NCBI RefSeq assembly: GCF_023148685.1
Contig: NZ_JAHXNL010000001.1
Coordinates: 62,001 to 126,000, forward strand
Direction: 5' to 3'
Length of the DNA stretch: 64,000 nt
DNA from: Georgenia sp. EYE_87
GTDB lineage: Bacteria; Actinomycetota; Actinomycetes; Actinomycetales; Actinomycetaceae
Shown: positions 1 through 64,000 of the stretch, piece after piece
How the letters are laid out: every line of letters starts with the position of its first letter
How positions within the stretch are numbered: the stretch's first letter is position 1
Translations under genes and position numbers: made by a program
The notes under the pieces: model-generated
Seen by the model: only the letters and a program-made list of their open reading frames with translations
What the model was told of the DNA's origin: nothing
Databases searched by the model: none

Positions 1-1006
1 CCCGGGTGCCGTTGGTGAACGCCACCAGGCCCACGCCGTCGTCCGGCGCGGCGAAGATCTGTGCGAAGTAGGGCGGGATGACGCCCTGGTGCTCGACCAC
101 CGGGTGGCCGCCGTCGTCGAGGCGCCAGAACGCGAGACCCAGCCCGGGCAGGCGCGGGTCGGACCGGTACTGCGGGGAGAACATCTCTACGAGGGACTCC
201 GGGCGCAGCACCGAGCCGTGCTCGTTGGTTCCGCCGCCGAGGAGGGCGACGACGTAACGCGCCATGTCTGGTGCGGTGGAGAACGCCGCGCCGGCGCCCG
301 CCGGGACGTAGTCGAAGGCCGGCACCTCGAGCGGGCCGTGGCGGCCGAGCCGGTAGCCGGTGGCGAGGCGCGACCGGTCCACCTCCGAGCGCAGCATCGT
401 CGTGTCCGTCATCCCGAGCGGGTCGAACACGCTCTCGCGCAGGTACCGGTCCAGGGGCAGCCCGCTCACGTCCGAGACCAGCTGCCCGAGCGTCGCGGGC
501 CCGTGGTCGGTGTACCGGAACCGGGTGCCCGGCTCGGCCGCCAGGCGAAGCGCGCCGCGGTAGTACTCGGCGAGGCTGGGGAGCGGCTCCCCGGCCGCGA
601 CCGTCTCGCCGAAGTTGGGCCGCAGGAGGCCCGAGCGCGGGACCTGCTCGCTGATCCCGCCCGTGTGGGTCAGCAGGTGGCGCACCGTCGCGGGCCGGTG
701 GGCCGCGTCGGCGGGGACGAGCCGGTACGCGCGCAGGTAGTCGTTCACGGGGGCGTCGAGCTCGACCAGGTCCTGCTCGCGCAGCTGCATCACCGCGATG
801 GCCGTGAACGTCTTCGTGATCGAGCCGACCCGGAACACGGTGTCCGCCGTGACCGGCCGGCCCGAGGCGATGTCGGCGACCCCGTGGGCGGTGAACGACT
901 CGAGCCTTCCGTCGCGGACCACCCCGAGCGCGAACCCCACCGCGGGCCTGCGGTTGAGGATCTCGCCCACCCGCGTGCGGACGTCGGTCTCCTCGGTGGT
1001 GGGCAT
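1..1006 (-). CDS. Beta-lactamase-family serine hydrolase (class C-like), 3' end cut by window edge
   Basis: Partial gene read on the minus strand from an ATG at 1006 with a strong ribosome site (gaggagg) just upstream; the C-terminus lies beyond base 1. The product shows the SxxK nucleophile motif as SITK about 62 residues in, followed by TFTAIAVMQL, an HTGGI element, and a YxN-position motif reading YTD, then EHQG near the window edge. These are hallmarks of the beta-lactamase/penicillin-binding-protein-like fold used by esterases, D-aminopeptidases and class C beta-lactamases. No signal peptide is evident, so a cytoplasmic esterase or peptidase is more likely than a secreted antibiotic-resistance enzyme. 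The substrate cannot be inferred. Confidence 0.85.
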   Translation of the reverse strand, partial: MPTTEETDVRTRVGEILNRRPAVGFALGVVRDGRLESFTAHGVADIASGRPVTADTVFRVGSITKTFTAIAVMQLREQDLVELDAPVNDYLRAYRLVPADAAHRPATVRHLLTHTGGISEQVPRSGLLRPNFGETVAAGEPLPSLAEYYRGALRLAAEPGTRFRYTDHGPATLGQLVSDVSGLPLDRYLRESVFDPLGMTDTTMLRSEVDRSRLATGYRLGRHGPLEVPAFDYVPAGAGAAFSTAPDMARYVVALLGGGTNEHGSVLRPESLVEMFSPQYRSDPRLPGLGLAFWRLDDGGHPVVEHQGVIPPYFAQIFAAPDDGVGLVAFTNGTR

Positions 1007-1148
1007 GGTTCCTCCTCGATCCAGCCCTGGCTCCCATGGTGCGCCGATCGTCGCGGCCGCGGAAGGGTCCGAGGTCCTCAGGGCCGAAGGGCCCTTGCCG
1101 AGCGGTCGCGCCGGTGCGCAACCTGAGGGGAGAAGCGGGGTGGGACCC

Positions 1149-2455
1149 ATGAGGCGGCGCGGCACGGTCGAGCGGGTGACGGGACGGGCTCACCCGATCG
1201 AGCGGCTGAGCGCGGAGGACCAGCTCCTGCTGTGGCCCGACGAGGCGTGGCCGCAGGACCTCGGTGCCATCGCCCTGCTCGACGGCGCGACCCTGGTGGA
1301 CCCGGACGGCCGGTTCCGCATCGAGACGGTCCGGGCGGTCGTGGAGAGCCAGTTGCACCTCGTGCCGCGGTTCCGGCAGATGCTCGTGACGCCGCGGCGT
1401 GGGCTCGGCCCGCCGCTGTGGGAGGACGCGACGGCGTTCGACGTCGCGGAGCACGTGCGGGTCCTCCCGCTGCCGGCGCCCGGTGACGAGGCGCAGCTCC
1501 TGGCGGCGGTCGAGCGGCTCCGCCGCCGCCGGCTCGACCGGACGCGCCCGCTCTGGGAGATGTGGTTCCTCACCGGGCTCGCCGGCAACCGGGTCTTCTC
1601 GACGCCGACCCCGCGACTTCGCCGCCGCCCCCGCCTCCGCGGCCGTGGCGCCCGGCGCGCCCGCGGACGGCCCGGGAGCTCCTCGCCGACGCCCGGCCAC
1701 CGGTGCCCGGGCTGGACCGGCGGGTGGGGTCGGGCCGCGGCCTCGCCCTGGTCCGCGCGGACCTCGGCGCCGTCCGGGCCGCCGCGCACGCCCACGGCGC
1801 GACGGTGAACGACGTCGTCCTCTCGGCGCTCGCGGGCGGTCTGCGGCGTCTGCTCGTCCACCGCGGCGTGCCCGTCGACGGTCTGGTGGCCGCCGTGTAC
1901 GTCCCCGTCACGCTGCGCCGCGGACGCGGGGGAGCGGAAGTGCCGCCGCCCGGCGGGGGAACGGTGGCGCCACGGCGCGGCGGGACATCGGACGCACCTC
2001 CCGGCCCGGCCAGCGGGAACCTCATCACCCAGATGGTGGTGCCGCTCCCGGTCGGGGAGGCGGACCCCGCACGCCGGCTCCGTCAGATCACCACCGTCAC
2101 GACGGAGCGGAAGGCTCGCGCCCGCCCACCCCTGGGCGCACTCTTCGGCAGCCGGCTCCTCCTGCCCGTGCTGCTCAGGCTGATCGACCGGCAGTCGGTG
2201 AACGTGACCACCGCGGACCTCCGCGGCCCGCCCGGTCCGGTCCACCTCGCCGGCGCGCGGGTGCTCGAGGTGTTCCCGGTGCTGCCGCTGATCGGCAAGG
2301 TGGCGCTCGGCGTCGGCGCGCTCTCCTACGACGGCCGGCTCGGCATCACCGTCGTCGCGGACGGCGACGCCTACCCCGACCTGCCCGTCCTCGTCGCCGG
2401 CCTGGAGGAGGAGCTGCTCAGAACCGCTCGGGGTAGCCGATCTCCGGCGCGGTGA
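1149..2455 (+). pseudogene. Broken wax-ester synthase/diacylglycerol acyltransferase (WS/DGAT)
   Basis: The N-terminal part (1149 to about 1595) reads in one frame: ERLSAEDQLLLW near the start, VESQLHLVPRFRQ, then PLWEMWFLTGL. The C-terminal part (about 1595 to 2455) continues only in another frame: VNDVVLSALAGGLRRLL, a GNLITQMVVPLPV segment and NVTTADLRGPPGPVHLAGA, typical of the WS/DGAT C-terminal domain. At the junction, the roughly 20 residues that normally follow GLAGNRV and carry the catalytic HHxxxDG motif are absent, and the frame changes. Read literally, the first frame stops at 1808. A deletion not divisible by three best explains this. A sequencing error would not normally remove a whole motif. 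Such enzymes make triacylglycerol or wax esters from acyl-CoA. Confidence 0.75.
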
Positions 2456-3395
2456 CCTCGTCCAGCACCGACCGGATCGGGTCCGGCAGCTCCAGGTCCG
2501 CCGCGCCCAGCACCCCGCGCAGCTGCCCCACGGTCCGCGCCCCGGCGACGGCGCAGCTCACCCCGGGGGCGTCGCGCACCCAGGCGAGAGCGACCTCGAG
2601 GGCCGTCCGCCCGAGCCCGGCGGCCGCCGTCGTCACCGCCTCGACCACGCCGTGGGCTCGGTCGTTGAGGTACGGCTCGACGAACCCGCGCAGGTGCGGC
2701 GACGCCGCCCGGGAGCTCGCGGGGACGGTCGCGCGGTACTTGCCGGTCAGCACGCCGCGGCCGAGCGGCGACCACGCCAGCACCCCGGCGCCCAGCGCGT
2801 CCGCGGCGGGCAGCAGCTCGCGCTCGACCCCGCGTTGCAGCAGCGAGTACTCGATCTCCACCGCGGCCAGCCCCGGCCCCGACGGGGGCGCGAGCATCGT
2901 GGCGGCCTGCGCCGTCGTCCAGGCGGGGTAGTTCGACAGGCCCACGTACCGGGTGCGTCCCGTGGCGACGGCGTGCTCGAGCGCGCCGAGCGTCTCCTCG
3001 AGCGGGGTCGCGGGGTCGGGCGTCTGGACCAGCCACAGGTCCAGGTGGTCGGTGCCGAGCCGGTCGAGGGAGTCGTCCAGGGTGTCCAGGAGCGAGCCGC
3101 GGGAGGCGTCGACGACGCCTCCGCCGTCGGGCGTGCGACGCGAGCGGACCCCGGCCTTGGAGACGAGGACGACGTCGTGGCGGTCCACGGACTCCCCGAG
3201 CAGGCGGCCGATGAGGGCCTCGGAGGCGCCGTCGCCGTAGGTGGCGGCGGTGTCGAGCAGGTTTCCGCCGGCCTCCAGGAAGACCTCGAGCTGCTCGGCG
3301 GCGTCGTGCTCGTCGGTGTCCCGGCCCCACGTCATGGTGCCCAGCCCGATGCTGGAGACCGTCAGGCCCGTCCGGCCGACCCTGCGCTGCTGCAT
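2418..3395 (-). CDS. Aldo/keto reductase with altered catalytic tetrad
   Basis: A 325-residue TIM-barrel aldo/keto reductase. It opens with [20 protein letters not shown] and has the catalytic Asp and Tyr in [11 protein letters not shown] and the Lys in VLVSKAG. NADPH-binding elements (LSPLG-like [13 protein letters not shown], and GARTVGQL near the C-terminus) are present. At the fourth tetrad position, where the family usually has His (LYQVHWPD), this protein has Gln: LWLVQTPDP. The DNA was checked and reads CAG. Activity towards carbonyls may therefore be altered. It ends tail-to-tail with the broken acyltransferase, overlapping it by 38 bases. It is divergent from uppP. Substrate unknown. 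Confidence 0.88.
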
Positions 3396-3542
3396 GGCAT
3401 CACGGTAGTGGGCGGGTGCCGTCCGTCCTTACCAGCGTCCACCCCCGCACCCGCGCCGGACCGCCTCGGCGTCCCGCTTCGGTCGTACGTGAACCTCCCC
3501 ACGGTCGGCCCGTCGGGGGACGGCCCGGCCTGGTCGGTGCCC

Positions 3543-3548
3543 TATCGT
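3543..3548 (+). promoter_or_regulatory. Candidate -10 hexamer of uppP
   Basis: TATCGT ends 8 bases before the GTG at 3557, leaving almost no room for a leader. No ribosome-binding site precedes the start. This suggests a leaderless or nearly leaderless transcript. No clear -35 element was recognised. Confidence 0.4.
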
Positions 3549-3556
3549 TGCCGACC

Positions 3557-4441
3557 GTGACTTGGTGGGAAGCAATCGTCCTGGGCCTCGTGCAGGGCCT
3601 GACAGAGTTCCTCCCGATCTCCTCGAGCGCGCACCTGAGGATCGTCGGCGAGCTGCTCCCGAGCGGCGCCGACCCCGGCGCCGCCTTCACCGCCATCACC
3701 CAGATCGGCACCGAGACCGCCGTCGTCATCTACTTCCGCAAGGACATCTGGCGGATCGTCAAGGCCTGGTTCGGGGCCCTGCCGGTCGGGCCGTGGAAGA
3801 ACACGGTGCCCCGCACCGACCCGGACGCCCGCATGGGCTGGTTCGTCATCCTCGGCTCGATCCCTATCGGCCTGCTCGGCCTCCTCTTCGAGGACGCCAT
3901 CGACGACACCCTGCGCCACCTGTACATCACCGCGGCGATGCTGGCGATCTTCGGCCTCCTGCTCGGCTGGGCGGACCGCGTCGGCCGGCGCACCAAGACG
4001 CTCGACCACATGACGCTCAAGGACGCGGTGATCTTCGGCCTGGCCCAGGCGCTCGCCCTCGTCCCCGGCGTCTCCCGGTCCGGCGGCACCATCACCGCCG
4101 GCCTGCTGCTGGGCTACACCCGCGAGGCCGCCGCCCGGTACGCGTTCCTGCTCGCCATCCCGGCCGTGATGATCTCCGGCTTCTACAAGCTGTTCTCCGA
4201 CGTCATCTTCGGCGAGCCCGCGCCCGGCACCGCGCAGGTGCCCGGGGCGCTGATCGCCCTGGCCACCGTGGTCGCCTTCGTCGTCGGCTACGCCGTCATC
4301 GTCTGGTTCCTGCGGTACGTCTCCACGAACAGCTACAGGCCGTTCGTGATCTACCGGCTGGTACTCGCGGTCCTGGTCGTCGCGCTGGTGGTTGCCGGCG
4401 TCATCGACGCTGTGCCCGCCGGGTCACCCTCGGCCGGCTGA
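3557..4441 (+). CDS. uppP: Undecaprenyl-diphosphate phosphatase UppP (BacA)
   Basis: Integral membrane phosphatase that recycles undecaprenyl diphosphate to the monophosphate carrier used for peptidoglycan and other cell-wall polymers; it is linked to bacitracin tolerance. The 294-residue product carries both family signatures: [14 protein letters not shown] near the N-terminus, with the catalytic Glu and Ser, and [17 protein letters not shown] in the middle. Several hydrophobic helices follow. The GTG at 3557 was chosen because [13 protein letters not shown] is the conserved N-terminus; the open frame extends further upstream without homology. It lies just upstream of mshC in the same direction. 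Confidence 0.95.
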
Positions 4442-4448
4442 CCTTCCC

Positions 4449-4520
4449 GACGGCGGAGCCCGGCCCGACGGCGGGACCTGGCCCGACGACGGAGCCTCGC
4501 CCGACGGCGGAGCCTGGGCT
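4449..4520 (+). repeat. 18-bp imperfect tandem repeat, four copies, between uppP and mshC
   Basis: Units beginning at 4449, 4467, 4485 and 4503 follow the pattern GACGGCGGAGCCTGGCCC with one to three changes each. The array starts a few bases after the uppP stop. It is too short, and its spacing too regular, for a CRISPR array. It looks like a small variable-number repeat. Confidence 0.7.
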
Positions 4521-4593
4521 GCGTCGTCGGGCGGGATCCCGCGGCGGTGGCGCCGTGCGTGGACGCCCGGACAGCCGGACGCTGCCCGCCGGA

Positions 4594-4599
4594 TAGCAT
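4594..4599 (+). promoter_or_regulatory. Candidate -10 hexamer of mshC (leaderless)
   Basis: TAGCAT ends 6 bases before the GTG at 4606, and there is no ribosome-binding site. Transcription would start at or next to the start codon. Confidence 0.45.
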
Positions 4600-4605
4600 C
4601 ACCTG

Positions 4606-5877
4606 GTGCATTCCTGGTCCGCGCCCGACGTCCCCTCCCTGCCTGGTCAGGGCCTTCCCGTGCACCTGCACGACACCGCCGCCGGGGCGCTGATCCCCAC
4701 GCGCGGCGCCGAGGAGCCCGCCACCCTGTACGTCTGCGGCATCACCCCGTACGACGCCACGCACCTGGGCCACGCCAACACCTACGTCGGCTTCGACCTG
4801 CTGGTGCGCGCCTGGCGCGACTCCGGCCGTGCGGTGACGTACGTGCAGAACGTCACCGACGTCGACGACCCGCTGCTGGAGCGCGCCGACGAGACCGACG
4901 TCCACTGGCGCGAGCTCGCCCAGTCCCAGACGGACCTGTTCCGCTCGGACATGGAGACCCTGCGGGTCGTCCCCCCGGAGCACTACGTCGGCGTCGTGGA
5001 GGCGATGGACCTCGTGGTGGCGGCCGTCGAGCGGATGCTCGCCGACGGCACCGCCTACCGCGTGCCGGTTCCCGAGGGGGCCGGCGGGGGCGACCCGGAG
5101 CTCGGCGACGTCTACGCCGACCTCAGTGCCGACCCGCTCTTCGGCACCGGCGCCGGCCTCGACCCCGACGAGATGCTCAAGGTCTTCGCCGAGAACGGCG
5201 GCGACCCCGACCGGCCCGGCAAGCGCCACGCGCTGGACCCGCTGCTGTGGCGGCGCACCCGCGACGGCGAGCCCGACTGGGACGGGCGGAGCCTCGGCCG
5301 CGGCCGGGCGGGCTGGCACATCGAGTGCTCCTGCATCGCCGGGAAGTTCCTCGGCCAGCTCATCGAGGTCCAGGGCGGCGGGCGCGACCTCGTCTTCCCG
5401 CACCACGAGATGAGCGAGTCGCACCTGCGCGTGCTCCGCAACGTCCCCGCCCCGGTGATGGTGCACAGCCACGGCGGCATGGTCGGCTACGACGGCGAGA
5501 AGATGAGCAAGTCGCTCGGCAACCTCGTGCTGGTCTCCCGGCTCGTCGACGGCGGGGCCGACCCCATGGCGGTCCGGCTCGTCCTCCTCGGTCACCACTA
5601 CCGCTCCGACTGGGAGTACACCGACGCCGACCTCGCCGCGGCCGCCGAGCGGCTGGCCACCTGGCGCCGCGCGGCCTCCGCGCCGGCCGGGCCCACGGCC
5701 GAGCCGGTCCTCCAGCAGGTTCGCGAGGCTCTCGCCCAGGACCTCGACGCGCCGGCCGCGCTGGCCGCCGTCGACGCCTGGGCCGCGGCCGCCCTCGCCG
5801 GCGGGACCGAGCAGGTCGCCGGCGCACCCGAGCTGGTCCGGCGCACCGTGGACGCGCTGCTCGGCGTGGCGCTCTGA
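4606..5877 (+). CDS. mshC: Mycothiol synthesis ligase MshC (GlcN-Ins:L-cysteine ligase)
   Basis: ATP-dependent ligase that joins cysteine to glucosaminyl-inositol, the third enzymatic step towards mycothiol, the main low-molecular-weight thiol of actinobacteria. It is a paralogue of cysteinyl-tRNA synthetase. The 423-residue product has YVCGITPYDATHLGHANTY (zinc ligand Cys and HIGH motif near residues 44-56), WHIECSCIA and FPHHEMSES (further zinc ligands), and the KMSKS motif near residue 300. The short C-terminal region lacks the tRNA-binding extension of CysS, and the length matches MshC rather than CysS. The sequence opens with HSWSAPDVPSLPGQG, usual for MshC. It sits downstream of uppP. 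Confidence 0.94.
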   Translation: MHSWSAPDVPSLPGQGLPVHLHDTAAGALIPTRGAEEPATLYVCGITPYDATHLGHANTYVGFDLLVRAWRDSGRAVTYVQNVTDVDDPLLERADETDVHWRELAQSQTDLFRSDMETLRVVPPEHYVGVVEAMDLVVAAVERMLADGTAYRVPVPEGAGGGDPELGDVYADLSADPLFGTGAGLDPDEMLKVFAENGGDPDRPGKRHALDPLLWRRTRDGEPDWDGRSLGRGRAGWHIECSCIAGKFLGQLIEVQGGGRDLVFPHHEMSESHLRVLRNVPAPVMVHSHGGMVGYDGEKMSKSLGNLVLVSRLVDGGADPMAVRLVLLGHHYRSDWEYTDADLAAAAERLATWRRAASAPAGPTAEPVLQQVREALAQDLDAPAALAAVDAWAAAALAGGTEQVAGAPELVRRTVDALLGVAL

Positions 5878-5955
5878 CGGCCGGCCCGCGCTGGCCCGCC
5901 GGTCGCGCGGCGAGCCGTGCCGGACGTCACGGGGCCGAGCGTCGTGATCGTCCCG

Positions 5956-5961
5956 TAATGT
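5956..5961 (+). promoter_or_regulatory. Candidate -10 hexamer of the rsbQ-rsbP pair (leaderless)
   Basis: TAATGT ends 6 bases before the GTG at 5968, with no ribosome-binding site between them. This is consistent with a leaderless transcript covering both genes. Confidence 0.45.
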
Positions 5962-5967
5962 CGCACC

Positions 5968-6765
5968 GTGGATGTGCTGCGGCGGAACAACGTGCGGGTC
6001 AGCGGGCGGGCTGACGCGCCCACGATGGTGCTCGCCCACGGCTTCGGCTGCGACCAGCAGATGTGGCGGCTCGTCGCCCCCACCTTCGAGGCGACCCACC
6101 GGGTGGTGCTGTTCGACCACGTCGGCGCCGGCGGGTCCGACCCGGCCGCTTTCGACAGCGCACGCCACGCCCGCCTCGAGGGATACGCCCAGGACGTCGT
6201 CGAGATCGTCGACGCGCTGGGCACGGGCCCGGTCATCTTCGTCGGCCACTCGGTCAGCGCCATGATCGGCGTCCTGGCCGCGCGCGAGCGCCCGGAGCTG
6301 TTCGACCGGCTCGTGCTCGTCGGCCCCTCTCCCCGCTACATCGACGACGGCGACTACCGCGGCGGGTTCACCCAGGAGGAGATCGACGAGCTCCTGGAGA
6401 CCATGGACGACAACTACCTCGGCTGGTCGGCCCACATCGCCCCGGCGATCATGGGCGTCCCCGACCGGCCGGAGCTCGGCGCCGAGCTCACCGCCAGCTT
6501 CTGCCGGACGGACCCGACGCTCGCCCGCCAGTTCGCCCGCACCACGTTCCTCTCCGACAACCGGGCCGACCTGCGCGAGGTGCGCACCCCCGCCCTGGTG
6601 GTGCAGTGCCGCGACGACGTCATCGCCCCGCTCGAGGTGGGGGAGTACGTCCGCGACAACCTCCCGAACAGCGACTTCGCCGTGCTCGACGCGATCGGGC
6701 ACTGCCCGAACCTCAGCGCGCCGGACCAGCTCGTCTCCGCGATGAAGGCGTACCTCCGCGCGTGA
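5968..6765 (+). CDS. rsbQ: RsbQ-like alpha/beta hydrolase, energy-stress signalling
   Basis: A 265-residue alpha/beta hydrolase of the RsbQ/KAI2/D14 group. The catalytic triad is visible: Ser in VGHSVSAMIG, Asp in VQCRDDVIAP and His in IGHCPNLSAP. The N-terminus MDVLRRNNVRVSG and the HGFGCDQQMWR oxyanion region are characteristic of RsbQ. In Bacillus, RsbQ is thought to process or bind a small hydrophobic molecule and is required for the RsbP phosphatase to activate SigB under energy stress. Here the next gene encodes a PAS-PP2C phosphatase, and its GTG overlaps this stop codon by three bases (GTGA), so the two are almost certainly co-translated. That context strongly favours the signalling role over general metabolism. 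Confidence 0.88.
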   Translation: MDVLRRNNVRVSGRADAPTMVLAHGFGCDQQMWRLVAPTFEATHRVVLFDHVGAGGSDPAAFDSARHARLEGYAQDVVEIVDALGTGPVIFVGHSVSAMIGVLAARERPELFDRLVLVGPSPRYIDDGDYRGGFTQEEIDELLETMDDNYLGWSAHIAPAIMGVPDRPELGAELTASFCRTDPTLARQFARTTFLSDNRADLREVRTPALVVQCRDDVIAPLEVGEYVRDNLPNSDFAVLDAIGHCPNLSAPDQLVSAMKAYLRA

Positions 6766-8276
6766 CCGACCGTGCGGCCGCGTGGGACGAGGCGCCGTCC
6801 GGCCTGCTCACGCTGGCGGCGGACGGCACGGTGCTCGACGCCAACCGCACGTTCCTGCAGTGGGTGGGCCGCCCGGCCGAGGAGGTGCTCGGGCGCCTGC
6901 GGCTGAGCCAGCTGCTCTCGGTCGGTGGCCGGATCTACTGGGAGACGCACCTGTCCCCGCTGCTGCACGTCGAGGGCCGGTTCGACGAGGTCGCCCTCGA
7001 GCTGCGCGGCCCCGACGGCCGGCTCCCCGTGCTGATGACCGCCGTCGTGGCCCCGGGCGACGCCGGTGCGATCCGGGTGTCGATCTCCAGCGCCCGCGAC
7101 CGCTCCCGCTACGAGCGCGAGCTGGTGGCCGCGCGGAAGGATGCCGACACCGCAGCCCGGCGCACCCGGGTGCTGCAGGAGGTCACCGCGGCGCTGTCGG
7201 CCGGGGTGGGGCGCGACGGCGTGGCGGCAGCCCTCCTCGGCGCCACCCGCTCGCTGGGTGCCCGGGCGGCGACCTGCTGGCTGCGTGACCCACACGGACT
7301 GCTGACGCCCCACTCCGCCACGGGCGAGGAGATCGCCGCCACCCAGCCGCTGCCCGCCGGGACCTGGCCACGTGCCGCGGTCCATCACGAGGGGCGCGTC
7401 CTCGTCCCCCTGCACGGCCAGTCAGCGCTGCTCGGGGTGCTCTCCCTGCTCCCCGACGACGCCCCCGGGGCGGAGCCGCCCGACCTGGCCGTGCTCACCG
7501 CCGTCGGCCAGCAGGCGGGGATCGCGCTGGACCGCGCCGCCTTCTTCGACCGCAGCGCGTCCATCGCCCACCAGCTCCAGCAGGCTCTCCTCACGGCCCC
7601 TCTGCCGCAGGACGACCGTTTCGTGGTGACGACGGCGTACCGGCCGGGGGTGGAGCCCCTCGAGGTCGGGGGCGACTGGCACGACGCCTTCCTCCTGGAC
7701 GACCACGTCCTCGCCGTCGTCGTCGGCGACATCGTGGGCCGCGGCCTGGGGGCGGCCATCGCCATGGGGCAGCTGCGCAGCGCCGTCCGGGCGGTCGCCG
7801 GCCCCGACGTCGGCCCCGCCCAGGTGCTGGGCGCGCTCGACCCGTTCGTCCAACGAGTCCCGGACGCCGCCTCCGCGACCCTCGTCTACGGCGAGCTGGA
7901 CCTCACGACGGGCCGGTTCCGCTTCGCCTGCGCGGGCCACCCGCCGCCGCTGCACCTCGGGGCGGACGGTGCCGCGCGCCTGATGTGGGACGGCCGCTCC
8001 ACGCCGCTCGGCCTCAGCGTCCCGGGGCGCGTGCGGGCGGAGGCCGAGCTCGACCTGGCACCCGGCGACAGGGTGCTGCTCTACACCGACGGCCTGGTGG
8101 AGCGACGGGACCAGCCCCTGCCGGCGAGGCTCGGGCAGCTCGTCGAGATCGGCGCCGAGGCCGGCTCCCTCGACGCGGACGACGCCGTGCGCACCCTCAC
8201 CGAGCACCTGCTCCCGCCCGGTGAGGGGCACGACGACGTCTGCCTGCTGCTGCTGTCCTGGCTGGCGCCGGCCTAG
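6762..8276 (+). CDS. rsbP: RsbP-like PP2C phosphatase with PAS and GAF-like sensor region
   Basis: A 504-residue serine phosphatase of the SpoIIE/RsbU/RsbP type. Residues about 5-115 form a PAS-like domain (LLTLAADGTVLDANRTFLQWVGR). A short helical linker (YERELVAARKDADTAARRT) follows. Residues about 135-270 resemble a GAF domain, ending in AVGQQAGIALDRAAFF. The C-terminal PP2C domain has metal-binding motifs VGGDWHDAFLL, VVVGDIVGRGLGAA, FACAGHPPPL and LLYTDGLVERR, ending with the GHDDVCLLLL signature. By family knowledge it would dephosphorylate an RsbV-type anti-anti-sigma factor; none is encoded in this window. Bacillus RsbP has only PAS, coiled coil and PP2C, so the GAF-like insertion is an extra sensory part. 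The start is fixed by the overlap with rsbQ. Confidence 0.87.
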   Translation: MTDRAAAWDEAPSGLLTLAADGTVLDANRTFLQWVGRPAEEVLGRLRLSQLLSVGGRIYWETHLSPLLHVEGRFDEVALELRGPDGRLPVLMTAVVAPGDAGAIRVSISSARDRSRYERELVAARKDADTAARRTRVLQEVTAALSAGVGRDGVAAALLGATRSLGARAATCWLRDPHGLLTPHSATGEEIAATQPLPAGTWPRAAVHHEGRVLVPLHGQSALLGVLSLLPDDAPGAEPPDLAVLTAVGQQAGIALDRAAFFDRSASIAHQLQQALLTAPLPQDDRFVVTTAYRPGVEPLEVGGDWHDAFLLDDHVLAVVVGDIVGRGLGAAIAMGQLRSAVRAVAGPDVGPAQVLGALDPFVQRVPDAASATLVYGELDLTTGRFRFACAGHPPPLHLGADGAARLMWDGRSTPLGLSVPGRVRAEAELDLAPGDRVLLYTDGLVERRDQPLPARLGQLVEIGAEAGSLDADDAVRTLTEHLLPPGEGHDDVCLLLLSWLAPA

Positions 8277-8285
8277 GCCGGCGCC
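8264..8285. terminator. Perfect palindrome over the rsbP stop codon, between convergent genes
   Basis: A 10-bp inverted repeat GGCGCCGGCC/GGCCGGCGCC separated by 2 bases spans the TAG of rsbP and sits 6 bases from the tsuB stop. It may act as a bidirectional terminator hairpin; no T-tract follows. Confidence 0.35.
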
Positions 8286-8291
8286 CGGAGC

Positions 8292-8522
8292 TCAGGCCTT
8301 CTGCACGGTGATCGACCAGCTCGCGTCGCCGCGCCGGTCGAACTCGGTGACCGGGTAGCCGTTCTCGGCCGCCCAGCGCGGGATGGAGTCGGTGGCCTGC
8401 GTGCAGTCGAAGTTGATGACGAGCTCGTCGCCCACCTCGAGGGCGGCGATGGCCTCCTTGGCCTCGACGAGCGGGAACGGGCAGACCTGGCCGTCGGTCT
8501 CGAGCACGGTCTTGATGGGCAT
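8292..8522 (-). CDS. tsuB: TusA-family sulfurtransferase, likely TsuB partner of thiosulfate transporter
   Basis: A 76-residue TusA/SirA-type protein with the catalytic cysteine in the CPxP motif (DGQVCPFPLVEAKEAI, Cys14). It follows with VGDELVINFDCTQATDSIPRWA and ends ITVQKA. TusA folds relay persulfide sulfur. When encoded beside a YeeE/YedE transporter they are called TsuB and are thought to take thiosulfate from TsuA in the cytoplasm. The ATG at 8522 has an AGAAGGA ribosome site; a longer open frame runs through tsuA in a different frame and is not real. It lies 47 bases downstream of tsuA on the same strand, consistent with an operon. Confidence 0.9.
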   Translation of the reverse strand: MPIKTVLETDGQVCPFPLVEAKEAIAALEVGDELVINFDCTQATDSIPRWAAENGYPVTEFDRRGDASWSITVQKA

Positions 8523-8569
8523 GGTGGTCCTTCTCTCTGGTCGGGTCGAGCTGTGCGTGCGGTCGGAGG

Positions 8570-9628
8570 TCAGACGCCGGCGGTCGCCGGGACGCGGGAG
8601 CGGGCGGCCGTGCGGGGGCCGCGCAGGACGAAGATCTTGGTGGCGACCCCCGTGCCGAGGAGCATGAAGGCGAACGAGAGCCAGCCCTGGTAGGAGAACT
8701 GGGCGGTCGCGACCATGGCGTTGCCGATGGTGCAGCCGCCGGCCAGGGCCGCACCGACGCCCATGCCGACGCCGCCGACGATCGAGCGGACGGTGGTGGT
8801 GGCGTCGGGGACGCGGACGCGGAACTCGCCCGCGCCCTTGGCGGCGATGAACGAGCCGATCAGGATGCCGACCACGAGCAGCACGCCCCAGTCGACGAGC
8901 TCGGCGTCGCCGGTGACGAGGAAGGTCGCGGCGTTGGCGGAGGGCGTCGTGATGCCGAGCCCGGCCTCGCGGCCGGTCGCGGTGCTGAGCGGCCAGGCGA
9001 GGATCGCGATGACGCCGATGACGACCGCCGTCGAGAACGCGCCCCAGGGCCTCTCGAAGAGCAGGTGCGCGAGCCCGGTGCGGCGGGGCGGCAGCGTGGC
9101 CACCTTCAGCGTGCGCACGGACAGGTGGCGGTGGACCAGGTACAGCACGCCGCCGCCGAGGGCGGCCACCAGGAACCAGGAGCTGACGCCCAGGGTCTCG
9201 TGGATGGTGGTCGCCGGCACGGTGATGCCGCGCGCCCAGCTGGTGAAGTCGCCCAGGACGCCGTACTTCATCACCGCGGCCGAGAGCGCGTAGAAGATGA
9301 GTGCGAACCACGAGCCGACGAGTCCCTCGCCGGAGCGGTAGTACGTGCCGGTGGCACAGCCTCCGGCGAGCACGATGGCGAAGCCGAAGATCAGCGCGCC
9401 GATCACGGTGGCGGGCAGGGCGAGCGGCTTGTATGCGGCGCCGATGACCCCCATGCCCTGCATGGCGGCGATCCCGACCGCCTGGATGGCGATGACGATG
9501 AGGAACGCGGTGAGCCACCGCGTGCTGCGTGCGACGAAGACGTCGCGGAACGCGCCGGTGACGCAGAAGCGTCCGCGCTGCATGGCGAAGCCGAGTGCTG
9601 CGCCGAGGAGAAGCCCGGTGAGGAGCAT
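8570..9628 (-). CDS. tsuA: YeeE/YedE-family thiosulfate transporter TsuA
   Basis: A 352-residue polytopic membrane protein of the YeeE/YedE (DUF395) family, whose characterised members import thiosulfate. Conserved cysteine motifs that line the pathway are present: MQRGRFCVTGAFRD at the N-terminus, AGGCATGTYYRSGEG in the first half and AGGCTIGNAM in the second half, as expected for two inverted halves. Many hydrophobic helices are evident. It precedes tsuB. Its upstream region carries a 20-codon leader ORF and alternative hairpins, suggesting sulfur- or cysteine-responsive attenuation. Thiosulfate import would feed cysteine synthesis and thus mycothiol (mshC is 3 kb away). Transport of another sulfur anion cannot be excluded. 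Confidence 0.88.
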   Translation of the reverse strand: MLLTGLLLGAALGFAMQRGRFCVTGAFRDVFVARSTRWLTAFLIVIAIQAVGIAAMQGMGVIGAAYKPLALPATVIGALIFGFAIVLAGGCATGTYYRSGEGLVGSWFALIFYALSAAVMKYGVLGDFTSWARGITVPATTIHETLGVSSWFLVAALGGGVLYLVHRHLSVRTLKVATLPPRRTGLAHLLFERPWGAFSTAVVIGVIAILAWPLSTATGREAGLGITTPSANAATFLVTGDAELVDWGVLLVVGILIGSFIAAKGAGEFRVRVPDATTTVRSIVGGVGMGVGAALAGGCTIGNAMVATAQFSYQGWLSFAFMLLGTGVATKIFVLRGPRTAARSRVPATAGV

Positions 9629-9660
9629 GGATGATCCTGTCTGCCTGGCACGCCGGGTGG

Positions 9661-9692
9661 GCGCGCGTCGATCCGCGCGCCGCCGGCGCGCG
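9661..9692 (-). promoter_or_regulatory. Two mutually exclusive hairpins in the tsuA leader
   Basis: Three alternating CG segments lie at 9686-9692, 9674-9680 and 9661-9667. The central one is complementary to both neighbours: 7-bp stem with 5-base loop on one side, 7-bp stem with 6-base loop on the other. Only one hairpin can form at a time, the architecture of an attenuator. A further 7-bp hairpin lies at 9719-9738, nearer the leader ORF. The arrangement is seen in the sequence; the regulatory role is inferred. Confidence 0.5.
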
Positions 9693-9757
9693 TGAGAGGT
9701 GGAGCGGAGGTGGGGAACCCGCCCGGAGGGACGGGCGGACCGGTCAGAGCCGAGGGG

Positions 9758-9820
9758 TCAGGGCCGACACGTGGCCGAGGAGACCCGCATCAGGTCGACG
9801 TGACGACGGGAGCGCAGCAT
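9758..9820 (-). CDS. 20-codon sulfur-gene leader peptide (RxHVDLxR..SAxC type)
   Basis: A very short ORF upstream of tsuA encodes MLRSRRHVDLMRVSSATCRP, with Cys at position 18. The pattern arginine-rich start, HVDL, R, S, A, C is that of short actinobacterial leader peptides, usually annotated only as putative leader peptide, found ahead of sulfur-uptake and cysteine-synthesis genes. The stop lies 129 bases before the tsuA start, and alternative hairpins fill the gap. A ribosome pausing at the late cysteine or other codons could choose between them. No ribosome site precedes the ATG. The protein product itself is probably irrelevant; the act of translation would be the signal. Confidence 0.75.
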   Translation of the reverse strand: MLRSRRHVDLMRVSSATCRP

Positions 9821-10219
9821 CAGCGCCGCGGCGCACACAGAGCGCACCAGGATCCCCCTCTCGTCGTCCGTGGCCGTGCCACGGATCCGGCGCGTCCGCC
9901 GAGCGGCCGACGCGTGGCGCAGACGTTACGGACGGCGGGGGCGGCGGTCGAGACCTCGTCCCGGAAGCCCCGCCGTCGTCCCGGCTGGCGGACAGGACCC
10001 ACTGCCGGTCTCGCGATTCGGACGGTGGTTGCGCTGGCTGTGCCGAGCCGGGCGTTGCGGCACCGCGCGCGCAGCGCACCGCACCGCACGTCCCGGTCCG
10101 CGCGCCGCGCACCGCACGACCCGCACCGCGGACCGCGGACCGCTTCTCCGGCGCGGGGAGGACGAGCACCACTCTGTCGGTCGATAGCCTGGGGCCCGGT
10201 CCACGACTGGGAGGCTGCT
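9821..10219. other. Non-coding stretch between the tsuA leader and the next gene
   Basis: With 9629-9820 this is a 590-base gap without a long gene. Open frames here have no recognisable protein and are GC-skew artefacts. A plausible minus-strand -10 (TAACGT, about 9923-9928) could serve the tsuA leader. TAGCCT at 10185-10190 could serve the plus-strand oxidoreductase. The stretch 10070-10140 is a low-complexity run of alternating GCACCGC-type repeats with no clear function. Confidence 0.5.
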
Positions 10220-11209
10220 GTGTCTGACATCCGCTGGGGCGTGCTCGGTGCGGCGCGGATCGCCCGGAAGCAGGTGATTCCCGCGATGCGGCGGGTGGGT
10301 GCGGGCGAGGTGGTCGCCGTCGCCTCGGCCAGCGGCAACGCGGAGCCCTTCGCCGCGGAGCTGGGCATCGCGCGGGCGTACGCGAGCTACGACGAGCTGC
10401 TCGCCGACCCGCAGGTCGACGCCGTCTACATCGCCCTGCCCAACGTCCACCACGCGAGGTGGATCCTCGCCGCGGCCCGGGCCGGCAAGCACGTGCTGTG
10501 CGAGAAGCCGGTCGTGCTCGGCACGGCCGAGCTCGAGGCCGTCACCGCCGCCTGCGCGGACGCCGGCGTGCAGCTGGCCGAGGCCTTCATGTACCGCCAC
10601 CACCCCCAGCTGCGCCGCCTGCGCGAGCTGCTCGACGCCGGGACGATCGGTGAGCTCGTGAGCGTCGAGTCGTCCTTCCACTTCACGCTGCCGCGGTCCG
10701 AACCGCCCGACATCCGCCTGCGCCCCGACCTCGGTGGCGGGAGCCTGCGGGACATCGGGTGCTACCCGGTGGACCTGCTCGGCTGGCTGACGGGCGCCGA
10801 GCCCGACGACCTCGGCGTCGTGGCCCACCGGGACACGCCCGACGGCGCGGACACGAGGATGGCCGTCGCCGCCCGGTACGGCGCGGTCACCGCCAACCTG
10901 CACTTCTCCTTCGACGCGCCCTTCCGCGCCGAGGCCCGGCTGATCGGCACCGCCGGCTCGATCGAGCTGCCCGACGTCTTCCGCGCCGACAACCGCGGCG
11001 GCACCGCCCGGATCCGGATCGATCGGGACGGCGAGACCTCCGTCGTCGAGGTCGAGGGCGACCAGTACGGCGAGCAGGCGGCCGCCTTCGCCCGACGCGT
11101 CACGGACGGCGCCGAGGACGCCGACGGCGCGGCGCTCACCGCACGCACGGCCGCCACGCTGGAGCGCATCGCCGCGGCTGCAGGCCTGACGGTCCCGGCG
11201 TCGCTGTAG
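10220..11209 (+). CDS. Gfo/Idh/MocA-family oxidoreductase
   Basis: A 329-residue NAD(P)-dependent sugar or inositol dehydrogenase-like protein. The N-terminal Rossmann domain starts WGVLGAARIARKQVIPAM, with the dinucleotide GxGxxA-type turn read as GAARIA. The EKPVV motif carrying the catalytic-region lysine follows LHEC-like LCEKPVV at about residue 95. The C-terminal alpha/beta domain includes GGGSLRDIGCYPVDLLGWLTG, where GCYPVD matches the family's conserved substrate-side segment. The GTG start at 10220 is preceded by CTGGGAGG. No sugar-transport or catabolic genes are nearby, so the substrate is unknown. It is convergent with the PAC2 gene. Confidence 0.88.
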   Translation: MSDIRWGVLGAARIARKQVIPAMRRVGAGEVVAVASASGNAEPFAAELGIARAYASYDELLADPQVDAVYIALPNVHHARWILAAARAGKHVLCEKPVVLGTAELEAVTAACADAGVQLAEAFMYRHHPQLRRLRELLDAGTIGELVSVESSFHFTLPRSEPPDIRLRPDLGGGSLRDIGCYPVDLLGWLTGAEPDDLGVVAHRDTPDGADTRMAVAARYGAVTANLHFSFDAPFRAEARLIGTAGSIELPDVFRADNRGGTARIRIDRDGETSVVEVEGDQYGEQAAAFARRVTDGAEDADGAALTARTAATLERIAAAAGLTVPASL

Positions 11210-11232
11210 CGGCGGGGGCGCCGGGGATCGAG

Positions 11233-11255
11233 CCCCGGCGGACCGGGCGCCGGGG
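11233..11255. terminator. Hairpin between convergent genes
   Basis: CCCCGGCG at 11233-11240 pairs with CGCCGGGG at 11248-11255 over a 7-base loop. A second small hairpin GGGGCT-AC-AGCCCC at 11284-11297 overlaps the PAC2 stop. They lie in the 78-base gap between convergent genes and may end transcription from both sides. Confidence 0.4.
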
Positions 11256-11287
11256 GCTGCATCCCGGTGGGGCCGTCCCGTCGGGGG

Positions 11288-12226
11288 CTACAGCCCCGTC
11301 GGCCCGGGCCCGCCCTTGTCGCCCCGGCTGTCCCGACGGCGCAGGTAGCGCTCGAACTCGCGCGCGATCGCCTCGCCGGAGGCCTCGGGCAGGTCGGCGG
11401 TGTCCTTGACCTCCTCGAGCTGCTGGATGTACTCGGCGACGTCGGGGTCCTGACCGGCGAGCTCGTCGACCCCCGCCTGCCACGCCCGGGCGTCCTCCGG
11501 CAGGTCGCCCACCGGCAGGGGCTCGCCGACGAGCTCCTCCAGGCGCAGGAGGATGGCCAGGGTCGCCTTCGGCGAGGGCGGCTGGGCGACGTAGTGCGGC
11601 ACCGCCGCCCACACGCTGAGCGTGTGCAGGTTCTGCTCGGCGGCGAAGTGGGTGAGCACGCCGACGATCCCGGACGGTCCCTCGTACTCCGAGCCCTCGA
11701 CGCCGAGCAGCGCCTGGACCTGCGGGTCGTTGGAGCTGGTCTGCACCGGGATGGGCCGGGAGTGCGGCACGTCGGCGAGCAGCGCGCCGACGCCGACGAC
11801 GGTGCCGACGCCGAGCCCGCGGGCGACCTCGAGGATCTCCTCGCAGTAGTCGCGCCAGTGGAACGAGGGCTCGACGCCCTGGACCAGCACCACCTGCCGG
11901 CCCGAGATCGGCGCCCGTGCCACCGACACGGTGGTCGAGGGCCACGTCAGCTCGCGGGTGCCGTCCGGGCCCATGCTCACGTGCGGGCGGTTGACCTGGA
12001 AGTCGTGGTAGTCCTGCGGGTCGAGCTCGTGGACGACGTGCGCGTCCCACGCCTCGGCGACGATGTCGAGCGCCTGCGTCGCGGCCCCGCCGGCGTCGTT
12101 CCAGCCCTCGAACGAGGCGAGCAGGATGGCGGGCGGGAGCTCCTTGTCCGCGGCCTTCCCCCGGGGGGCCACGTCCGGTCGATCCTCGCCGGCGGGCCCC
12201 TGCTTGCTCGAATCCGTGCTGGTCAT
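11288..12226 (-). CDS. PAC2-family protein (proteasome-assembly-chaperone-2-like fold)
   Basis: A 312-residue PAC2-domain protein. The characteristic SFEGWNDAGGAATQA sequence is near residue 40, followed by the family's conserved ELTWPSTTVSVARA, VQGVEPSFHWRDYCEEIL and VWAAVPHYVAQPPSPKATLAIL. The C-terminal 70 residues are charged and helical. Bacterial and archaeal PAC2 proteins form oligomers, but their function is not established. In actinobacteria this gene commonly neighbours a HAD hydrolase and the pupylation region, as here, and no biochemical link has been shown. The N-terminal 30 residues are low complexity. It is divergent from the HAD gene by 32 bases. Confidence 0.88.
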   Translation of the reverse strand: MTSTDSSKQGPAGEDRPDVAPRGKAADKELPPAILLASFEGWNDAGGAATQALDIVAEAWDAHVVHELDPQDYHDFQVNRPHVSMGPDGTRELTWPSTTVSVARAPISGRQVVLVQGVEPSFHWRDYCEEILEVARGLGVGTVVGVGALLADVPHSRPIPVQTSSNDPQVQALLGVEGSEYEGPSGIVGVLTHFAAEQNLHTLSVWAAVPHYVAQPPSPKATLAILLRLEELVGEPLPVGDLPEDARAWQAGVDELAGQDPDVAEYIQQLEEVKDTADLPEASGEAIAREFERYLRRRDSRGDKGGPGPTGL

Positions 12227-12246
12227 GGAGCAACCCTAGGCGCCGC

Positions 12247-12252
12247 TATGGT
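12247..12252 (+). promoter_or_regulatory. Candidate -10 hexamer of HAD hydrolase gene (leaderless)
   Basis: TATGGT ends 6 bases before the GTG at 12259 with no ribosome site. It lies in the 32-base space shared with the divergent PAC2 gene. Confidence 0.35.
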
Positions 12253-12258
12253 CCTCGG

Positions 12259-12966
12259 GTGAGCATGAGGCAGCTACCGGACGCCGTGTTGTGGGACATG
12301 GACGGCACGTTGGTGGACACCGAGCCCTACTGGATGGCGGCGGAGACGGCGGTCGTGTCCCGGCACGGCGGCACGTGGACGCAGGAGCAGGGGCTGCAGC
12401 TGGTCGGCAACGACCTGATCACCTCCGCCCGGATCATCCAGGAGCAGACCGGAATCGGCGGCGCGCCCGAGGACCTGGTCGAGGAGATCCTCGCCGGGGT
12501 CGTGGCGCGGGTGCGCGAGAACGGGGCGCCGTGGCGGCCCGGAGCCCTCGAGCTGCTGGGCGAGCTGCGCTCGGCGGGCGTGCCGTGCGCGCTGGTGACG
12601 ATGTCCTACGAGAGCTTCGCCGGCGCCGTCGTCGAGGCCGCCCCGGCCGGCACGTTCCAGGCGGTCGTGACGGGCGACCAGGTGCGGCACGGCAAGCCGC
12701 ACCCCGAGGCGTACCTGACGGCGGCCGAGCGGCTCGGCGTGGACGTCACCCGGTGCGTGGCGATCGAGGACTCCACCGTCGGCGTCACCGCGGCGCTGGC
12801 GTCGGGGGCCCGCACCATCGCGGTGCCGCTCATGGTCGAGGTGGCCGCGCAGGACACCCTGAGCCGGCTGCGCTCGCTCGAGGGCGCGGACGTGGACCTG
12901 CTCGCGCGGATCCTCGACGGCGAGCGCGTGGACGAGCTGGCGACGGCGGGACGCTCGGGGCGCTGA
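12259..12966 (+). CDS. HAD-superfamily phosphatase, beta-phosphoglucomutase-like
   Basis: A 235-residue haloacid dehalogenase-fold hydrolase. Motif I is AVLWDMDGTLVDTEPYW, with the nucleophile and acid Asp pair. Motif II is ALVTMS, motif III Lys is in the GDQVRHGKPHPEAYL segment, and motif IV reads CVAIEDSTVGVTAAL. The helical cap inserted between motifs I and II places it in the subclass with beta-phosphoglucomutase and sugar-phosphate phosphatases. The substrate is unknown. Start at GTG 12259, giving MSMRQLPDAVLWD; an ATG two codons downstream is an alternative. Confidence 0.9.
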   Translation: MSMRQLPDAVLWDMDGTLVDTEPYWMAAETAVVSRHGGTWTQEQGLQLVGNDLITSARIIQEQTGIGGAPEDLVEEILAGVVARVRENGAPWRPGALELLGELRSAGVPCALVTMSYESFAGAVVEAAPAGTFQAVVTGDQVRHGKPHPEAYLTAAERLGVDVTRCVAIEDSTVGVTAALASGARTIAVPLMVEVAAQDTLSRLRSLEGADVDLLARILDGERVDELATAGRSGR

Positions 12967-13100
12967 CCAGGGGCCGCGCTCCGTCGACCCTCCGACCTGA
13001 GGTCCTCGAACCGGTACTTCAGGGGGATGTCTCGGGCGCCCGGACTCGCGAAACTACGGCGCGTGACTGATCTGCGTACGTGGTGCAGGCGTGGTCGCCG

Positions 13101-13841
13101 ATGAGCGCTGAGCTGGTCGCTCCGCTGGTGGTCCTGGCGCTGATCGACAGCACCAGCTTCGGCACCCTCCTGATCCCCCTGTGGCTCCTGCTGACCCCCG
13201 GCCGCCTTCGGCCCGGCCGCATCCTGGTGTTCCTGGCCACCGTCGCCGTCTTCTACCTCGTGGTCGGCGTCGCCCTGCTGGGCGGGGCGCTCGCGTTCCT
13301 CGACCAGGTCGGTGAGGGCCTCGACAGCCCGGCCGCCAGGATGGTCCAGCTCGTCGTCGGCGTGGTTCTCCTCGTGCTCGGGCTCACGATCGAGCCGCTC
13401 ACGAAGGCCGGCAAGGAGAAGCGGGCAGCGCGGCGCGCGGCTCGGCAGGCGGAGCGGGGGCCGGGACGGGTGGAGCGATGGCGCGCACGGGCCGGATCGG
13501 GGGAGGGGCCCGTCCGCGGCCTGGTCGGCCTCGCCCTCACCGCGACCACGGTCGAGCTCGGGTCGATGCTGCCGTACCTCGGGGCGATCGGGCTGCTCTC
13601 CACGTCGGGGGTGTCCGTGGGCGCGGGCGTGGTGGTGCTGGCGGGCTACTGCCTCGTCATGATCGCGCCGGCCCTGGTGCTGCTCGCCCTCCGCGTCGTG
13701 CTGCACGAGCGGGTCTCCCCGTCCCTGGCCAGGCTCGAGGACTGGCTCAGCCGGAACTCGCGGGAGGCGCTGGCCTGGGTGCTGTTCTTCCTCGGTCTGT
13801 ACCTCACGGGCGGGGCGGTCCAGGCGCTGGGGATCGGCTGA
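13101..13841 (+). CDS. GAP-family (Sap-like) membrane protein
   Basis: A 246-residue membrane protein with about six hydrophobic segments and a long basic loop (KRAARRAARQAERG) after the third. It opens MSAELVAPLVVLALIDSTSFGTLLIPLWLLL, characteristic of the GAP family. In mycobacteria the related Sap/Gap proteins assist export of sulfolipid or glycopeptidolipid to the surface, but the biochemical role of the wider family is unknown. A GTG at 13080 would add seven residues; neither start has a clear ribosome site, and 13101 was chosen because family homology begins there. No lipid-synthesis genes adjoin it. Confidence 0.75.
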   Translation: MSAELVAPLVVLALIDSTSFGTLLIPLWLLLTPGRLRPGRILVFLATVAVFYLVVGVALLGGALAFLDQVGEGLDSPAARMVQLVVGVVLLVLGLTIEPLTKAGKEKRAARRAARQAERGPGRVERWRARAGSGEGPVRGLVGLALTATTVELGSMLPYLGAIGLLSTSGVSVGAGVVVLAGYCLVMIAPALVLLALRVVLHERVSPSLARLEDWLSRNSREALAWVLFFLGLYLTGGAVQALGIG

Positions 13842-13850
13842 GCAGCCCGG

Positions 13851-14924
13851 TCACACGCCCTGGACGGTGAGGAGGTGCTCCACACCCTCCGGGGGCAGCG
13901 GCGGCACCTCGCCGCCGAAGGCCGGGCACAGCGACTGGAACGAGCACCACGAGCAGAGCTTGGACGTGCGGTAGCTGAAGTCCCGGGCGCGGGCGGCGCT
14001 CGAGATCGACTCCCACAGGCCCTCGAGGTCCCGCTCCAGCGCGACGAGCTCCTCCTCGACCGGGTCGTGCGTCAGCGTGCGGCCGTCGCCCAGGTAGACC
14101 AGCTGGAGCCGCGCGGGCACCCGCCCGTGCAACCGCCACAGCATGAGGGCGTAGAAGCGCATCTGGAACAGCGCCTCGTCCTGGAAGCGTGGGTTCGGCG
14201 AGCGGCCCGTCTTGTAGTCGACCACGCGCACCATGCCGTTCGGCGCGACGTCCAGCCGGTCCACGTAGCCACGCAGCAGGATGCCCGAGGCGAGCTCGGT
14301 CTCCACGAGCATCTCGCGCTCGGCCGGCTCGAGCCGCGTCGGGTTCTCCATCCGGAAGTACTGGGTCAGCAGGCTGCGTGCCTCGGCCAGCCACGCGCCG
14401 AGGTCCTCGGGACCGGCGAACATGCCCACCACGTCGGGCCGCGACGCCTGGAGCTCCTGCCACTGCGGGTCCAGGAGCTCCTGGGCCGCCTGCTCCGTGC
14501 GCCCCGCCGCCGGCAGGTCGAAGAGGTGCTCGAGCACGGCGTGGACCAGCGAGCCCTTGACCGCGGCCTGGCTGGGCGGCTCGGGCAGCCGGTCGACCGC
14601 GCGGTAGCGGAACAGCAGCGGGCACTGGCGGAAGTCCTTCGCCCGCGAGGGCGAGATCGCCGCGCGTCGACGGACGGGCGCGGCGGCCTCCTCCGGCGTC
14701 GGGGCGTCGGGGGTGGGCGCGTCCGGCGTGAGGACATCTGGGGAGACGCCCGGTGCGATGCCGTCCGGCGACACCCCGGGGAGGACGGCACCGGCGGGGG
14801 AGGCGTGGTCGGGCACGACGGCGCCGGCGAGGGCCACCCGGGGCGCCGGCTCCGCCGTCGTCCCGGCGTCCCGGTCCGTCAGGCCGGGCACCGGCGGGGC
14901 CTGGTGCTGCGTCGTCTGCGTCAT
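13851..14924 (-). CDS. RecB-family PD-(D/E)XK nuclease with Fe-S-type cysteines
   Basis: A 357-residue exonuclease-like protein. After a low-complexity N-terminal 85 residues (PGVSPD/PTPDAPTP repeats), the domain begins ISPSRAKDFRQCPLLFRYR. It continues with KGSLVHAVLEHLF (motif His), then GYVDRLDV and RVVDYKTG supplying the catalytic Asp and Lys. The C-terminus has three cysteines in KLCSWCSFQSLCPAF. With the cysteine in QCPLLF this gives the four-Cys arrangement that binds a [4Fe-4S] cluster in AddB and Cas4-type nucleases. It stands alone without a helicase, as a common actinobacterial orphan RecB-like gene. ATG at 14924 was chosen over a GTG at 14954. It is convergent with the GAP gene. 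Confidence 0.87.
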   Translation of the reverse strand: MTQTTQHQAPPVPGLTDRDAGTTAEPAPRVALAGAVVPDHASPAGAVLPGVSPDGIAPGVSPDVLTPDAPTPDAPTPEEAAAPVRRRAAISPSRAKDFRQCPLLFRYRAVDRLPEPPSQAAVKGSLVHAVLEHLFDLPAAGRTEQAAQELLDPQWQELQASRPDVVGMFAGPEDLGAWLAEARSLLTQYFRMENPTRLEPAEREMLVETELASGILLRGYVDRLDVAPNGMVRVVDYKTGRSPNPRFQDEALFQMRFYALMLWRLHGRVPARLQLVYLGDGRTLTHDPVEEELVALERDLEGLWESISSAARARDFSYRTSKLCSWCSFQSLCPAFGGEVPPLPPEGVEHLLTVQGV

Positions 14925-15063
14925 GCCGGCCACGTTAACCCCGGCCACCGACACGGCCGGTCAAGGCACCGCCGGCTGTGGACGGCGTGGCGCGGCGGAC
15001 GCACCGGGCGCCGTGGCCGCCCCGGTCCGACGGCGCGCGCACGGGCGGCGTCGTCGTCACGCA

Positions 15064-15069
15064 TAGGCT
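15064..15069 (+). promoter_or_regulatory. Candidate -10 hexamer of site-2 protease gene (leaderless)
   Basis: TAGGCT ends 6 bases before the ATG at 15076, which places the expected transcription start on or beside the start codon. Confidence 0.5.
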
Positions 15070-15075
15070 GGGGAG

Positions 15076-16218
15076 ATGAGCCGTTCCAGCACGCCCGTCG
15101 GCAGGCGCACACGGTCGGGCTGGGTGATCGGCCGGGTGAGCGGCATCCCCGTGGTGCTGGCGCCCTCGTGGGTGCTCATCGCCGCGATCCTGGTGATGCT
15201 TTACCTCCCGCTCGTGGGTCGGCTCGTGCCGACCCTGGGCACGGGCACCGTGGTGCTGACGACGCTGGCGTTCGTGGTCATGCTCTTCGTCTCGGTGCTG
15301 GTCCACGAGCTGGCCCACGGCCTGACGGGGCAACGGCTCGGCGCCCGCCCCCGTGAGTACGTCCTGACGTTCTGGGGCGGGCACACCTCCTTCGAGACCG
15401 ACCTGCCCGGCCCGGGCTCCTCCGCCGTCGTCTCCGCCGCCGGTCCGCTCGCCAACGCCGCGCTGGCGCTCGCCGCCTGGGGCGCGCAGGTGGCGCTCGA
15501 GCCCGGCGGGCCGGGGGCGGTGATCCTGTGGGGCGCGATGGTCTCCAACGCGCTCGTCGCCGGGTTCAACCTCCTGCCCGGCCTGCCGCTCGACGGCGGG
15601 CAGATCCTCGAGGCCCTGGTCTGGGCCGTCACGGGGGACCGCTCGCGCGGGACCGTCGTGGCCGCGTGGGCGGGGCGCGTCGTCGTGATAGCGGTCCTGT
15701 TCTGGTTCCTCGGCCGGCCGCTCCTCGAGGGGCGGCAGCCGGACCTCAGCACGGGCATCTGGATGCTCCTGCTCGGCATGTTCCTGTGGTCAGGCACGGG
15801 CCAGGCGCTGCGCAACGTCGAGGTGCGCCGCGCGGCCGACGGCCTCGACCTGCGCGAGCTCGCCGTTCCGACGCTCGTGCTCGAGGACACCGCCACGGTG
15901 GCCCAGCTCGACGCGGGGCTCGGCGGGCGCTCGGCCGCCGTCGTCCTGGTCCGGGCCGGCCGGCCGGTCGCCCTGCTGGACCCCGACGCCGTGCGCGAGG
16001 TGCCCTACGAGGCCCGCGCCGTGACGCCGGTGAGCGCCGTCGCCCGCCACCTCGCGCCCCAGCAGGTGGTCACTGCCACGACGGGCGCGGCCGCCCTCGC
16101 CGCGGTGAGCGCGGCCCAGCAGCACGGGCCGGTCGTCGTCCTGTACGACGGCATCACCGTCCTCGGTGTGGTCGAGGTCGCCGCGGTGGCGCGGGCCGTG
16201 CGGGCGCGCCGACCGTAG
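15076..16218 (+). CDS. Site-2 (M50) intramembrane metalloprotease with degenerate CBS pair
   Basis: A 380-residue zinc membrane protease. The HExxH motif is in [13 protein letters not shown] near residue 77, and the third zinc ligand is in [19 protein letters not shown] near residue 175. The enzyme core has about six membrane helices, starting [12 protein letters not shown]. The C-terminal 125 residues resemble two weak CBS units ([15 protein letters not shown] and [18 protein letters not shown]), matching the Rip3/SpoIVFB-like group. Site-2 proteases cleave membrane-bound anti-sigma factors or similar substrates; the substrate here is unknown. It precedes trmI and the pupylation genes, the usual actinobacterial order. 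Confidence 0.9.
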
Positions 16219-16221
16219 ACT
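16216..16221 (+). promoter_or_regulatory. Candidate -10 hexamer of trmI (leaderless)
   Basis: TAGACT overlaps the stop codon of the preceding protease gene and ends 8 bases before the GTG at 16230. No ribosome site is present. Confidence 0.4.
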
Positions 16222-16229
16222 CGCCCGTC

Positions 16230-17423
16230 GTGACCAGCGAGCCCGACACCCAGCCGACCACCGCCCCGGACGCCACGGCGGCCGCCCCCTCCCCGCACGG
16301 CGCCGAGGTGGACCTGCCGGGCGCCGATACGGCTCTGCCGGGCGCCGAGGCGGACCTGCCCGGCGGCGCCGAGGCGGACCTGCCCGGCGGCCCCGCGCGG
16401 CGCCGCGGCCCGCTGCGGGCGGGCGAACGCGTGCAGCTGACCGACACCAAGGGCCGGCTCCACACGATCCTGCTCACCGTCGACGGGTACTTCCAGTCCC
16501 AGCGCGGCTCGTTCCGGCACACCGAGCTCATCGGCCGGCCCGAGGGCACGGTGCTGACCACCGCCACCGGCCACCAGCTGCTCGCGCTGCGGCCGCTGCT
16601 GAGCGACTACGTCCTGTCCATGCCGCGCGGCGCCGCCGTGGTCTACCCCAAGGACGCCGCGCAGATCGTCCAGATGGGCGACATCTTCCCCGGCGCCACC
16701 GTGGTCGAGGCCGGCGTGGGCTCCGGCGCGCTGTCGATGAGCCTGCTCTCCGCGGTCGGCGAGCGGGGGCACCTGATCTCGGTCGAGCGTCGCGAGGACT
16801 TCGCCGACATCGCGATCGGCAACGTCGAGTCGTGGTTCGGCGGCCCGCACCCCGCCTGGGAGGTGCGCACCGGCGACCTCGCCGACGTTCTGCCCGACGC
16901 CGTCGAGCCCGGCTCCGTGGACCGGATGGTGCTGGACATGCTGGCGCCCTGGGAGAACCTCGCCGTCGCCGCGGACGCGCTCGCGCCGGGCGGGGTCCTC
17001 ACCGCGTACGTCGCGACCACCACCCAGCTGAGCCGGTTCGCCGAGTACGTCCGCGCCACCGAGGCGTTCACCGAGCCCCAGGCGTGGGAGACCATGGTGC
17101 GCACCTGGCACCTCGAGGGGCTGTCGGTGCGCCCGGACCACCGGATGATCGGGCACACCGGGTTCCTCGTCACCACCCGCCGGCTCGCGCCCGGGAACAC
17201 CCCGCAGCAGCGCACGCGCCGCCCCGCGAAGGGCGCCTACCCGACCGAGGGGGACTGGACGCCGGAGGACGTGGGGGAGCGGGCGATCTCGGAGAAGAAG
17301 ATCCGCCGCGTGCGCCGCGACATCCACCGCCGGGCGGAGATCGAGCAGACCGGGATGGCGTCCCGCCCGGGGCCGCGGCCGGGCGAGGCACCGGTCGACC
17401 CGCTCAGCCACCCGGAGGAGTAG
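16230..17423 (+). CDS. trmI: tRNA (adenine-58-N1)-methyltransferase TrmI
   Basis: SAM-dependent enzyme that makes m1A58 in the tRNA T-loop, contributing to tRNA stability. The 397-residue product has an N-terminal low-complexity extension of about 65 residues with imperfect GAEADLPGG repeats, also visible as a repeated 24-base DNA unit. The OB-like start [23 protein letters not shown] and the TrmI-specific [14 protein letters not shown] follow. SAM-binding motif I is [16 protein letters not shown], and [15 protein letters not shown] supplies the catalytic Asp region. The C-terminal tail is basic. GTG 16230 gives VTSEPDTQ. It sits immediately before mpa, as in other actinobacteria. Confidence 0.92.
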
Positions 17424-17496
17424 GCCGGAGCGCCGGCCGCACCCGCCGAGACCGGCGTCACCCCGACGGCGTGATCGCGGTGTCGGTGCCAGCGCA

Positions 17497-17502
17497 TAGG
17501 CT
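17497..17502 (+). promoter_or_regulatory. Candidate -10 hexamer of mpa (leadered)
   Basis: TAGGCT lies 28 bases before the mpa ATG, and a GAGGAGG ribosome site lies between them (about 17516-17523). This contrasts with the leaderless neighbours. Confidence 0.45.
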
Positions 17503-17530
17503 GGTCGGCGTCGATCGAGGAGGGACCGTC

Positions 17531-19261
17531 ATGGCAGAGGCCGACCGCTTCAGCGAGGGTCGTGCGCGCGAGCTCGAGCAGCAGGCCATCTCGCTCGCGA
17601 GCAAGAACGAGCGGCTCGCGCAGGCGCTCGACACCGCGCGCCAGCGGCTCGTCCAGCTCCAGGAGCAGCTCGACTCGATCTCCAAGCCCCCGGGCTCCTA
17701 CGGCACCTTCCTCGCCGCTCATCTCGACGAGCGCGAGGCCGACGTCTTCGTCGGCGGCCGCAAGATGCGCCTCGCCGTCTCCGCCGCCGTCCCGCTCGGC
17801 GCCCTTCACCCGGGCCAGGAGGTGCGCCTGAACGAGCAGCTCCTCGTCATCGGCGCCGGCTCGTACGAGAGCACCGGCGAGATCGTCACCGTCAAGGAGG
17901 TCCTCGACGGCGACCGTGTGCTGGTCCTGGCCCGCGCCGACGACGAGCGCGTCATGCGCCTGGCCGGCCCGCTGCTGACGTCGGGCGTGCGCGTGGGCGA
18001 CGCCCTGACCGCGGACTTCCGCACCGGCTTCGTCTCCGAGCGCGTGGTGCGCTCCGAGGTCGAGGAGCTCCTCCTGGAGGAGGTCCCGGACACCGACTAC
18101 TCCGACATCGGCGGCCTCGGCCCGCAGATCGAGCAGATCCGGGACACCGTCGAGCTGCCCTTCCTCCACCCCGACCTCTACCGCGAGCACGGCCTGAAGC
18201 CGCCGAAGGGCGTGCTGCTCTACGGCCCGCCCGGGTGCGGCAAGACGCTCATCGCCAAGGCGGTGGCCACCTCCCTGGCGACGACGGCGGAGGCCCGCCG
18301 CACCGAGCGCGGCGAGGCGCCCGCCGGGCGGGCGGACGGCCCGCGCAGCTACTTCCTCAACATCAAGGGCCCGGAGCTGCTCAACAAGTACGTGGGCGAG
18401 ACCGAGCGGCAGATCCGGGTGATCTTCGCCCGCGCCCGCGAGAAGGCCAGCCGCGGCATCCCCGTGGTGATCTTCTTCGACGAGATGGAGTCCCTGTTCC
18501 GCACCCGCGGCACGGGCGTGAGCTCCGACGTCGAGACCACGGTGGTCCCGCAGCTGCTCAGCGAGATCGACGGCGTGGAGAAGCTCGAGAACGTCATCGT
18601 CATCGGCGCCTCCAACCGCGAGGACATGATCGACCCGGCGATCCTGCGACCGGGCCGCCTGGACGTGAAGATCAAGATCGAGCGGCCCGACGCCGAGGGC
18701 GCGCGGGAGATCTTCGCCAAGTACCTCACCACGAACCTCCCGCTGCACGAGGACGAGCTGGCCCGGCACGACGGCGACCCGGCCGCGACCGTGGAGGCGA
18801 TGATCGACACGGTCGTGGAGGCCCTGTACGCCACGAGCGCCGAGACCGAGTTCCTCGAGGTCACCTACGCCAGCGGCGACAAGGAGGTCCTGCACTTCAA
18901 GGACTTCGCCTCCGGCGCCATGATCGCCAACGTCGTCGACCGCGCGAAGAAGCGGGCCATCAAGGACCTGCTCGCCTCGGGCGGGCGGGGGCTGCGCACC
19001 GAGCACCTGCTCGCCGCGCTGTCCGCGGAGATGCGCGAGAACGAGGACCTGCCCAACACCACCAACCCCGACGACTGGGCCCGGGTGAGCGGGAAGAAGG
19101 GCGAGCGCATCACCTACCTGCGCACGCTCGGCCGCGACGCTGGCGCCCCGGCCGCGGCGTCGCCCGCCCCCGGGCACGGCCGCACCGGCGTCGTCGCGCT
19201 CGGTGGCGAGATGTCCGAGGACGGCATCGAGACGATCACCCCGGTCCCCGGGTACCTGTAG
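17531..19261 (+). CDS. mpa: Pup-dependent AAA unfoldase Mpa/ARC
   Basis: Hexameric AAA ATPase that recognises Pup-tagged proteins and unfolds them, normally feeding the 20S proteasome. The 576-residue product has an N-terminal coiled coil (about 5-55, [22 protein letters not shown]) that binds Pup, tandem OB domains (to about 190), then the ATPase. Walker A is GPPGCGKT near 232, Walker B is [10 protein letters not shown] near 315, and the arginine finger region is [17 protein letters not shown]. The extreme C-terminus is PVPGYL: the penultimate Tyr required for docking to the proteasome is kept, although Mycobacterium ends GQYL. No prcBA genes occur in the locus. It is followed 16 bases later by dop. 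Confidence 0.96.
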
Positions 19262-19277
19262 AGCGCGAGGGAAACAC

Positions 19278-20915
19278 GTGAGCGTGCACCGCCCGATGGG
19301 CATCGAGACCGAGTACGGCCTCATCGAGCCCGGCAACCCGGACGCGAACCCGATGGTGCTCTCCGCGCACGTCGTCGCCGCGTACGCCTCCCACCCCGGC
19401 AGCGCCGGCCGCGGCGGCCACGTGCGGTGGGACTACGCCGGGGAGGACCCGCTGGCCGACGCCCGCGGGTTCCGCCTCGACCGCGCGGCCGCCCACCCGT
19501 CCCAGCTCACCGACGACCCCGACGCCCCGGCCCCCGCGGCCGACGACGGCGCCGCCTCCTCGCCCGGCGTGCGGACCACCCACGTGCGCCGCCCGAGCGA
19601 GGCGGAGGCGGCGCTGCCCACCGCCCACAACGCCGTCCTCAGCAACGGCGCCCGGCTCTACGTCGACCACGCGCACCCCGAGTACTCCAGCCCCGAGGTC
19701 ACCAATCCGCTCGACGCGGTGCGGTGGGACCGCGCCGGCGAGCTCGTCATGCGCGGCGCCATGGACGCCCTGCGCGAGGTGCCCACGCTGCCCGACGTGG
19801 TGCTGTACAAGAACAACGTCGACGGCAAGGGGGCCGCGTACGGCACCCACGAGAACTACCTCGTCGACCGGTCGGTGAACTTCGGCGACATCATCCGCTA
19901 CCTCACCCCGTTCTTCGTCACCCGGCCGATCTTCTGCGGCGCGGGCCGGGTGGGCATCGGGCAGCGCAGCCAGACCCCGGGCTTCCAGATGTCCCAGCGC
20001 GCGGACTACGTGGAGAACGACGTCGGCCTGGAGACCACCTTCAACCGGCCGATCATCAACACCCGCGACGAGCCGCACGCGGACGCCGACCGGTTCCGGC
20101 GCCTGCACGTCATCGGCGGGGACGCGAACCTCTTCGACGTGTCCACCTACCTGAAGATGGGCACCACCTCGCTGGTGCTGTGGCTGCTCGAGTCCGGCGC
20201 CGTGCCGATGGCGCTCGACGCGCTGATGATCGCCAACCCGGTGGGGGAGACCTGGGACGTCAGCCACGACACGACGCTGACGCACCGGCTCACCCTCTCC
20301 GACGGGCGGGAGATGACGGCGCTGGAGATCCAGCGCGAGTACCTCGCCGTCGTCGCCGACGCGGTCCGGCAGGCCGCCCCCGCCGCCGGGGTGGACCCGG
20401 CGACGGCGGACGTCGTCGAGCGCTGGGGCGGGGTGCTGGACCGCCTGGCCACCGACCCGGCCAGCGCGGCCGCCGAGGTCGAGTGGGTGGCCAAGAAGCA
20501 GCTGCTCGAGGGCATGCGCCGCCGCGAGTCCCTGCCCTGGGACCACCCCAAGCTGCAGGCGTTCGACCTGCAGTGGGCCGACCTGCGCCCGGAGCGCTCC
20601 ATCGTCGGTCGCCTCGCCGCGGCCGGCCGGGTGGAGCGGCTGTTGCCCGACGCCGACGTCGCGGCCGCCGAGCACACCCCGCCGGCGGACACCCGGGCCT
20701 GGTTCCGCGGGCAGGTCGTCGCCCGTTACCCCGGGCAGGTGGCCGGGGCGAGCTGGGAGTCGGTGGTGCTCGACGTGCCGGAGAACGAGCACCTCGTCCG
20801 GGTGCCGATGAACGATCCGTTGCGCGGGACCCGCGCGCACGTCGGGGCGCTCCTGGAACGGTCCGCCACCGCTGCCGAGCTGCTCGAGAACCTCACGGCG
20901 CCCCCGGTCTCCTAG
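19278..20915 (+). CDS. dop: Pup deamidase/depupylase Dop
   Basis: Glutamine-synthetase-fold enzyme that deamidates the C-terminal Gln of Pup to Glu before ligation and can remove Pup from substrates. The 545-residue product begins VSVHRPMGIETEYGLIEP and has the Dop-specific YASHPGSAG...VRWDYAGEDPLADARGF segment. A long flexible loop (about residues 75-115) corresponds to the Dop loop that distinguishes it from PafA. NGARLYVDHAHPEYSSPE holds the key Asp and Glu, and [23 protein letters not shown] follows. GTG 19278 has a GAGGGA ribosome site. The open frame extends into mpa and was not used. Since pup here ends in GGQ, Dop is required for pupylation. Confidence 0.95.
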   Translation: MSVHRPMGIETEYGLIEPGNPDANPMVLSAHVVAAYASHPGSAGRGGHVRWDYAGEDPLADARGFRLDRAAAHPSQLTDDPDAPAPAADDGAASSPGVRTTHVRRPSEAEAALPTAHNAVLSNGARLYVDHAHPEYSSPEVTNPLDAVRWDRAGELVMRGAMDALREVPTLPDVVLYKNNVDGKGAAYGTHENYLVDRSVNFGDIIRYLTPFFVTRPIFCGAGRVGIGQRSQTPGFQMSQRADYVENDVGLETTFNRPIINTRDEPHADADRFRRLHVIGGDANLFDVSTYLKMGTTSLVLWLLESGAVPMALDALMIANPVGETWDVSHDTTLTHRLTLSDGREMTALEIQREYLAVVADAVRQAAPAAGVDPATADVVERWGGVLDRLATDPASAAAEVEWVAKKQLLEGMRRRESLPWDHPKLQAFDLQWADLRPERSIVGRLAAAGRVERLLPDADVAAAEHTPPADTRAWFRGQVVARYPGQVAGASWESVVLDVPENEHLVRVPMNDPLRGTRAHVGALLERSATAAELLENLTAPPVS

Positions 20916-20945
20916 CGCGTCGGCGAGCACCCGGCGGGGTGCGGG

Positions 20946-20951
20946 CTAGCG
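20946..20951 (+). promoter_or_regulatory. Candidate -10 hexamer of SDR-like gene (leaderless)
   Basis: TAGCGT ends 7 bases before the ATG at 20959, with no ribosome site, so this gene may be transcribed independently of dop. Confidence 0.4.
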
Positions 20952-20958
20952 TGGCGGC

Positions 20959-21639
20959 ATGGATCTGCAGCTGGCGGGACGTGTGGTGCTCGTCGTGGGA
21001 GGGACCGGGCTGATCGGCGGCGCGGTCGTCGAACGCCTCCGCGCGGAGGGGGCCGTCGCGGTAGCCGCGTCGCGCGGCGGGAGCGGCGGCGTCGTCCTTG
21101 ACGCCCGGGACGACGCGTCCGTCTCCGCGGGGATCTCGACGGTCCTCGCCGAGCACGGCCGGCTGGACGGCGTCGTCGTCGCGGCGGCGCCGAGCGCGCA
21201 GACCCTCGACCCCGCGCGCAGCTCCGACCCGCGGCAGGTGCTCGAGGCCGTGGACGCCAAGGCGCTGGGCTTCCTCCGGGTCGCGAACGCCGCGCTGCCG
21301 GTCATGACCGACGCCGGCTACGGCCGGATCGTCGGGGTCGCCGGGCAGAACGCCTTCGTCACGGGGAACGTCACGGGGTCGGTGCGCAACGCGGCGCTCA
21401 TCATCACCGCGAAGAACCTCGCCGACTCCGTCGCCGGCACGGGTGTCACGGTCAACACCGTCAGTCCCGGCACCGTCCGTGAGGATCCCACCCCGCAGGT
21501 GGGAAGTGCCCAGGCGGGCGAGGCCCGCCCCTCCGAGGTGGCGGCCCTGATCGCGTTCCTCGTCTCACCGACCGCCGGGGCCATCTCCGGCGAGTCGATC
21601 GCCGTCGGCCACCGCGTCCGCGGGGTCACCTCCATGTGA
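20959..21639 (+). CDS. SDR-like Rossmann protein lacking the YxxxK dyad, between dop and pup
   Basis: A 226-residue short-chain dehydrogenase/reductase-like protein. The N-terminal nucleotide-binding turn is [19 protein letters not shown], and the fold continues with [13 protein letters not shown] and [13 protein letters not shown]. The expected catalytic Tyr-x-x-x-Lys is missing: the aligned segment reads [18 protein letters not shown], with Gly and Asn at the dyad positions. The later NTVSPGTV segment and the C-terminal [14 protein letters not shown] are SDR-typical. It may be a non-catalytic or unusual member. It stands in the dop-pup interval, where most pupylation loci have no gene, and runs in the same direction. 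A link with pupylation is unproven. Confidence 0.75.
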
Positions 21640-21695
21640 CCGCCCGCACCGGGGCCGGCGACCCACGACTTCCCGACGAGTCGGGAGAGACGCTC

Positions 21696-21701
21696 TAGGA
21701 T
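21696..21701 (+). promoter_or_regulatory. Candidate -10 hexamer of pup
   Basis: TAGGAT lies 27 bases before the pup ATG, and a strong TAGGAGGGGAG ribosome site (about 21712-21722) lies between. The pup-pafA unit therefore probably has its own promoter and high translation. Confidence 0.45.
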
Positions 21702-21728
21702 CGGTAGCACCTAGGAGGGGAGCACGAC

Positions 21729-21920
21729 ATGGCAGAGCAGGAGCAGCGCCGCACGACCCGTCGCGACGACCCGGGCGTCGAGCCCATCGACCCGCCCGTC
21801 GCCGCCGCCGGGCAGGTTCGCACCCAGGAGGTCGACGACCTCCTCGACGAGATCGACTCCGTCCTGGAGGCCAACGCCGAGACCTTCGTGCAGGGTTTCG
21901 TGCAGAAGGGCGGGCAGTGA
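21729..21920 (+). CDS. pup: Prokaryotic ubiquitin-like protein Pup
   Basis: Small intrinsically disordered protein tag that is attached through its C-terminal residue to lysines of target proteins. The 63-residue product has a variable charged N-terminus ([13 protein letters not shown]). The conserved Mpa-binding helix region is [20 protein letters not shown], and the canonical end is FVQKGGQ. The final Gln must be converted to Glu by Dop. The strong ribosome site fixes the ATG at 21729. The stop overlaps the pafA GTG by four bases (GTGA), giving coupled translation of tag and ligase. In most proteasome-bearing actinobacteria, prcB and prcA separate these two genes. Confidence 0.97.
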
Positions 21921-23416
21921 CGGCGAGGCGGATCTTCGGCGTCGAGACCGAGTACGGCATCACCTGCGCCCCGCCCGCCGGGCGGGGCGCAGGTGCGCGC
22001 GGTGCCGGTCCGGCGCCCGGCGGCAGCGATAACGGGGGCAGCGGCAGCGGTAACGGGGGCAGCCGCAACGGCACCGGCGGCGACGACGCCGTCCCGCCCG
22101 CCGTCGTCACCGCCGACGACGCCGCCCGCTACCTCTTCCGCAAGGTGGTCCAGTGGGGCCGCTCCTCCAACGTCTTCCTGCGCAACGGCGCCCGGCTCTA
22201 CCTCGACGTCGGGTCCCACCCGGAGTACGCCACCGCCGAGTGCGACGACGTCCGCCAGCTCGTGGCCAACGACCGCGCCGGCGAGGCGATCCTCGACGAG
22301 ATGACGGAGGACGCCAACGCCCTCCTCGCCGAGGAGGGCGTGCCCGGAACCATCCACCTGTTCAAGAACAACGTCGACTCGGCCGGCAACTCCTTCGGCT
22401 GCCACGAGAACTACCTCGTGCGCCGTCGTCGCGACTTCCAGGCCATGGGCGAGGCGCTGGTCCCGTTCTTCATCACCCGGCAGATCCTCACCGGCGCCGG
22501 CCACATCCGGGCGCGGGCGGGCGGCGGCGCGTCCTACGCGTTCTCCCAGCGCGCCGACCAGATGTGGGACGCCATGAGCTCGGCGACCACCCGCTCCCGG
22601 CCGATCATCAACACCCGCGACGAGCCGCACGCCGACGCCGACCTGTACCGGCGCATGCACGTGATCGTCGGCGACTCCTCGGTGGCGGAGACCACGACGA
22701 TGCTCAAGGTCGGGATGACCGACCTGCTGCTCGGCATGCTCGAGGACGGGGTGCGGGTGCGCGACCTCGCGCTGGCGGAGCCGATGCGCGCCATCCGCGA
22801 GATCTCCCACGACATGACGGCGACCAGCCCCGTCGAGCTGGCCAGCGGCCGGCGCATGAGCGCCCTGCAGCTGCAGGAGGAGTTCCTCGCCCGCGTCACC
22901 GCCTACCTCGACTCCACCGGGCAGACGGCGGACCTCACCGACGTCCAGCGGCGGGTGCTGGAGCTGTGGGAGCGGGGCCTGCGCGCCCTCCGCGAGCAGG
23001 ACCCGAGCCTGGTCGACACCGAGCTCGACTGGGCGATCAAGGCCCGGCTCCTGGACCGCTACCGGGCCAAGCACACCCTGGGCCTCGACGACCCGCGCGT
23101 GGCACGGCTGTCGCTGGCCTACCACGACATCTCCCCGCAGCGGGGCCTGGCCACCACGCTGGCCCGGCGCGGGCTCATGGCGCGCCTGACCACCGACGAG
23201 GAGGTCGCCGACGCCGTGGCGAACCCGCCCGCGAGCACCCGCGCCCGCCTGCGCGGGGAGTTCGTGGCCGCCGCGCAGGAGAAGCGCCGGGACATCACCG
23301 TGGACTGGGTGCACCTGAAGATCAACGACGCCGCCCAGCGCACCGTGGTGCTCAAGGACCCGTTCTCCCCGGTCGACGAGCGCGTCGACGCCCTGCTGGC
23401 CGCGCTGCGGGTCTGA
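21917..23416 (+). CDS. pafA: Pup-protein ligase PafA with glycine-rich N-terminal insertion
   Basis: ATP-dependent ligase that forms an isopeptide bond between Pup and substrate lysines; glutamine-synthetase fold, paralogue of Dop. The 499-residue product starts [17 protein letters not shown], where GVETEYG contains the Mg-binding Glu. It has [28 protein letters not shown] with the catalytic Asp, the [23 protein letters not shown] segment and [21 protein letters not shown]. Compared with the family there is an extra stretch (about residues 18-62) rich in Gly, Ser, Asn and Pro between the first strand and [10 protein letters not shown] duplicated GGTAACGGGGGCAGC-like DNA unit contributes to it. 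The GTG start overlaps the pup stop. Confidence 0.95.
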
Positions 23417-23471
23417 GAGCGGCGCGCCGCCGGACGGGCGGGGGAGTTCGGGGAGCCGGTCGGCCGGGACG

Positions 23472-23477
23472 TAGGCT
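23472..23477 (+). promoter_or_regulatory. Candidate -10 hexamer of FKBP lipoprotein gene (leaderless)
   Basis: TAGGCT ends 6 bases before the GTG at 23484 without a ribosome site. Confidence 0.45.
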
Positions 23478-23483
23478 GCTGGG

Positions 23484-24452
23484 GTGAAGTTTGACCTGAC
23501 GAACCGCCGGCGCGGAGCCTGGAGCCGGATCGCGGCGCTCGTGGCGATGCTGCTGACGTCGGTGCTCCTGGTCGCGTGCACCGAGGACCCGGTCAAGAAC
23601 GAGGAGGAGGTCGCCGGGGTGACCGTCTCCGGCGCGTTCGGCTCGGTGCCGGTGGTGACCTTCGACCCGCCGCTCCCGCTCGAGGGCGCGACGGTCGAGA
23701 CGCTGATCGAGGGCGACGGGCGTGAGCTGGCCGAGGGAGCACCCATCCTTCTGAGCCTGACCGCGTACGACGGCGACGACGGCGGCCTGGTCGAGGGCCG
23801 CGACGTCGGCATCGCCCGGACCCTCATGCTCACCCCGGAGGACGTCGGCGAGGACCTGTTCCCGGTGCTCTCCGGCGCGCGGGAGGGCAGCCGGATCCTC
23901 GTGCAGCAGCCGATCGAGGAGGACGGCGAGCAGCGCATGCTCGTCCTCGTCCTCGACGCGCTGTACACGCAGGCCCGCGGGGAGGCACTCGCGCCGCGCG
24001 ACGGGCTGCCCACCGTCACCCTCGGCGACGACGGCGCCCCCTCCATCGCAGTGCCCGACGCGGAGCCGCCGGCCGCGCTCGTCGTGGCCCCGCTGATCCG
24101 GGGCGAGGGGCAGCAGGTCCGCCCGGGGCAGGACGTGACGGTGCAGTACACCGGCGTCGAGTGGGAGTCGGGCGAGCCGTACGACTCCACGTGGGAGGGC
24201 GGCAAGGTGCCGCAGACCGTCCGGCTGGACGAGACCATCGACGGCCTGCGCGACGGCCTGGTCGACCAGCCCGTCGGGTCCCAGGTGCTGCTCGTGATCC
24301 CGCCCGGCCAGGCGCACGGCACGGACACGCTCGTGCTCGTCGTGGACATCCTCGCCGCCTCGGGCGGGGACGAGGGGTCCGTGGTCGGCGGGGCGGAGGG
24401 GACCGCGCCGCCGACGGAGGCGCCGACGGCCGGGGAGACGCCCGCCGGCTGA
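23484..24452 (+). CDS. FKBP-type peptidyl-prolyl isomerase lipoprotein
   Basis: A 322-residue exported lipoprotein. The signal peptide has a basic N-terminus (KFDLTNRRR), a hydrophobic core and a lipobox LLVAC near residue 32. The C-terminal domain (about 195-295) is FKBP-like: [32 protein letters not shown], then [20 protein letters not shown], with the usual VxYTGxxxxGxxFDSS pattern. The middle region is an additional, weaker FKBP-like or unrelated domain. The C-terminal tail is Thr/Pro/Gly-rich. Such proteins help fold exported proteins outside the membrane. In actinobacteria an FKBP gene commonly follows pafA. It is convergent with the kinase gene. Confidence 0.88.
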
Positions 24453-24534
24453 CCCTGAGCGTGAGGCCCGCGGCGGTCTTGCTGCTGGGGCCGGGCAGGG
24501 AGCGCGCCAGATCGCCCCCGGGGGTGTGGGGTCT

Positions 24535-25164
24535 TCAGCCCGTGCGGAGCATGAGGTCGGCCGCCGACCGGGCGTCCCGCGCCTCGAGCAGGGCCCGCTC
24601 CTGCGCTGCCCACTCCTCCCACAGCGCGCCCCAGGTGCCGCCGTCGCGCGCCATGGCCCGGGCCCGGCGCACGTCCTCCGGCGCCTCCAGCCACACCAGC
24701 ACGTCCACGAACGGCGCGCAGATCGCCGAGCCCGCGCCGCAGCCCTCCACGACGAGCACGCGCGGCAGCGGCCGGCCCGGAGCGGGCACCGTGACCGCCC
24801 CGTCCACGCGCCCGGCGTGCCAGTCGTAGCGCCGAACCCGCCCGGCCCGGCCGCGCGAGAGCGGCTCGAGGACCCCCGCGGCCACGGCGCCCAGCCCGAC
24901 GGCGAGGCCGTGCCAGCCCCGGTAGGCCTCCTCCAGCGCCAGGACGACGACGGCGCCGGGCTCGCCCAGCCCCGGCTCGGCGGCGAGCCGGCCGGCCAGG
25001 TCGGCCGCCAGGTCGGACTTCCCCGAGCCGGAGCGGCCGTCGACGCCGACCACGAGCGGGCGGTCCGCCGTCGGGCCGGGGCGTGCCGCGAGCGCCGCAC
25101 GCACCAGCGGGACGACGGCGGCGCCGTCGGGACGTGGCGTTCGTCGCGGTTCCTGGTCCGTCAT
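24535..25164 (-). CDS. P-loop nucleoside/uridine-kinase-like protein
   Basis: A 209-residue P-loop protein with Walker A in [21 protein letters not shown] near residue 45. A short [14 protein letters not shown] segment sits in the position of the kinase DD or DxW motif, and [27 protein letters not shown] resembles the lid region of uridine and other small-molecule kinases. The C-terminal part [12 protein letters not shown]... resembles predicted (d)NMP/uridine kinase-like ATPases of actinobacteria. The substrate is not known. It is divergent from hisF and convergent with the FKBP gene. ATG 25164 is preceded by a region shared with hisF signals. Confidence 0.75.
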
Positions 25165-25239
25165 GACGGTCGACGCTACCGGCCGGATAGCCTCTACCGT
25201 GCGGCGCGTGAGGGTCAGGTGGCCGCGGAGGAGGAACTG

Positions 25240-26010
25240 ATGAGTGTCGCGGTCCGCGTCATCCCGTGCCTGGACGTGGCCGACGGGCGCGTGGTCAAGG
25301 GCGTGAACTTCCGAGGGCTGCGCGACGCCGGCGATCCCGTCGAGCTCGCGCGCCGCTACGACGCCGAGGGCGCGGACGAGATCACGTTCCTCGACGTCTC
25401 CGCCTCCGCCGAGGCGCGCGCCACCACGATGGAGGTGGTCTCCCGCACCGCCGAGCAGGTCTTCGTGCCGCTGACCGTGGGCGGCGGCGTGCGCTCCGTC
25501 GAGGACGTCTCCCGCCTCCTCAAGGCCGGCGCCGACAAGGTGGGCGTCAACACCGCCGCGATCGCCCGGCCCGAGCTCATCAGCGAGATCGCCGAGCGCT
25601 TCGGCCGCCAGGTGCTCGTGCTCTCCGTCGACGCCCGCCGCTGCCAGGGCGAGACCGTGACTCCCTCGGGCTACGAGGTCACCACGCACGGCGGCCGCAC
25701 CGGCACCGGCATCGACGCCGTCGAGTGGGCGGCGCGCGGCGCGGAGCTCGGCGCCGGCGAGATCCTGCTGAACTCCATGGACGCCGACGGCACCACCGGC
25801 GGGTTCGACCTGCAGATGCTCGACGACGTCCGCTCGCGCGTGAACGTCCCGCTGATCGCCTCCGGCGGCGCCGGCACCGCCGCGCACTTCACCCAGGCCG
25901 CGCAGCACGGCGCCGACGCGGTGCTGGCCGCGTCGGTGTTCCACTTCGGCACCCTGACGGTCGGCCAGGTCAAGGACGAGATGCGGGCCGCGGGCCTCGA
26001 GATCCGCTGA
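25240..26010 (+). CDS. hisF: Imidazole glycerol phosphate synthase cyclase subunit HisF
   Basis: Cyclase subunit that, with the glutaminase HisH, converts PRFAR to imidazole glycerol phosphate (histidine pathway) and AICAR. The 256-residue (beta-alpha)8 barrel shows both catalytic aspartates: [14 protein letters not shown] and LVLSVDARR. Phosphate-binding loops are seen at [27 protein letters not shown] and [14 protein letters not shown]. The ATG at 25240 follows GGAGGAAC. HisH is not in this window. The next histidine gene, hisI, lies 12 kb downstream; the two are usually neighbours in actinobacteria. Confidence 0.96.
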
Positions 26011-26091
26011 AGGGGTGACCTTCGGCCCTCGCGGGGGCCGGTCGCCCGTGCCTAGCGTGGGTGGCAGGTGGACGACCCGAGGGAGGTCCAC

Positions 26092-26556
26092 ATGTCACAG
26101 CAGGTGCGCGAGCGCCCCGCCGTCGGCGCGCGGCGGCTCGGCTACACGATCGCCGTGGTGGTCAACGCGGCGATGCTCTACGCGGTCAACGTCGTGCCCG
26201 GCTGGGAGGTGCTGCCGTTCCTGACGGCGGACACCGCCGCCGTCATCCCCGCGGTGAACGCGTCGATGGCGGTGGGGCTCGTGGCGAACGCCCTCTACGC
26301 CGTCCACGACCCGCCCTGGTTCAAGGCGTTCGGCGACGCCGTCACCACCGTCGTCGGCCTGGTCGCCGTGGTGCGGCTGTGGCAGGTCTTCCCGTTCGAC
26401 TTCGGTGCCGCCACCTTCGACTGGGAGCTGCTGGTGCGCTGGGTCCTGGTGGTGGGGATCGTCGGCAGCGTCATCGCCATCGTGGTCGCGCTGGTCTCGC
26501 TGGTGCGGGCGGCGGCAGGCTCGGCCGCCGGCGGCCCCGCGCCGAGAACGTCCTAG
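26092..26556 (+). CDS. Small four-helix membrane protein, unknown function
   Basis: A 154-residue membrane protein starting MSQQVRERPAVGARRLGYTIAVVVNAAMLY. It has four hydrophobic segments, roughly residues 17-36, 50-70, 80-100 and 115-145. The sequence includes VHDPPWFKAFGDAVTTVVGL between segments. The ATG at 26092 is preceded by CGAGGGAGG, so the upstream start at 26068 was not used. No enzymatic motif is visible and I do not recognise the family beyond a generic actinobacterial membrane protein. It is convergent with the HelR-like gene. Confidence 0.75.
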   Translation: MSQQVRERPAVGARRLGYTIAVVVNAAMLYAVNVVPGWEVLPFLTADTAAVIPAVNASMAVGLVANALYAVHDPPWFKAFGDAVTTVVGLVAVVRLWQVFPFDFGAATFDWELLVRWVLVVGIVGSVIAIVVALVSLVRAAAGSAAGGPAPRTS

Positions 26557-26584
26557 GTGCCGGTCCGGAGGCACGGACGAGCAG

Positions 26585-29014
26585 TCAGGGCCTGCTCGCC
26601 GGGGACTGGCGCGCGGGCGGGGGCGGCGAGTGCGGCGGGGACTGGGGCGCGGGCGGGGGCGGCGTGGACTGGCGCGCGGGCGCGGCCGGCAGGTGCGCCA
26701 GGACCTCCGGGGGCGAGCCGGTGTGGACCACGGTGAGGGCGGACGTCGGCCGCGTCAGCGCGACGTAGAGGTCGTTGAGCCCGCGCTCCGCCGCGAGGAT
26801 CCCGGCGGGCTCGGCCACGACCACCGCGTCGAACTCGAGCCCCTTGGCCTCGGCCGGGGAGAGGACGACGACGTCGGCGCGCAGGTCCACCGCCCCAGGC
26901 CGGGTGCCCAGCGCCGCGGCGAGCTCGGCGACGCGGTCGGCCGGGGCGATCACCCCGGCCCGGTCCCCGCCCCGCCGCGCCCGCTGGACGACGGCCGCGA
27001 CGGCGTCGGCCAGCCCGCCGGCGGAGGCGACCACCCGGGTGGGCACGGCGCCGGTCGACCGTGCGCACAGCGGGGCCCGGGCGGCGGGGTCGAGCGCACG
27101 GAGCACCGGCACCGCGGCGTCCATGATCTCCCGCGGCGTGCGGTAGCTGACGGTCAGCTCGGCCCGCCGCACCCGGGCGGAGGTGTGCGGCGCCAGCGCC
27201 GCCTCCCAGTGCTCCACCGCAGTCGGGCCGGAGGCCTGGTGCACGTCGCCCACCACGGTCATCGACCCGGACGGGCAGCGCCGGAACAGGGCGCGCCACG
27301 TCATCGCGGAGAGCTCCTGCGCCTCGTCGACGATCACGTGCCCGTACACCCAGGTCCGGTCCTCGGCCGCCCGCTCGGCGAAGCTGCGCCGGTCCGTCTC
27401 GGCGTGCCGACGGGCGAGCTCGTCGTCGCTGAGAAGCGCTGCGGCGCTGACGGCGTCGCCGTCGCCCTCCTCGACCAGCAGGTCGTTCGCGCGCAGCACC
27501 TGGCGGGCGAACCGGGCGTTCTCCCGGCGCCGCGCCTCCTCCCGTGCGCGGGCGGCGGAGTCGTCCACGCCGAGCAGCTCGGCCGCCTCGTCGAGGAGCG
27601 GGACGTCGGCGACGCACCACGCCTTGCCCACGTCGCGGCGCAGCAGCGCTCGCTCGTCACCCGTGAGCAGGCCCCCCGCGGCGGACGCCAGCAGCCCGGG
27701 GTCGGTGTAGAGGTCCCACAGCAGGCCCTCGGGGGTCAGCTGCGGCCAGAGGCCCTCGAGCACGGCCGCCACGCGCGGGTCCGCGAGCAGGTCGCGCTCG
27801 ACGAGCGGCAGCTCGTGCGCCGCGGCGAGCCCGTCGATCTCGCTGCCGGCGGCGTCCACCCGGCTCAGGACGGCGTCCGGGTTCCGCGCCAGCGCGGCGT
27901 CGACGGCGGCGAGCTCGTCCTCGAGCCCCTCCTCGACGTCCTGCAGCAGCCGGTACCCCGCCCCGATGACCTCCAGCGCCAGCGCGGTGAGCACCTCGGC
28001 GCGGAAGTGGCGGCGGGCCTCGTTGTGCGCCCGCCCGGAGCGGCGGGCCCGGTCAGCCGCGGCCTGCAGCAGGTGGGCCGGCAGGTCGTACTCGTCGCCC
28101 TCGAAGGTGACGACCACGTCGCGGTCGGACCCCTGCCGGGCGCGCACCGCCCGGGCGAGGACGTCCGCCATCACGGCGTCGCCCTTGAGTCGCTCGACCG
28201 CCGGGTCCTCCCGCCGGGTCGCGACGACCCCGGGGACCAGCGCCTCGGGCGTGGTGAGCACCACCTGCGTCTCCCCGAGGGAGGGGAGCACCTGCTCGAT
28301 GTAGTCCAGGAAGGTCGGTGTCGGGCCGACGACGAGCACGCCCCGCGGGCCGATCGAGGGCTGGGCGTACAGGAGGTAGGCCGCGCGGTGCAGCGCCACG
28401 GCCGTCTTGCCGGTGCCGGGCCCGCCCTGCACCACGAGCACCCCGTCCGCGCTCGCGCGCACGATCTCGTCCTGCTCCACCTGCAGGGTGGTGACGATGT
28501 CCTTCATCCTGCCGGTGCGGTGCTCGGCGAGGGCGGCCATGAGCGCTCCCTCGCCCTGCAGCCGGACGGTGCCGCGGGCGGCGTCGAGGTCGAGCAGCTC
28601 GTCCTCGAGCGCCTCCACCCGGCGGCCGGCGGTGCGCAGGTGCCGGCGCCGCAGGACGCCGTGGTTGTCCGCGGGGGTGGCCACGTAGAACGGCCGCGCG
28701 CCGGGGGCGCGCCAGTCCAGCAGCAGCGGGGTGCGCTCGGGGGCGGGGCCGCGCAGCCCCGTCCTGCCCACGTAGCGCACCTGCCCGTCGGTCAGGTCGA
28801 GGCGGCCGAAGCACAGCCCGTTCTCCGCGTGGTCCAGGGCGACGGCGCGCTCCGTGAGGCGGTCGACCCGCGCCTCGCGGTCGACGAGGTCGCGGGCCGA
28901 GGCGCCGCGCTCGCGCAGGGCGGCGGTCAGCTCGGCGGCGACCTCCGCGCGCAGCTCGTCCACCCGGGCGTACAGGCGGTCCAGGTGCTCCTGCTCGTGC
29001 TCGAGCTCGGTCAC
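26585..29014 (-). CDS. helR: HelD/HelR-like UvrD-type ATPase acting on RNA polymerase
   Basis: An 809-residue superfamily-1 ATPase. A long N-terminal coiled coil (about 1-60, LEHEQEHLDRLYARVDELRAE) precedes the core. Walker A is VVQGGPGTGKTAVALHR near 197-204, and helicase motifs are DEAQELSAMTWR, SYRTPREIMD, AEAKGLEFDAVVV and LYVALTRPT. This matches HelD proteins that pull RNA polymerase off DNA, and the Streptomyces HelR type that displaces rifamycin-bound polymerase and raises rifampicin tolerance. The C-terminal 35 residues are Pro/Ser-rich repeats. GTG 29014 was chosen as the start of the coiled coil. No 19-bp rifamycin-associated palindrome was recognised upstream, so drug induction is unsupported. 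Confidence 0.82.
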   Translation of the reverse strand: MTELEHEQEHLDRLYARVDELRAEVAAELTAALRERGASARDLVDREARVDRLTERAVALDHAENGLCFGRLDLTDGQVRYVGRTGLRGPAPERTPLLLDWRAPGARPFYVATPADNHGVLRRRHLRTAGRRVEALEDELLDLDAARGTVRLQGEGALMAALAEHRTGRMKDIVTTLQVEQDEIVRASADGVLVVQGGPGTGKTAVALHRAAYLLYAQPSIGPRGVLVVGPTPTFLDYIEQVLPSLGETQVVLTTPEALVPGVVATRREDPAVERLKGDAVMADVLARAVRARQGSDRDVVVTFEGDEYDLPAHLLQAAADRARRSGRAHNEARRHFRAEVLTALALEVIGAGYRLLQDVEEGLEDELAAVDAALARNPDAVLSRVDAAGSEIDGLAAAHELPLVERDLLADPRVAAVLEGLWPQLTPEGLLWDLYTDPGLLASAAGGLLTGDERALLRRDVGKAWCVADVPLLDEAAELLGVDDSAARAREEARRRENARFARQVLRANDLLVEEGDGDAVSAAALLSDDELARRHAETDRRSFAERAAEDRTWVYGHVIVDEAQELSAMTWRALFRRCPSGSMTVVGDVHQASGPTAVEHWEAALAPHTSARVRRAELTVSYRTPREIMDAAVPVLRALDPAARAPLCARSTGAVPTRVVASAGGLADAVAAVVQRARRGGDRAGVIAPADRVAELAAALGTRPGAVDLRADVVVLSPAEAKGLEFDAVVVAEPAGILAAERGLNDLYVALTRPTSALTVVHTGSPPEVLAHLPAAPARQSTPPPPAPQSPPHSPPPPARQSPASRP

Positions 29015-29165
29015 GGGCCCCCTCTCGTGGGTCTGGTGGGCAAGGTGCGGTCGGGACGCGGAGTGCCGGGCCGGTCGACCGGGCCTGCCCGGACTCCGTA
29101 GACGCTCGCCGCCGGCGGCGCGCCGTCGAGGGTACCGGTTCGCCGCCTGGCAGCATCTTGCGCTC

Positions 29166-31106
29166 GTGAGCACACCCTCCGTCCCGCTGACCGCGGCGCT
29201 CGGCGGACGGCTGCTGCGAGCCGCGGCCGACCCGTGGCACCGCACGCTCGGCCCGGTGATCGCGGCCTTCGTCCTCATGGCGGCGGTCGGCATCGCCTCC
29301 GACACCGCCGCCTGCACGGCGGCCGCGCCGTGCGGCCCGGACCACGTGGGGGCGTCCGGGTTCGGGCTGCTCCTGGCGTCGGCGCTCGTCGTGCGGGTGT
29401 CGGGGCTCGTCGGCGTCGCGGCCGGAGTCGGGGCCATGACGATCGGTCTCGCGACGGGCGGCCTCAACTCGACCGGTTCACCCGCGGTGGTCGGCACCCT
29501 GGTGGTGTACGTCGCCGCTCTGGTCTGGGCGGCGCGGCGTCGCGGCCGTCTGCACCGGGCGCCGCTGACCCTCCTCCTCGCGGCGGGGGCACCGACGCTC
29601 GTCCCGTCCGCGCTCGGCGTCCGGCGCGGCCGCGCTCGGCTGTCGCGCCTGCCGCTGGCGGCGGCCGCCGCCCTCGCCGTCGCCGCGGCCGCCCTCGTCT
29701 GGTACGGCGTCGGGCTCGGGCAGCGGGCCGCCGCCGAGGAGGCGGCCGCCCCCGCCGTCGTGGGCACGGTCGCCGCCCACGTGGACGAGTTCGTCATCGC
29801 CGTCTCGGCCCCCGGCCGTCCGGGCACCACCGAGATCGACACCCTCGACGCGGCCCAGTACCCGGTCGGCTCCCGGCAGCCCGTGTGGCTGCTCCCAGAC
29901 GACGACATGCGCCTGCTCGCCGAGCCGTACGACGGGACCGCGCTGGACGTGCCGGCCGCGCTCGCCGCCGCCCTGGCCACCGCCCTGGTGGCGAGGGCCG
30001 CACGGCAGCGCCGCGAGCGGGCCGCCTTCGACGCTCAGCCGCAGCCGGTGACCACGGCGCTGGCCCGGCGCTCCGCCGTCGACGGCGCACTCCTCTACCC
30101 GTCGGCGAGCAGCTCCGGCACGGCGGCCCTGGTCGATCTGCCCCCACCGGGACCCCTCCCGGGTCCGCGCCTCCCGGGCACGCCCGACGCGGGCGACCAC
30201 GAGGCGCCCGGCCCGACGGAGGACGAGGAGCACGAGCTGGACGAGGAGCTCCCGCCGCTCGAGCCGGTGACCGTCATCGGGGTGCCCGCCCCGGGCCACT
30301 GGGTGGCGACGCGGTGGTCCGACGGCACGGTGGACGGACCCGTGCGCGCCGGGCGTGACGAGTCCCAGCTGCCGGCGGGCACGGAGGACGAGATGGACGA
30401 GCTGGTGCTGCGCGGGTTCTCCCCGGGCGATCTCGCCCCGCGGGACCGGTCGGGGCCGGTCATGCAGGGGCAGCACCGGGTGCCGGTCTGGGCCCAGCTG
30501 GTGCGCGTCGCCCTGGCCCTGCTCGTGACCGCCGTCGGAGACCCGCTGCTCGACCTGGTCCTGGGCTGGACCGGGCTCGGTGCCCGCGTCGCCGGCGCGG
30601 TCGCCGGCCTCCTCGCGCTCGAGCTCACCTGGCGGTTCGCCGTCCGCCCGCGGCTGAGCTGGGACGGCGCCGGCATCCGGGCGGTCGGCCCGTTCGGCCC
30701 GCTGCTCGTCGTGCCGTGGCCGGCGCTGCACGGGGCGATCGCGGACGGGAGCGAGATCCGTCTCCTGCTGGCGCCCGATCCCGCGGAACGGCTCGACCCC
30801 CAGGAGGCCCACGGGCTGGGTGACGACGAGAAGGACGACTTCTCCGGGGACGACGACGGCGAGTTCTACGACGAGTTCTACGACGTGATCGAGCTCTCCA
30901 CCGCCAGCCCCCGGTCCGGGCCGCTGCACACCGGCTGGCGCACCGCGGCCCAGCTCCGTGCCGTGCTGCTCTCCGCCCGCCGGCACGCGACCGGCGGCGC
31001 GGTGGACGCCGAGGCCGAGATCGCCGCCGAGCCCCCGCCGCGGCGCCCCTGGGGCGTGCTCGCGCTCTGGGCCCTCGTCGTCGTGGTCGCGTACCTCTAC
31101 GGCTGA
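29166..31106 (+). CDS. Large membrane protein of unknown function with acidic central linker
   Basis: A 646-residue protein not recognised as a named family. Four hydrophobic segments lie in the first 185 residues (for example LGPVIAAFVLMAAVGIA and LAAAAALAVAAAALVWYGVGL). One more is near 270, one or two are near 450-490 (VRVALALLVTAVGDPLLDLVLGW), and a terminal helix is WGVLALWALVVVVAYLYG. A soluble stretch after the first group (about 185-265) would lie outside the membrane. An acidic Pro-rich linker follows (about 340-370, TEDEEHELDEELPPLE), and a second acidic patch is DDEKDDFSGDDDGEFYDEFYD near 560. The segment RLSWDGAGIRAVGPFGPLLVVPWPAL resembles a bacterial PH-like domain. It is divergent from helR by 151 bases. 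Confidence 0.7.
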   Translation: MSTPSVPLTAALGGRLLRAAADPWHRTLGPVIAAFVLMAAVGIASDTAACTAAAPCGPDHVGASGFGLLLASALVVRVSGLVGVAAGVGAMTIGLATGGLNSTGSPAVVGTLVVYVAALVWAARRRGRLHRAPLTLLLAAGAPTLVPSALGVRRGRARLSRLPLAAAAALAVAAAALVWYGVGLGQRAAAEEAAAPAVVGTVAAHVDEFVIAVSAPGRPGTTEIDTLDAAQYPVGSRQPVWLLPDDDMRLLAEPYDGTALDVPAALAAALATALVARAARQRRERAAFDAQPQPVTTALARRSAVDGALLYPSASSSGTAALVDLPPPGPLPGPRLPGTPDAGDHEAPGPTEDEEHELDEELPPLEPVTVIGVPAPGHWVATRWSDGTVDGPVRAGRDESQLPAGTEDEMDELVLRGFSPGDLAPRDRSGPVMQGQHRVPVWAQLVRVALALLVTAVGDPLLDLVLGWTGLGARVAGAVAGLLALELTWRFAVRPRLSWDGAGIRAVGPFGPLLVVPWPALHGAIADGSEIRLLLAPDPAERLDPQEAHGLGDDEKDDFSGDDDGEFYDEFYDVIELSTASPRSGPLHTGWRTAAQLRAVLLSARRHATGGAVDAEAEIAAEPPPRRPWGVLALWALVVVVAYLYG

Positions 31107-31134
31107 CCCGGACGCGGTCCTCGGTGCCGCCGGA

Positions 31135-33312
<2,178 letters not shown>

Positions 33313-33456
33313 TGCGATGTCCTTTCGCGACGACCGCGCATCGCCGGCGGCCCAGGTAGGCCTCGAGTCTCCCGGTGATCGCGGGAGAGCAGGTCCGTTT
33401 CGGGCGCCGAGATGCCGGCCGGCGCCGGCCCGTCGGACCTCGTGACGCCGCGGGCG

Positions 33457-34089
33457 TCAGCGGGCGGCGAGGTACCGGTCGACGACCTCGTCCCGGCCCA
33501 GCACGTCGACCTCCGCGACCTCGTCGCGCCCGAGGGCGTGCAGCGCCAGCTCGACGGGGTCACCCAGGACGACGACGGCGTCGGGACCGCGGTGCACGAC
33601 GCGCCGGGGCCCGCCGGGCACCGCCAGCACCACCCCGACCGGGCTGGCGCGGTACGCCATGCGCGCCAGCGGGCCCAGGCGCTCCCACACGGCGAGCACC
33701 AGGTCGGTCGGCAGGATCCGCGGCTCCGCAGGCTCGGCGCCGGCGCGGCGGACGTCCTCGTGGTGGACGACGTACTCCAGGAGGTGGGCGGCGTCGCCGG
33801 CCCAGCCCATCGGGGACCAGGCCGGGATGCCGGCGGCGAACCGGTCGACCAGGGCGCGGTAGCCCTCGGGCGTGCGGGCGGCGTCGGCGAGGCGGCCCTG
33901 GAACCGCTCCCTCCCGGGCGCCCGCCGCTCGAGCGCGTCGAGCCCGCGGCGCAGCGGCATGTGCTCGCGCTCCACCAGGTGCGCGACCAGGTCACGCACC
34001 GTCCAGCCCTCGCACAGCGTCGGCGCGTCGGGGTCCGCGGACCGCAGGGTCTCCACGAGCGCGGCGCGCTCGTCCTCCATCCAGGCCAT
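33457..34089 (-). CDS. TIGR03085-family DinB-like metal-binding protein
   Basis: A 210-residue protein of the DinB/mycothiol-maleylpyruvate-isomerase superfamily. It begins MEDERAALVETLRSADPDAPTLCEGWTVRDLVAHLVEREH, where the WTVRDLVAHL and later HLLEYVVHHEDVRRA histidines would bind a divalent metal. The C-terminal half (VVLAVPGGPRRVVHRGPDAVVVLGDPVELALHALGR) matches the TIGR03085 subfamily. The function of the subfamily is unknown; relatives are mycothiol-dependent enzymes, and this organism has mshC. In actinobacteria it often neighbours his/trp genes. ATG 34089 with AAGGAAGGA upstream. Confidence 0.87.
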   Translation of the reverse strand: MAWMEDERAALVETLRSADPDAPTLCEGWTVRDLVAHLVEREHMPLRRGLDALERRAPGRERFQGRLADAARTPEGYRALVDRFAAGIPAWSPMGWAGDAAHLLEYVVHHEDVRRAGAEPAEPRILPTDLVLAVWERLGPLARMAYRASPVGVVLAVPGGPRRVVHRGPDAVVVLGDPVELALHALGRDEVAEVDVLGRDEVVDRYLAAR

Positions 34090-34250
34090 TCGGCGTCCTT
34101 CCTTGCGTGAGCGGCGCACCCGCGGGAGAGCGACCGACGTCCTGCGGGGTGGGGCCGGGGGCGTCCGGGTCCCACGGTGCCACGACGGCGGGACCGCCGC
34201 GTTCTGTGCGAGGATCGACGCCCGCCCAGAGCTCACCGGAAGGACCAGCT

Positions 34251-36197
34251 GTGCCCGTCCCCGCGCAGGAGGACGCGTCCTCGCGCCGACACGACGGGCC
34301 CCGCCCCTACGCCCTGCCGGGCGGCACCCTGCGCCGGAGCGTCGCGCTGATCGCGCGCGGCATCGCCGACTCCCGGCGCGCGTCCACGATCGCCGTCCTG
34401 GCCGCCGCCGTCCACGGCGTGGGCACCGTCGCGTCCGGCTGGCTGCTCGGCCGCATCACGGACGAGGTCATCGCCCCCGCGCTGACCGACCGTGTGCTCG
34501 ACCCCGCCCGCATGTGGGGCGCCGGCGTCGTGCTCCTGCTCGTCGGGCTGGTCACCGCGGCCAGCGTGGCGCTCCGGCGGATCTACGGCGGCCGGGCGTC
34601 GTTCGAGGTCCAGGCGGCCCACCGGCTGCGCGTCACCCGCCAGTACCTGCGGCTGCCGGTCAGCTGGCACCGCCGCCACCCCACCGGGCAGCTGCTGTCC
34701 AACGCGAACGCCGACGCCGAGGCCGCCGCCGGCGTCTTCTTCCCGCTGCCGTTCGCCCTCGGGGTCGTCGTGATGATGGTCGTCGCGTCCGTCGCGATGT
34801 TCCTGGCCGACCCGCTCCTCGGCCTCATCGGCGTGGCCGTGCTGCCGCTCGTGGTCGCCGCCAACGCGATCTTCCGCCGGCGCATGACCCCCGCGGCCAC
34901 CCACTCCCAGCGCCTGCGCGCGATGGTCTCCGACGTCGCGCACGAGAGCTTCGAGGCGGCGCTCCTGGTCAAGAGTCTCGGGACGGCCGACGTCGAGCAG
35001 GCCCGGTTCGCCGCCGCCACGGACGAGCTGCGCGACGCCAACGTCACCATGGGCCGCATCCGCTCCGTCTTCGACCCGGTCATCGAGCTGCTGCCGTCCG
35101 CGGCCACCCTGGCGGTCATCGCCGTCGGGACGGTGCAGGTGCGGGCGGGCGCCGTGCAGACCGGCGACGTCATCACCGTCGCGTACCTGCTCACCGTGAT
35201 GACGATGCCCATCCGCTCGATCGGCTTCGTGCTCGGGGAGCTGCCGCGTTCGCTCGTGGGCCACGAGCGCATCGCCCGCGTCGTCGACGCCACCGGAGCC
35301 CTCCCCGCCGGGACCGCGCGCCTGAGGGAGGACGGCGGCCTCGACGTCCGCGTCGAGCACGTCACCGTCACCGTCCCCACCCGGCTGGCCGAGGGCGGCG
35401 ACGGCGCGCCCGCCGGCCACCCCGGCGACGTGCCCGGCACCACGGATCTGCTGCACGACGTCTCGCTGAGCGTCCCGGGGGGACGGACGGTCGCGCTGGT
35501 CGGGTCCACCGGGGCCGGGAAGTCCACCCTGACCGCCGTCGTCGCCCGCCTCATGGACCCCACGCGCGGGCGGGTGCTCCTCGACGGGACGGACGTCCGG
35601 GACCTCGACCCGGCGTCGCGGACCGCCTCCGTCGCCCTGGTGAGCCAGTCCACGTTCGTCTTCGACGACACGGTCCGCGGCAACGTCACCCTCGACGACG
35701 GCGGCCGCTTCACCGACGAGCAGGTCTGGACCGCCCTGCGCACCGCCCGCGCTGACGGGTTCGTCCGCGCCCTGCCCCAGGGCCTCGACACCCTCGTCGG
35801 CGAGCGCGGTGCCACGCTCTCCGGCGGCCAGCGGCAGCGCCTCGCGATCGCCCGCGCCCTCGTCCGCCGGCCGCGGCTGCTGATCCTCGACGACGCCACC
35901 TCCGCCGTCGACCCCGTGGTGGAGCAGGAGATCCTCGCCGGGCTCGGCGCGACGACGCGCGGCGCCGGGCCGTCCGTGCTCCTGGTCGCCTACCGCACCT
36001 CGACCATCGCGCTGGCGGACGTGATCGTCCACCTCGAGGGCGGGTCCGTCGTCGACACCGGCACCCACGACGATCTCCTCGCGCGGGACCCCGGGTACCG
36101 CGAGCTCGTCACCGCCTACGCCACCCGCACCGCCGAGCGCGAGGCGGAGCGGGCCGAGCGGGCGCAGAGCGCCGGCCGGGCGGGGGAGGGCCGATGA
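34251..36197 (+). CDS. ABC exporter half with degenerate ATP site (heterodimer subunit A)
   Basis: A 648-residue type-IV ABC exporter: six membrane helices (about 30-330), then the ATPase. Walker A is LVGSTGAGKST, the Q-loop LVSQSTFVFDD, and the signature is canonical LSGGQRQR. Walker B reads LLILDDATSAVDP with Asp in place of the catalytic Glu, and the H-loop reads LVAYRTST with Tyr in place of His. Its own Walker site is therefore non-catalytic, while its signature completes the partner's site. This is the usual asymmetry of heterodimeric exporters. GTG 34251 has GGAAGGA upstream. The stop overlaps the next gene by four bases. The substrate is unknown; multidrug or lipid export is plausible. 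Confidence 0.92.
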   Translation: MPVPAQEDASSRRHDGPRPYALPGGTLRRSVALIARGIADSRRASTIAVLAAAVHGVGTVASGWLLGRITDEVIAPALTDRVLDPARMWGAGVVLLLVGLVTAASVALRRIYGGRASFEVQAAHRLRVTRQYLRLPVSWHRRHPTGQLLSNANADAEAAAGVFFPLPFALGVVVMMVVASVAMFLADPLLGLIGVAVLPLVVAANAIFRRRMTPAATHSQRLRAMVSDVAHESFEAALLVKSLGTADVEQARFAAATDELRDANVTMGRIRSVFDPVIELLPSAATLAVIAVGTVQVRAGAVQTGDVITVAYLLTVMTMPIRSIGFVLGELPRSLVGHERIARVVDATGALPAGTARLREDGGLDVRVEHVTVTVPTRLAEGGDGAPAGHPGDVPGTTDLLHDVSLSVPGGRTVALVGSTGAGKSTLTAVVARLMDPTRGRVLLDGTDVRDLDPASRTASVALVSQSTFVFDDTVRGNVTLDDGGRFTDEQVWTALRTARADGFVRALPQGLDTLVGERGATLSGGQRQRLAIARALVRRPRLLILDDATSAVDPVVEQEILAGLGATTRGAGPSVLLVAYRTSTIALADVIVHLEGGSVVDTGTHDDLLARDPGYRELVTAYATRTAEREAERAERAQSAGRAGEGR

Positions 36198-38017
36198 GCT
36201 CGCAGATCTCCTCCGCGTCCGCGCTGGGCGTCCTCGCGACCGTCCGCCGCGGCCTGCAGCTGTCCCCGGCGATGGTCGAGGGCCTGCGCGTCACCCTGCT
36301 GCTCTCCGTCGTCGCGACGGTCGGCCGCGTCGTCGTCCCCGTCGTCGTCCAGCAGGCCACCGACTTCGGCATCCTCGCCCCCGGCGGCCCGGACGTCGCC
36401 CGGGTGGCGTGGCTCTGCCTCGCGGGCCTGCTGGTGCTCCTGGTGACCGGGCGGGTCAGCGCCCTGGTCAACGTCCGCCTGTACCGGGCCAGCGAGACCG
36501 GCCTCGCCCAGCTGCGGGTGCAGACCTTCCGCCACGTCCACGACCTCTCGACGCTGACGCAGTCGGCCGAGAAGCGCGGCTCGCTCGTCTCGCGCGTGAC
36601 CTCCGACGTCGACACCATCTCGATGTTCGTCCAGCGCGGCGGGCTCATGCTCATCCTCAACGCGGGGCAGCTGCTGCTGGCCAGCGTGGCGATGTTCGTC
36701 TACTCGTGGCGTCTCGCCCTGCTGGTGTGGCTCTGCTACCTGCCCATGGTGCTGCTCGCGCCCCGCGCGCAGCGGGCGGTCTCCGACGCGTACGGCGGGG
36801 TGCGGGTCAAGGTCGGCGGGATGCTGTCGGCGATCTCGGAGTCCGTGGTGGGCGCCGAGACGATCCGGGCCTTCGGCGCCGCCGACCGCACGCAGGAGCG
36901 CATCGACCGCTCCGTGCGCGACCACCTGCGCCAGGCGGTGCGCGCGCAGACCTTCGTCGCGCTGGCGTTCTCCACCGGCGTCGTGCTCTCCGCCGTGGCG
37001 CTCGCGGCCGTCGTCGTCGCCGGGACCCACCTCGGCGTCCGGGGCGAGATCTCCGTCGGGACGCTCCTCGCGTTCCTCTTCCTCGTGCAGATGTTCACCG
37101 GCCCGGTGCAGAACGCCACCGAGGTGCTCAACGAGCTGCAGAACGCGGTGGCCGGGTGGCGGCGCGTCATCGCCGTGCTGGAGACGCCCGTGGACGTCAC
37201 CGACCCGGCGGCGCGGGTGCCCGGGACCGACGGCGCAGCCGCGCCCGGTCCCGACGGCGCAGCCGCACCTCGTCCCGACCGCGCCGCCCGCGTGGAGTTC
37301 CGGGGCGTGCGCTACGCGTACCCGGGCGGGCCGGAGGTGCTGCACGGCGTGGACCTGGTGATCGAGCCGGGCACGCAGGTTGCGGTGGTGGGGCAGACCG
37401 GGTCGGGCAAGACCACCCTCGCCAAGCTGCTCGCCCGGCTGATGGACCCCACGGCCGGCGCCGTCCTTCTCGACGGCACGGACCTGCGGGGGATGCCGCT
37501 GACCGACCTTCGCGACCGGGTGGTCCTCGTCGCGCAGGAGGGCTTCCTCTTCGACACTACGATCGGGGCGAACCTGGCCTACGGGCCGGTCGCCCGCTCC
37601 CCGGAGGAGGTGCGCGCCGCCGTCGCCGAGCTCGGGCTGGACGGCTGGGTCGCGAGCCTGCCGGCCGGGCTGGACACCCCGGTGGGCCAGCGCGGGGAGT
37701 CGCTCTCCGCGGGCGAGCGCCAGCTCGTCGCCCTGGGACGGGCGTACCTGGCCGACGCGGACCTGCTGATCCTCGACGAGGCGACCTCCGCCGTCGACCC
37801 GGCCACCGAGACCCGGATCAACCGGGCCCTGGACCGGCTCACCCGCGGGCGCACCTCCGTGACGATCGCGCACCGGCTCTCCACCGCGGAGGCGGCAGAT
37901 CTGGTGGTGGTCGTGGACGAGGGGCGCGTGGTCGAGGTCGGCGGCCACCACGACCTGCTCGACGCGGGCGGCACCTACGCCCGCATGCACCGCTCGTGGG
38001 TGGCGCAGACCCGCTGA
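36194..38017 (+). CDS. ABC exporter half with catalytic ATP site (heterodimer subunit B)
   Basis: A 607-residue type-IV ABC exporter subunit with a membrane domain (about 25-320) and an ATPase domain. Walker A is VVGQTGSGKTT, Walker B LLILDEATSAVDP with the catalytic Glu, and the H-loop TIAHRLST with His. The signature is non-canonical, LSAGERQL. Together with subunit A this makes one competent and one degenerate ATP site. An Ala/Pro/Asp linker with a duplicated GACGGCGCAGCCGC DNA unit (about 37228-37267) joins the two domains. ATGA overlap with the preceding gene gives 1:1 coupling. Confidence 0.92.
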   Translation: MSSQISSASALGVLATVRRGLQLSPAMVEGLRVTLLLSVVATVGRVVVPVVVQQATDFGILAPGGPDVARVAWLCLAGLLVLLVTGRVSALVNVRLYRASETGLAQLRVQTFRHVHDLSTLTQSAEKRGSLVSRVTSDVDTISMFVQRGGLMLILNAGQLLLASVAMFVYSWRLALLVWLCYLPMVLLAPRAQRAVSDAYGGVRVKVGGMLSAISESVVGAETIRAFGAADRTQERIDRSVRDHLRQAVRAQTFVALAFSTGVVLSAVALAAVVVAGTHLGVRGEISVGTLLAFLFLVQMFTGPVQNATEVLNELQNAVAGWRRVIAVLETPVDVTDPAARVPGTDGAAAPGPDGAAAPRPDRAARVEFRGVRYAYPGGPEVLHGVDLVIEPGTQVAVVGQTGSGKTTLAKLLARLMDPTAGAVLLDGTDLRGMPLTDLRDRVVLVAQEGFLFDTTIGANLAYGPVARSPEEVRAAVAELGLDGWVASLPAGLDTPVGQRGESLSAGERQLVALGRAYLADADLLILDEATSAVDPATETRINRALDRLTRGRTSVTIAHRLSTAEAADLVVVVDEGRVVEVGGHHDLLDAGGTYARMHRSWVAQTR

Positions 38018-38054
38018 CCCCCGCGGACCCAAAGGCGGCTCGCGCCGCGTCCCT

Positions 38055-38106
38055 AGATCGAGGTTCTGGCGCGAATCGGCGCAACTCCTGACCAGAACCT
38101 CGATCT
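38055..38106. repeat. Perfect 15-bp inverted repeat with 22-base spacer
   Basis: AGATCGAGGTTCTGG at 38055-38069 is exactly complementary to CCAGAACCTCGATCT at 38092-38106. The element is less GC-rich than its surroundings and lies between the ABC exporter and hisI. It could end exporter transcription, or be a copy of a dispersed intergenic repeat; only one copy is in this window. Confidence 0.75.
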
Positions 38107-38194
38107 GGTTGCGCGCGGGCCTCGGCGCGCCGTTCTCGGCGCGCGGCTGCGGAGCGCCGGACGTCCGCCCCTCGCGTCGTGGCAAGATCGTCCG

Positions 38195-38566
38195 GTGCCC
38201 GCGAACACCTCCCTCGACCCCGACATCGCCGCCCGCCTCAAGCGGGACGAGCACGGCCTCGTCTGCGCCGTCGTCCAGCAGCACGACACCGGTGAGGTGC
38301 TCATGGTCGGCTGGATGGACGACGAGGCGCTGCACCGGACGCTGACCACCGGCCGCGCCACCTACTGGTCCCGCTCGCGCGGGGAGTACTGGCGCAAGGG
38401 CGACACCTCCGGGCACACCCAGCACGTGAGGTCCGTCGCCCTCGACTGCGACGGCGACGCCCTCCTGGTCCGCGTGCACCAGGTCGGCGCGGCCTGCCAC
38501 ACCGGCACCCGCACCTGCTTCGAGGCCGGCGGAGACCTCGGCGCCGTCGTCGGGGAGCAGCCGTGA
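38195..38566 (+). CDS. hisI: Phosphoribosyl-AMP cyclohydrolase HisI
   Basis: Zinc- and magnesium-dependent enzyme opening the adenine ring of phosphoribosyl-AMP, third step of histidine synthesis. The 123-residue single-domain protein shows [40 protein letters not shown] and [27 protein letters not shown], which contain the metal-binding Asp and Cys residues. No HisE (pyrophosphohydrolase) domain is fused. GTG start at 38195. Its stop overlaps the trpE GTG by four bases, so histidine and tryptophan genes are coupled here, as in other actinobacteria. Confidence 0.95.
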
Positions 38567-40308
38567 GCGGGGCGACGCCGGCCGGCGTCGCTGCGTCCGG
38601 GCCCGCGCCCTCGTCCGGGCCCGCGCCCTCGTCCGGGGCGGCCACCCCCGTCTCGGTCGCCTGGGGCCAGACCTGGCCGGAGCTGCCGGCGTTCCGGGAG
38701 ATGGCCGCCGACCGGCGCGTCATCCCGGTGGTGCGGCGCCTCCTCGCCGACGACGTCACGCCCGTGGGCCTGTACCGCCAGCTGGGGGGCGGGCGACCGG
38801 GCACCTTCATCCTCGAGTCGGCCGAGCACGACGGCGCCTGGTCGCGCTGGTCCTTCGTCGGCGCCGCGTCCCGGGCCACGCTCACGAGCCGGGACGGGCG
38901 CGCCCGGTGGACCGGCGACGTCCCGGTCGGCATCCCCGCCGAGGGCCCGGTGCTCGAGGTGCTCGCCGCCACCCTGGAGGAGCTGCGCACCCCGGCCGTG
39001 CCCGGCCTGCCCCCGCTGACCGGCGGGCTCGTGGGCTCGCTCGGCTGGGACGTCCTGCGCCAGTGGGAGCCGACGCTGCGTGCGATCGCCCCGGTCGAGC
39101 ACGACACCCCCGAGGTCACGCTGTGCCTGGCCACGGACATGGCGGCCGTCGACCACCACGACGGGTCCGTCTGGCTCATCGCGAACGCGGTGAACTTCGA
39201 CGACACCCCGGAGCGGGTGGACGAGGCGCACGCCGACGCCGTCGCCCGCCTGGACGCCATGGAGGCCGCGCTGACCGCGCCGGTCGCCAGCGCCGCCGCG
39301 GTGCACGAGTCCACCACGGAGCCGGAGCTGCGGTTCCGCACGCCCCGCGCCGACTTCGAGAACGCGGTCCTCGCGGCGAAGCAGGCCATCGTCGACGGCG
39401 AGGTCTTCCAGGTCGTCCTCTCCCAGCGCCTCGACATCGACTGCGCGGCCGACCCGCTCGACGTCTACCGGGTGCTGCGCACCATCAACCCGAGCCCGTA
39501 CATGTACTACCTCCAGCTCGACGACGGCGCGGGCGACGGCGAGGGCTTCGCCGTCGTCGGCTCCAGCCCCGAGACGCTCGTGCGGGTCCAGGACGGGCAG
39601 GTCACCACGTTCCCGATCGCCGGCTCTCGCCCCCGCGGGGCGACGCCGGCCGAGGACAAGGCGCTGGCGGAGGAGCTGCTCGCCGACCCGAAGGAGCTCT
39701 CCGAGCACGTCATGCTCGTCGACCTCGCCCGCAACGACCTCGCGAAGGTCTGCCGGCCGGAGACGGTCGAGGTGGTCGAGCTCATGGAGATCAAGCGCTT
39801 CAGCCACATCATGCACATCTCCTCCACCGTGGTCGGGCGGCAGCGGCCGGGCGTCACCGCCCTGGACTGCCTGACCGCCACGTTCCCGGCCGGCACGCTG
39901 TCCGGGGCGCCGAAGCCGCGGGCGATCGAGCTCATCGACGCCCTGGAGCCCGCCCGCCGGGGCGTGTACGGAGGGGTGATCGGCTACCTCGACCTCGCCG
40001 GCAACGCAGACCTCGCGATCGCCATCCGCACCGCGGTCATCCACCGCGGGACCGCCTCCGTGCAGGCGGGAGCCGGGATCGTCGCGGACTCGGATCCCGC
40101 CACCGAGTACGAGGAGACCCGCAACAAGGCCGCGGCGGCGGTGCGCGCGGTGCAGGTCGCGGCCGGGCTGCGCCCGGCCCTCGGGTCGCGGTCCGGCAGC
40201 TCGTCCTCCGCCGGGGCGTCGTCCACGGGGGCGTGGCCCGACGTCGGTGCGCGCCCGACGGGGGCGACCCCGACCGTGGGGGCGGGCGCCCCCGGGGCCG
40301 GGGCATGA
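38563..40308 (+). CDS. trpE: Anthranilate synthase component I TrpE
   Basis: Chorismate-using large subunit of anthranilate synthase, first step of tryptophan synthesis. The 581-residue product has an N-terminal Pro/Ala/Ser-rich extension with a repeated GPAPSSG unit, then [26 protein letters not shown]. The tryptophan-sensing region [17 protein letters not shown] follows, and the catalytic domain contains IFQVV-like [46 protein letters not shown] and [16 protein letters not shown]. The last 40 residues are low-complexity. The glutaminase partner TrpG is not in the window. No tryptophan-rich leader was seen; translation is coupled to hisI. Confidence 0.95.
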
Positions 40309-40931
40309 CGGCGCCGCGGCGCAGCCACGTGGTCGTCGCGCTGCTCGCCCTCGGCGCGCTGCTGCTCGCCGCGGGCTCGGCGGGCTGGGCGCACGGCGAG
40401 GTCTCGACCGTGCTCGGGGCCCGTGAGGTCTCCGTCTCCGGTGCCTCCGCGGCGCCCGGCGTCGGGGCGGCGGCACTCGTCGTCGGGGCCGCGGCCCTGG
40501 CGGCCGCCGTCGGTCGGCGCGCCGGTGCGGTGGTCGCGGGCGTGGCGCTCGTCGGCGCCGCCGTGCTGGTGGCGGCGTCCGTGGTGGGCTTCCTGGGCGA
40601 CCCCGCGGCGCCGCTCGAGGCGGCGGCGGGCGAGATCAGCGGCGTGCCGGAGCTGACCGGCGAGGCACGAACGGCACTGTGGCCCTACGTCACCCTCGTC
40701 CTCGCGGCGGCGGTGGCCGCGGCGGGCGTCGTGACGCTGGTCGCCGGCCGCTCGTGGCAGAGCGCCGGCCGACGGTTCGAGCGGCCGGCGACGGCGGAGC
40801 GCAGGTCCGCGGCCAGCGCGGCGACCGACGAGCGGGACCGCGCCATGGACGACTGGGACGCGCTCGGACGGGGCGAGGACCCGAGCGCGGGGGCCGACGG
40901 CGCCGGGACCGGTACCGGCCCGCGAGCCTGA
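40305..40931 (+). CDS. Trp-biosynthesis-associated membrane protein (TIGR02234 type)
   Basis: A 208-residue membrane protein with four hydrophobic segments: VVVALLALGALLLAAGSAGW, AAALVVGAAALAAAVG, AGAVVAGVALVGAAVLVAASVVG and TLVLAAAVAAAGVVTLVAGRSW. A cytoplasmic charged tail follows. The pattern AGSAGWAHGEV and the position between trpE and trpC define the TIGR02234 family found in actinobacterial trp operons. The biochemical role is unknown; it has been proposed to be a tryptophan-associated transporter or regulator without proof. The ATG overlaps the trpE stop (ATGA). Confidence 0.87.
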   Translation: MTAPRRSHVVVALLALGALLLAAGSAGWAHGEVSTVLGAREVSVSGASAAPGVGAAALVVGAAALAAAVGRRAGAVVAGVALVGAAVLVAASVVGFLGDPAAPLEAAAGEISGVPELTGEARTALWPYVTLVLAAAVAAAGVVTLVAGRSWQSAGRRFERPATAERRSAASAATDERDRAMDDWDALGRGEDPSAGADGAGTGTGPRA

Positions 40932-40956
40932 GACGTTTCCGGGCGCGCCGAGCCGA

Positions 40957-40962
40957 TAGGCT
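40957..40962 (+). promoter_or_regulatory. Candidate -10 hexamer of HGxxPAAW gene
   Basis: TAGGCT lies 33 bases before the ATG at 40996, and a GAGGAGC ribosome site lies between, so this is a leadered start. Confidence 0.4.
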
Positions 40963-40995
40963 GTCCGTCGATCCGCACAACCGAGGAGCACAGCC

Positions 40996-41280
40996 ATGGT
41001 CCAGACCCCTGAGCCGCACACCTACTCGCTGCCGCCGGCCGCACCGTACGCCAACCACGGCCGGACCAAGGCCGCGTGGGTGCTGATGCTGGGTGTCTGC
41101 CTCGGGTTCCTCCTGGCCGGGGTGGGGCTCATCATCAGCAACGACGTCATCGTGATCGCCAGCGTGGTGATCACCCTCGGCTCGATCGTCATCTCCGTCA
41201 TCATGCGCGGCATGGGCCTCGGCCAGCCGGTTCCCCGCGCCGGGGACGAGGCGGAGAAGAAGGACTGGTACAGCGCCTGA
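40996..41280 (+). CDS. HGxxPAAW-family membrane protein
   Basis: A 94-residue protein with the family hallmark ANHGRTKAAWVLM near residue 20 and two membrane helices (WVLMLGVCLGFLLAGVGLIIS and VIVIASVVITLGSIVISVIM). A charged C-terminus follows (AGDEAEKKDWYSA). These small proteins lie between trpE-linked genes and trpC in many actinobacteria, and their function is unknown. It probably has its own promoter, since a 64-base gap with a -10 element and ribosome site precedes it. Confidence 0.87.
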   Translation: MVQTPEPHTYSLPPAAPYANHGRTKAAWVLMLGVCLGFLLAGVGLIISNDVIVIASVVITLGSIVISVIMRGMGLGQPVPRAGDEAEKKDWYSA

Positions 41281-41323
41281 GCCGCTGGGACCGACGAGGC
41301 CGGTCCAGCCAGTACCGCACCGC

Positions 41324-41358
41324 GCCCGGTGCGCCAGTCCTCGGACGGCGCACCGGGC
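41324..41358 (+). terminator. 12-bp perfect hairpin before trpC
   Basis: GCCCGGTGCGCC at 41324-41335 pairs with GGCGCACCGGGC at 41347-41358 over an 11-base loop. It follows the HGxxPAAW stop and precedes a TACCAT -10 candidate at 41376-41381. It probably separates the upstream unit from trpCBA. No T-tract and no tryptophan leader peptide were found. Confidence 0.55.
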
Positions 41359-41412
41359 AGGTCTGTGGCCCGGCCTACCATGGGGGAAGTCCGACCTGAA
41401 GGGAAGTGCGCC

Positions 41413-42224
41413 GTGACCGTGCTCGAAGACATCGTCGCCGGGGTCCGCGAGGACCTGGCCGAGCGGGAGGCGCAGCGACCGCTTGACGTCCTCAAGGAGC
41501 TGGCGCAGCGCCGGCCGAGCGCCAAGGACGGCGTCGCCGCCCTGCGTGGCGGCAGCGGCGCGGTCACGATCATCTCCGAGGTGAAGCGCTCGAGCCCGTC
41601 CAAGGGCGCGCTGGCGACCATCGCGGACCCGGCCGGGCTCGCCGCCGAGTACGAGGCCGGCGGGGCCGCCGTCGTCTCGGTCCTGACCGAGCAGCGCAGG
41701 TTCGGCGGCTCGCTCGCCGACCTGGACGCCGTGCGCGCCGCCGTCGACATCCCGGTCCTGCGCAAGGACTTCATCGTCACGCCGTACCAGGTGTGGGAGG
41801 CCCGTGCCCACGGGGCCGACCTCGTCCTGCTCATCGTCGCCTCGCTCGAGCAGACCGTGCTGACGTCGCTGGTCGAGCGGGTCCACTCGCTCGGCATGAC
41901 CGCGCTCGTCGAGGCGCACGACCGCGAGGAGGCCCGCCGGGCGGTCGACGCCGGCGCGCGCGTGGTGGGCATCAACGCCCGCAACCTCCACGACCTGCAG
42001 GTCGACCGGTCGGTGTTCGCCAAGGTCGTCGACGTCGTGCCCGACTCCGTCGTGCGCGTGGCCGAGTCCGGGGTGCGCGGGCCGCACGACGTCCTCGACT
42101 ACGCCCGCTCCGGCGCCGACGCGGTGCTCGTCGGGGAGGCGCTGGTGACCGGCGGCAACCCGCGTGCCGCCGTCGCCGACATGGTGGCCGCCGGCTCGCA
42201 TCCCTCCCTGCGGGCGGTGCGCAA

Positions 42225-42228
<4 letters not shown>
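41413..42228 (+). CDS. trpC: Indole-3-glycerol-phosphate synthase TrpC
   Basis: Converts carboxyphenylaminodeoxyribulose phosphate to indole-3-glycerol phosphate. The 271-residue barrel has [17 protein letters not shown] (catalytic Lys in [10 protein letters not shown]), [28 protein letters not shown]-like [15 protein letters not shown], and [32 protein letters not shown] 41413 is preceded by GAAGGGA. Its stop overlaps the trpB GTG by four bases. No TrpF domain is fused, so the isomerase step presumably uses a PriA (HisA/TrpF) enzyme encoded elsewhere. Confidence 0.95.
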
Positions 42229-43564
<1,336 letters not shown>

Positions 43565-43568
<4 letters not shown>

Positions 43569-44413
43569 GCGAGACGACCACCAGCCCCACCCTCGCCTCG
43601 AGGAGCGCGGCCGCCATCGACGCCGCGAAGGCACGCGGGGGAGCGGCGCTCGTCGGCTACCTGCCGGTCGGCTTCCCGGACGTGGCCACCTCGGTGCGCG
43701 CCGCGAGGACCCTCGTCTCCGCCGGCGCCGAGGTGATCGAGCTCGGCTTCCCGTACTCCGACCCGGGCATGGACGGGGAGGTCATCCAGCGCGCGACCCA
43801 GGCCGCGCTCGACGGCGGCACCCGCACCGCGGACGTGCTGCGCGCGGTCGAGCAGGTCGCCCAGACCGGTGCCGCCGTGCTGGTGATGACCTACTGGAAC
43901 CCCGTCTACCACTACGGCGTCGACCGCTTCGCCCGCGACCTCGCCTCCGCGGGCGGCGCCGGGCTGATCACGCCGGACCTGATCCCGGACGAGGCCGCCG
44001 AGTGGATCGCCGCCTCCGACGCGCACGACCTGGACCGGGTCTTCCTCGTGGCGCCGAGCTCGACGGATGCCCGGCTGCGCATGACGTCCGAGGCGTGCCG
44101 GGGCTTCGTCTACGCCGCCTCCACCATGGGCGTGACCGGTGCCCGGGCGAGCGTGGACACCCACGCCCGTGGCCTGGTGGAGCGCACCCGGGCCGCCGGG
44201 GCCGAGCGGGTCTGCGTCGGCCTGGGCGTCTCCACCGGCCAGCAGGCGGCGGAGATCGCCGAGTACGCCGACGGCGTCATCGTCGGGTCCGCGTTCGTCC
44301 GCACCCTCGCGCGCGAGGACGGCGACGTCGAGGCCGGGCTCCGCGACCTCGCCGCGCTGGGCGAGCAGCTGGCCGCCGGCGCGCACGGCGCGCTGACCGA
44401 CCGCTCCGCCTGA
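43565..44413 (+). CDS. trpA: Tryptophan synthase alpha chain TrpA
   Basis: Cleaves indole-3-glycerol phosphate and channels indole to TrpB. The 282-residue barrel shows [20 protein letters not shown] and [20 protein letters not shown], with the catalytic Glu and Asp; the usual PVADGP is read here as PGMDGE. It continues with [49 protein letters not shown] and [29 protein letters not shown] 43565 overlaps the trpB stop. It ends the trpCBA unit; lgt follows after 66 bases. Confidence 0.95.
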
Positions 44414-44467
44414 CCGCGTCCCCTCGACGGGCCGTGGTCGCCCGTCCGGCCCACGGTCCGCGGCAAG

Positions 44468-44473
44468 TACCCT
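44468..44473 (+). promoter_or_regulatory. Candidate -10 hexamer of lgt (leaderless)
   Basis: TACCCT ends 6 bases before the GTG at 44480 with no ribosome site, suggesting lgt has its own leaderless transcript. Confidence 0.4.
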
Positions 44474-44479
44474 TCGAGG

Positions 44480-45511
44480 GTGTTCCTGAGCCCGCTCGCC
44501 TCCATCCCCAGCCCGTCGCAGGCCGAGTGGTATCTCGGCCCCCTCCCGATCCGCGCCTACGCCCTGGCCATCCTGCTGGGCATCTTCGCGGCCTGGTGGA
44601 TCCTCGACCGCCGTTACACCGCCAAGGGCGGGCCGCAGGACGCCGCGCTCGACGTCGCGTTCTGGATGGTGCCGTTCGGGATCGTCGGAGCCCGGATCTA
44701 CCACGTCCTCTCCTCGCCCGACGCCTACTTCGGCCCGGACGGCGACCCCGTCCGGGCCCTCTACATCTGGCAGGGCGGCCTCGGCATCTGGGGGGCCGTC
44801 GCGCTCGGCGCCGTCGGCGCCTGGATCGGGCTGCGCCGCAAGGGCCTGCGCATGGCGCCGTTCGCCGACGCGCTCGCGCCCGGCCTGCTCGTCGCCCAGG
44901 CGATCGGACGGCTCGGCAACTACTTCAACCAGGAGCTCTACGGCGCGCCCACCACGCTGCCCTGGGGCCTGGAGATCGACGACGCCCACCTCGTCGGCGG
45001 GTACGAGTCGGGGACGCTGTTCCACCCCACGTTCCTGTACGAGATGCTCTGGAACCTCGGCGCGGCGGCGGTGCTCGTCTGGGCCCAGCGCCGGTTCAGG
45101 CTGCGGCACGGGCGGGTGTTCTGGCTCTACGTCATGCTCTACACCGCGGGTCGGGTCTGGATCGAGTACCTGCGCATCGACGACGCCGAGCTCGTCCTCG
45201 GCCTCCGGCTGAACGTGTGGACGTCCGTCCTGATCTTCCTGGTGGCGCTCGTCGCCTTCGTCGTCGTCGGGCGCCGCACCCGGGACGTGCCCGAGAGCAT
45301 CTGGCTGCCCGGCCAGGAGCCGGCGGTGCTCGAGGCGGCCGAGGCCGACGGCGGCACCCGGGACGACGTCGTGACCGACGGCGGCACCGGGGACGACGCC
45401 GGCACGACGGCGGCCGGGCCCGGGGAGTCCGCGCACCGCGACGGGCCGCCGGACCCTGGCGCCGACGAGACGTCGCCGGCGGACTCGCAGGGCCGGGACC
45501 GCATCTCCTGA
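44480..45511 (+). CDS. lgt: Prolipoprotein diacylglyceryl transferase Lgt
   Basis: Membrane enzyme that transfers diacylglycerol from phosphatidylglycerol to the lipobox cysteine of exported prolipoproteins, the first step of lipoprotein maturation. The 343-residue product has seven hydrophobic segments, the YALAILLGIFAAWW first helix, the GARIYHV motif, the signature AQAIGRLGNYFNQELYG with the key Arg and Asn, and FHPTFLYEMLWNLG. The C-terminal 70 residues form a Gly/Asp/Thr-rich tail not found in the enzyme core. Substrates in this window include the FKBP, the Ig-like and the amino-acid-binding lipoproteins. Commonly located after trpA in actinobacteria. Confidence 0.95.
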   Translation: MFLSPLASIPSPSQAEWYLGPLPIRAYALAILLGIFAAWWILDRRYTAKGGPQDAALDVAFWMVPFGIVGARIYHVLSSPDAYFGPDGDPVRALYIWQGGLGIWGAVALGAVGAWIGLRRKGLRMAPFADALAPGLLVAQAIGRLGNYFNQELYGAPTTLPWGLEIDDAHLVGGYESGTLFHPTFLYEMLWNLGAAAVLVWAQRRFRLRHGRVFWLYVMLYTAGRVWIEYLRIDDAELVLGLRLNVWTSVLIFLVALVAFVVVGRRTRDVPESIWLPGQEPAVLEAAEADGGTRDDVVTDGGTGDDAGTTAAGPGESAHRDGPPDPGADETSPADSQGRDRIS

Positions 45512-45523
45512 GCCGCGCCCCGG

Positions 45524-46630
45524 TCACGACCTTCCGACGTGGAGGGTGACCTGGTCGATCGCGACCCCACCGGCGGAGTCCCGGGCGGTGGCGGTGATCG
45601 TGTGCATGCCCTCGCTGAGGTGGTCGGCTCGCCGGAGGAGCTCGGCCGCCGTGCCGAGGTGCCCGTCCACGTCCGACGACCACTCGACCGGGGTGCCGTC
45701 CCTGCTGCCGTCCTCCGGGTCGACCACGGTCGCGCGGAGGACCACCGTCTGATCCCCGGTGGCGCGTTGCCCGTCCGCCGGCGCGGAGATCGCCACCGTC
45801 GGGGGATTGTTCGGCAACGCGGACAGTGGTGACGTCGCGAACGCGCTGCGAAGACCGTCGCTGACCACCACCCGGACCAGGAGCTCCGTCCCGCCGGGGA
45901 GGGTCGACCGGGACACCGAGACGGACCTGCCGGTCAGGTCCGCCGCGACCGACTCCCACGAGGCTCCGCCGTCGGCGCTGACGAGGACCCAGTGGGTCAA
46001 CGGGTCCCGATCGGGGTCCGACGACGTCCACGTCACGCCCAACGACCCGGCGTCGCCCTCCGACAGAGCCGGCGCCCCGACCGCGGGCGGCGAGGAGGAG
46101 ATCCTCCGCGTCGCCAGGACCTTCCCCGCCGCCTCGAGCCGTACCTCGGCCACCGAGCTGAGGTCGGGCGGGACGACGACGAGGAAAGGCGACCCGGAGG
46201 TCGCGGGACCGGTCGTCCCCTCGGCCGGCTCGGCCGACGAGCGCACGGGGGTGAACGCGGTGGAGCGGACTACGGCTCCCGTGCCGTCCACGAGGACGAT
46301 CGCGTGCGTCCCGTCGGGGTCGTCGGCGTGCGGGGCGAGGTCGACCGCGAGTGCCGGCGCGAGCTCCACCGCGGTCCCGTCGGGGCCGCCGATGATGCCG
46401 CGAACGGCCAGCCCGCGTGGTTGCGTCGTGCTGCCTCCCCGCGCTGTCGGCGAGCCGGACGCGGTCGTCGCAGGCGTCTGCGTCGGGTCCGTGCCCGCCC
46501 GCTTCGTCCCTCCCGGCGGCGGTTCCGGTCGCGCTCCCGTGCCGGCGGGCCCGCACGCGGCCAGGGCGATGCCGGCGACGATCAGGCCGACCGCCGTCCT
46601 CACCGGCCGTCGAAGCTCTCCGCTTCTCAT
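45524..46630 (-). CDS. Lipoprotein with fibronectin/Ig-like domain, unknown function
   Basis: A 368-residue exported lipoprotein with a lipobox (AGIALAAC) near residue 26. A Thr/Pro/Gly-rich linker (about 30-75) precedes an all-beta region. The segments VTWTSSDPDRDPLTHWVLVSADGGASWESVA and NNPPTVAISAPADGQRATGDQTVVLRATVVDPEDG, ending GMHTITATARDSAGGVAIDQVTLHVG, have the look of FnIII and PKD/Ig-like domains. The ATG at 46630 puts the signal peptide at normal length; longer upstream starts exist but would bury it. It is convergent with lgt (12 bases) and divergent from gltB. No catalytic motif is seen. Confidence 0.78.
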   Translation of the reverse strand: MRSGELRRPVRTAVGLIVAGIALAACGPAGTGARPEPPPGGTKRAGTDPTQTPATTASGSPTARGGSTTQPRGLAVRGIIGGPDGTAVELAPALAVDLAPHADDPDGTHAIVLVDGTGAVVRSTAFTPVRSSAEPAEGTTGPATSGSPFLVVVPPDLSSVAEVRLEAAGKVLATRRISSSPPAVGAPALSEGDAGSLGVTWTSSDPDRDPLTHWVLVSADGGASWESVAADLTGRSVSVSRSTLPGGTELLVRVVVSDGLRSAFATSPLSALPNNPPTVAISAPADGQRATGDQTVVLRATVVDPEDGSRDGTPVEWSSDVDGHLGTAAELLRRADHLSEGMHTITATARDSAGGVAIDQVTLHVGRS

Positions 46631-46993
46631 CCCGCCCCAGTCCGTGCGCCGTCCGAGCCCGTCGACCGCAACGTAGCGAGCATCGGAGGTCTGCGGGCCG
46701 TATCGGGGCGGCCCACTACGAGGGACCCGAGCGGGACGCGCCCGGCCGCGTGGCGCTCCAGGCGCGATTTTCCTGGGCGCCCGAGACCTTGACACGGGCC
46801 GTTCTGCCGCCGTTTTCTTGGGGTATTCACCATGGGCTCGTCAGTCGAGTGTCAAGAATGTGGACACTTCGTGTCACCAGGTCGTCATCTGCGAGTAATA
46901 TCGCGCCGCCAACGGGACGACGACGACCCACCACATCAGCACGACGATGCGGAGCCCGTCCCCGGAGCGCTCCGCAGTGAGGACAGCACGCGG
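46631..46993. other. 363-base divergent control region of lipoprotein gene and gltB
   Basis: No gene is supported here. The region is distinctly less GC-rich from about 46766 to 46905. It holds a TTGACA hexamer at 46789-46794 without a good partner, an 11-base-phased repeat array (46851-46899) and TAATAT at 46896-46901 as the best -10 candidate for gltB. This would give a leader of about 85 bases. Confidence 0.5.
46851..46899 (+). promoter_or_regulatory. 11-bp-phased GTnAC-like direct repeats upstream of gltB (GlnR-type box?)
   Basis: Five pentamers spaced exactly 11 bases apart read GTCAA (46851), GGACA (46862), GTCAC (46873), GTCAT (46884) and GTAAT (46895). The gTnAC-n6 pattern resembles binding boxes of GlnR, an OmpR-like nitrogen regulator of actinobacteria; PhoP boxes have the same 11-base phasing. 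The last units overlap the candidate -10, which would suit repression. The regulator is inferred. Confidence 0.45.
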
Positions 46994-49900
46994 ATGGAGT
47001 CACCCCAGGTCTCAGGACCCTTCCCCGCGCGCCCACGCGCGGGTCTCTACGCACCCGACCGTGAGCACGACGCCTGCGGTGTCGCCTTCGTCGCGACCCT
47101 GCGCGGCACCCCCGGGCGCGACATCGTGGACGCCGGCCTCACAGCCCTGCTCAACCTCGACCACCGCGGCGCCGTCGGCGCCGAGGAGAACACCGGCGAC
47201 GGCGCCGGCCTGCTCACCCAGGTCCCCGACGCGTTCCTGCGCGAGGTCGCCGGGTTCGAGCTGCCGCCGGCCGGCCGCTACGCCGTCGGCCTGGTGTTCC
47301 TGCCCGGGCCGGAGGAGGAGGACGCCGGCCGGGACGCCGCCGTCGCACGCATCGAGGAGCTCGCCGCCGAGGAGCAGCTGACCGTCCTGGGCTGGCGGGA
47401 CGTCCCGACCGACCCGTCGATGATCGGACCCAGCGCGCTGGAGTCGATGCCGACGTTCCGCCAGCTGTTCGTCTCGGCCTCCGACGGCGAGGCCGCCGGG
47501 CTGGCGCTGGACCGGCTCACCTACCGGCTGCGCAAGCGGGCCGAGCACGACACGGGCATCTACATCGCGTCGCTCTCCTCGCGCACGCTGGTCTACAAGG
47601 GCATGCTCACGACGACGCAGCTGCGGCCGTTCTTCCCGGACCTGTCCGACCCGCGGTTCGCCTCCGAGATCGCGCTCGTGCACTCACGCTTCTCGACGAA
47701 CACCTTCCCGTCGTGGCCGCTGGCCCAGCCGTTCCGGCTGGTGGCCCACAACGGCGAGATCAACACGGTGCGCGGCAACCGCAACTGGATGTCCGCGCGG
47801 GAGGGCATGCTCGCCTCCGAGGTGCTGGGCGACCTCGAGGAGCTGCTGCCGGTGTGCACGCCGGGCGGCTCGGACTCGGCGACCTTCGACGAGGTCCTCG
47901 AGCTGCTCCACCTCGCGGGCCGGTCGCTGCCCCACGCGGTGCTCATGATGATCCCGGAGGCGTGGGAGAACCACACCTCCATGAACCCCGGGCTGCGGGC
48001 GTTCTACGAGTTCGCCTCGACGATCATGGAGCCCTGGGACGGGCCCGCCGCCATGACCTTCACCGACGGCCGCCTCATCGGCGCCGTCATGGACCGCAAC
48101 GGCCTGCGGCCCGGACGCTTCTGGGTCACCGACGACGGCCTCGTCGTCCTCGCCTCCGAGTCCGGGGTGCTGGACCTCGACCCGGCGCGCGTCGTGCGCA
48201 AGGGCCGCCTGGAGCCGGGCCGGATGTTCCTCGTCGACACCCACACTGGCCGCATCGTCGAGGACGAGGAGATCAAGCGCGGGCTCGCCGAGGCCAACCC
48301 GTACCAGCAGTGGCTCGACGAGGGCCTCGTGCACCTCGAGGACCTGCCCGACCGCGACCACGTGGACCACTCGCACCTGTCCGTGGTGCGCCGCCAGCAG
48401 ACGTTCGGCTACACCGAGGAGGAGCTGCGCCTGCTGCTCGCCCCGATGGCGGCGAGCGGGGCCGAGGCGATCGGCTCGATGGGCACGGACACCCCGCTGG
48501 CCGTGCTGTCCGCGCGCCCGCGGCTGCTGTTCGACTACTTCACCCAGCTCTTCGCCCAGGTGACCAACCCGCCGCTGGACTCCATCCGCGAGGAGCTCGT
48601 CACCTCGCTGGCCGGCGCCATCGGACCGGAGCCGAACCTGCTCGCCGACTCCGCGAGCCACGCCCGCAAGGTGGTCGTGCCGTTCCCGACGATCGACAAC
48701 GACCAGCTCGTCAAGATCAAGAAGATCGGGCGCACCCCGCGGCAGGGCAAGGGCTTCTCGGCGGTCACGGTCGAGGGCCTGTACCGGGTCTCGGGCGGGG
48801 GAGCGGCCCTGCAGGCCCGCCTCGAGGAGATCTTCGACGAGGTGGACAACGCCATCGACGCGGGCGCCAGCTTCATCGTGCTCTCCGACCGCGAGTCGAC
48901 GGCGGAGCTCGCCCCGATCCCGTCGCTGCTGCTCACCTCGGCCGTCCACCACCACACGCTGCGCCGGCGCACCCGCACGAAGATCTCCCTGATCGTCGAG
49001 GCCGGCGACGTGCGCGAGGTGCACCACGTGGCGCTGCTGGTCGGCTACGGCGCGGCCTGCGTGAACCCCTACCTCGCGATGGAGTCCGTCGAGCACCTGG
49101 TCCGCGACGGCATCGTCACCGGCGTCACGCCCGAGCAGGCCGTGAAGAACGTCATCAAGGCGCTCGGCAAGGGTGTGCTGAAGGTGATGTCCAAGATGGG
49201 CATCTCCACGGTCATGTCCTACCGGGGCGCGCAGGTCTTCGAGGCCATCGGCCTGTCCGAGGACCTGGTCGAGGAGTACTTCACCGGCACGCCCACCCCG
49301 CTCGGCGGGGTCGGGCTGGACGTCATCGCCGCCGAGGTCGCCGCCCGGCACGCCACCGCCTACCCGCCGTCGGGCATCTCGCCCGCCCACCGCACCCTGC
49401 GCATGGGCGGCGAGTACCAGTGGCGTCGCGAGGGCGAGCCGCACCTGTTCGACCCGGAGACGATCTTCCGCCTCCAGCACTCCACCCGGACCCGCCGCTA
49501 CGACATCTTCCGCAAGTACACCCACGGGGTGGACGAGCAGTCGCGGCGGCTCATGACCCTGCGCGGGCTCATGAAGCTGCGGACCGGGGCGCGGGAGCCG
49601 ATCAGCGTCGACGAGGTCGAGCCCGTCAGCGAGATCGTCAAGCGGTTCTCCACCGGCGCGATGAGCTACGGCTCCATCTCCGCCGAGGCGCACGAGACCC
49701 TCGCGATCGCGATGAACATGCTCGGCGCCAAGTCCAACACCGGCGAGGGCGGGGAGGACACCGACCGCCTCCACGACCCGCGCCGCCGCTCGGCCATCAA
49801 GCAGGTCGCCTCGGGGCGGTTCGGCGTCACCGCCGACTACCTCACCAACGCCGAGGACATCCAGATCAAGGTGGCCCAGGGCGCCAAGCCCGGCGAGGGC

Positions 49901-51563
49901 GGCCAGCTGCCCGCGCACAAGGTCTACCCGTGGGTGGCCAAGACCCGGCACTCCACGCCCGGCGTCGGGCTCATCTCCCCGCCGCCGCACCACGACATCT
50001 ACTCCATCGAGGACCTCGCCCAGCTCATCCACGACCTGAAGAACGCCAACCCCGCGGCGCGCATCCACGTCAAGCTGGTCTCGGAGATCGGGGTCGGCAC
50101 CGTGGCGGCCGGGGTGGCCAAGGCGCACGCCGACGTCGTCCTCGTCTCCGGGCACGACGGCGGGACCGGCGCGTCCCCGCTGACGTCCCTCAAGCACGCC
50201 GGCGGCCCGTGGGAGATCGGCGTGGCCGAGACCCAGCAGACCCTCGTGCTCAACGATCTGCGCGACCGGATCGTCGTCCAGACGGACGGGCAGCTGAAGA
50301 CCGGCCGCGACGTGGTCGTGGCCGCCCTGCTGGGCGCGGAGGAGTTCGGCTTCTCCACCGCCCCGCTGGTGGTCGAGGGCTGCATCATGATGCGGGTGTG
50401 CCACCTGGACACCTGCCCGGTGGGCGTGGCCACGCAGAACCCGGAGCTGCGCGCCCGCTTCACCGGCAAGGCGGAGCACGTGGTCAACTTCTTCGAGTTC
50501 ATCGCCCAGGAGGTGCGCGAGTACCTCGCCTCCCTCGGGCTGCGCTCGCTGGAGGAGGCGGTCGGGCAGGTCGACCTGCTCGACGCCACCGAGGCGGTCG
50601 ACCACTGGAAGGCCTCCGGCCTGGACCTTGCTCCGCTGCTGGTCAAGGTCGAGCCCAAGGACGGCTCCGCGCTGCGGCACGCGCGCAGCCAGGACCACGG
50701 CCTCGAGAAGGCCCTGGACAACGAGCTCATCGCCCGGTGCGCCCCCGCCCTGGAGCGCGGCGAGCCCGTGCGCCTGGAGCTGGGCGTGCGCAACGTCAAC
50801 CGCACGGTCGGCACCATGCTCGGCCACGAGGTGACCAAGCGCCACGGCGGCGACGGGCTGCCCGACGGGACGATCGACATCACCCTGACCGGCTCCGCCG
50901 GGCAGTCCTTCGGTGCGGTCCTGCCCCGCGGGATCACCCTGCGCCTGGTCGGGGACGCCAACGACTACGTGGGCAAGTCGCTCTCCGGCGGACGCGTCGT
51001 CGTCCGCCCGGACGAGCGCTCGGTCTTCGCCGCGGAGCGGAACGTCATCGCGGGCAACGTCGTCGGCTACGGCGCCACCTCCGGGGAGATCTTCCTGCGG
51101 GGCCGGGCCGGCGAGCGGTTCGCGGTCCGCAACTCCGGCGCGACCCTCGTGGTCGAGGGCGTGGGCGACCACGCCGCGGAGTACATGACCGGGGGGACGC
51201 TCCTCGTCCTCGGCGGCACCGGGCGGAACCTCGGCGCCGGCATGTCCGGCGGCACCGCCTACGTGCTCGACCTGGACACCGCCAAGGTCAACGCGCCCGC
51301 GCTGGCCGACGGCGACCTCATCCTGGGCGACCTCGACCCCGAGGACGTCTCGATCGTCGCGGACCTGCTCCGGCGCCATGCCGAGCTGACCGGCTCCCCG
51401 GTGGCCGCAGAGCTGCTGTCCGACCCCGACGCCCTCACCGCGCGGATCACCAAGGTGCTCCCGCGCCAGTACGCCGCCGTCTCCGCCGCCCTCGTCAAGG
51501 CGGCCGAGGACGGCCTCGACCCGGCCTCGCCCGACGTGTGGGCCACGATCATGGAGGCCACCC

Positions 51564-51571
<8 letters not shown>
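46994..51571 (+). CDS. gltB: Glutamate synthase large subunit GltB
   Basis: Large subunit of glutamate synthase (GOGAT), which transfers glutamine amide nitrogen to 2-oxoglutarate. The 1525-residue protein starts with a short propeptide; Cys28 in [12 protein letters not shown] would be the N-terminal nucleophile after cleavage. The glutaminase domain (to about 430) includes [19 protein letters not shown] and HNGEINT. The FMN-binding synthase domain shows [20 protein letters not shown] and [11 protein letters not shown]. The [3Fe-4S] cysteines are in [17 protein letters not shown]. The C-terminal GXGXG domain has [17 protein letters not shown] 46994 has a GAGGA site; the upstream open frame is not homologous. 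It overlaps gltD by 8 bases. Confidence 0.96.
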
Positions 51572-53048
<1,477 letters not shown>

Positions 53049-53062
53049 CCCGGCGGGTCCCT

Positions 53063-53106
53063 GCGGCGGCCCGGAGCTCCCCGGCGGGGGAGCTCCGGGC
53101 CGCCGC
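53063..53106 (+). terminator. 20-bp perfect hairpin after gltD
   Basis: A 20-base arm at 53063-53082 (GCGGCGGCCCGGAGCTCCCC) is perfectly complementary to 53087-53106, with a 4-base GGCG loop, starting 15 bases after the gltD stop. It has no T-tract, as is common in actinobacterial terminators. Confidence 0.75.
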
Positions 53107-53201
53107 GCGTGCGGCCCGAGGCGCACGCGCCCGCCGAGGTGTGGGCGAGGCAACAGGTGGCACCCGGGACCTGCGGGGGGTGCGCCGGGACCGCCAGGCC
53201 C

Positions 53202-53207
53202 TAGGCT
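53202..53207 (+). promoter_or_regulatory. Candidate -10 hexamer of pyk (leaderless)
   Basis: TAGGCT ends 7 bases before the ATG at 53215 with no ribosome site. Confidence 0.45.
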
Positions 53208-53214
53208 GGGGCCC

Positions 53215-54648
53215 ATGCGTAGAGCGAAGATCGTGTGCACGATTGGCCCAGCCACAGCCTCCGCCGAGAAGGTCCAGGAACTCGTCGACGCCGGCATGGA
53301 CGTCGCCCGGATCAACCGGTCCCACGGCTCCGTCGAGGAGCACAAGGCGGTGTACGACAACGTCCGCGCCGCGGCGCAGGCCTCGGGCCGCGCCGTCGCC
53401 GTGCTCGTGGACCTCCAGGGTCCGAAGATCCGGCTGGGCAACTTCGCCAACGGCCAGGAGAACCTCCGCGAGGGGGACACCTTCACCATCACCACCGAGG
53501 ACGTGCCCGGCACCGCCGAGCTCGCCTCCACCACCTACCAGGGTCTGCCCGGCGACTGCACGCCCGGCGACCGCATCCTCATCGACGACGGCAAGGTCGC
53601 GGTCCGCGTCCTGGAGGTCGACGGCCCGCGCGTGATCACCCGTGTCGAGGTCGCCGGCCCGGTCTCCAACCACAAGGGCCTGAACCTCCCGGGCGTCGCG
53701 GTCTCCGTGCCCGCGCTCTCGGACAAGGACAAGGAGGACCTGCGCTGGGGCCTCGAGGTCGGCGCCGACCTCATCGCCCTGAGCTTCGTCCGCTCCGCCG
53801 CGGACGTCGACGACGTGCACGCGATCATGGACGAGGTCGGCCGCCGCGTGCCGGTCGTCGCCAAGATCGAGAAGCCGCAAGCCGTGGAGAACCTCGTCGA
53901 GATCGTCGACGCCTTCGACGCCATCATGGTCGCCCGCGGCGACCTCGGCGTGGAGCTGCCCCTCGAGCAGGTCCCCCTGGTGCAGAAGCGCGCCATCGAG
54001 CTCGCCCGCCGCAGCGCCAAGCCGGTCATCGTCGCCACCCAGATGCTCGAGTCCATGGTGACCAACCCGCGCCCGACCCGGGCGGAGGCCTCCGACGTCG
54101 CCAACGCCATCCTCGACGGCGCCGACGCGGTCATGCTCTCCGGCGAGACCTCCGTGGGCGACTTCCCGATCGAGACGGTGCGCACGATGGCCCGGATCGT
54201 GGAGAACACCGAGGAGAACGGCGGCGAGCGGATCGCCCCGCTCGGCTCCAGCCCGCACACCCGCGGCGGCGTCATCACCAAGGCCGCCGCCGACATCGGC
54301 GAGATGCTCGAGGTCAAGTACCTCGTCACCTTCACCCAGTCGGGCGACTCCGCCCGCCGCATGTCCCGCCTCCGCTCGCCGATCCCGCTGCTGGCGTTCA
54401 CCCCGGACACGGACACCCGCAACCGGCTCGCGGTGAGCTGGGGCGTCCAGACCTACACGGTGCCCGCCGTCAGCCACACCGACGACATGGTCAACCAGGT
54501 GGACCAGATCCTGCAGACCACCGGCCTGGCCGACGAGGGCGACCGCGTCGTCATCGTCGCCGGCATGCCGCCCGGGCAGGTCGGGTCGACCAACTCGATC
54601 CGCGTGCACAAGATCGGTGAGACCTACACCAAGGGTCCCAAGGCCTGA
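53215..54648 (+). CDS. pyk: Pyruvate kinase
   Basis: Glycolytic enzyme converting phosphoenolpyruvate and ADP to pyruvate and ATP. The 477-residue product starts MRRAKIVCTIGPATASAEKVQELVDAG (given here by pattern). It has ARINRSHGS, DLQGPKIRLG, the metal-binding AKIEKPQAVENL and MVARGDLGVELPLEQVPLVQKR, and KPVIVATQMLESM. The C-terminal domain with VTFTQSGDSARRMSRLRSPIPLLAF supplies the effector-binding fold. The start at 53215 matches the conserved N-terminus exactly. It is followed by a terminator hairpin and tRNA-Leu. Confidence 0.96.
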   Translation: MRRAKIVCTIGPATASAEKVQELVDAGMDVARINRSHGSVEEHKAVYDNVRAAAQASGRAVAVLVDLQGPKIRLGNFANGQENLREGDTFTITTEDVPGTAELASTTYQGLPGDCTPGDRILIDDGKVAVRVLEVDGPRVITRVEVAGPVSNHKGLNLPGVAVSVPALSDKDKEDLRWGLEVGADLIALSFVRSAADVDDVHAIMDEVGRRVPVVAKIEKPQAVENLVEIVDAFDAIMVARGDLGVELPLEQVPLVQKRAIELARRSAKPVIVATQMLESMVTNPRPTRAEASDVANAILDGADAVMLSGETSVGDFPIETVRTMARIVENTEENGGERIAPLGSSPHTRGGVITKAAADIGEMLEVKYLVTFTQSGDSARRMSRLRSPIPLLAFTPDTDTRNRLAVSWGVQTYTVPAVSHTDDMVNQVDQILQTTGLADEGDRVVIVAGMPPGQVGSTNSIRVHKIGETYTKGPKA

Positions 54649-54657
54649 GCAGTGCAC

Positions 54658-54694
54658 CCGGCCCCGCCCCGGCACCAGCCGGGGGCGGGGCCGG
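54658..54694 (+). terminator. 13-bp hairpin after pyk
   Basis: CCGGCCCCGCCCC at 54658-54670 pairs perfectly with GGGGCGGGGCCGG at 54682-54694 across an 11-base loop, beginning 10 bases after the pyk stop. Confidence 0.7.
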
Positions 54695-54748
54695 CGTGCG
54701 TCCCGGCCGACCACGGCGACGCGCTAACCTGGGCGCCGCCGTCGTCAC

Positions 54749-54830
54749 GCTCCTGTGGTGGAACTGGCAGACACACCGCACTCAAAATGCGGCGCCGAAA
54801 GGTGTGCGGGTTCGAGTCCCGCCAGGAGCA
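54749..54830 (+). tRNA. tRNA-Leu (anticodon CAA)
   Basis: The acceptor arm GCTCCTG (54749) pairs with CAGGAGC ending at 54829, followed by discriminator A. The anticodon stem CCGCA/TGCGG encloses the loop CTCAAAA, giving anticodon CAA for UUG leucine codons. A long variable arm (CGCCGAAAGGTG region) is typical of class II tRNAs, and GGTTCGAGTCC forms the T-loop. The genomic sequence after the discriminator is CC followed by G, so the terminal CCA is added enzymatically. UUG is rare in this GC-rich coding sequence. Confidence 0.93.
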
Positions 54831-54902
54831 CCGGTCCGCGGCACGGCCGTGAAGCGCGTCACGTGGGGGCTGCCGGGTGCTGCTCGGGCGGCGTGGTCGC
54901 TA

Positions 54903-54908
54903 TAGGCT
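54903..54908 (+). promoter_or_regulatory. Candidate -10 hexamer of ANTAR regulator (leaderless)
   Basis: TAGGCT (within TATAGGCT) ends 7 bases before the GTG at 54916, with no ribosome site. Confidence 0.45.
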
Positions 54909-54915
54909 TGCGGCC

Positions 54916-55611
54916 GTGACGACGAACGAGAATGACGCCGCGACCAGCGCCGACGCGGCCGACGAGACCTTGACGGCCGAAGCCCCCCTCGACCTGCCCG
55001 GTCCCGAGGCCGGAGAGGCCGAGGAGACCGGCATCCGCCGCCGGGTCGTCGTCGCGGAGGACGAGACCCTCATCCGTCTCGACATCGTCGAGTCGCTCAC
55101 GGAGGCGGGCTTCGACGTCGTGGGCGAGGCGGCGAACGGCGAGCAGGCCGTCGCCCTGGCCACCGAGCTCGAGCCCGACGTGGTCGTCATGGACGTGAAG
55201 ATGCCGGTGATGGACGGCATCACCGCCGCCGAGCGCATCATCTCCGCCCGCACCTGCGCCGTCGTCATGCTCACCGCGTTCTCGCAGAGGGAGCTCGTCG
55301 AGCGCGCCCGCGACGCCGGGGCCATGGCCTACGTGGTCAAGCCCTTCACGCCCGCCGACCTCCTGCCTGCGGTCGAGATCGCCATCTCCCGCCACCAGGA
55401 GATCCTCTCGCTCGAGAGCGAGGTCGCCTCGCTGGCGGAGCAGTTCGAGACCCGCAAGCGCGTCGACCGCGCCAAGGGCCTCCTCATGACCAAGATGGGG
55501 CTCAGCGAGCCCGAGGCGTTCCGCTGGATCCAGAAGACGTCGATGGACCGGCGCCTGACGATGCGCGAGGTCGCCGACGCCGTCATCGAGCAGGTCGGCG
55601 GCAAGAAGTAG
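54916..55611 (+). CDS. pdtaR: PdtaR-like response regulator with ANTAR RNA-binding domain
   Basis: A 231-residue response regulator acting on transcription antitermination. After a 40-residue acidic N-terminal extension, the receiver domain has VVVAEDETLIRLDIV, the phospho-acceptor Asp in VVVMDVKMPVMDG, and the Lys in MAYVVKPFTPADLL. A coiled coil (LESEVASLAEQFETRK) leads to the ANTAR domain, VDRAKGLLMTKMGLSEPEAFRWIQKTSMDRRLTM. ANTAR domains bind paired RNA hairpins and prevent termination. Mycobacterial PdtaR works with the kinase PdtaS and controls, among others, nutrient-related genes; no kinase is encoded here. GTG 54916 is favoured because the -10 element lies directly before it. Confidence 0.92.
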   Translation: MTTNENDAATSADAADETLTAEAPLDLPGPEAGEAEETGIRRRVVVAEDETLIRLDIVESLTEAGFDVVGEAANGEQAVALATELEPDVVVMDVKMPVMDGITAAERIISARTCAVVMLTAFSQRELVERARDAGAMAYVVKPFTPADLLPAVEIAISRHQEILSLESEVASLAEQFETRKRVDRAKGLLMTKMGLSEPEAFRWIQKTSMDRRLTMREVADAVIEQVGGKK

Positions 55612-55624
55612 GCAGCCCGTCCAC

Positions 55625-55658
55625 ACGGCCCGGCTCCCCACGCAGGGAGCCGGGCCGT
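55625..55658 (+). terminator. 14-bp perfect hairpin after the ANTAR regulator gene
   Basis: ACGGCCCGGCTCCC at 55625-55638 pairs with GGGAGCCGGGCCGT at 55645-55658 around a 6-base loop, starting 14 bases after the stop codon. Confidence 0.75.
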
Positions 55659-55698
55659 CGCCGTCGTGCCCCGGTCCGCCTGGCGCCCGCTGTCCGCC

Positions 55699-55725
55699 GT
55701 TACACAATCGTGACCCTTCTGTAAC
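55699..55725 (+). promoter_or_regulatory. 11-bp-phased GTnAC direct repeats upstream of binding-protein gene (GlnR-type box?)
   Basis: GTTAC (55699), GTGAC (55710) and GTAAC (55721) are spaced exactly 11 bases apart, each separated by 6 bases, matching the gTnAC-n6-gTnAC form described for GlnR. The outer units also form an inverted repeat GTTACA/TGTAAC. A TTGACG hexamer lies just downstream at 55730. Site seen; regulator inferred. Confidence 0.5.
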
Positions 55726-55834
55726 GCGGTTGACGAAGGTCGTCCAGACACGGCGGAGCGCGGTGAATAGGTTGACGCGCACAGGACCCGCGCGGTCATG
55801 GCCGGTCGAGGCGTGACGCACCGAAGGAGCCGAC

Positions 55835-57097
55835 ATGAGTCGCATGTTCACCGCTCGTTCCCTGGGCCTCGTCGCCGCGCTGTCGATGACCCTCGCAGCC
55901 TGCGACGGAGCCGACGGCGACGACGTCGGCACGGGGGACGGGGCCACCGAGGCCGCCGCCCAGCCGCTGAGGATCGGCACCCTGCTCCCGATGACCGGGT
56001 CGCTCTCCCAGCTGGGCCCGCCGACGAGCGCCGGCGTGGACCTGGCGGTGCGGGAGATCAACGAGGCCGGCGGCGTGCTCGGGATGGACGTGGAAGTCTC
56101 GCACAAGGACTCCGCGGACGCCGACGACGCCCGGGTGGCCACCGAGTCGGTGGCCGAGCTGATCGACGAGAAGGTCTCGGTGGTCGTCGGAGCCGCCTCC
56201 GCGCAGGTGACGCTCGACGTCATGGACGACGTCACGGGTGCGGAGATCGTGCAGATCTCGCCGGCGAGCACCCCGGTGCTCCCCGGCTCCTCCGACTTCT
56301 TCTTCCGGACCGCACCCCCGGACGCGGTCCAGGGCGACGTTCTGGGCAGACTGATCATCAGCGACGGTCATGCCAGCGTGGCGCTCCTGGTGCTGGACGA
56401 GGACTACGGCACGGGCCTGCGCGACGTCGTCCGACGGGTGGTGGAGCAGGCCGGCGGGATGGTCACCTACGGCATCCCCGGGGAGGAGTTCGACGCCACG
56501 GAGCAGAACTTCACCACGATCGTCGACAACGCGCTGGCGACCCGGCCCGACGCCGTCGCGATCATCGCCCTCGCCGCCCAGACCACGCCGATCGTGGCGG
56601 AGCTGGTCGCCCAGGGCTTCGACCTGTCGCGAACCTACTTCGTCGACCGCAACCTGCAGGACTTCGGGGACCAGCTCGGCCCCGGGACGCTCGAGGGCGC
56701 CCAGGGCACCCGGCCCGGGGTGCCCCCGAGCGAGGAGTTCCGGGCCCGGCTGCTCGAGGTCGACCCGGGGCTGCAGAGCTTCGACCACGCCGCGGAGTCC
56801 TACGACGCCACGATGCTCGCGGCGCTGGCCGCCGTCCGGGGCGGGGGCACGGACGGACCGACGATCCAGGCGAACATGGCCGCCGTCTCGGGCACCGGCG
56901 GCGGGACCGAGTGCACCGGCTTCGTCGAGTGCGCGGAGCTCCTGGGCAGCGACGAGGGCATCGTCTACCAGGCGGCGTCCGGCGCGGGGCCCTTCGACGC
57001 GGCGAACGCCCCCTCGGCCGCGAACATCGGCATCTACCTGTTCGACGGGGCGAACAACCCGTCCTTCCAGCGCGCGGAGGCGGGCGGCGCCTCCTGA
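55835..57097 (+). CDS. Orphan branched-chain amino-acid/amide-type ABC substrate-binding lipoprotein
   Basis: A 420-residue exported binding protein of the Leu/Ile/Val (type I) family. The signal peptide has lipobox LAAC at about residue 23. The mature protein starts after an Asp/Gly-rich linker: LRIGTLLPMTGSLSQLGPPTSAGVDLAVREINEAGGVLG, then VVVGAASAQVTLDVMDDV and VALLVLDEDYGTGLRDVV. The ligand may be an amino acid, amide or urea. No permease or ATPase gene follows; the next gene is on the opposite strand. It must therefore work with a distant transporter or as a sensor. Upstream 11-base-phased repeats suggest nitrogen control. The ATG at 55835 has GAAGGAG upstream. Confidence 0.88.
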   Translation: MSRMFTARSLGLVAALSMTLAACDGADGDDVGTGDGATEAAAQPLRIGTLLPMTGSLSQLGPPTSAGVDLAVREINEAGGVLGMDVEVSHKDSADADDARVATESVAELIDEKVSVVVGAASAQVTLDVMDDVTGAEIVQISPASTPVLPGSSDFFFRTAPPDAVQGDVLGRLIISDGHASVALLVLDEDYGTGLRDVVRRVVEQAGGMVTYGIPGEEFDATEQNFTTIVDNALATRPDAVAIIALAAQTTPIVAELVAQGFDLSRTYFVDRNLQDFGDQLGPGTLEGAQGTRPGVPPSEEFRARLLEVDPGLQSFDHAAESYDATMLAALAAVRGGGTDGPTIQANMAAVSGTGGGTECTGFVECAELLGSDEGIVYQAASGAGPFDAANAPSAANIGIYLFDGANNPSFQRAEAGGAS

Positions 57098-57144
57098 GAC
57101 CGGGTGAGTTGGCCGGCGGGCGGCGGGGGTCCGTGCGTGTCCGG

Positions 57145-57585
57145 TCAGGGGCCAGGGGTGGCCGGTCCGGCCCCGTCCCGGTCGAGGATCATGCAGCTGA
57201 GCCGGGCGGTGCACACCCGTCGTCCGGCGTCGTCGACGACCGCGACGTCGAAGGTGGCGGTGCGCCGGCCGCGGTGCAGCGCCGTCGTCGTGGCGGTGAC
57301 GTGCCCCTCCCGCGCCGGGCGGTGGTGGGTGGCGCTGAGCTCGGTGCCCACGGCGACGCGGCCGGGCCCGGCGTGGATCGTCGCGGCGAAGGAGCCCACC
57401 GTCTCGGCCAGAGCCGCGGTGGCGCCGCCGTGCAGCATGCCGTGCGGCTGGGTGTTCCCGGCCACCGGCATCCGCGCCACCACGTGCTCCGGGCCGGCGG
57501 CCAGCAGCTCGATGCCCAGACGCTCGATCAGGGTGCCGGGGAAGGTCGCCCGCAGGGCGGGGACGAGATCGTCCGTGTCAGTCAT
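57145..57585 (-). CDS. PaaI-type hotdog-fold thioesterase
   Basis: A 146-residue acyl-CoA thioesterase of the PaaI/YdiI type. The active-site region is AGNTQPHGMLHGGATAALAETVGSFAA, with the HGG motif and catalytic Glu, followed by GTELSATHHRPAREGHVTATTTALHRGRRTATFDVAVVD. The substrate is not defined by the sequence. ATG 57585 was preferred to GTG 57615, which would overlap the polA start. It is divergent from polA with 19 bases between the two start codons, an arrangement widely kept in actinobacteria. Confidence 0.9.
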   Translation of the reverse strand: MTDTDDLVPALRATFPGTLIERLGIELLAAGPEHVVARMPVAGNTQPHGMLHGGATAALAETVGSFAATIHAGPGRVAVGTELSATHHRPAREGHVTATTTALHRGRRTATFDVAVVDDAGRRVCTARLSCMILDRDGAGPATPGP

Positions 57586-57591
57586 GACGCC

Positions 57592-57597
57592 TAGGGT
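57592..57597 (+). promoter_or_regulatory. Candidate -10 hexamer of polA (leaderless)
   Basis: TAGGGT ends 7 bases before the polA GTG, inside the 19-base gap shared with the divergent thioesterase. CCTAGG at its start is palindromic and could contribute to both directions. Confidence 0.4.
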
Positions 57598-57604
57598 GGC
57601 ACCC

Positions 57605-60286
57605 GTGACTGACACCCAGCGCCCGCGTCTCCTGCTCGTCGACGGTCATTCGATGGCCTTCCGTGCCTTCTACGCCCTGCCGGCGGAGAACTTCTCGACC
57701 TCCACGGGGCAGCACACCAACGCGGTCTACGGGTTCCTCTCGATGCTCATCAAGCTGCTCGACGAGGAGAAGCCCACCCACCTCGCCGTGGCGTTCGACC
57801 TCTCCGACGTGACCTTCCGCACAGAGGAGTACGCCGAGTACAAGGGCAACCGGGACGCGGCCCCCGAACCCTTCAAGGGGCAGGTGCCGCTCATCCGCGA
57901 GGTCATGGCGGCCATGAACGTGCCCGTCCTGGAGAAGTCGGGCTTCGAGGCCGACGACGTCCTGGCGACCCTCGCGCGGTCGGGCGAGGGGGCGGGGATG
58001 GAGGTGCTGCTCATCTCCGGCGACCGCGACACGTTCCAGCTCGTCAGCGAGGACGTCACCGTCCTGTACCCCGTCCGGGGCGTCTCGACCCTGACGCGGA
58101 TGACCCCGGACGCGGTGCTGGAGAAGTACGGGGTCGGCCCGGAGCGGTACCCCGACCTCGCCGCGCTGGTGGGGGAGACGAGCGACAACCTGCCCGGGGT
58201 GCCGGGGGTGGGGCCGAAGACGGCCGCGAAGTGGGTCAACCTCTACGACGGCCTCGACAACGTCATCGGCCGGGCCGACGAGATCGGCGGCAAGGCCGGC
58301 CAGAGCCTGCGCGACCACCTCGACCAGGTGATCCGCAACCGCCGGCTCAACCAGCTGGTGACCGAGGTCGAGCTGCCGCTCGGGGTGGACGACCTCGCGC
58401 GCCGGCCCTTCGACCGGGAGGCGGTCCACCAGCTCTTCGACACGCTCGAGTTCGACGTCCTGCGTGACCGGCTCTTCGCCACGCTGCCCGACAAGGACGA
58501 GTCGGCACCGGCCGAGACGCTCGACATCGACGTCGTCGCGGTTCAGGACCTCCCCGGCGGGCTGGCGCCATGGCTGGCCGAGCGGCGCGAGCAGCTCCTC
58601 GGCCTCGACGTCACGGGCACGTCCGCGCAGGGCGCGGGCGACGCCTGGGCCCTCGCGCTGGCCGACGACAGCGGCCACGCCGTCACGATCGACCTCTCCG
58701 AGCTCCCGCCCGAGGAGGAGAGCGTCCTCGCCGCCTGGCTCGCCGCCGCCGCGCGGGCCAAGGCGGTGCACGAGGCCAAGCGTGCCTGGCACGCCCTCGG
58801 GGGACGCGGGCTGACGCTCGCCGGCGTCACGTTCGACACCGCGCTGGCCGGCTACCTCACCCACCCCGACCAGCGCCGCTACGCGCTGGCCGACCTGACG
58901 GTGCGGTACCTGCGCCGGGAGCTGCGCGAGGACGAGGCCGAGGGCGGGCAGGCGATGCTCGCCCTCGACGGCGGCACGGCGGACCGGCTGGCGGGGCTCC
59001 GCGCGGGCGCCGTCGTCGAGCTCGCGGGGGTGCTCGGTAGCGAGCTGGCCGACCGCGGCGCCGCGCAGCTGCTCTCCGACCTCGAGCTGCCCGTCCAGCG
59101 GGTGCTGCAGGACATGGAGCGCGTGGGTATCGCGGCGGACGCGGAGAACTTCGAGTCGCTGCGCCGGGACTTCGACCACGAGGTGGAGCGGGCCGCCGCT
59201 ATGGCGTACGAGGCCATCGGCCACGAGGTCAACCTCTCCAGCCCGAAGCAGCTCCAGGAGGTGCTCTTCACCGAGCTGGAGATGCCGAGGACGAAGAAGA
59301 CCAAGACCGGCTACACCACCGACGCCGACTCGCTGGCCGACCTGTACGCCAAGACGGAGCACCCGTTCCTCGAGCACCTGCTCGCGCACCGCGACCAGAT
59401 CCGGCTGCGGCAGACGGCGGAGGGACTGCTGCGCTCGATCTCGCCCGACGGGCGGATCCACACCACCTTCCACCAGACCATCGCCGCGACCGGCCGGCTC
59501 AGCTCGACCGACCCGAACCTGCAGAACATCCCGGTGCGCACCGAGGACGGTCTGCGCATCCGGGAGGGCTTCGTGGTGGGGGAGGGCTACGAGGAGCTCC
59601 TGACCGCGGACTACTCCCAGATCGAGATGCGGATCATGGCGCACCTGTCGGGCGACGCCGGCCTGATCGACGCGTTCAACTCCGGCGAGGACCTGCACTC
59701 CTACGTCGGCAGCCGCGTGTTCGACGTGCCGACCGACGAGGTCACGGCCGCCCAGCGCAGCAAGATCAAGGCGATGAGCTACGGCCTGGCGTACGGGCTG
59801 AGCGCGTTCGGGCTCTCCCGCCAACTGCGGATCGAGGTCTCCGAGGCCCGCACCCTCATGGAGGGCTACTTCGAGCGGTTCGGCGGCGTGCGCGACTACC
59901 TCACCGGCGTCGTCGACCAGGCCCGCCGGACCGGCTACACCGAGACCATCATGGGGCGGCGCCGGTACCTGCCGGACCTGACCAGCGACAACCGCCAGCG
60001 CCGCGACATGGCCGAGCGGATGGCGCTCAACGCGCCCATCCAGGGATCGGCGGCCGACATCATCAAGGTCGCCATGGTGGGCACGCGCAGGGCGCTGGAC
60101 ACCGCCGGGCTGCGCTCGCGGCTCCTGCTCCAGGTCCACGACGAGCTCGTGCTCGAGGTGGCGCCGGGGGAGGCCGAGGAGGTCGAGGCGCTGGTCCGGC
60201 GCGAGATGGCCGGGGCGGCGGAGCTGTCCGTGCCGCTCGACGTCTCGGTGGGCACGGGCCGGTCCTGGCGCGACGCCGCACACTGA
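57605..60286 (+). CDS. polA: DNA polymerase I
   Basis: Repair and Okazaki-fragment polymerase. The 893-residue product has a 5' nuclease domain (about 1-300: LLLVDGHSMAFRAFYAL, GFEADDVLATLA, SGDRDTFQL, PGVPGVGPKTAAKW). A degenerate 3'-5' exonuclease domain follows (about 310-490); its first motif reads LLGLDVTG, with Thr where the metal-binding Glu should be, so proofreading is probably absent, as in mycobacteria. The polymerase domain has motif A ADYSQIEMR, motif B RSKIKAMSYGLAYG and motif C LLQVHDELVLE. GTG 57605 gives VTDTQRPRLLLVDGHS. Confidence 0.96.
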   Translation: MTDTQRPRLLLVDGHSMAFRAFYALPAENFSTSTGQHTNAVYGFLSMLIKLLDEEKPTHLAVAFDLSDVTFRTEEYAEYKGNRDAAPEPFKGQVPLIREVMAAMNVPVLEKSGFEADDVLATLARSGEGAGMEVLLISGDRDTFQLVSEDVTVLYPVRGVSTLTRMTPDAVLEKYGVGPERYPDLAALVGETSDNLPGVPGVGPKTAAKWVNLYDGLDNVIGRADEIGGKAGQSLRDHLDQVIRNRRLNQLVTEVELPLGVDDLARRPFDREAVHQLFDTLEFDVLRDRLFATLPDKDESAPAETLDIDVVAVQDLPGGLAPWLAERREQLLGLDVTGTSAQGAGDAWALALADDSGHAVTIDLSELPPEEESVLAAWLAAAARAKAVHEAKRAWHALGGRGLTLAGVTFDTALAGYLTHPDQRRYALADLTVRYLRRELREDEAEGGQAMLALDGGTADRLAGLRAGAVVELAGVLGSELADRGAAQLLSDLELPVQRVLQDMERVGIAADAENFESLRRDFDHEVERAAAMAYEAIGHEVNLSSPKQLQEVLFTELEMPRTKKTKTGYTTDADSLADLYAKTEHPFLEHLLAHRDQIRLRQTAEGLLRSISPDGRIHTTFHQTIAATGRLSSTDPNLQNIPVRTEDGLRIREGFVVGEGYEELLTADYSQIEMRIMAHLSGDAGLIDAFNSGEDLHSYVGSRVFDVPTDEVTAAQRSKIKAMSYGLAYGLSAFGLSRQLRIEVSEARTLMEGYFERFGGVRDYLTGVVDQARRTGYTETIMGRRRYLPDLTSDNRQRRDMAERMALNAPIQGSAADIIKVAMVGTRRALDTAGLRSRLLLQVHDELVLEVAPGEAEEVEALVRREMAGAAELSVPLDVSVGTGRSWRDAAH

Positions 60287-60288
60287 TC

Positions 60289-60305
60289 CCGAGGCCGCTC
60301 CTCGG
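60289..60305. terminator. Small hairpin between convergent polA and CPBP genes
   Basis: CCGAGG at 60289-60294 pairs with CCTCGG at 60300-60305 around a 5-base loop, directly after the polA stop. Weak, and without a T-tract. Confidence 0.3.
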
Positions 60306-60334
60306 CCACCCTGACGGCCCTCCCGCCCGTCGTC

Positions 60335-61090
60335 TCAGCCGAGGAGCAGCTGCGGCCCCGTGGCGAGCAGGAAGCTCGTGCCGTTGAGCCCGATGTGCAC
60401 GGCGATCCCGACGCGGACGTCGCGCGTCCGCCAGACGGCGTACACCATCGGCGCGAGGATGACGACGAGCGAGAAGAAGTCCCACGGCTTCCACAGGTGG
60501 TACAGAGCGAACAGGGCGACGTTGACCAGTGGCGCCCAGGCGCCCAGGCGGGCGAGCCGGGGGAGCAGGTAGCCGCGGAAGTACAGCTCCTCCACCAGCG
60601 GGGCCACGAGCACGAGGACGAGGAAGAACCCCACCGCGGTGAGGAAGCGGGCCGGGGCACCGCTGGTCTCGCCGACGTCGGGTGGCACGGGCGCCAGCGC
60701 CCACCCGGGCATCCAGGCGAAGGCCGACTCCTTGATCCCGTCCCTGACGCTCGCCATCACGATCGAGGCGGCCAGGCCCCAGACCACGAGGCCGAGGCAC
60801 AGCAACGTCCGGCGCCAGGTGAACGGGCCGGGACGGAGGGGGAGCACCGCGGAGATGTCCCGGCGGCCGGTGGCGCGGTGCGCCTGGCGCAGCAGGAAGC
60901 CCAGCTCCAGCGCCGTGACCCCGACGATCCCGGCGACGATCCCCGCGGCGATCGGCGGGTAGCCCGCACGGACCATCAGCGGCCCGAGCAGGTAGAAGAG
61001 CGCCGCGGTGACGATTCCTGGGGCCAGGTGCAGGGCCAGGAGCACGGGCAACGAGTGCTCGTCGGTGCGGGCGGTCGCGGGGCGCGTCAT
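60335..61090 (-). CDS. CPBP-family intramembrane metalloprotease
   Basis: A 251-residue membrane protein of the CPBP (Abi/Rce1-like) family. It has about seven hydrophobic segments and the catalytic motif EELYFRGYLLPRL near residue 175. The second and third conserved segments are ALYHLWKPWDF (His) and VGIAVHIGLNGTSF (His, Asn). Family members are glutamate-dependent intramembrane proteases, some involved in bacteriocin self-immunity, but most bacterial roles are unknown. Its ATG overlaps the stop of the upstream membrane-protein gene by four bases (ATGA), so they form an operon. Confidence 0.9.
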   Translation of the reverse strand: MTRPATARTDEHSLPVLLALHLAPGIVTAALFYLLGPLMVRAGYPPIAAGIVAGIVGVTALELGFLLRQAHRATGRRDISAVLPLRPGPFTWRRTLLCLGLVVWGLAASIVMASVRDGIKESAFAWMPGWALAPVPPDVGETSGAPARFLTAVGFFLVLVLVAPLVEELYFRGYLLPRLARLGAWAPLVNVALFALYHLWKPWDFFSLVVILAPMVYAVWRTRDVRVGIAVHIGLNGTSFLLATGPQLLLG

Positions 61091-61797
61091 CGGTGGGCGG
61101 CGGAGGAGGGGCTGCTCCCGACGGCGGCTCTCCGGCGGTCGGTGGCGGACCAGGCGATCCACCCGCCCGCGACGGCGACGAGCGCGGCGCCGACGAGCAC
61201 CGTGGGCGGGGTGCTGCCCGTGCTGACCGCGGCCACCACGATGCCCAGCGGGTACATCAGGACCGCTGCGGCGAGCCAGAGGACACCGGCCCACCGGGGC
61301 AGCGTCCGGGAGCGCCAGACCGCCGCCCCGAGGAGCACGTTCCCCACGAACGACAGGACGACCGACGTCAGACCGACGAGGGCGAAGGCGTCGCTGGCGT
61401 AGCTGTCGGGCAGCTCGTCGTACCCCTCCACGCCGGCCAGGTGGGCCTGGCCCTCCTGCGGCGAGGCGAACGCCGACACCCCGCCGGCGAACAGGAACAG
61501 CGACGTGCCGAGGACGGTGGTCGTCATGGCGGTCAGTGCGAGGCTGCCGGCCCGGCCGCCGGCGAGGTAGGCCCCGAGCGCGAAGGTGCCGAAGATCGCC
61601 AGGATCAGGCCGAGGCCGCTGCCGAGGACGTGGGTGAGGACGTACTCGGGCGTCGTGACGAAGCGAGCCCACGCGTCGTACTGACTGTCCGGGTCGGGCT
61701 GCGGCTCGCGCGCGGACCACAGCGTGAGCAGGCCGTAGAGGGGCAGTCCGAGCAGCCCCGCCCGGATCCACAGCTGACTTCGTCGCCGACCGTCCAT
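61087..61797 (-). CDS. Membrane protein of unknown function, coupled to CPBP protease
   Basis: A 236-residue integral membrane protein with six hydrophobic segments: a first near residues 10-25, then LGLILAIFGTFALGAYLAG, LALTAMTTTVLGTSLFLFAGG, ALVGLTSVVLSFVGNVLLGAAVW, WAGVLWLAAAVLMYPLGIVVAAV and VLVGAALVAVAGGWIAWSA. A conserved-looking extracytoplasmic loop VEGYDELPDSYASDAF lies in the middle. No catalytic motif was recognised. ATG 61797 has GGAGGCG upstream. Translational overlap with the CPBP gene suggests a shared task. Confidence 0.8.
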   Translation of the reverse strand: MDGRRRSQLWIRAGLLGLPLYGLLTLWSAREPQPDPDSQYDAWARFVTTPEYVLTHVLGSGLGLILAIFGTFALGAYLAGGRAGSLALTAMTTTVLGTSLFLFAGGVSAFASPQEGQAHLAGVEGYDELPDSYASDAFALVGLTSVVLSFVGNVLLGAAVWRSRTLPRWAGVLWLAAAVLMYPLGIVVAAVSTGSTPPTVLVGAALVAVAGGWIAWSATDRRRAAVGSSPSSAAHR

Positions 61798-61933
61798 GGT
61801 CGCCTCCGCCGGGAGAACGCCGTCGGGCCCGTACGAGCCGCCGGGCTCCGGATGTGGTGCCGTTCCGGGAGAGTGTGCGCCCCGCGGGACCCGACGGGCA
61901 ACGGGCACTCCGGACGATCGACCGGCGGGCCCT

Positions 61934-62752
61934 CTAGGGCCGGCGGGTGACGAAGATGGCCGTCCCGGGCAGGAGCGCCCCGCGCTCGGGCCCCCACCCG
62001 CCCCAGACATTGTCGTTGCCGGTCGGCCACTCGGGCTCCACGAGGTCCTCGAGCACCAGTCCGGCCCCGACGACGTCGCGGACGTGATCGCCCAGCGTGC
62101 GGTGGTACTCGGCGTAGAGGGGACGGCCGGCGTCGTCGGTCTCGACGTACGGCGAGCGGTCGAAGTACGACCGGGTTACGCGCAGGCCGCGGGCGGTCGG
62201 GTCGTCGGGGAACGCCCATCGGACGGGGTGCGACACGGAGAAGACCCAGCGACCACCGGGGCGGAGCACCCGCACCACCTCGCGGTGCACGCGGTTCGGG
62301 TCGGGCACGAACGGCAGGGCGCCGAAGGCGGTGAAGACCGCGTCGAAGCTCGCGTCCGCGAACGGCAGTGCCCGCGCGTCCGCGAGCACCGTGGGCACGG
62401 TGATCCCGGTCGCCGCGTCGAGCTCGCGGCCCCGGGCGAGCATGCCGGCCGCGACGTCCGTCGCGACCGCGTCGACGCCCTGGCCGACCAGCCAGCGCGA
62501 GCACTGGGCCGCGCCGCACCCGACCTCGAGCACGCGGGCACCCCGCAGGTCCCCGACCGGGCCGAGCAGGTGCGCGTCGGTCTCGCGCAGCCCCTCCGGG
62601 CACCAGCAGAAGTCCGCCGGCCCGAGGAACTCCCCGTGCTCGGCCAGGTAGCCGGCGGACTCCTCGCTCCACCAGGCGGCGTTGGCCCGCGCGGCGGCCT
62701 CGCCGTCGACGGGTCCGTAGCCGGCGCGGGCCGGGACGTGCTGCGGGGACAT
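61934..62752 (-). CDS. Class I SAM-dependent methyltransferase
   Basis: A 272-residue methyltransferase. Motif I VLEVGCGAAQCSRWLVGQG is near residue 73, and the acidic loop is VATDVAAGMLARGREL. LPFADASFDAVFTAFGALPFVPDPNRVHREVVRVLRPGGRWVFSVSHPVRWAF has the usual motif II/III layout. The N-terminal ANAAWWSEESAGYLAEHGEFL segment is common in actinobacterial relatives of unknown substrate. The distinctive VEPEWPTGNDNVWGGWGPERGALLPGTAIF end matches that same group. It stands alone on the minus strand. Confidence 0.88.
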   Translation of the reverse strand: MSPQHVPARAGYGPVDGEAAARANAAWWSEESAGYLAEHGEFLGPADFCWCPEGLRETDAHLLGPVGDLRGARVLEVGCGAAQCSRWLVGQGVDAVATDVAAGMLARGRELDAATGITVPTVLADARALPFADASFDAVFTAFGALPFVPDPNRVHREVVRVLRPGGRWVFSVSHPVRWAFPDDPTARGLRVTRSYFDRSPYVETDDAGRPLYAEYHRTLGDHVRDVVGAGLVLEDLVEPEWPTGNDNVWGGWGPERGALLPGTAIFVTRRP

Positions 62753-63065
62753 GTCACCAGTGTGCACACCCGGCCGGGGGCCGCCTGCCGGCGAGTTGGC
62801 GACGTCCGTCGGCAGGTGCCCGGGAGCGGGGAGGCCGACGCCCCGCCGGGCCTGCCCCGGACCCGGGAGACCTGCGGCCCGCCGGGCCCAGCCCGGACCC
62901 GGGGGGTGAGGCACGTCACGAGGGGGGCGGCGTGGTTGCCCGGCCGCACCCGGCGTCGGTAGGATCAACCTTTGGTGCAGTTGTGCCTATGCGGCTGCTC
63001 CTGCGTCACCTTTCAGAACAATCCTGTCCGCACTACTTCCTGTCCGCATCGGAGTCCACAGCTCA
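62753..63065. other. 313-base upstream region of rpsA
   Basis: No gene is seen. The first part is a GC-rich duplicated segment (62842-62903). From about 62960 the DNA becomes clearly less GC-rich, with TAGGATCAACCTTTGG and TTTCAGAACAATCC, and probably holds the rpsA promoter and a leader. No clear -35/-10 pair could be assigned. Confidence 0.4.
62842..62903 (+). repeat. Imperfect 26-bp direct repeat upstream of rpsA
   Basis: Segments 62842-62867 and 62878-62903 both read CCCGCCGGGCC, two variable bases, then CCGGACCCGGG, 10 bases apart. They are self-complementary in part and may form hairpins. Confidence 0.55.
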
Positions 63066-64000
63066 ATGACCACCACTACGCCCACGCAGCCGACGTCCCC
63101 CCAGGTTGCCGTCAACGACATCGGTTCTGAGGAAGACTTCCTCGCCGCGATTGACGCGACCATCAAGTACTTCAACGACGGGGACATCGTCGAGGGCACC
63201 ATCGTCAAGGTCGACCGGGACGAGGTACTCCTCGACATCGGTTACAAGACCGAGGGCGTCATCCTCTCCCGCGAGCTGTCCATCAAGCACGACGTGGACC
63301 CGGACGAGGTCGTCTCCGTCGGGGACAAGATCGAGGCGCTCGTCCTCCAGAAGGAGGACAAGGAGGGCCGGCTGCTCCTGTCGAAGAAGCGCGCCCAGTA
63401 CGAGCGCGCCTGGAGCACGATCGAGAAGATCAAGGAGGAGGACGGCGTCGTCACCGGCACCGTCATCGAGGTCGTCAAGGGCGGCCTGATCCTCGACATC
63501 GGCCTGCGCGGCTTCCTCCCGGCCTCCCTCGTCGAGATGCGCCGCGTCCGCGACCTCCAGCCCTACGTGGGCAAGGAGCTCGAGGCGAAGATCATCGAGC
63601 TGGACAAGAACCGCAACAACGTGGTGCTCTCCCGTCGCGCCTGGCTCGAGCAGACGCAGTCCGAGGTGCGCTCGCACTTCCTGCAGACCCTGCAGAAGGG
63701 CCAGGTCCGCCCCGGTGTGGTCTCCTCCATCGTCAACTTCGGCGCCTTCGTCGACCTCGGTGGTGTGGACGGTCTCGTGCACGTCTCCGAGCTGTCCTGG
63801 AAGCACATCGACCACCCGAACGAGATCGTCGAGGTCGGCCAGGAGGTCACCGTCGAGGTTCTCGACGTCGACATGGACCGCGAGCGGGTCTCCCTGTCGC
63901 TCAAGGCGACGCAGGAGGACCCGTGGCAGGCCTTCGCCCGCACGCACGCCATCGGCCAGGTCGTGCCCGGCAAGGTCACCAAGCTCGTCCCGTTCGGCGC
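63066..64000 (+). CDS. rpsA: 30S ribosomal protein S1, 5' part, cut by window edge
   Basis: RNA-binding ribosomal protein S1 that helps recruit mRNA to the 30S subunit. The 311 visible residues start MTTTTPTQPTSPQVAVNDIG. They contain S1 repeats 1 (about 38-105, GDIVEGTIVKVDRDEVLLDIGYKTEGVI), 2 (about 125-190, VVTGTVIEVVKGGLILDIGLRGFLPASL), 3 (about 215-285, GVVSSIVNFGAFVDLGGVDGLVHVSELSW) and the start of repeat 4 (GQVVPGKVTKLVPFG). The reading frame is open to the window edge. Confidence 0.96.
   Translation, partial: MTTTTPTQPTSPQVAVNDIGSEEDFLAAIDATIKYFNDGDIVEGTIVKVDRDEVLLDIGYKTEGVILSRELSIKHDVDPDEVVSVGDKIEALVLQKEDKEGRLLLSKKRAQYERAWSTIEKIKEEDGVVTGTVIEVVKGGLILDIGLRGFLPASLVEMRRVRDLQPYVGKELEAKIIELDKNRNNVVLSRRAWLEQTQSEVRSHFLQTLQKGQVRPGVVSSIVNFGAFVDLGGVDGLVHVSELSWKHIDHPNEIVEVGQEVTVEVLDVDMDRERVSLSLKATQEDPWQAFARTHAIGQVVPGKVTKLVPFG

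Follow-up and report, generated by a model that had tools for sequence, protein, structure and literature searches.

The question raised by this locus is how a short open reading frame, with a single cysteine codon in its conserved part, could govern the uptake of thiosulfate. The frame lies within a stretch of 64,000 nucleotides from Georgenia sp. EYE_87, the whole of which is called here the window. The gene order on the reverse strand is leader, tsuA, then tsuB, and the two genes behind the leader are as follows.

8570-9628, reverse strand: tsuA, thiosulfate transporter of the YeeE family (NF041049, E 3e-116, under the curated cut-off; PF04143, E 1.2e-101)
8292-8522, reverse strand: tsuB, TusA-like sulfurtransferase with a CPFP motif (NF041048, E 2.7e-34, under the curated cut-off; PF01206)

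YeeD/TsuB is the partner of YeeE/TsuA in uptake, according to the part of PMC11073785 drawn on here. A consensus search of 9600-10230 gave no sigma-70-type promoter, and an Rfam scan of the window gave a tRNA only and no other RNA family. Two TsuA proteins 56% identical to that of the window (L181, L182) come from records titled Aggregatibacter actinomycetemcomitans and Pseudomonas stutzeri, possibly through mislabelling.

It had been proposed from the sequence alone that a 20-codon leader precedes tsuA. Such a frame, MLRSRRHVDLMRVSSATCRP, is indeed opened by ATG 9820 on the reverse strand and has its stop at 9758, 129 nt upstream of tsuA, but GTG 9847 is the likelier start. For comparison we used G104, a genome of the same genus with the best TsuA match found (TsuA 91% identical). 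In the alignment G104 has no ATG at the place of 9820, and has a strong Shine-Dalgarno sequence, GGAGGGAG, with an ATG at the place of GTG 9847. For this reason we take GTG 9847 as probably the true start, which gives a leader of 29 codons with the following features.

9854-9862, reverse strand: Shine-Dalgarno-like GAGAGGGGG of the leader ORF, by sequence, with GGAGGGAG at the aligned site in G104
9758-9847, reverse strand: leader ORF VRSVCAAALMLRSRRHVDLMRVSSATCRP, 29 codons from a GTG start, matching NF042934; start and Shine-Dalgarno backed by G104
9791-9802, reverse strand: HVDL codons
9767-9769, reverse strand: UGU Cys codon at +11, the putative sensor codon

The last 17 codons, the core SRRHVDLMRVSSATCRP, show four synonymous differences and one non-synonymous difference from G104, while the start-proximal part has more non-synonymous changes and also indels. 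The spacer between leader and tsuA is 129 nt in the window and 219 nt in G104, with much sequence divergence. The combination of mostly synonymous change in the core and a divergent spacer points, for this one genome pair, to selection on the peptide. The core holds a single Cys, the late UGU, which two codons separate from the stop; a second Cys (UGC) is codon 5 of the ORF, and the run of Cys codons that characterises polycysteine translation attenuators is absent from the window leader.

With regard to its wider occurrence, the window leader matches the NCBIfam family NF042934, 'putative leader peptide' (cis_reg_atten), with 31.5 and 32.4 bits for two peptide lengths against a cut-off of 27. 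In a sample across the class there is a match at E <= 5e-4 in 249 of 394 genomes, 229 of these being over the cut-off. In the family to which the window belongs 14 of 213 genomes match at E <= 0.01, and four exceed the cut-off; among these 14 matches L020 and L023, at the least, are not leader-like. Among 14 control genomes there were matches at E up to 10 in 10, over the cut-off in none and at 5e-4 in none.

The claim that such leader peptides recur ahead of actinobacterial sulfur genes is borne out both by the NF042934 match and by the genes that follow, which have a clear sulfur role at 60 of 118 parsed leader loci, as named from one scanned representative per cluster (L257 was left out). 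These are rhodanese-type (19), nitrite/sulfite reductase (11), tsuA (9, of which 7 entered the sample because they are tsuA), cysteine synthase (9), sulfatase (5), ThiS-type carrier (4), TauD (2) and PAPS reductase (1). Genes without an evident sulfur role include those for DUF4395, of unknown function (24 loci), and a zinc-type oxidoreductase (5 loci). The naming of L274/L276 as cysteine dioxygenase was dropped; L274 has no Pfam match.

Conservation of the HVDL segment in relatives had been put forward as a check, and D and L are present in 57/57 unique HVDL-class leaders, following H and then V (45) or I (12). More generally R at -2, D and L are found in all 101 unique leader cores. Some variants were observed. 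L015, L016, L019, L024 and L025 form a sub-type MY(R/E)LHLTSRRHIDL....M.CR., with one late Cys (UGU), before the zinc-type oxidoreductase. The HMDL sub-type of NF042934, RRVHMDL(V/L)RYAGCVC, is found at L216, L243, L251, L252, L262 and L263, with UGC at +9 and UGU at +11 in 6/6. At L070 and at L082 each strand carries an HVDL-type sequence; the two differ, and each has UGU. The genome of the window has a second leader outside the window, L003 (G000:C35:232805-232855), VLNPWNLTVRTAVDLCRQASMMCASATCCCR, which is Cys-rich with 5/5 Cys codons UGU and is under the NF042934 cut-off. It lies upstream of an SDF-family symporter, as named by Pfam; our guess that this is a cystine transporter was dropped.

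Both the leader family and the idea of cysteine attenuation were already known, and the unexpected result, apparently new, is that one Cys codon of the leader is locked as UGU. Of 107 unique leaders, from 85 genomes and 25 families, 106 have UGU for the Cys at +11, counted from the H or A of (H/A)VDL. Kinship was allowed for by counting families only: 24 of the 25 are all-UGU at +11, and the lone UGC (L246) is the only leader read from the remaining family, f48. These figures come from a looser pattern applied to 138 loci, 11 of which had no candidate; the other 127 gave 110 unique leaders, of which 107 had Cys at +11 and three had not, namely L020 and L023 (weak matches, not leader-like) and L085 (misread by the pattern). 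A stricter first pattern (146 loci, 28 without leader, 118 parsed, 101 unique cores) gave UGU at +11 in 100 of 101. Single readings of 9 of the 11 loci without candidate, together with L085, found UGU at +11 in 10/10, with L066, L070, L082 and L085 already among the 101; L021 and L022 (weak matches) were left out.

The preference is not that of the neighbouring genes, as Cys codons in the genes downstream of the leaders number 20 UGU against 173 UGC (101 loci). In multi-Cys leaders Cys codons before +11 are UGC 86 times and UGU 17 times, near background, and those after +11 are mixed, UGC 36 and UGU 28 times. L088, a Brevibacterium-type tsuA leader, has UGC at +7 and +9, UGU at +11 and UGC again at +12. 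At the other leader positions many codons are near the background of the downstream genes, and smaller deviations show at certain positions for Arg, Ala, Asp, Leu and Lys. In the HVDL class Ser at +8 is AGC in 39/47 leaders, against 28% in downstream genes; the window has TCG there. Among 47 tRNA matches in the genome of the window there is one tRNA-Cys, with anticodon GCA, and as it is the only one found, UGU must be read by wobble. Wobble decoding is slower than standard pairing.

In the case of tsuA we collected 130 loci, obtained the upstream region for 128 and clustered 126 of these into 58 groups. A leader sORF was defined as preceded by a Shine-Dalgarno sequence, 15-40 codons long, and having at least two late Cys codons or a VDL motif with one. 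Such sORFs lie upstream of tsuA in 20 of 58 cluster representatives (L126, L150 and L176 look spurious, and some leaders, for example the Cys-rich ORFs of L036 and L166, were missed by the criteria), against 1 on the reverse strand and 3.0±1.5, with a maximum of 6, in 50 rounds of shuffling. If any cluster member may count, there is a hit for 23 of the 58 clusters and for 42 of 126 upstream regions. Beyond the window and G104, leaders of HVDL/HIDL type precede tsuA in Mobilicoccus pelagius (L136), Tessaracoccus (L158), Kytococcus aerolatus (L179) and a Propionibacteriaceae isolate (L143), and those of Brevibacterium (L133, L134) have VIDLM. Cys-rich tsuA leaders with no recognisable VDL core occur in Cutibacterium (MMMCSMCRQCC) and in genus g3 of the window's own family (MCMRCLV), among others. 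Two genomes of its own genus, G102 and G106, have a tsuA (72% identical) with no recognisable leader upstream. In our view the strongest argument for cysteine as the signal is that late Cys codons recur in dissimilar leaders of one gene.

We think it likely, on the strength of these sequence comparisons, that the leader senses cysteine on behalf of the tsuA-tsuB operon. Against this count the tsuA genes of G102 and G106, which have no recognisable leader, the genes behind such leaders that have no evident sulfur role, and the lone UGC at +11. In translating its 29 codons a ribosome would meet one late Cys codon, UGU, with two codons between it and the stop. With Cys-tRNA plentiful it would finish and leave, and the leader RNA would hold tsuA low; with cysteine scarce it would wait at UGU, 11 codons past the H of HVDL, and while on the leader RNA it would lift the repression and raise thiosulfate uptake. 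UGU may have been chosen since the single tRNA-Cys (GCA) reads it by wobble and hence more slowly, and the HVDL segment, by then in the exit tunnel, may aid the pause. A ribosome at the late Cys/Arg codons had been suggested before as a plausible sensor for this locus, and for the Cys codon this is supported by the conserved leader and the near-invariant UGU at +11. More tentatively, and at less than even odds, we generalise that the universal cysteine sensor of the family may be a single wobble-read UGU, set at constant spacing after a conserved motif of the nascent peptide. The peptide would slow the ribosome, and one codon could then do the job for which classical attenuators need a run of Cys codons.

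Between Cys and stop there are 0-4 codons in 83 of 101 leaders, so that waiting and terminating ribosomes should cover nearly the same stretch of RNA, and we infer that dwell time and not position should carry the signal. If all this is true, thiosulfate uptake shares ribosome-based cysteine control with other actinobacterial sulfur genes, and it is explained how leaders with a single late Cys codon can sense cysteine.

The sensor needs an output, and the features between leader and tsuA that bear on it are these.

9635-9638, reverse strand: AGGA, Shine-Dalgarno of tsuA, by sequence; G104 has the block TGCCAGGCAGACAGGATCA unchanged
9629-9757, reverse strand: C-rich spacer from leader stop to tsuA; C 62 and G 38 of 129, skew 0.24
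9661-9692, reverse strand: two overlapping stems, 9686-9692/9674-9680 and 9674-9680/9661-9667, of exact complementarity, not conserved
9648-9691, reverse strand: larger predicted hairpin of the minimum-free-energy fold, holding the second of these stems and ending just upstream of the tsuA ribosome binding site (RBS)
9718-9739, reverse strand: GC hairpin of 8 pairs in predicted folds; 5 pairs in the G104 fold

We favour an output that is mainly translational, in which the Cys region would pair with the RBS until a ribosome waits on it, and give this a chance somewhat short of even. The main support is a swap test, in which pairing of the Cys region is stronger with the RBS of its own locus than with one from another locus, by -1.03 kcal/mol (p=0.001, n=81), with gene starts in the pairing tests assigned automatically and some of them wrong (L062, L158). 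By class the result is p=0.004 for AVDL (n=38) and p=0.08 for HVDL (n=43), and three control segments tested against the RBS gave p of 0.52, 0.96 and 1.00. The excess is not specific to the RBS, as the Cys region also fits the stretch -63..-30 (p=0.003). In the window alone the pairing is equalled by 28 of 116 foreign leader segments and is not better than chance. The seven other tsuA loci tested are mixed: foreign segments as strong number 15 of 116 for G104 and, each of 115, 99 for L143, 2 for L158, 35 for L136, 103 for L179, 5 for L133 and 61 for L134. Of 500 shuffled leaders and 500 shuffled RBS, those as strong number respectively 128 and 103 for the window, 30 and 20 for G104, 34 and 21 for L133, and 58 and 100 for L158.

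Consensus folds by RNAalifold vary with the group of loci. The UGU run is paired to the RBS in the fold of 11 poly-Cys loci, all in genomes of family f12. For 12 ThiS-carrier loci it is the start codon that the leader pairs with, by pairs without covariation, and in 5 sulfatase loci there is no pairing of Cys region and RBS. GACA is found near the Shine-Dalgarno sequence in 20 of 53 HVDL loci, against 6.8 expected, and overlaps the common Shine-Dalgarno context AAGGACA; in these loci the base preceding ACA does not track the base following UGU, as UGUC-GACA pairing would have it. In hand-picked tsuA regions ACA is present in 13 of 17 with a leader (shuffles 6.6) and 12 of 34 without (12.1). 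The view that leaders in general sequester the RBS was rejected, as blocking the Cys region raises predicted RBS accessibility no more than decoy blocks do, in the window and in the mean over 87 loci.

The serious rival for the output, in our view a somewhat unlikely one, is attenuation by Rho, on the model of the E. coli tna operon. Once the ribosome had left the leader, Rho would load on the C-rich spacer and end transcription before tsuA, and in the induced state a ribosome waiting at UGU beside the stop would mask the loading site, so that transcription continues. A C-rich, G-poor region does follow the leader stop, as in tna-type Rho attenuators, which is necessary and not sufficient. The skew (C-G)/(C+G), 0.24 in the window, has a mean of 0.224 in 84 leader spacers and is above 0.1 in 75 of them, against means of 0.010 upstream of the leaders and 0.119 in gene starts. 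For 58 tsuA representatives split automatically, upstream skew is 0.162 with a leader sORF (20) and 0.085 without (38; p=0.024). A split made by hand, in which 17 regions out of 128 were set against 35 (p=5e-6), was not used, and the automatic one, which is weaker, is the sole one used. No intrinsic terminator with a U-run, such as trp-type attenuators have, was found in 9600-10230, and family-wide such terminator-like sites are about as frequent as chance gives (in 3 of 84 leader spacers, against 1.05±1.16 in shuffles), which also favours Rho. However C-richness may be general in transcribed 5' regions. Rho was suggested in 2005 for mycobacterial cys leaders, in a paper which, in the part drawn on here, finds polyY motifs not conserved and calls the prediction rather weak (PMC1262725).

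A different reading of the sensor is that the leader is an arrest peptide, the nascent HVDL peptide itself detecting cysteine or some other sulfur compound as its ligand and stalling at the fixed Cys independently of tRNA charging. The amino acids are conserved at a fixed spacing from the Cys while many codons are near background, and the invariance of R at -2, D and L fits such a peptide. The near-exclusion of UGC at +11 is left unexplained by it, the comparisons made here fit a hungry codon assisted by the peptide as well, and we consider it improbable. The near-invariant UGU offers a distinction in one base, since a change of UGU to UGC leaves the same peptide and would tell the decoding model from the arrest-peptide model.

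The sequence-only reading had proposed that the two overlapping stems at 9661-9692 exclude each other and form a switch, which could be a terminator/antiterminator or act on the RBS. The complementarity is exactly as it described, 9674-9680 pairing with 9686-9692 or with 9661-9667. When the spacer was shuffled 2000 times with dinucleotides preserved, 12 shuffles had some 7-nt segment exactly matched by a partner no more than 30 nt away on either side, a figure uncorrected for the extent of sequence scanned in that reading. The hairpin 9648-9691, with the second stem, appears in minimum-free-energy folds, and fold stability has z -2.3 for the 141-nt region and z -0.98 for 228 nt including the leader. 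The comparison with relatives that it suggested does not bear it out: in G104, the nearest found, 4 of the 7 pairs of stem 1 and 6 of the 7 of stem 2 survive (two G-C having become G-U), with no double change, so that the arrangement is partly kept and uncompensated there, and it is found in 0 of 83 other leader spacers. As there is also no terminator-like U-run, and as the hairpin 9648-9691 stays folded with or without the Cys region blocked, such a switch is very improbable.

Our preferred reading, a leader sensing cysteine at its late UGU, invites comparison with several known systems. The mycobacterial polycysteine leader ORFs, the subject of Canestrari 2020, whose title says leaderless, are like the window leader in that Cys codons come late in a short upstream ORF before cysteine or sulfur genes. 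They differ in having a Cys run, where the window has one late Cys in an ORF preceded by a Shine-Dalgarno sequence and standing before thiosulfate uptake. The models Leader_Ms4527A (NF042936, 28.8-30.3 bits) and Ms5788A (NF042933, 14.7-16.5 bits) are both under their cut-off of 45. Cysteine biosynthetic genes of Mycobacterium smegmatis are said to have been shown to be under translation attenuation (PMC13236596, in the part drawn on here), and mycobacterial polycysteine leaders are also treated in the parts used of PMC9094748 and PMC4633059. The pairing of UGU run and RBS in the 11 poly-Cys loci agrees with the published model as cited in that part of PMC13236596. The earlier remark that the mechanism of such leaders is not established is only partly right; for single-Cys HVDL leaders none was found in the literature searched. 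In the open-access literature searched, some of it in extract, we found neither a single-Cys tsuA leader nor the UGU lock, which is not proof of absence.

The Cys leaders of Seliverstov et al. 2005 (PMC1262725) are alike in having Cys near the stop and no conserved terminator, and Rho was considered for them. In the part of that paper drawn on here they are Cys runs before cys and cbs operons, and tsuA and HVDL leaders are unmentioned. uORFC-8-2, before cysS in Rhodobacterales, also has Cys codons in an upstream ORF, but as given in the part of PMC8632094 used its two tandem Cys codons are mostly UGC and it has a terminator stem and U-run, whereas the window has UGU and no terminator. The closest likeness is to NF042934 itself, the whole profile of which is matched over the cut-off. 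The name of that family states no mechanism, and the near-invariant UGU is a feature at the nucleotide level, beyond what a protein model can hold.
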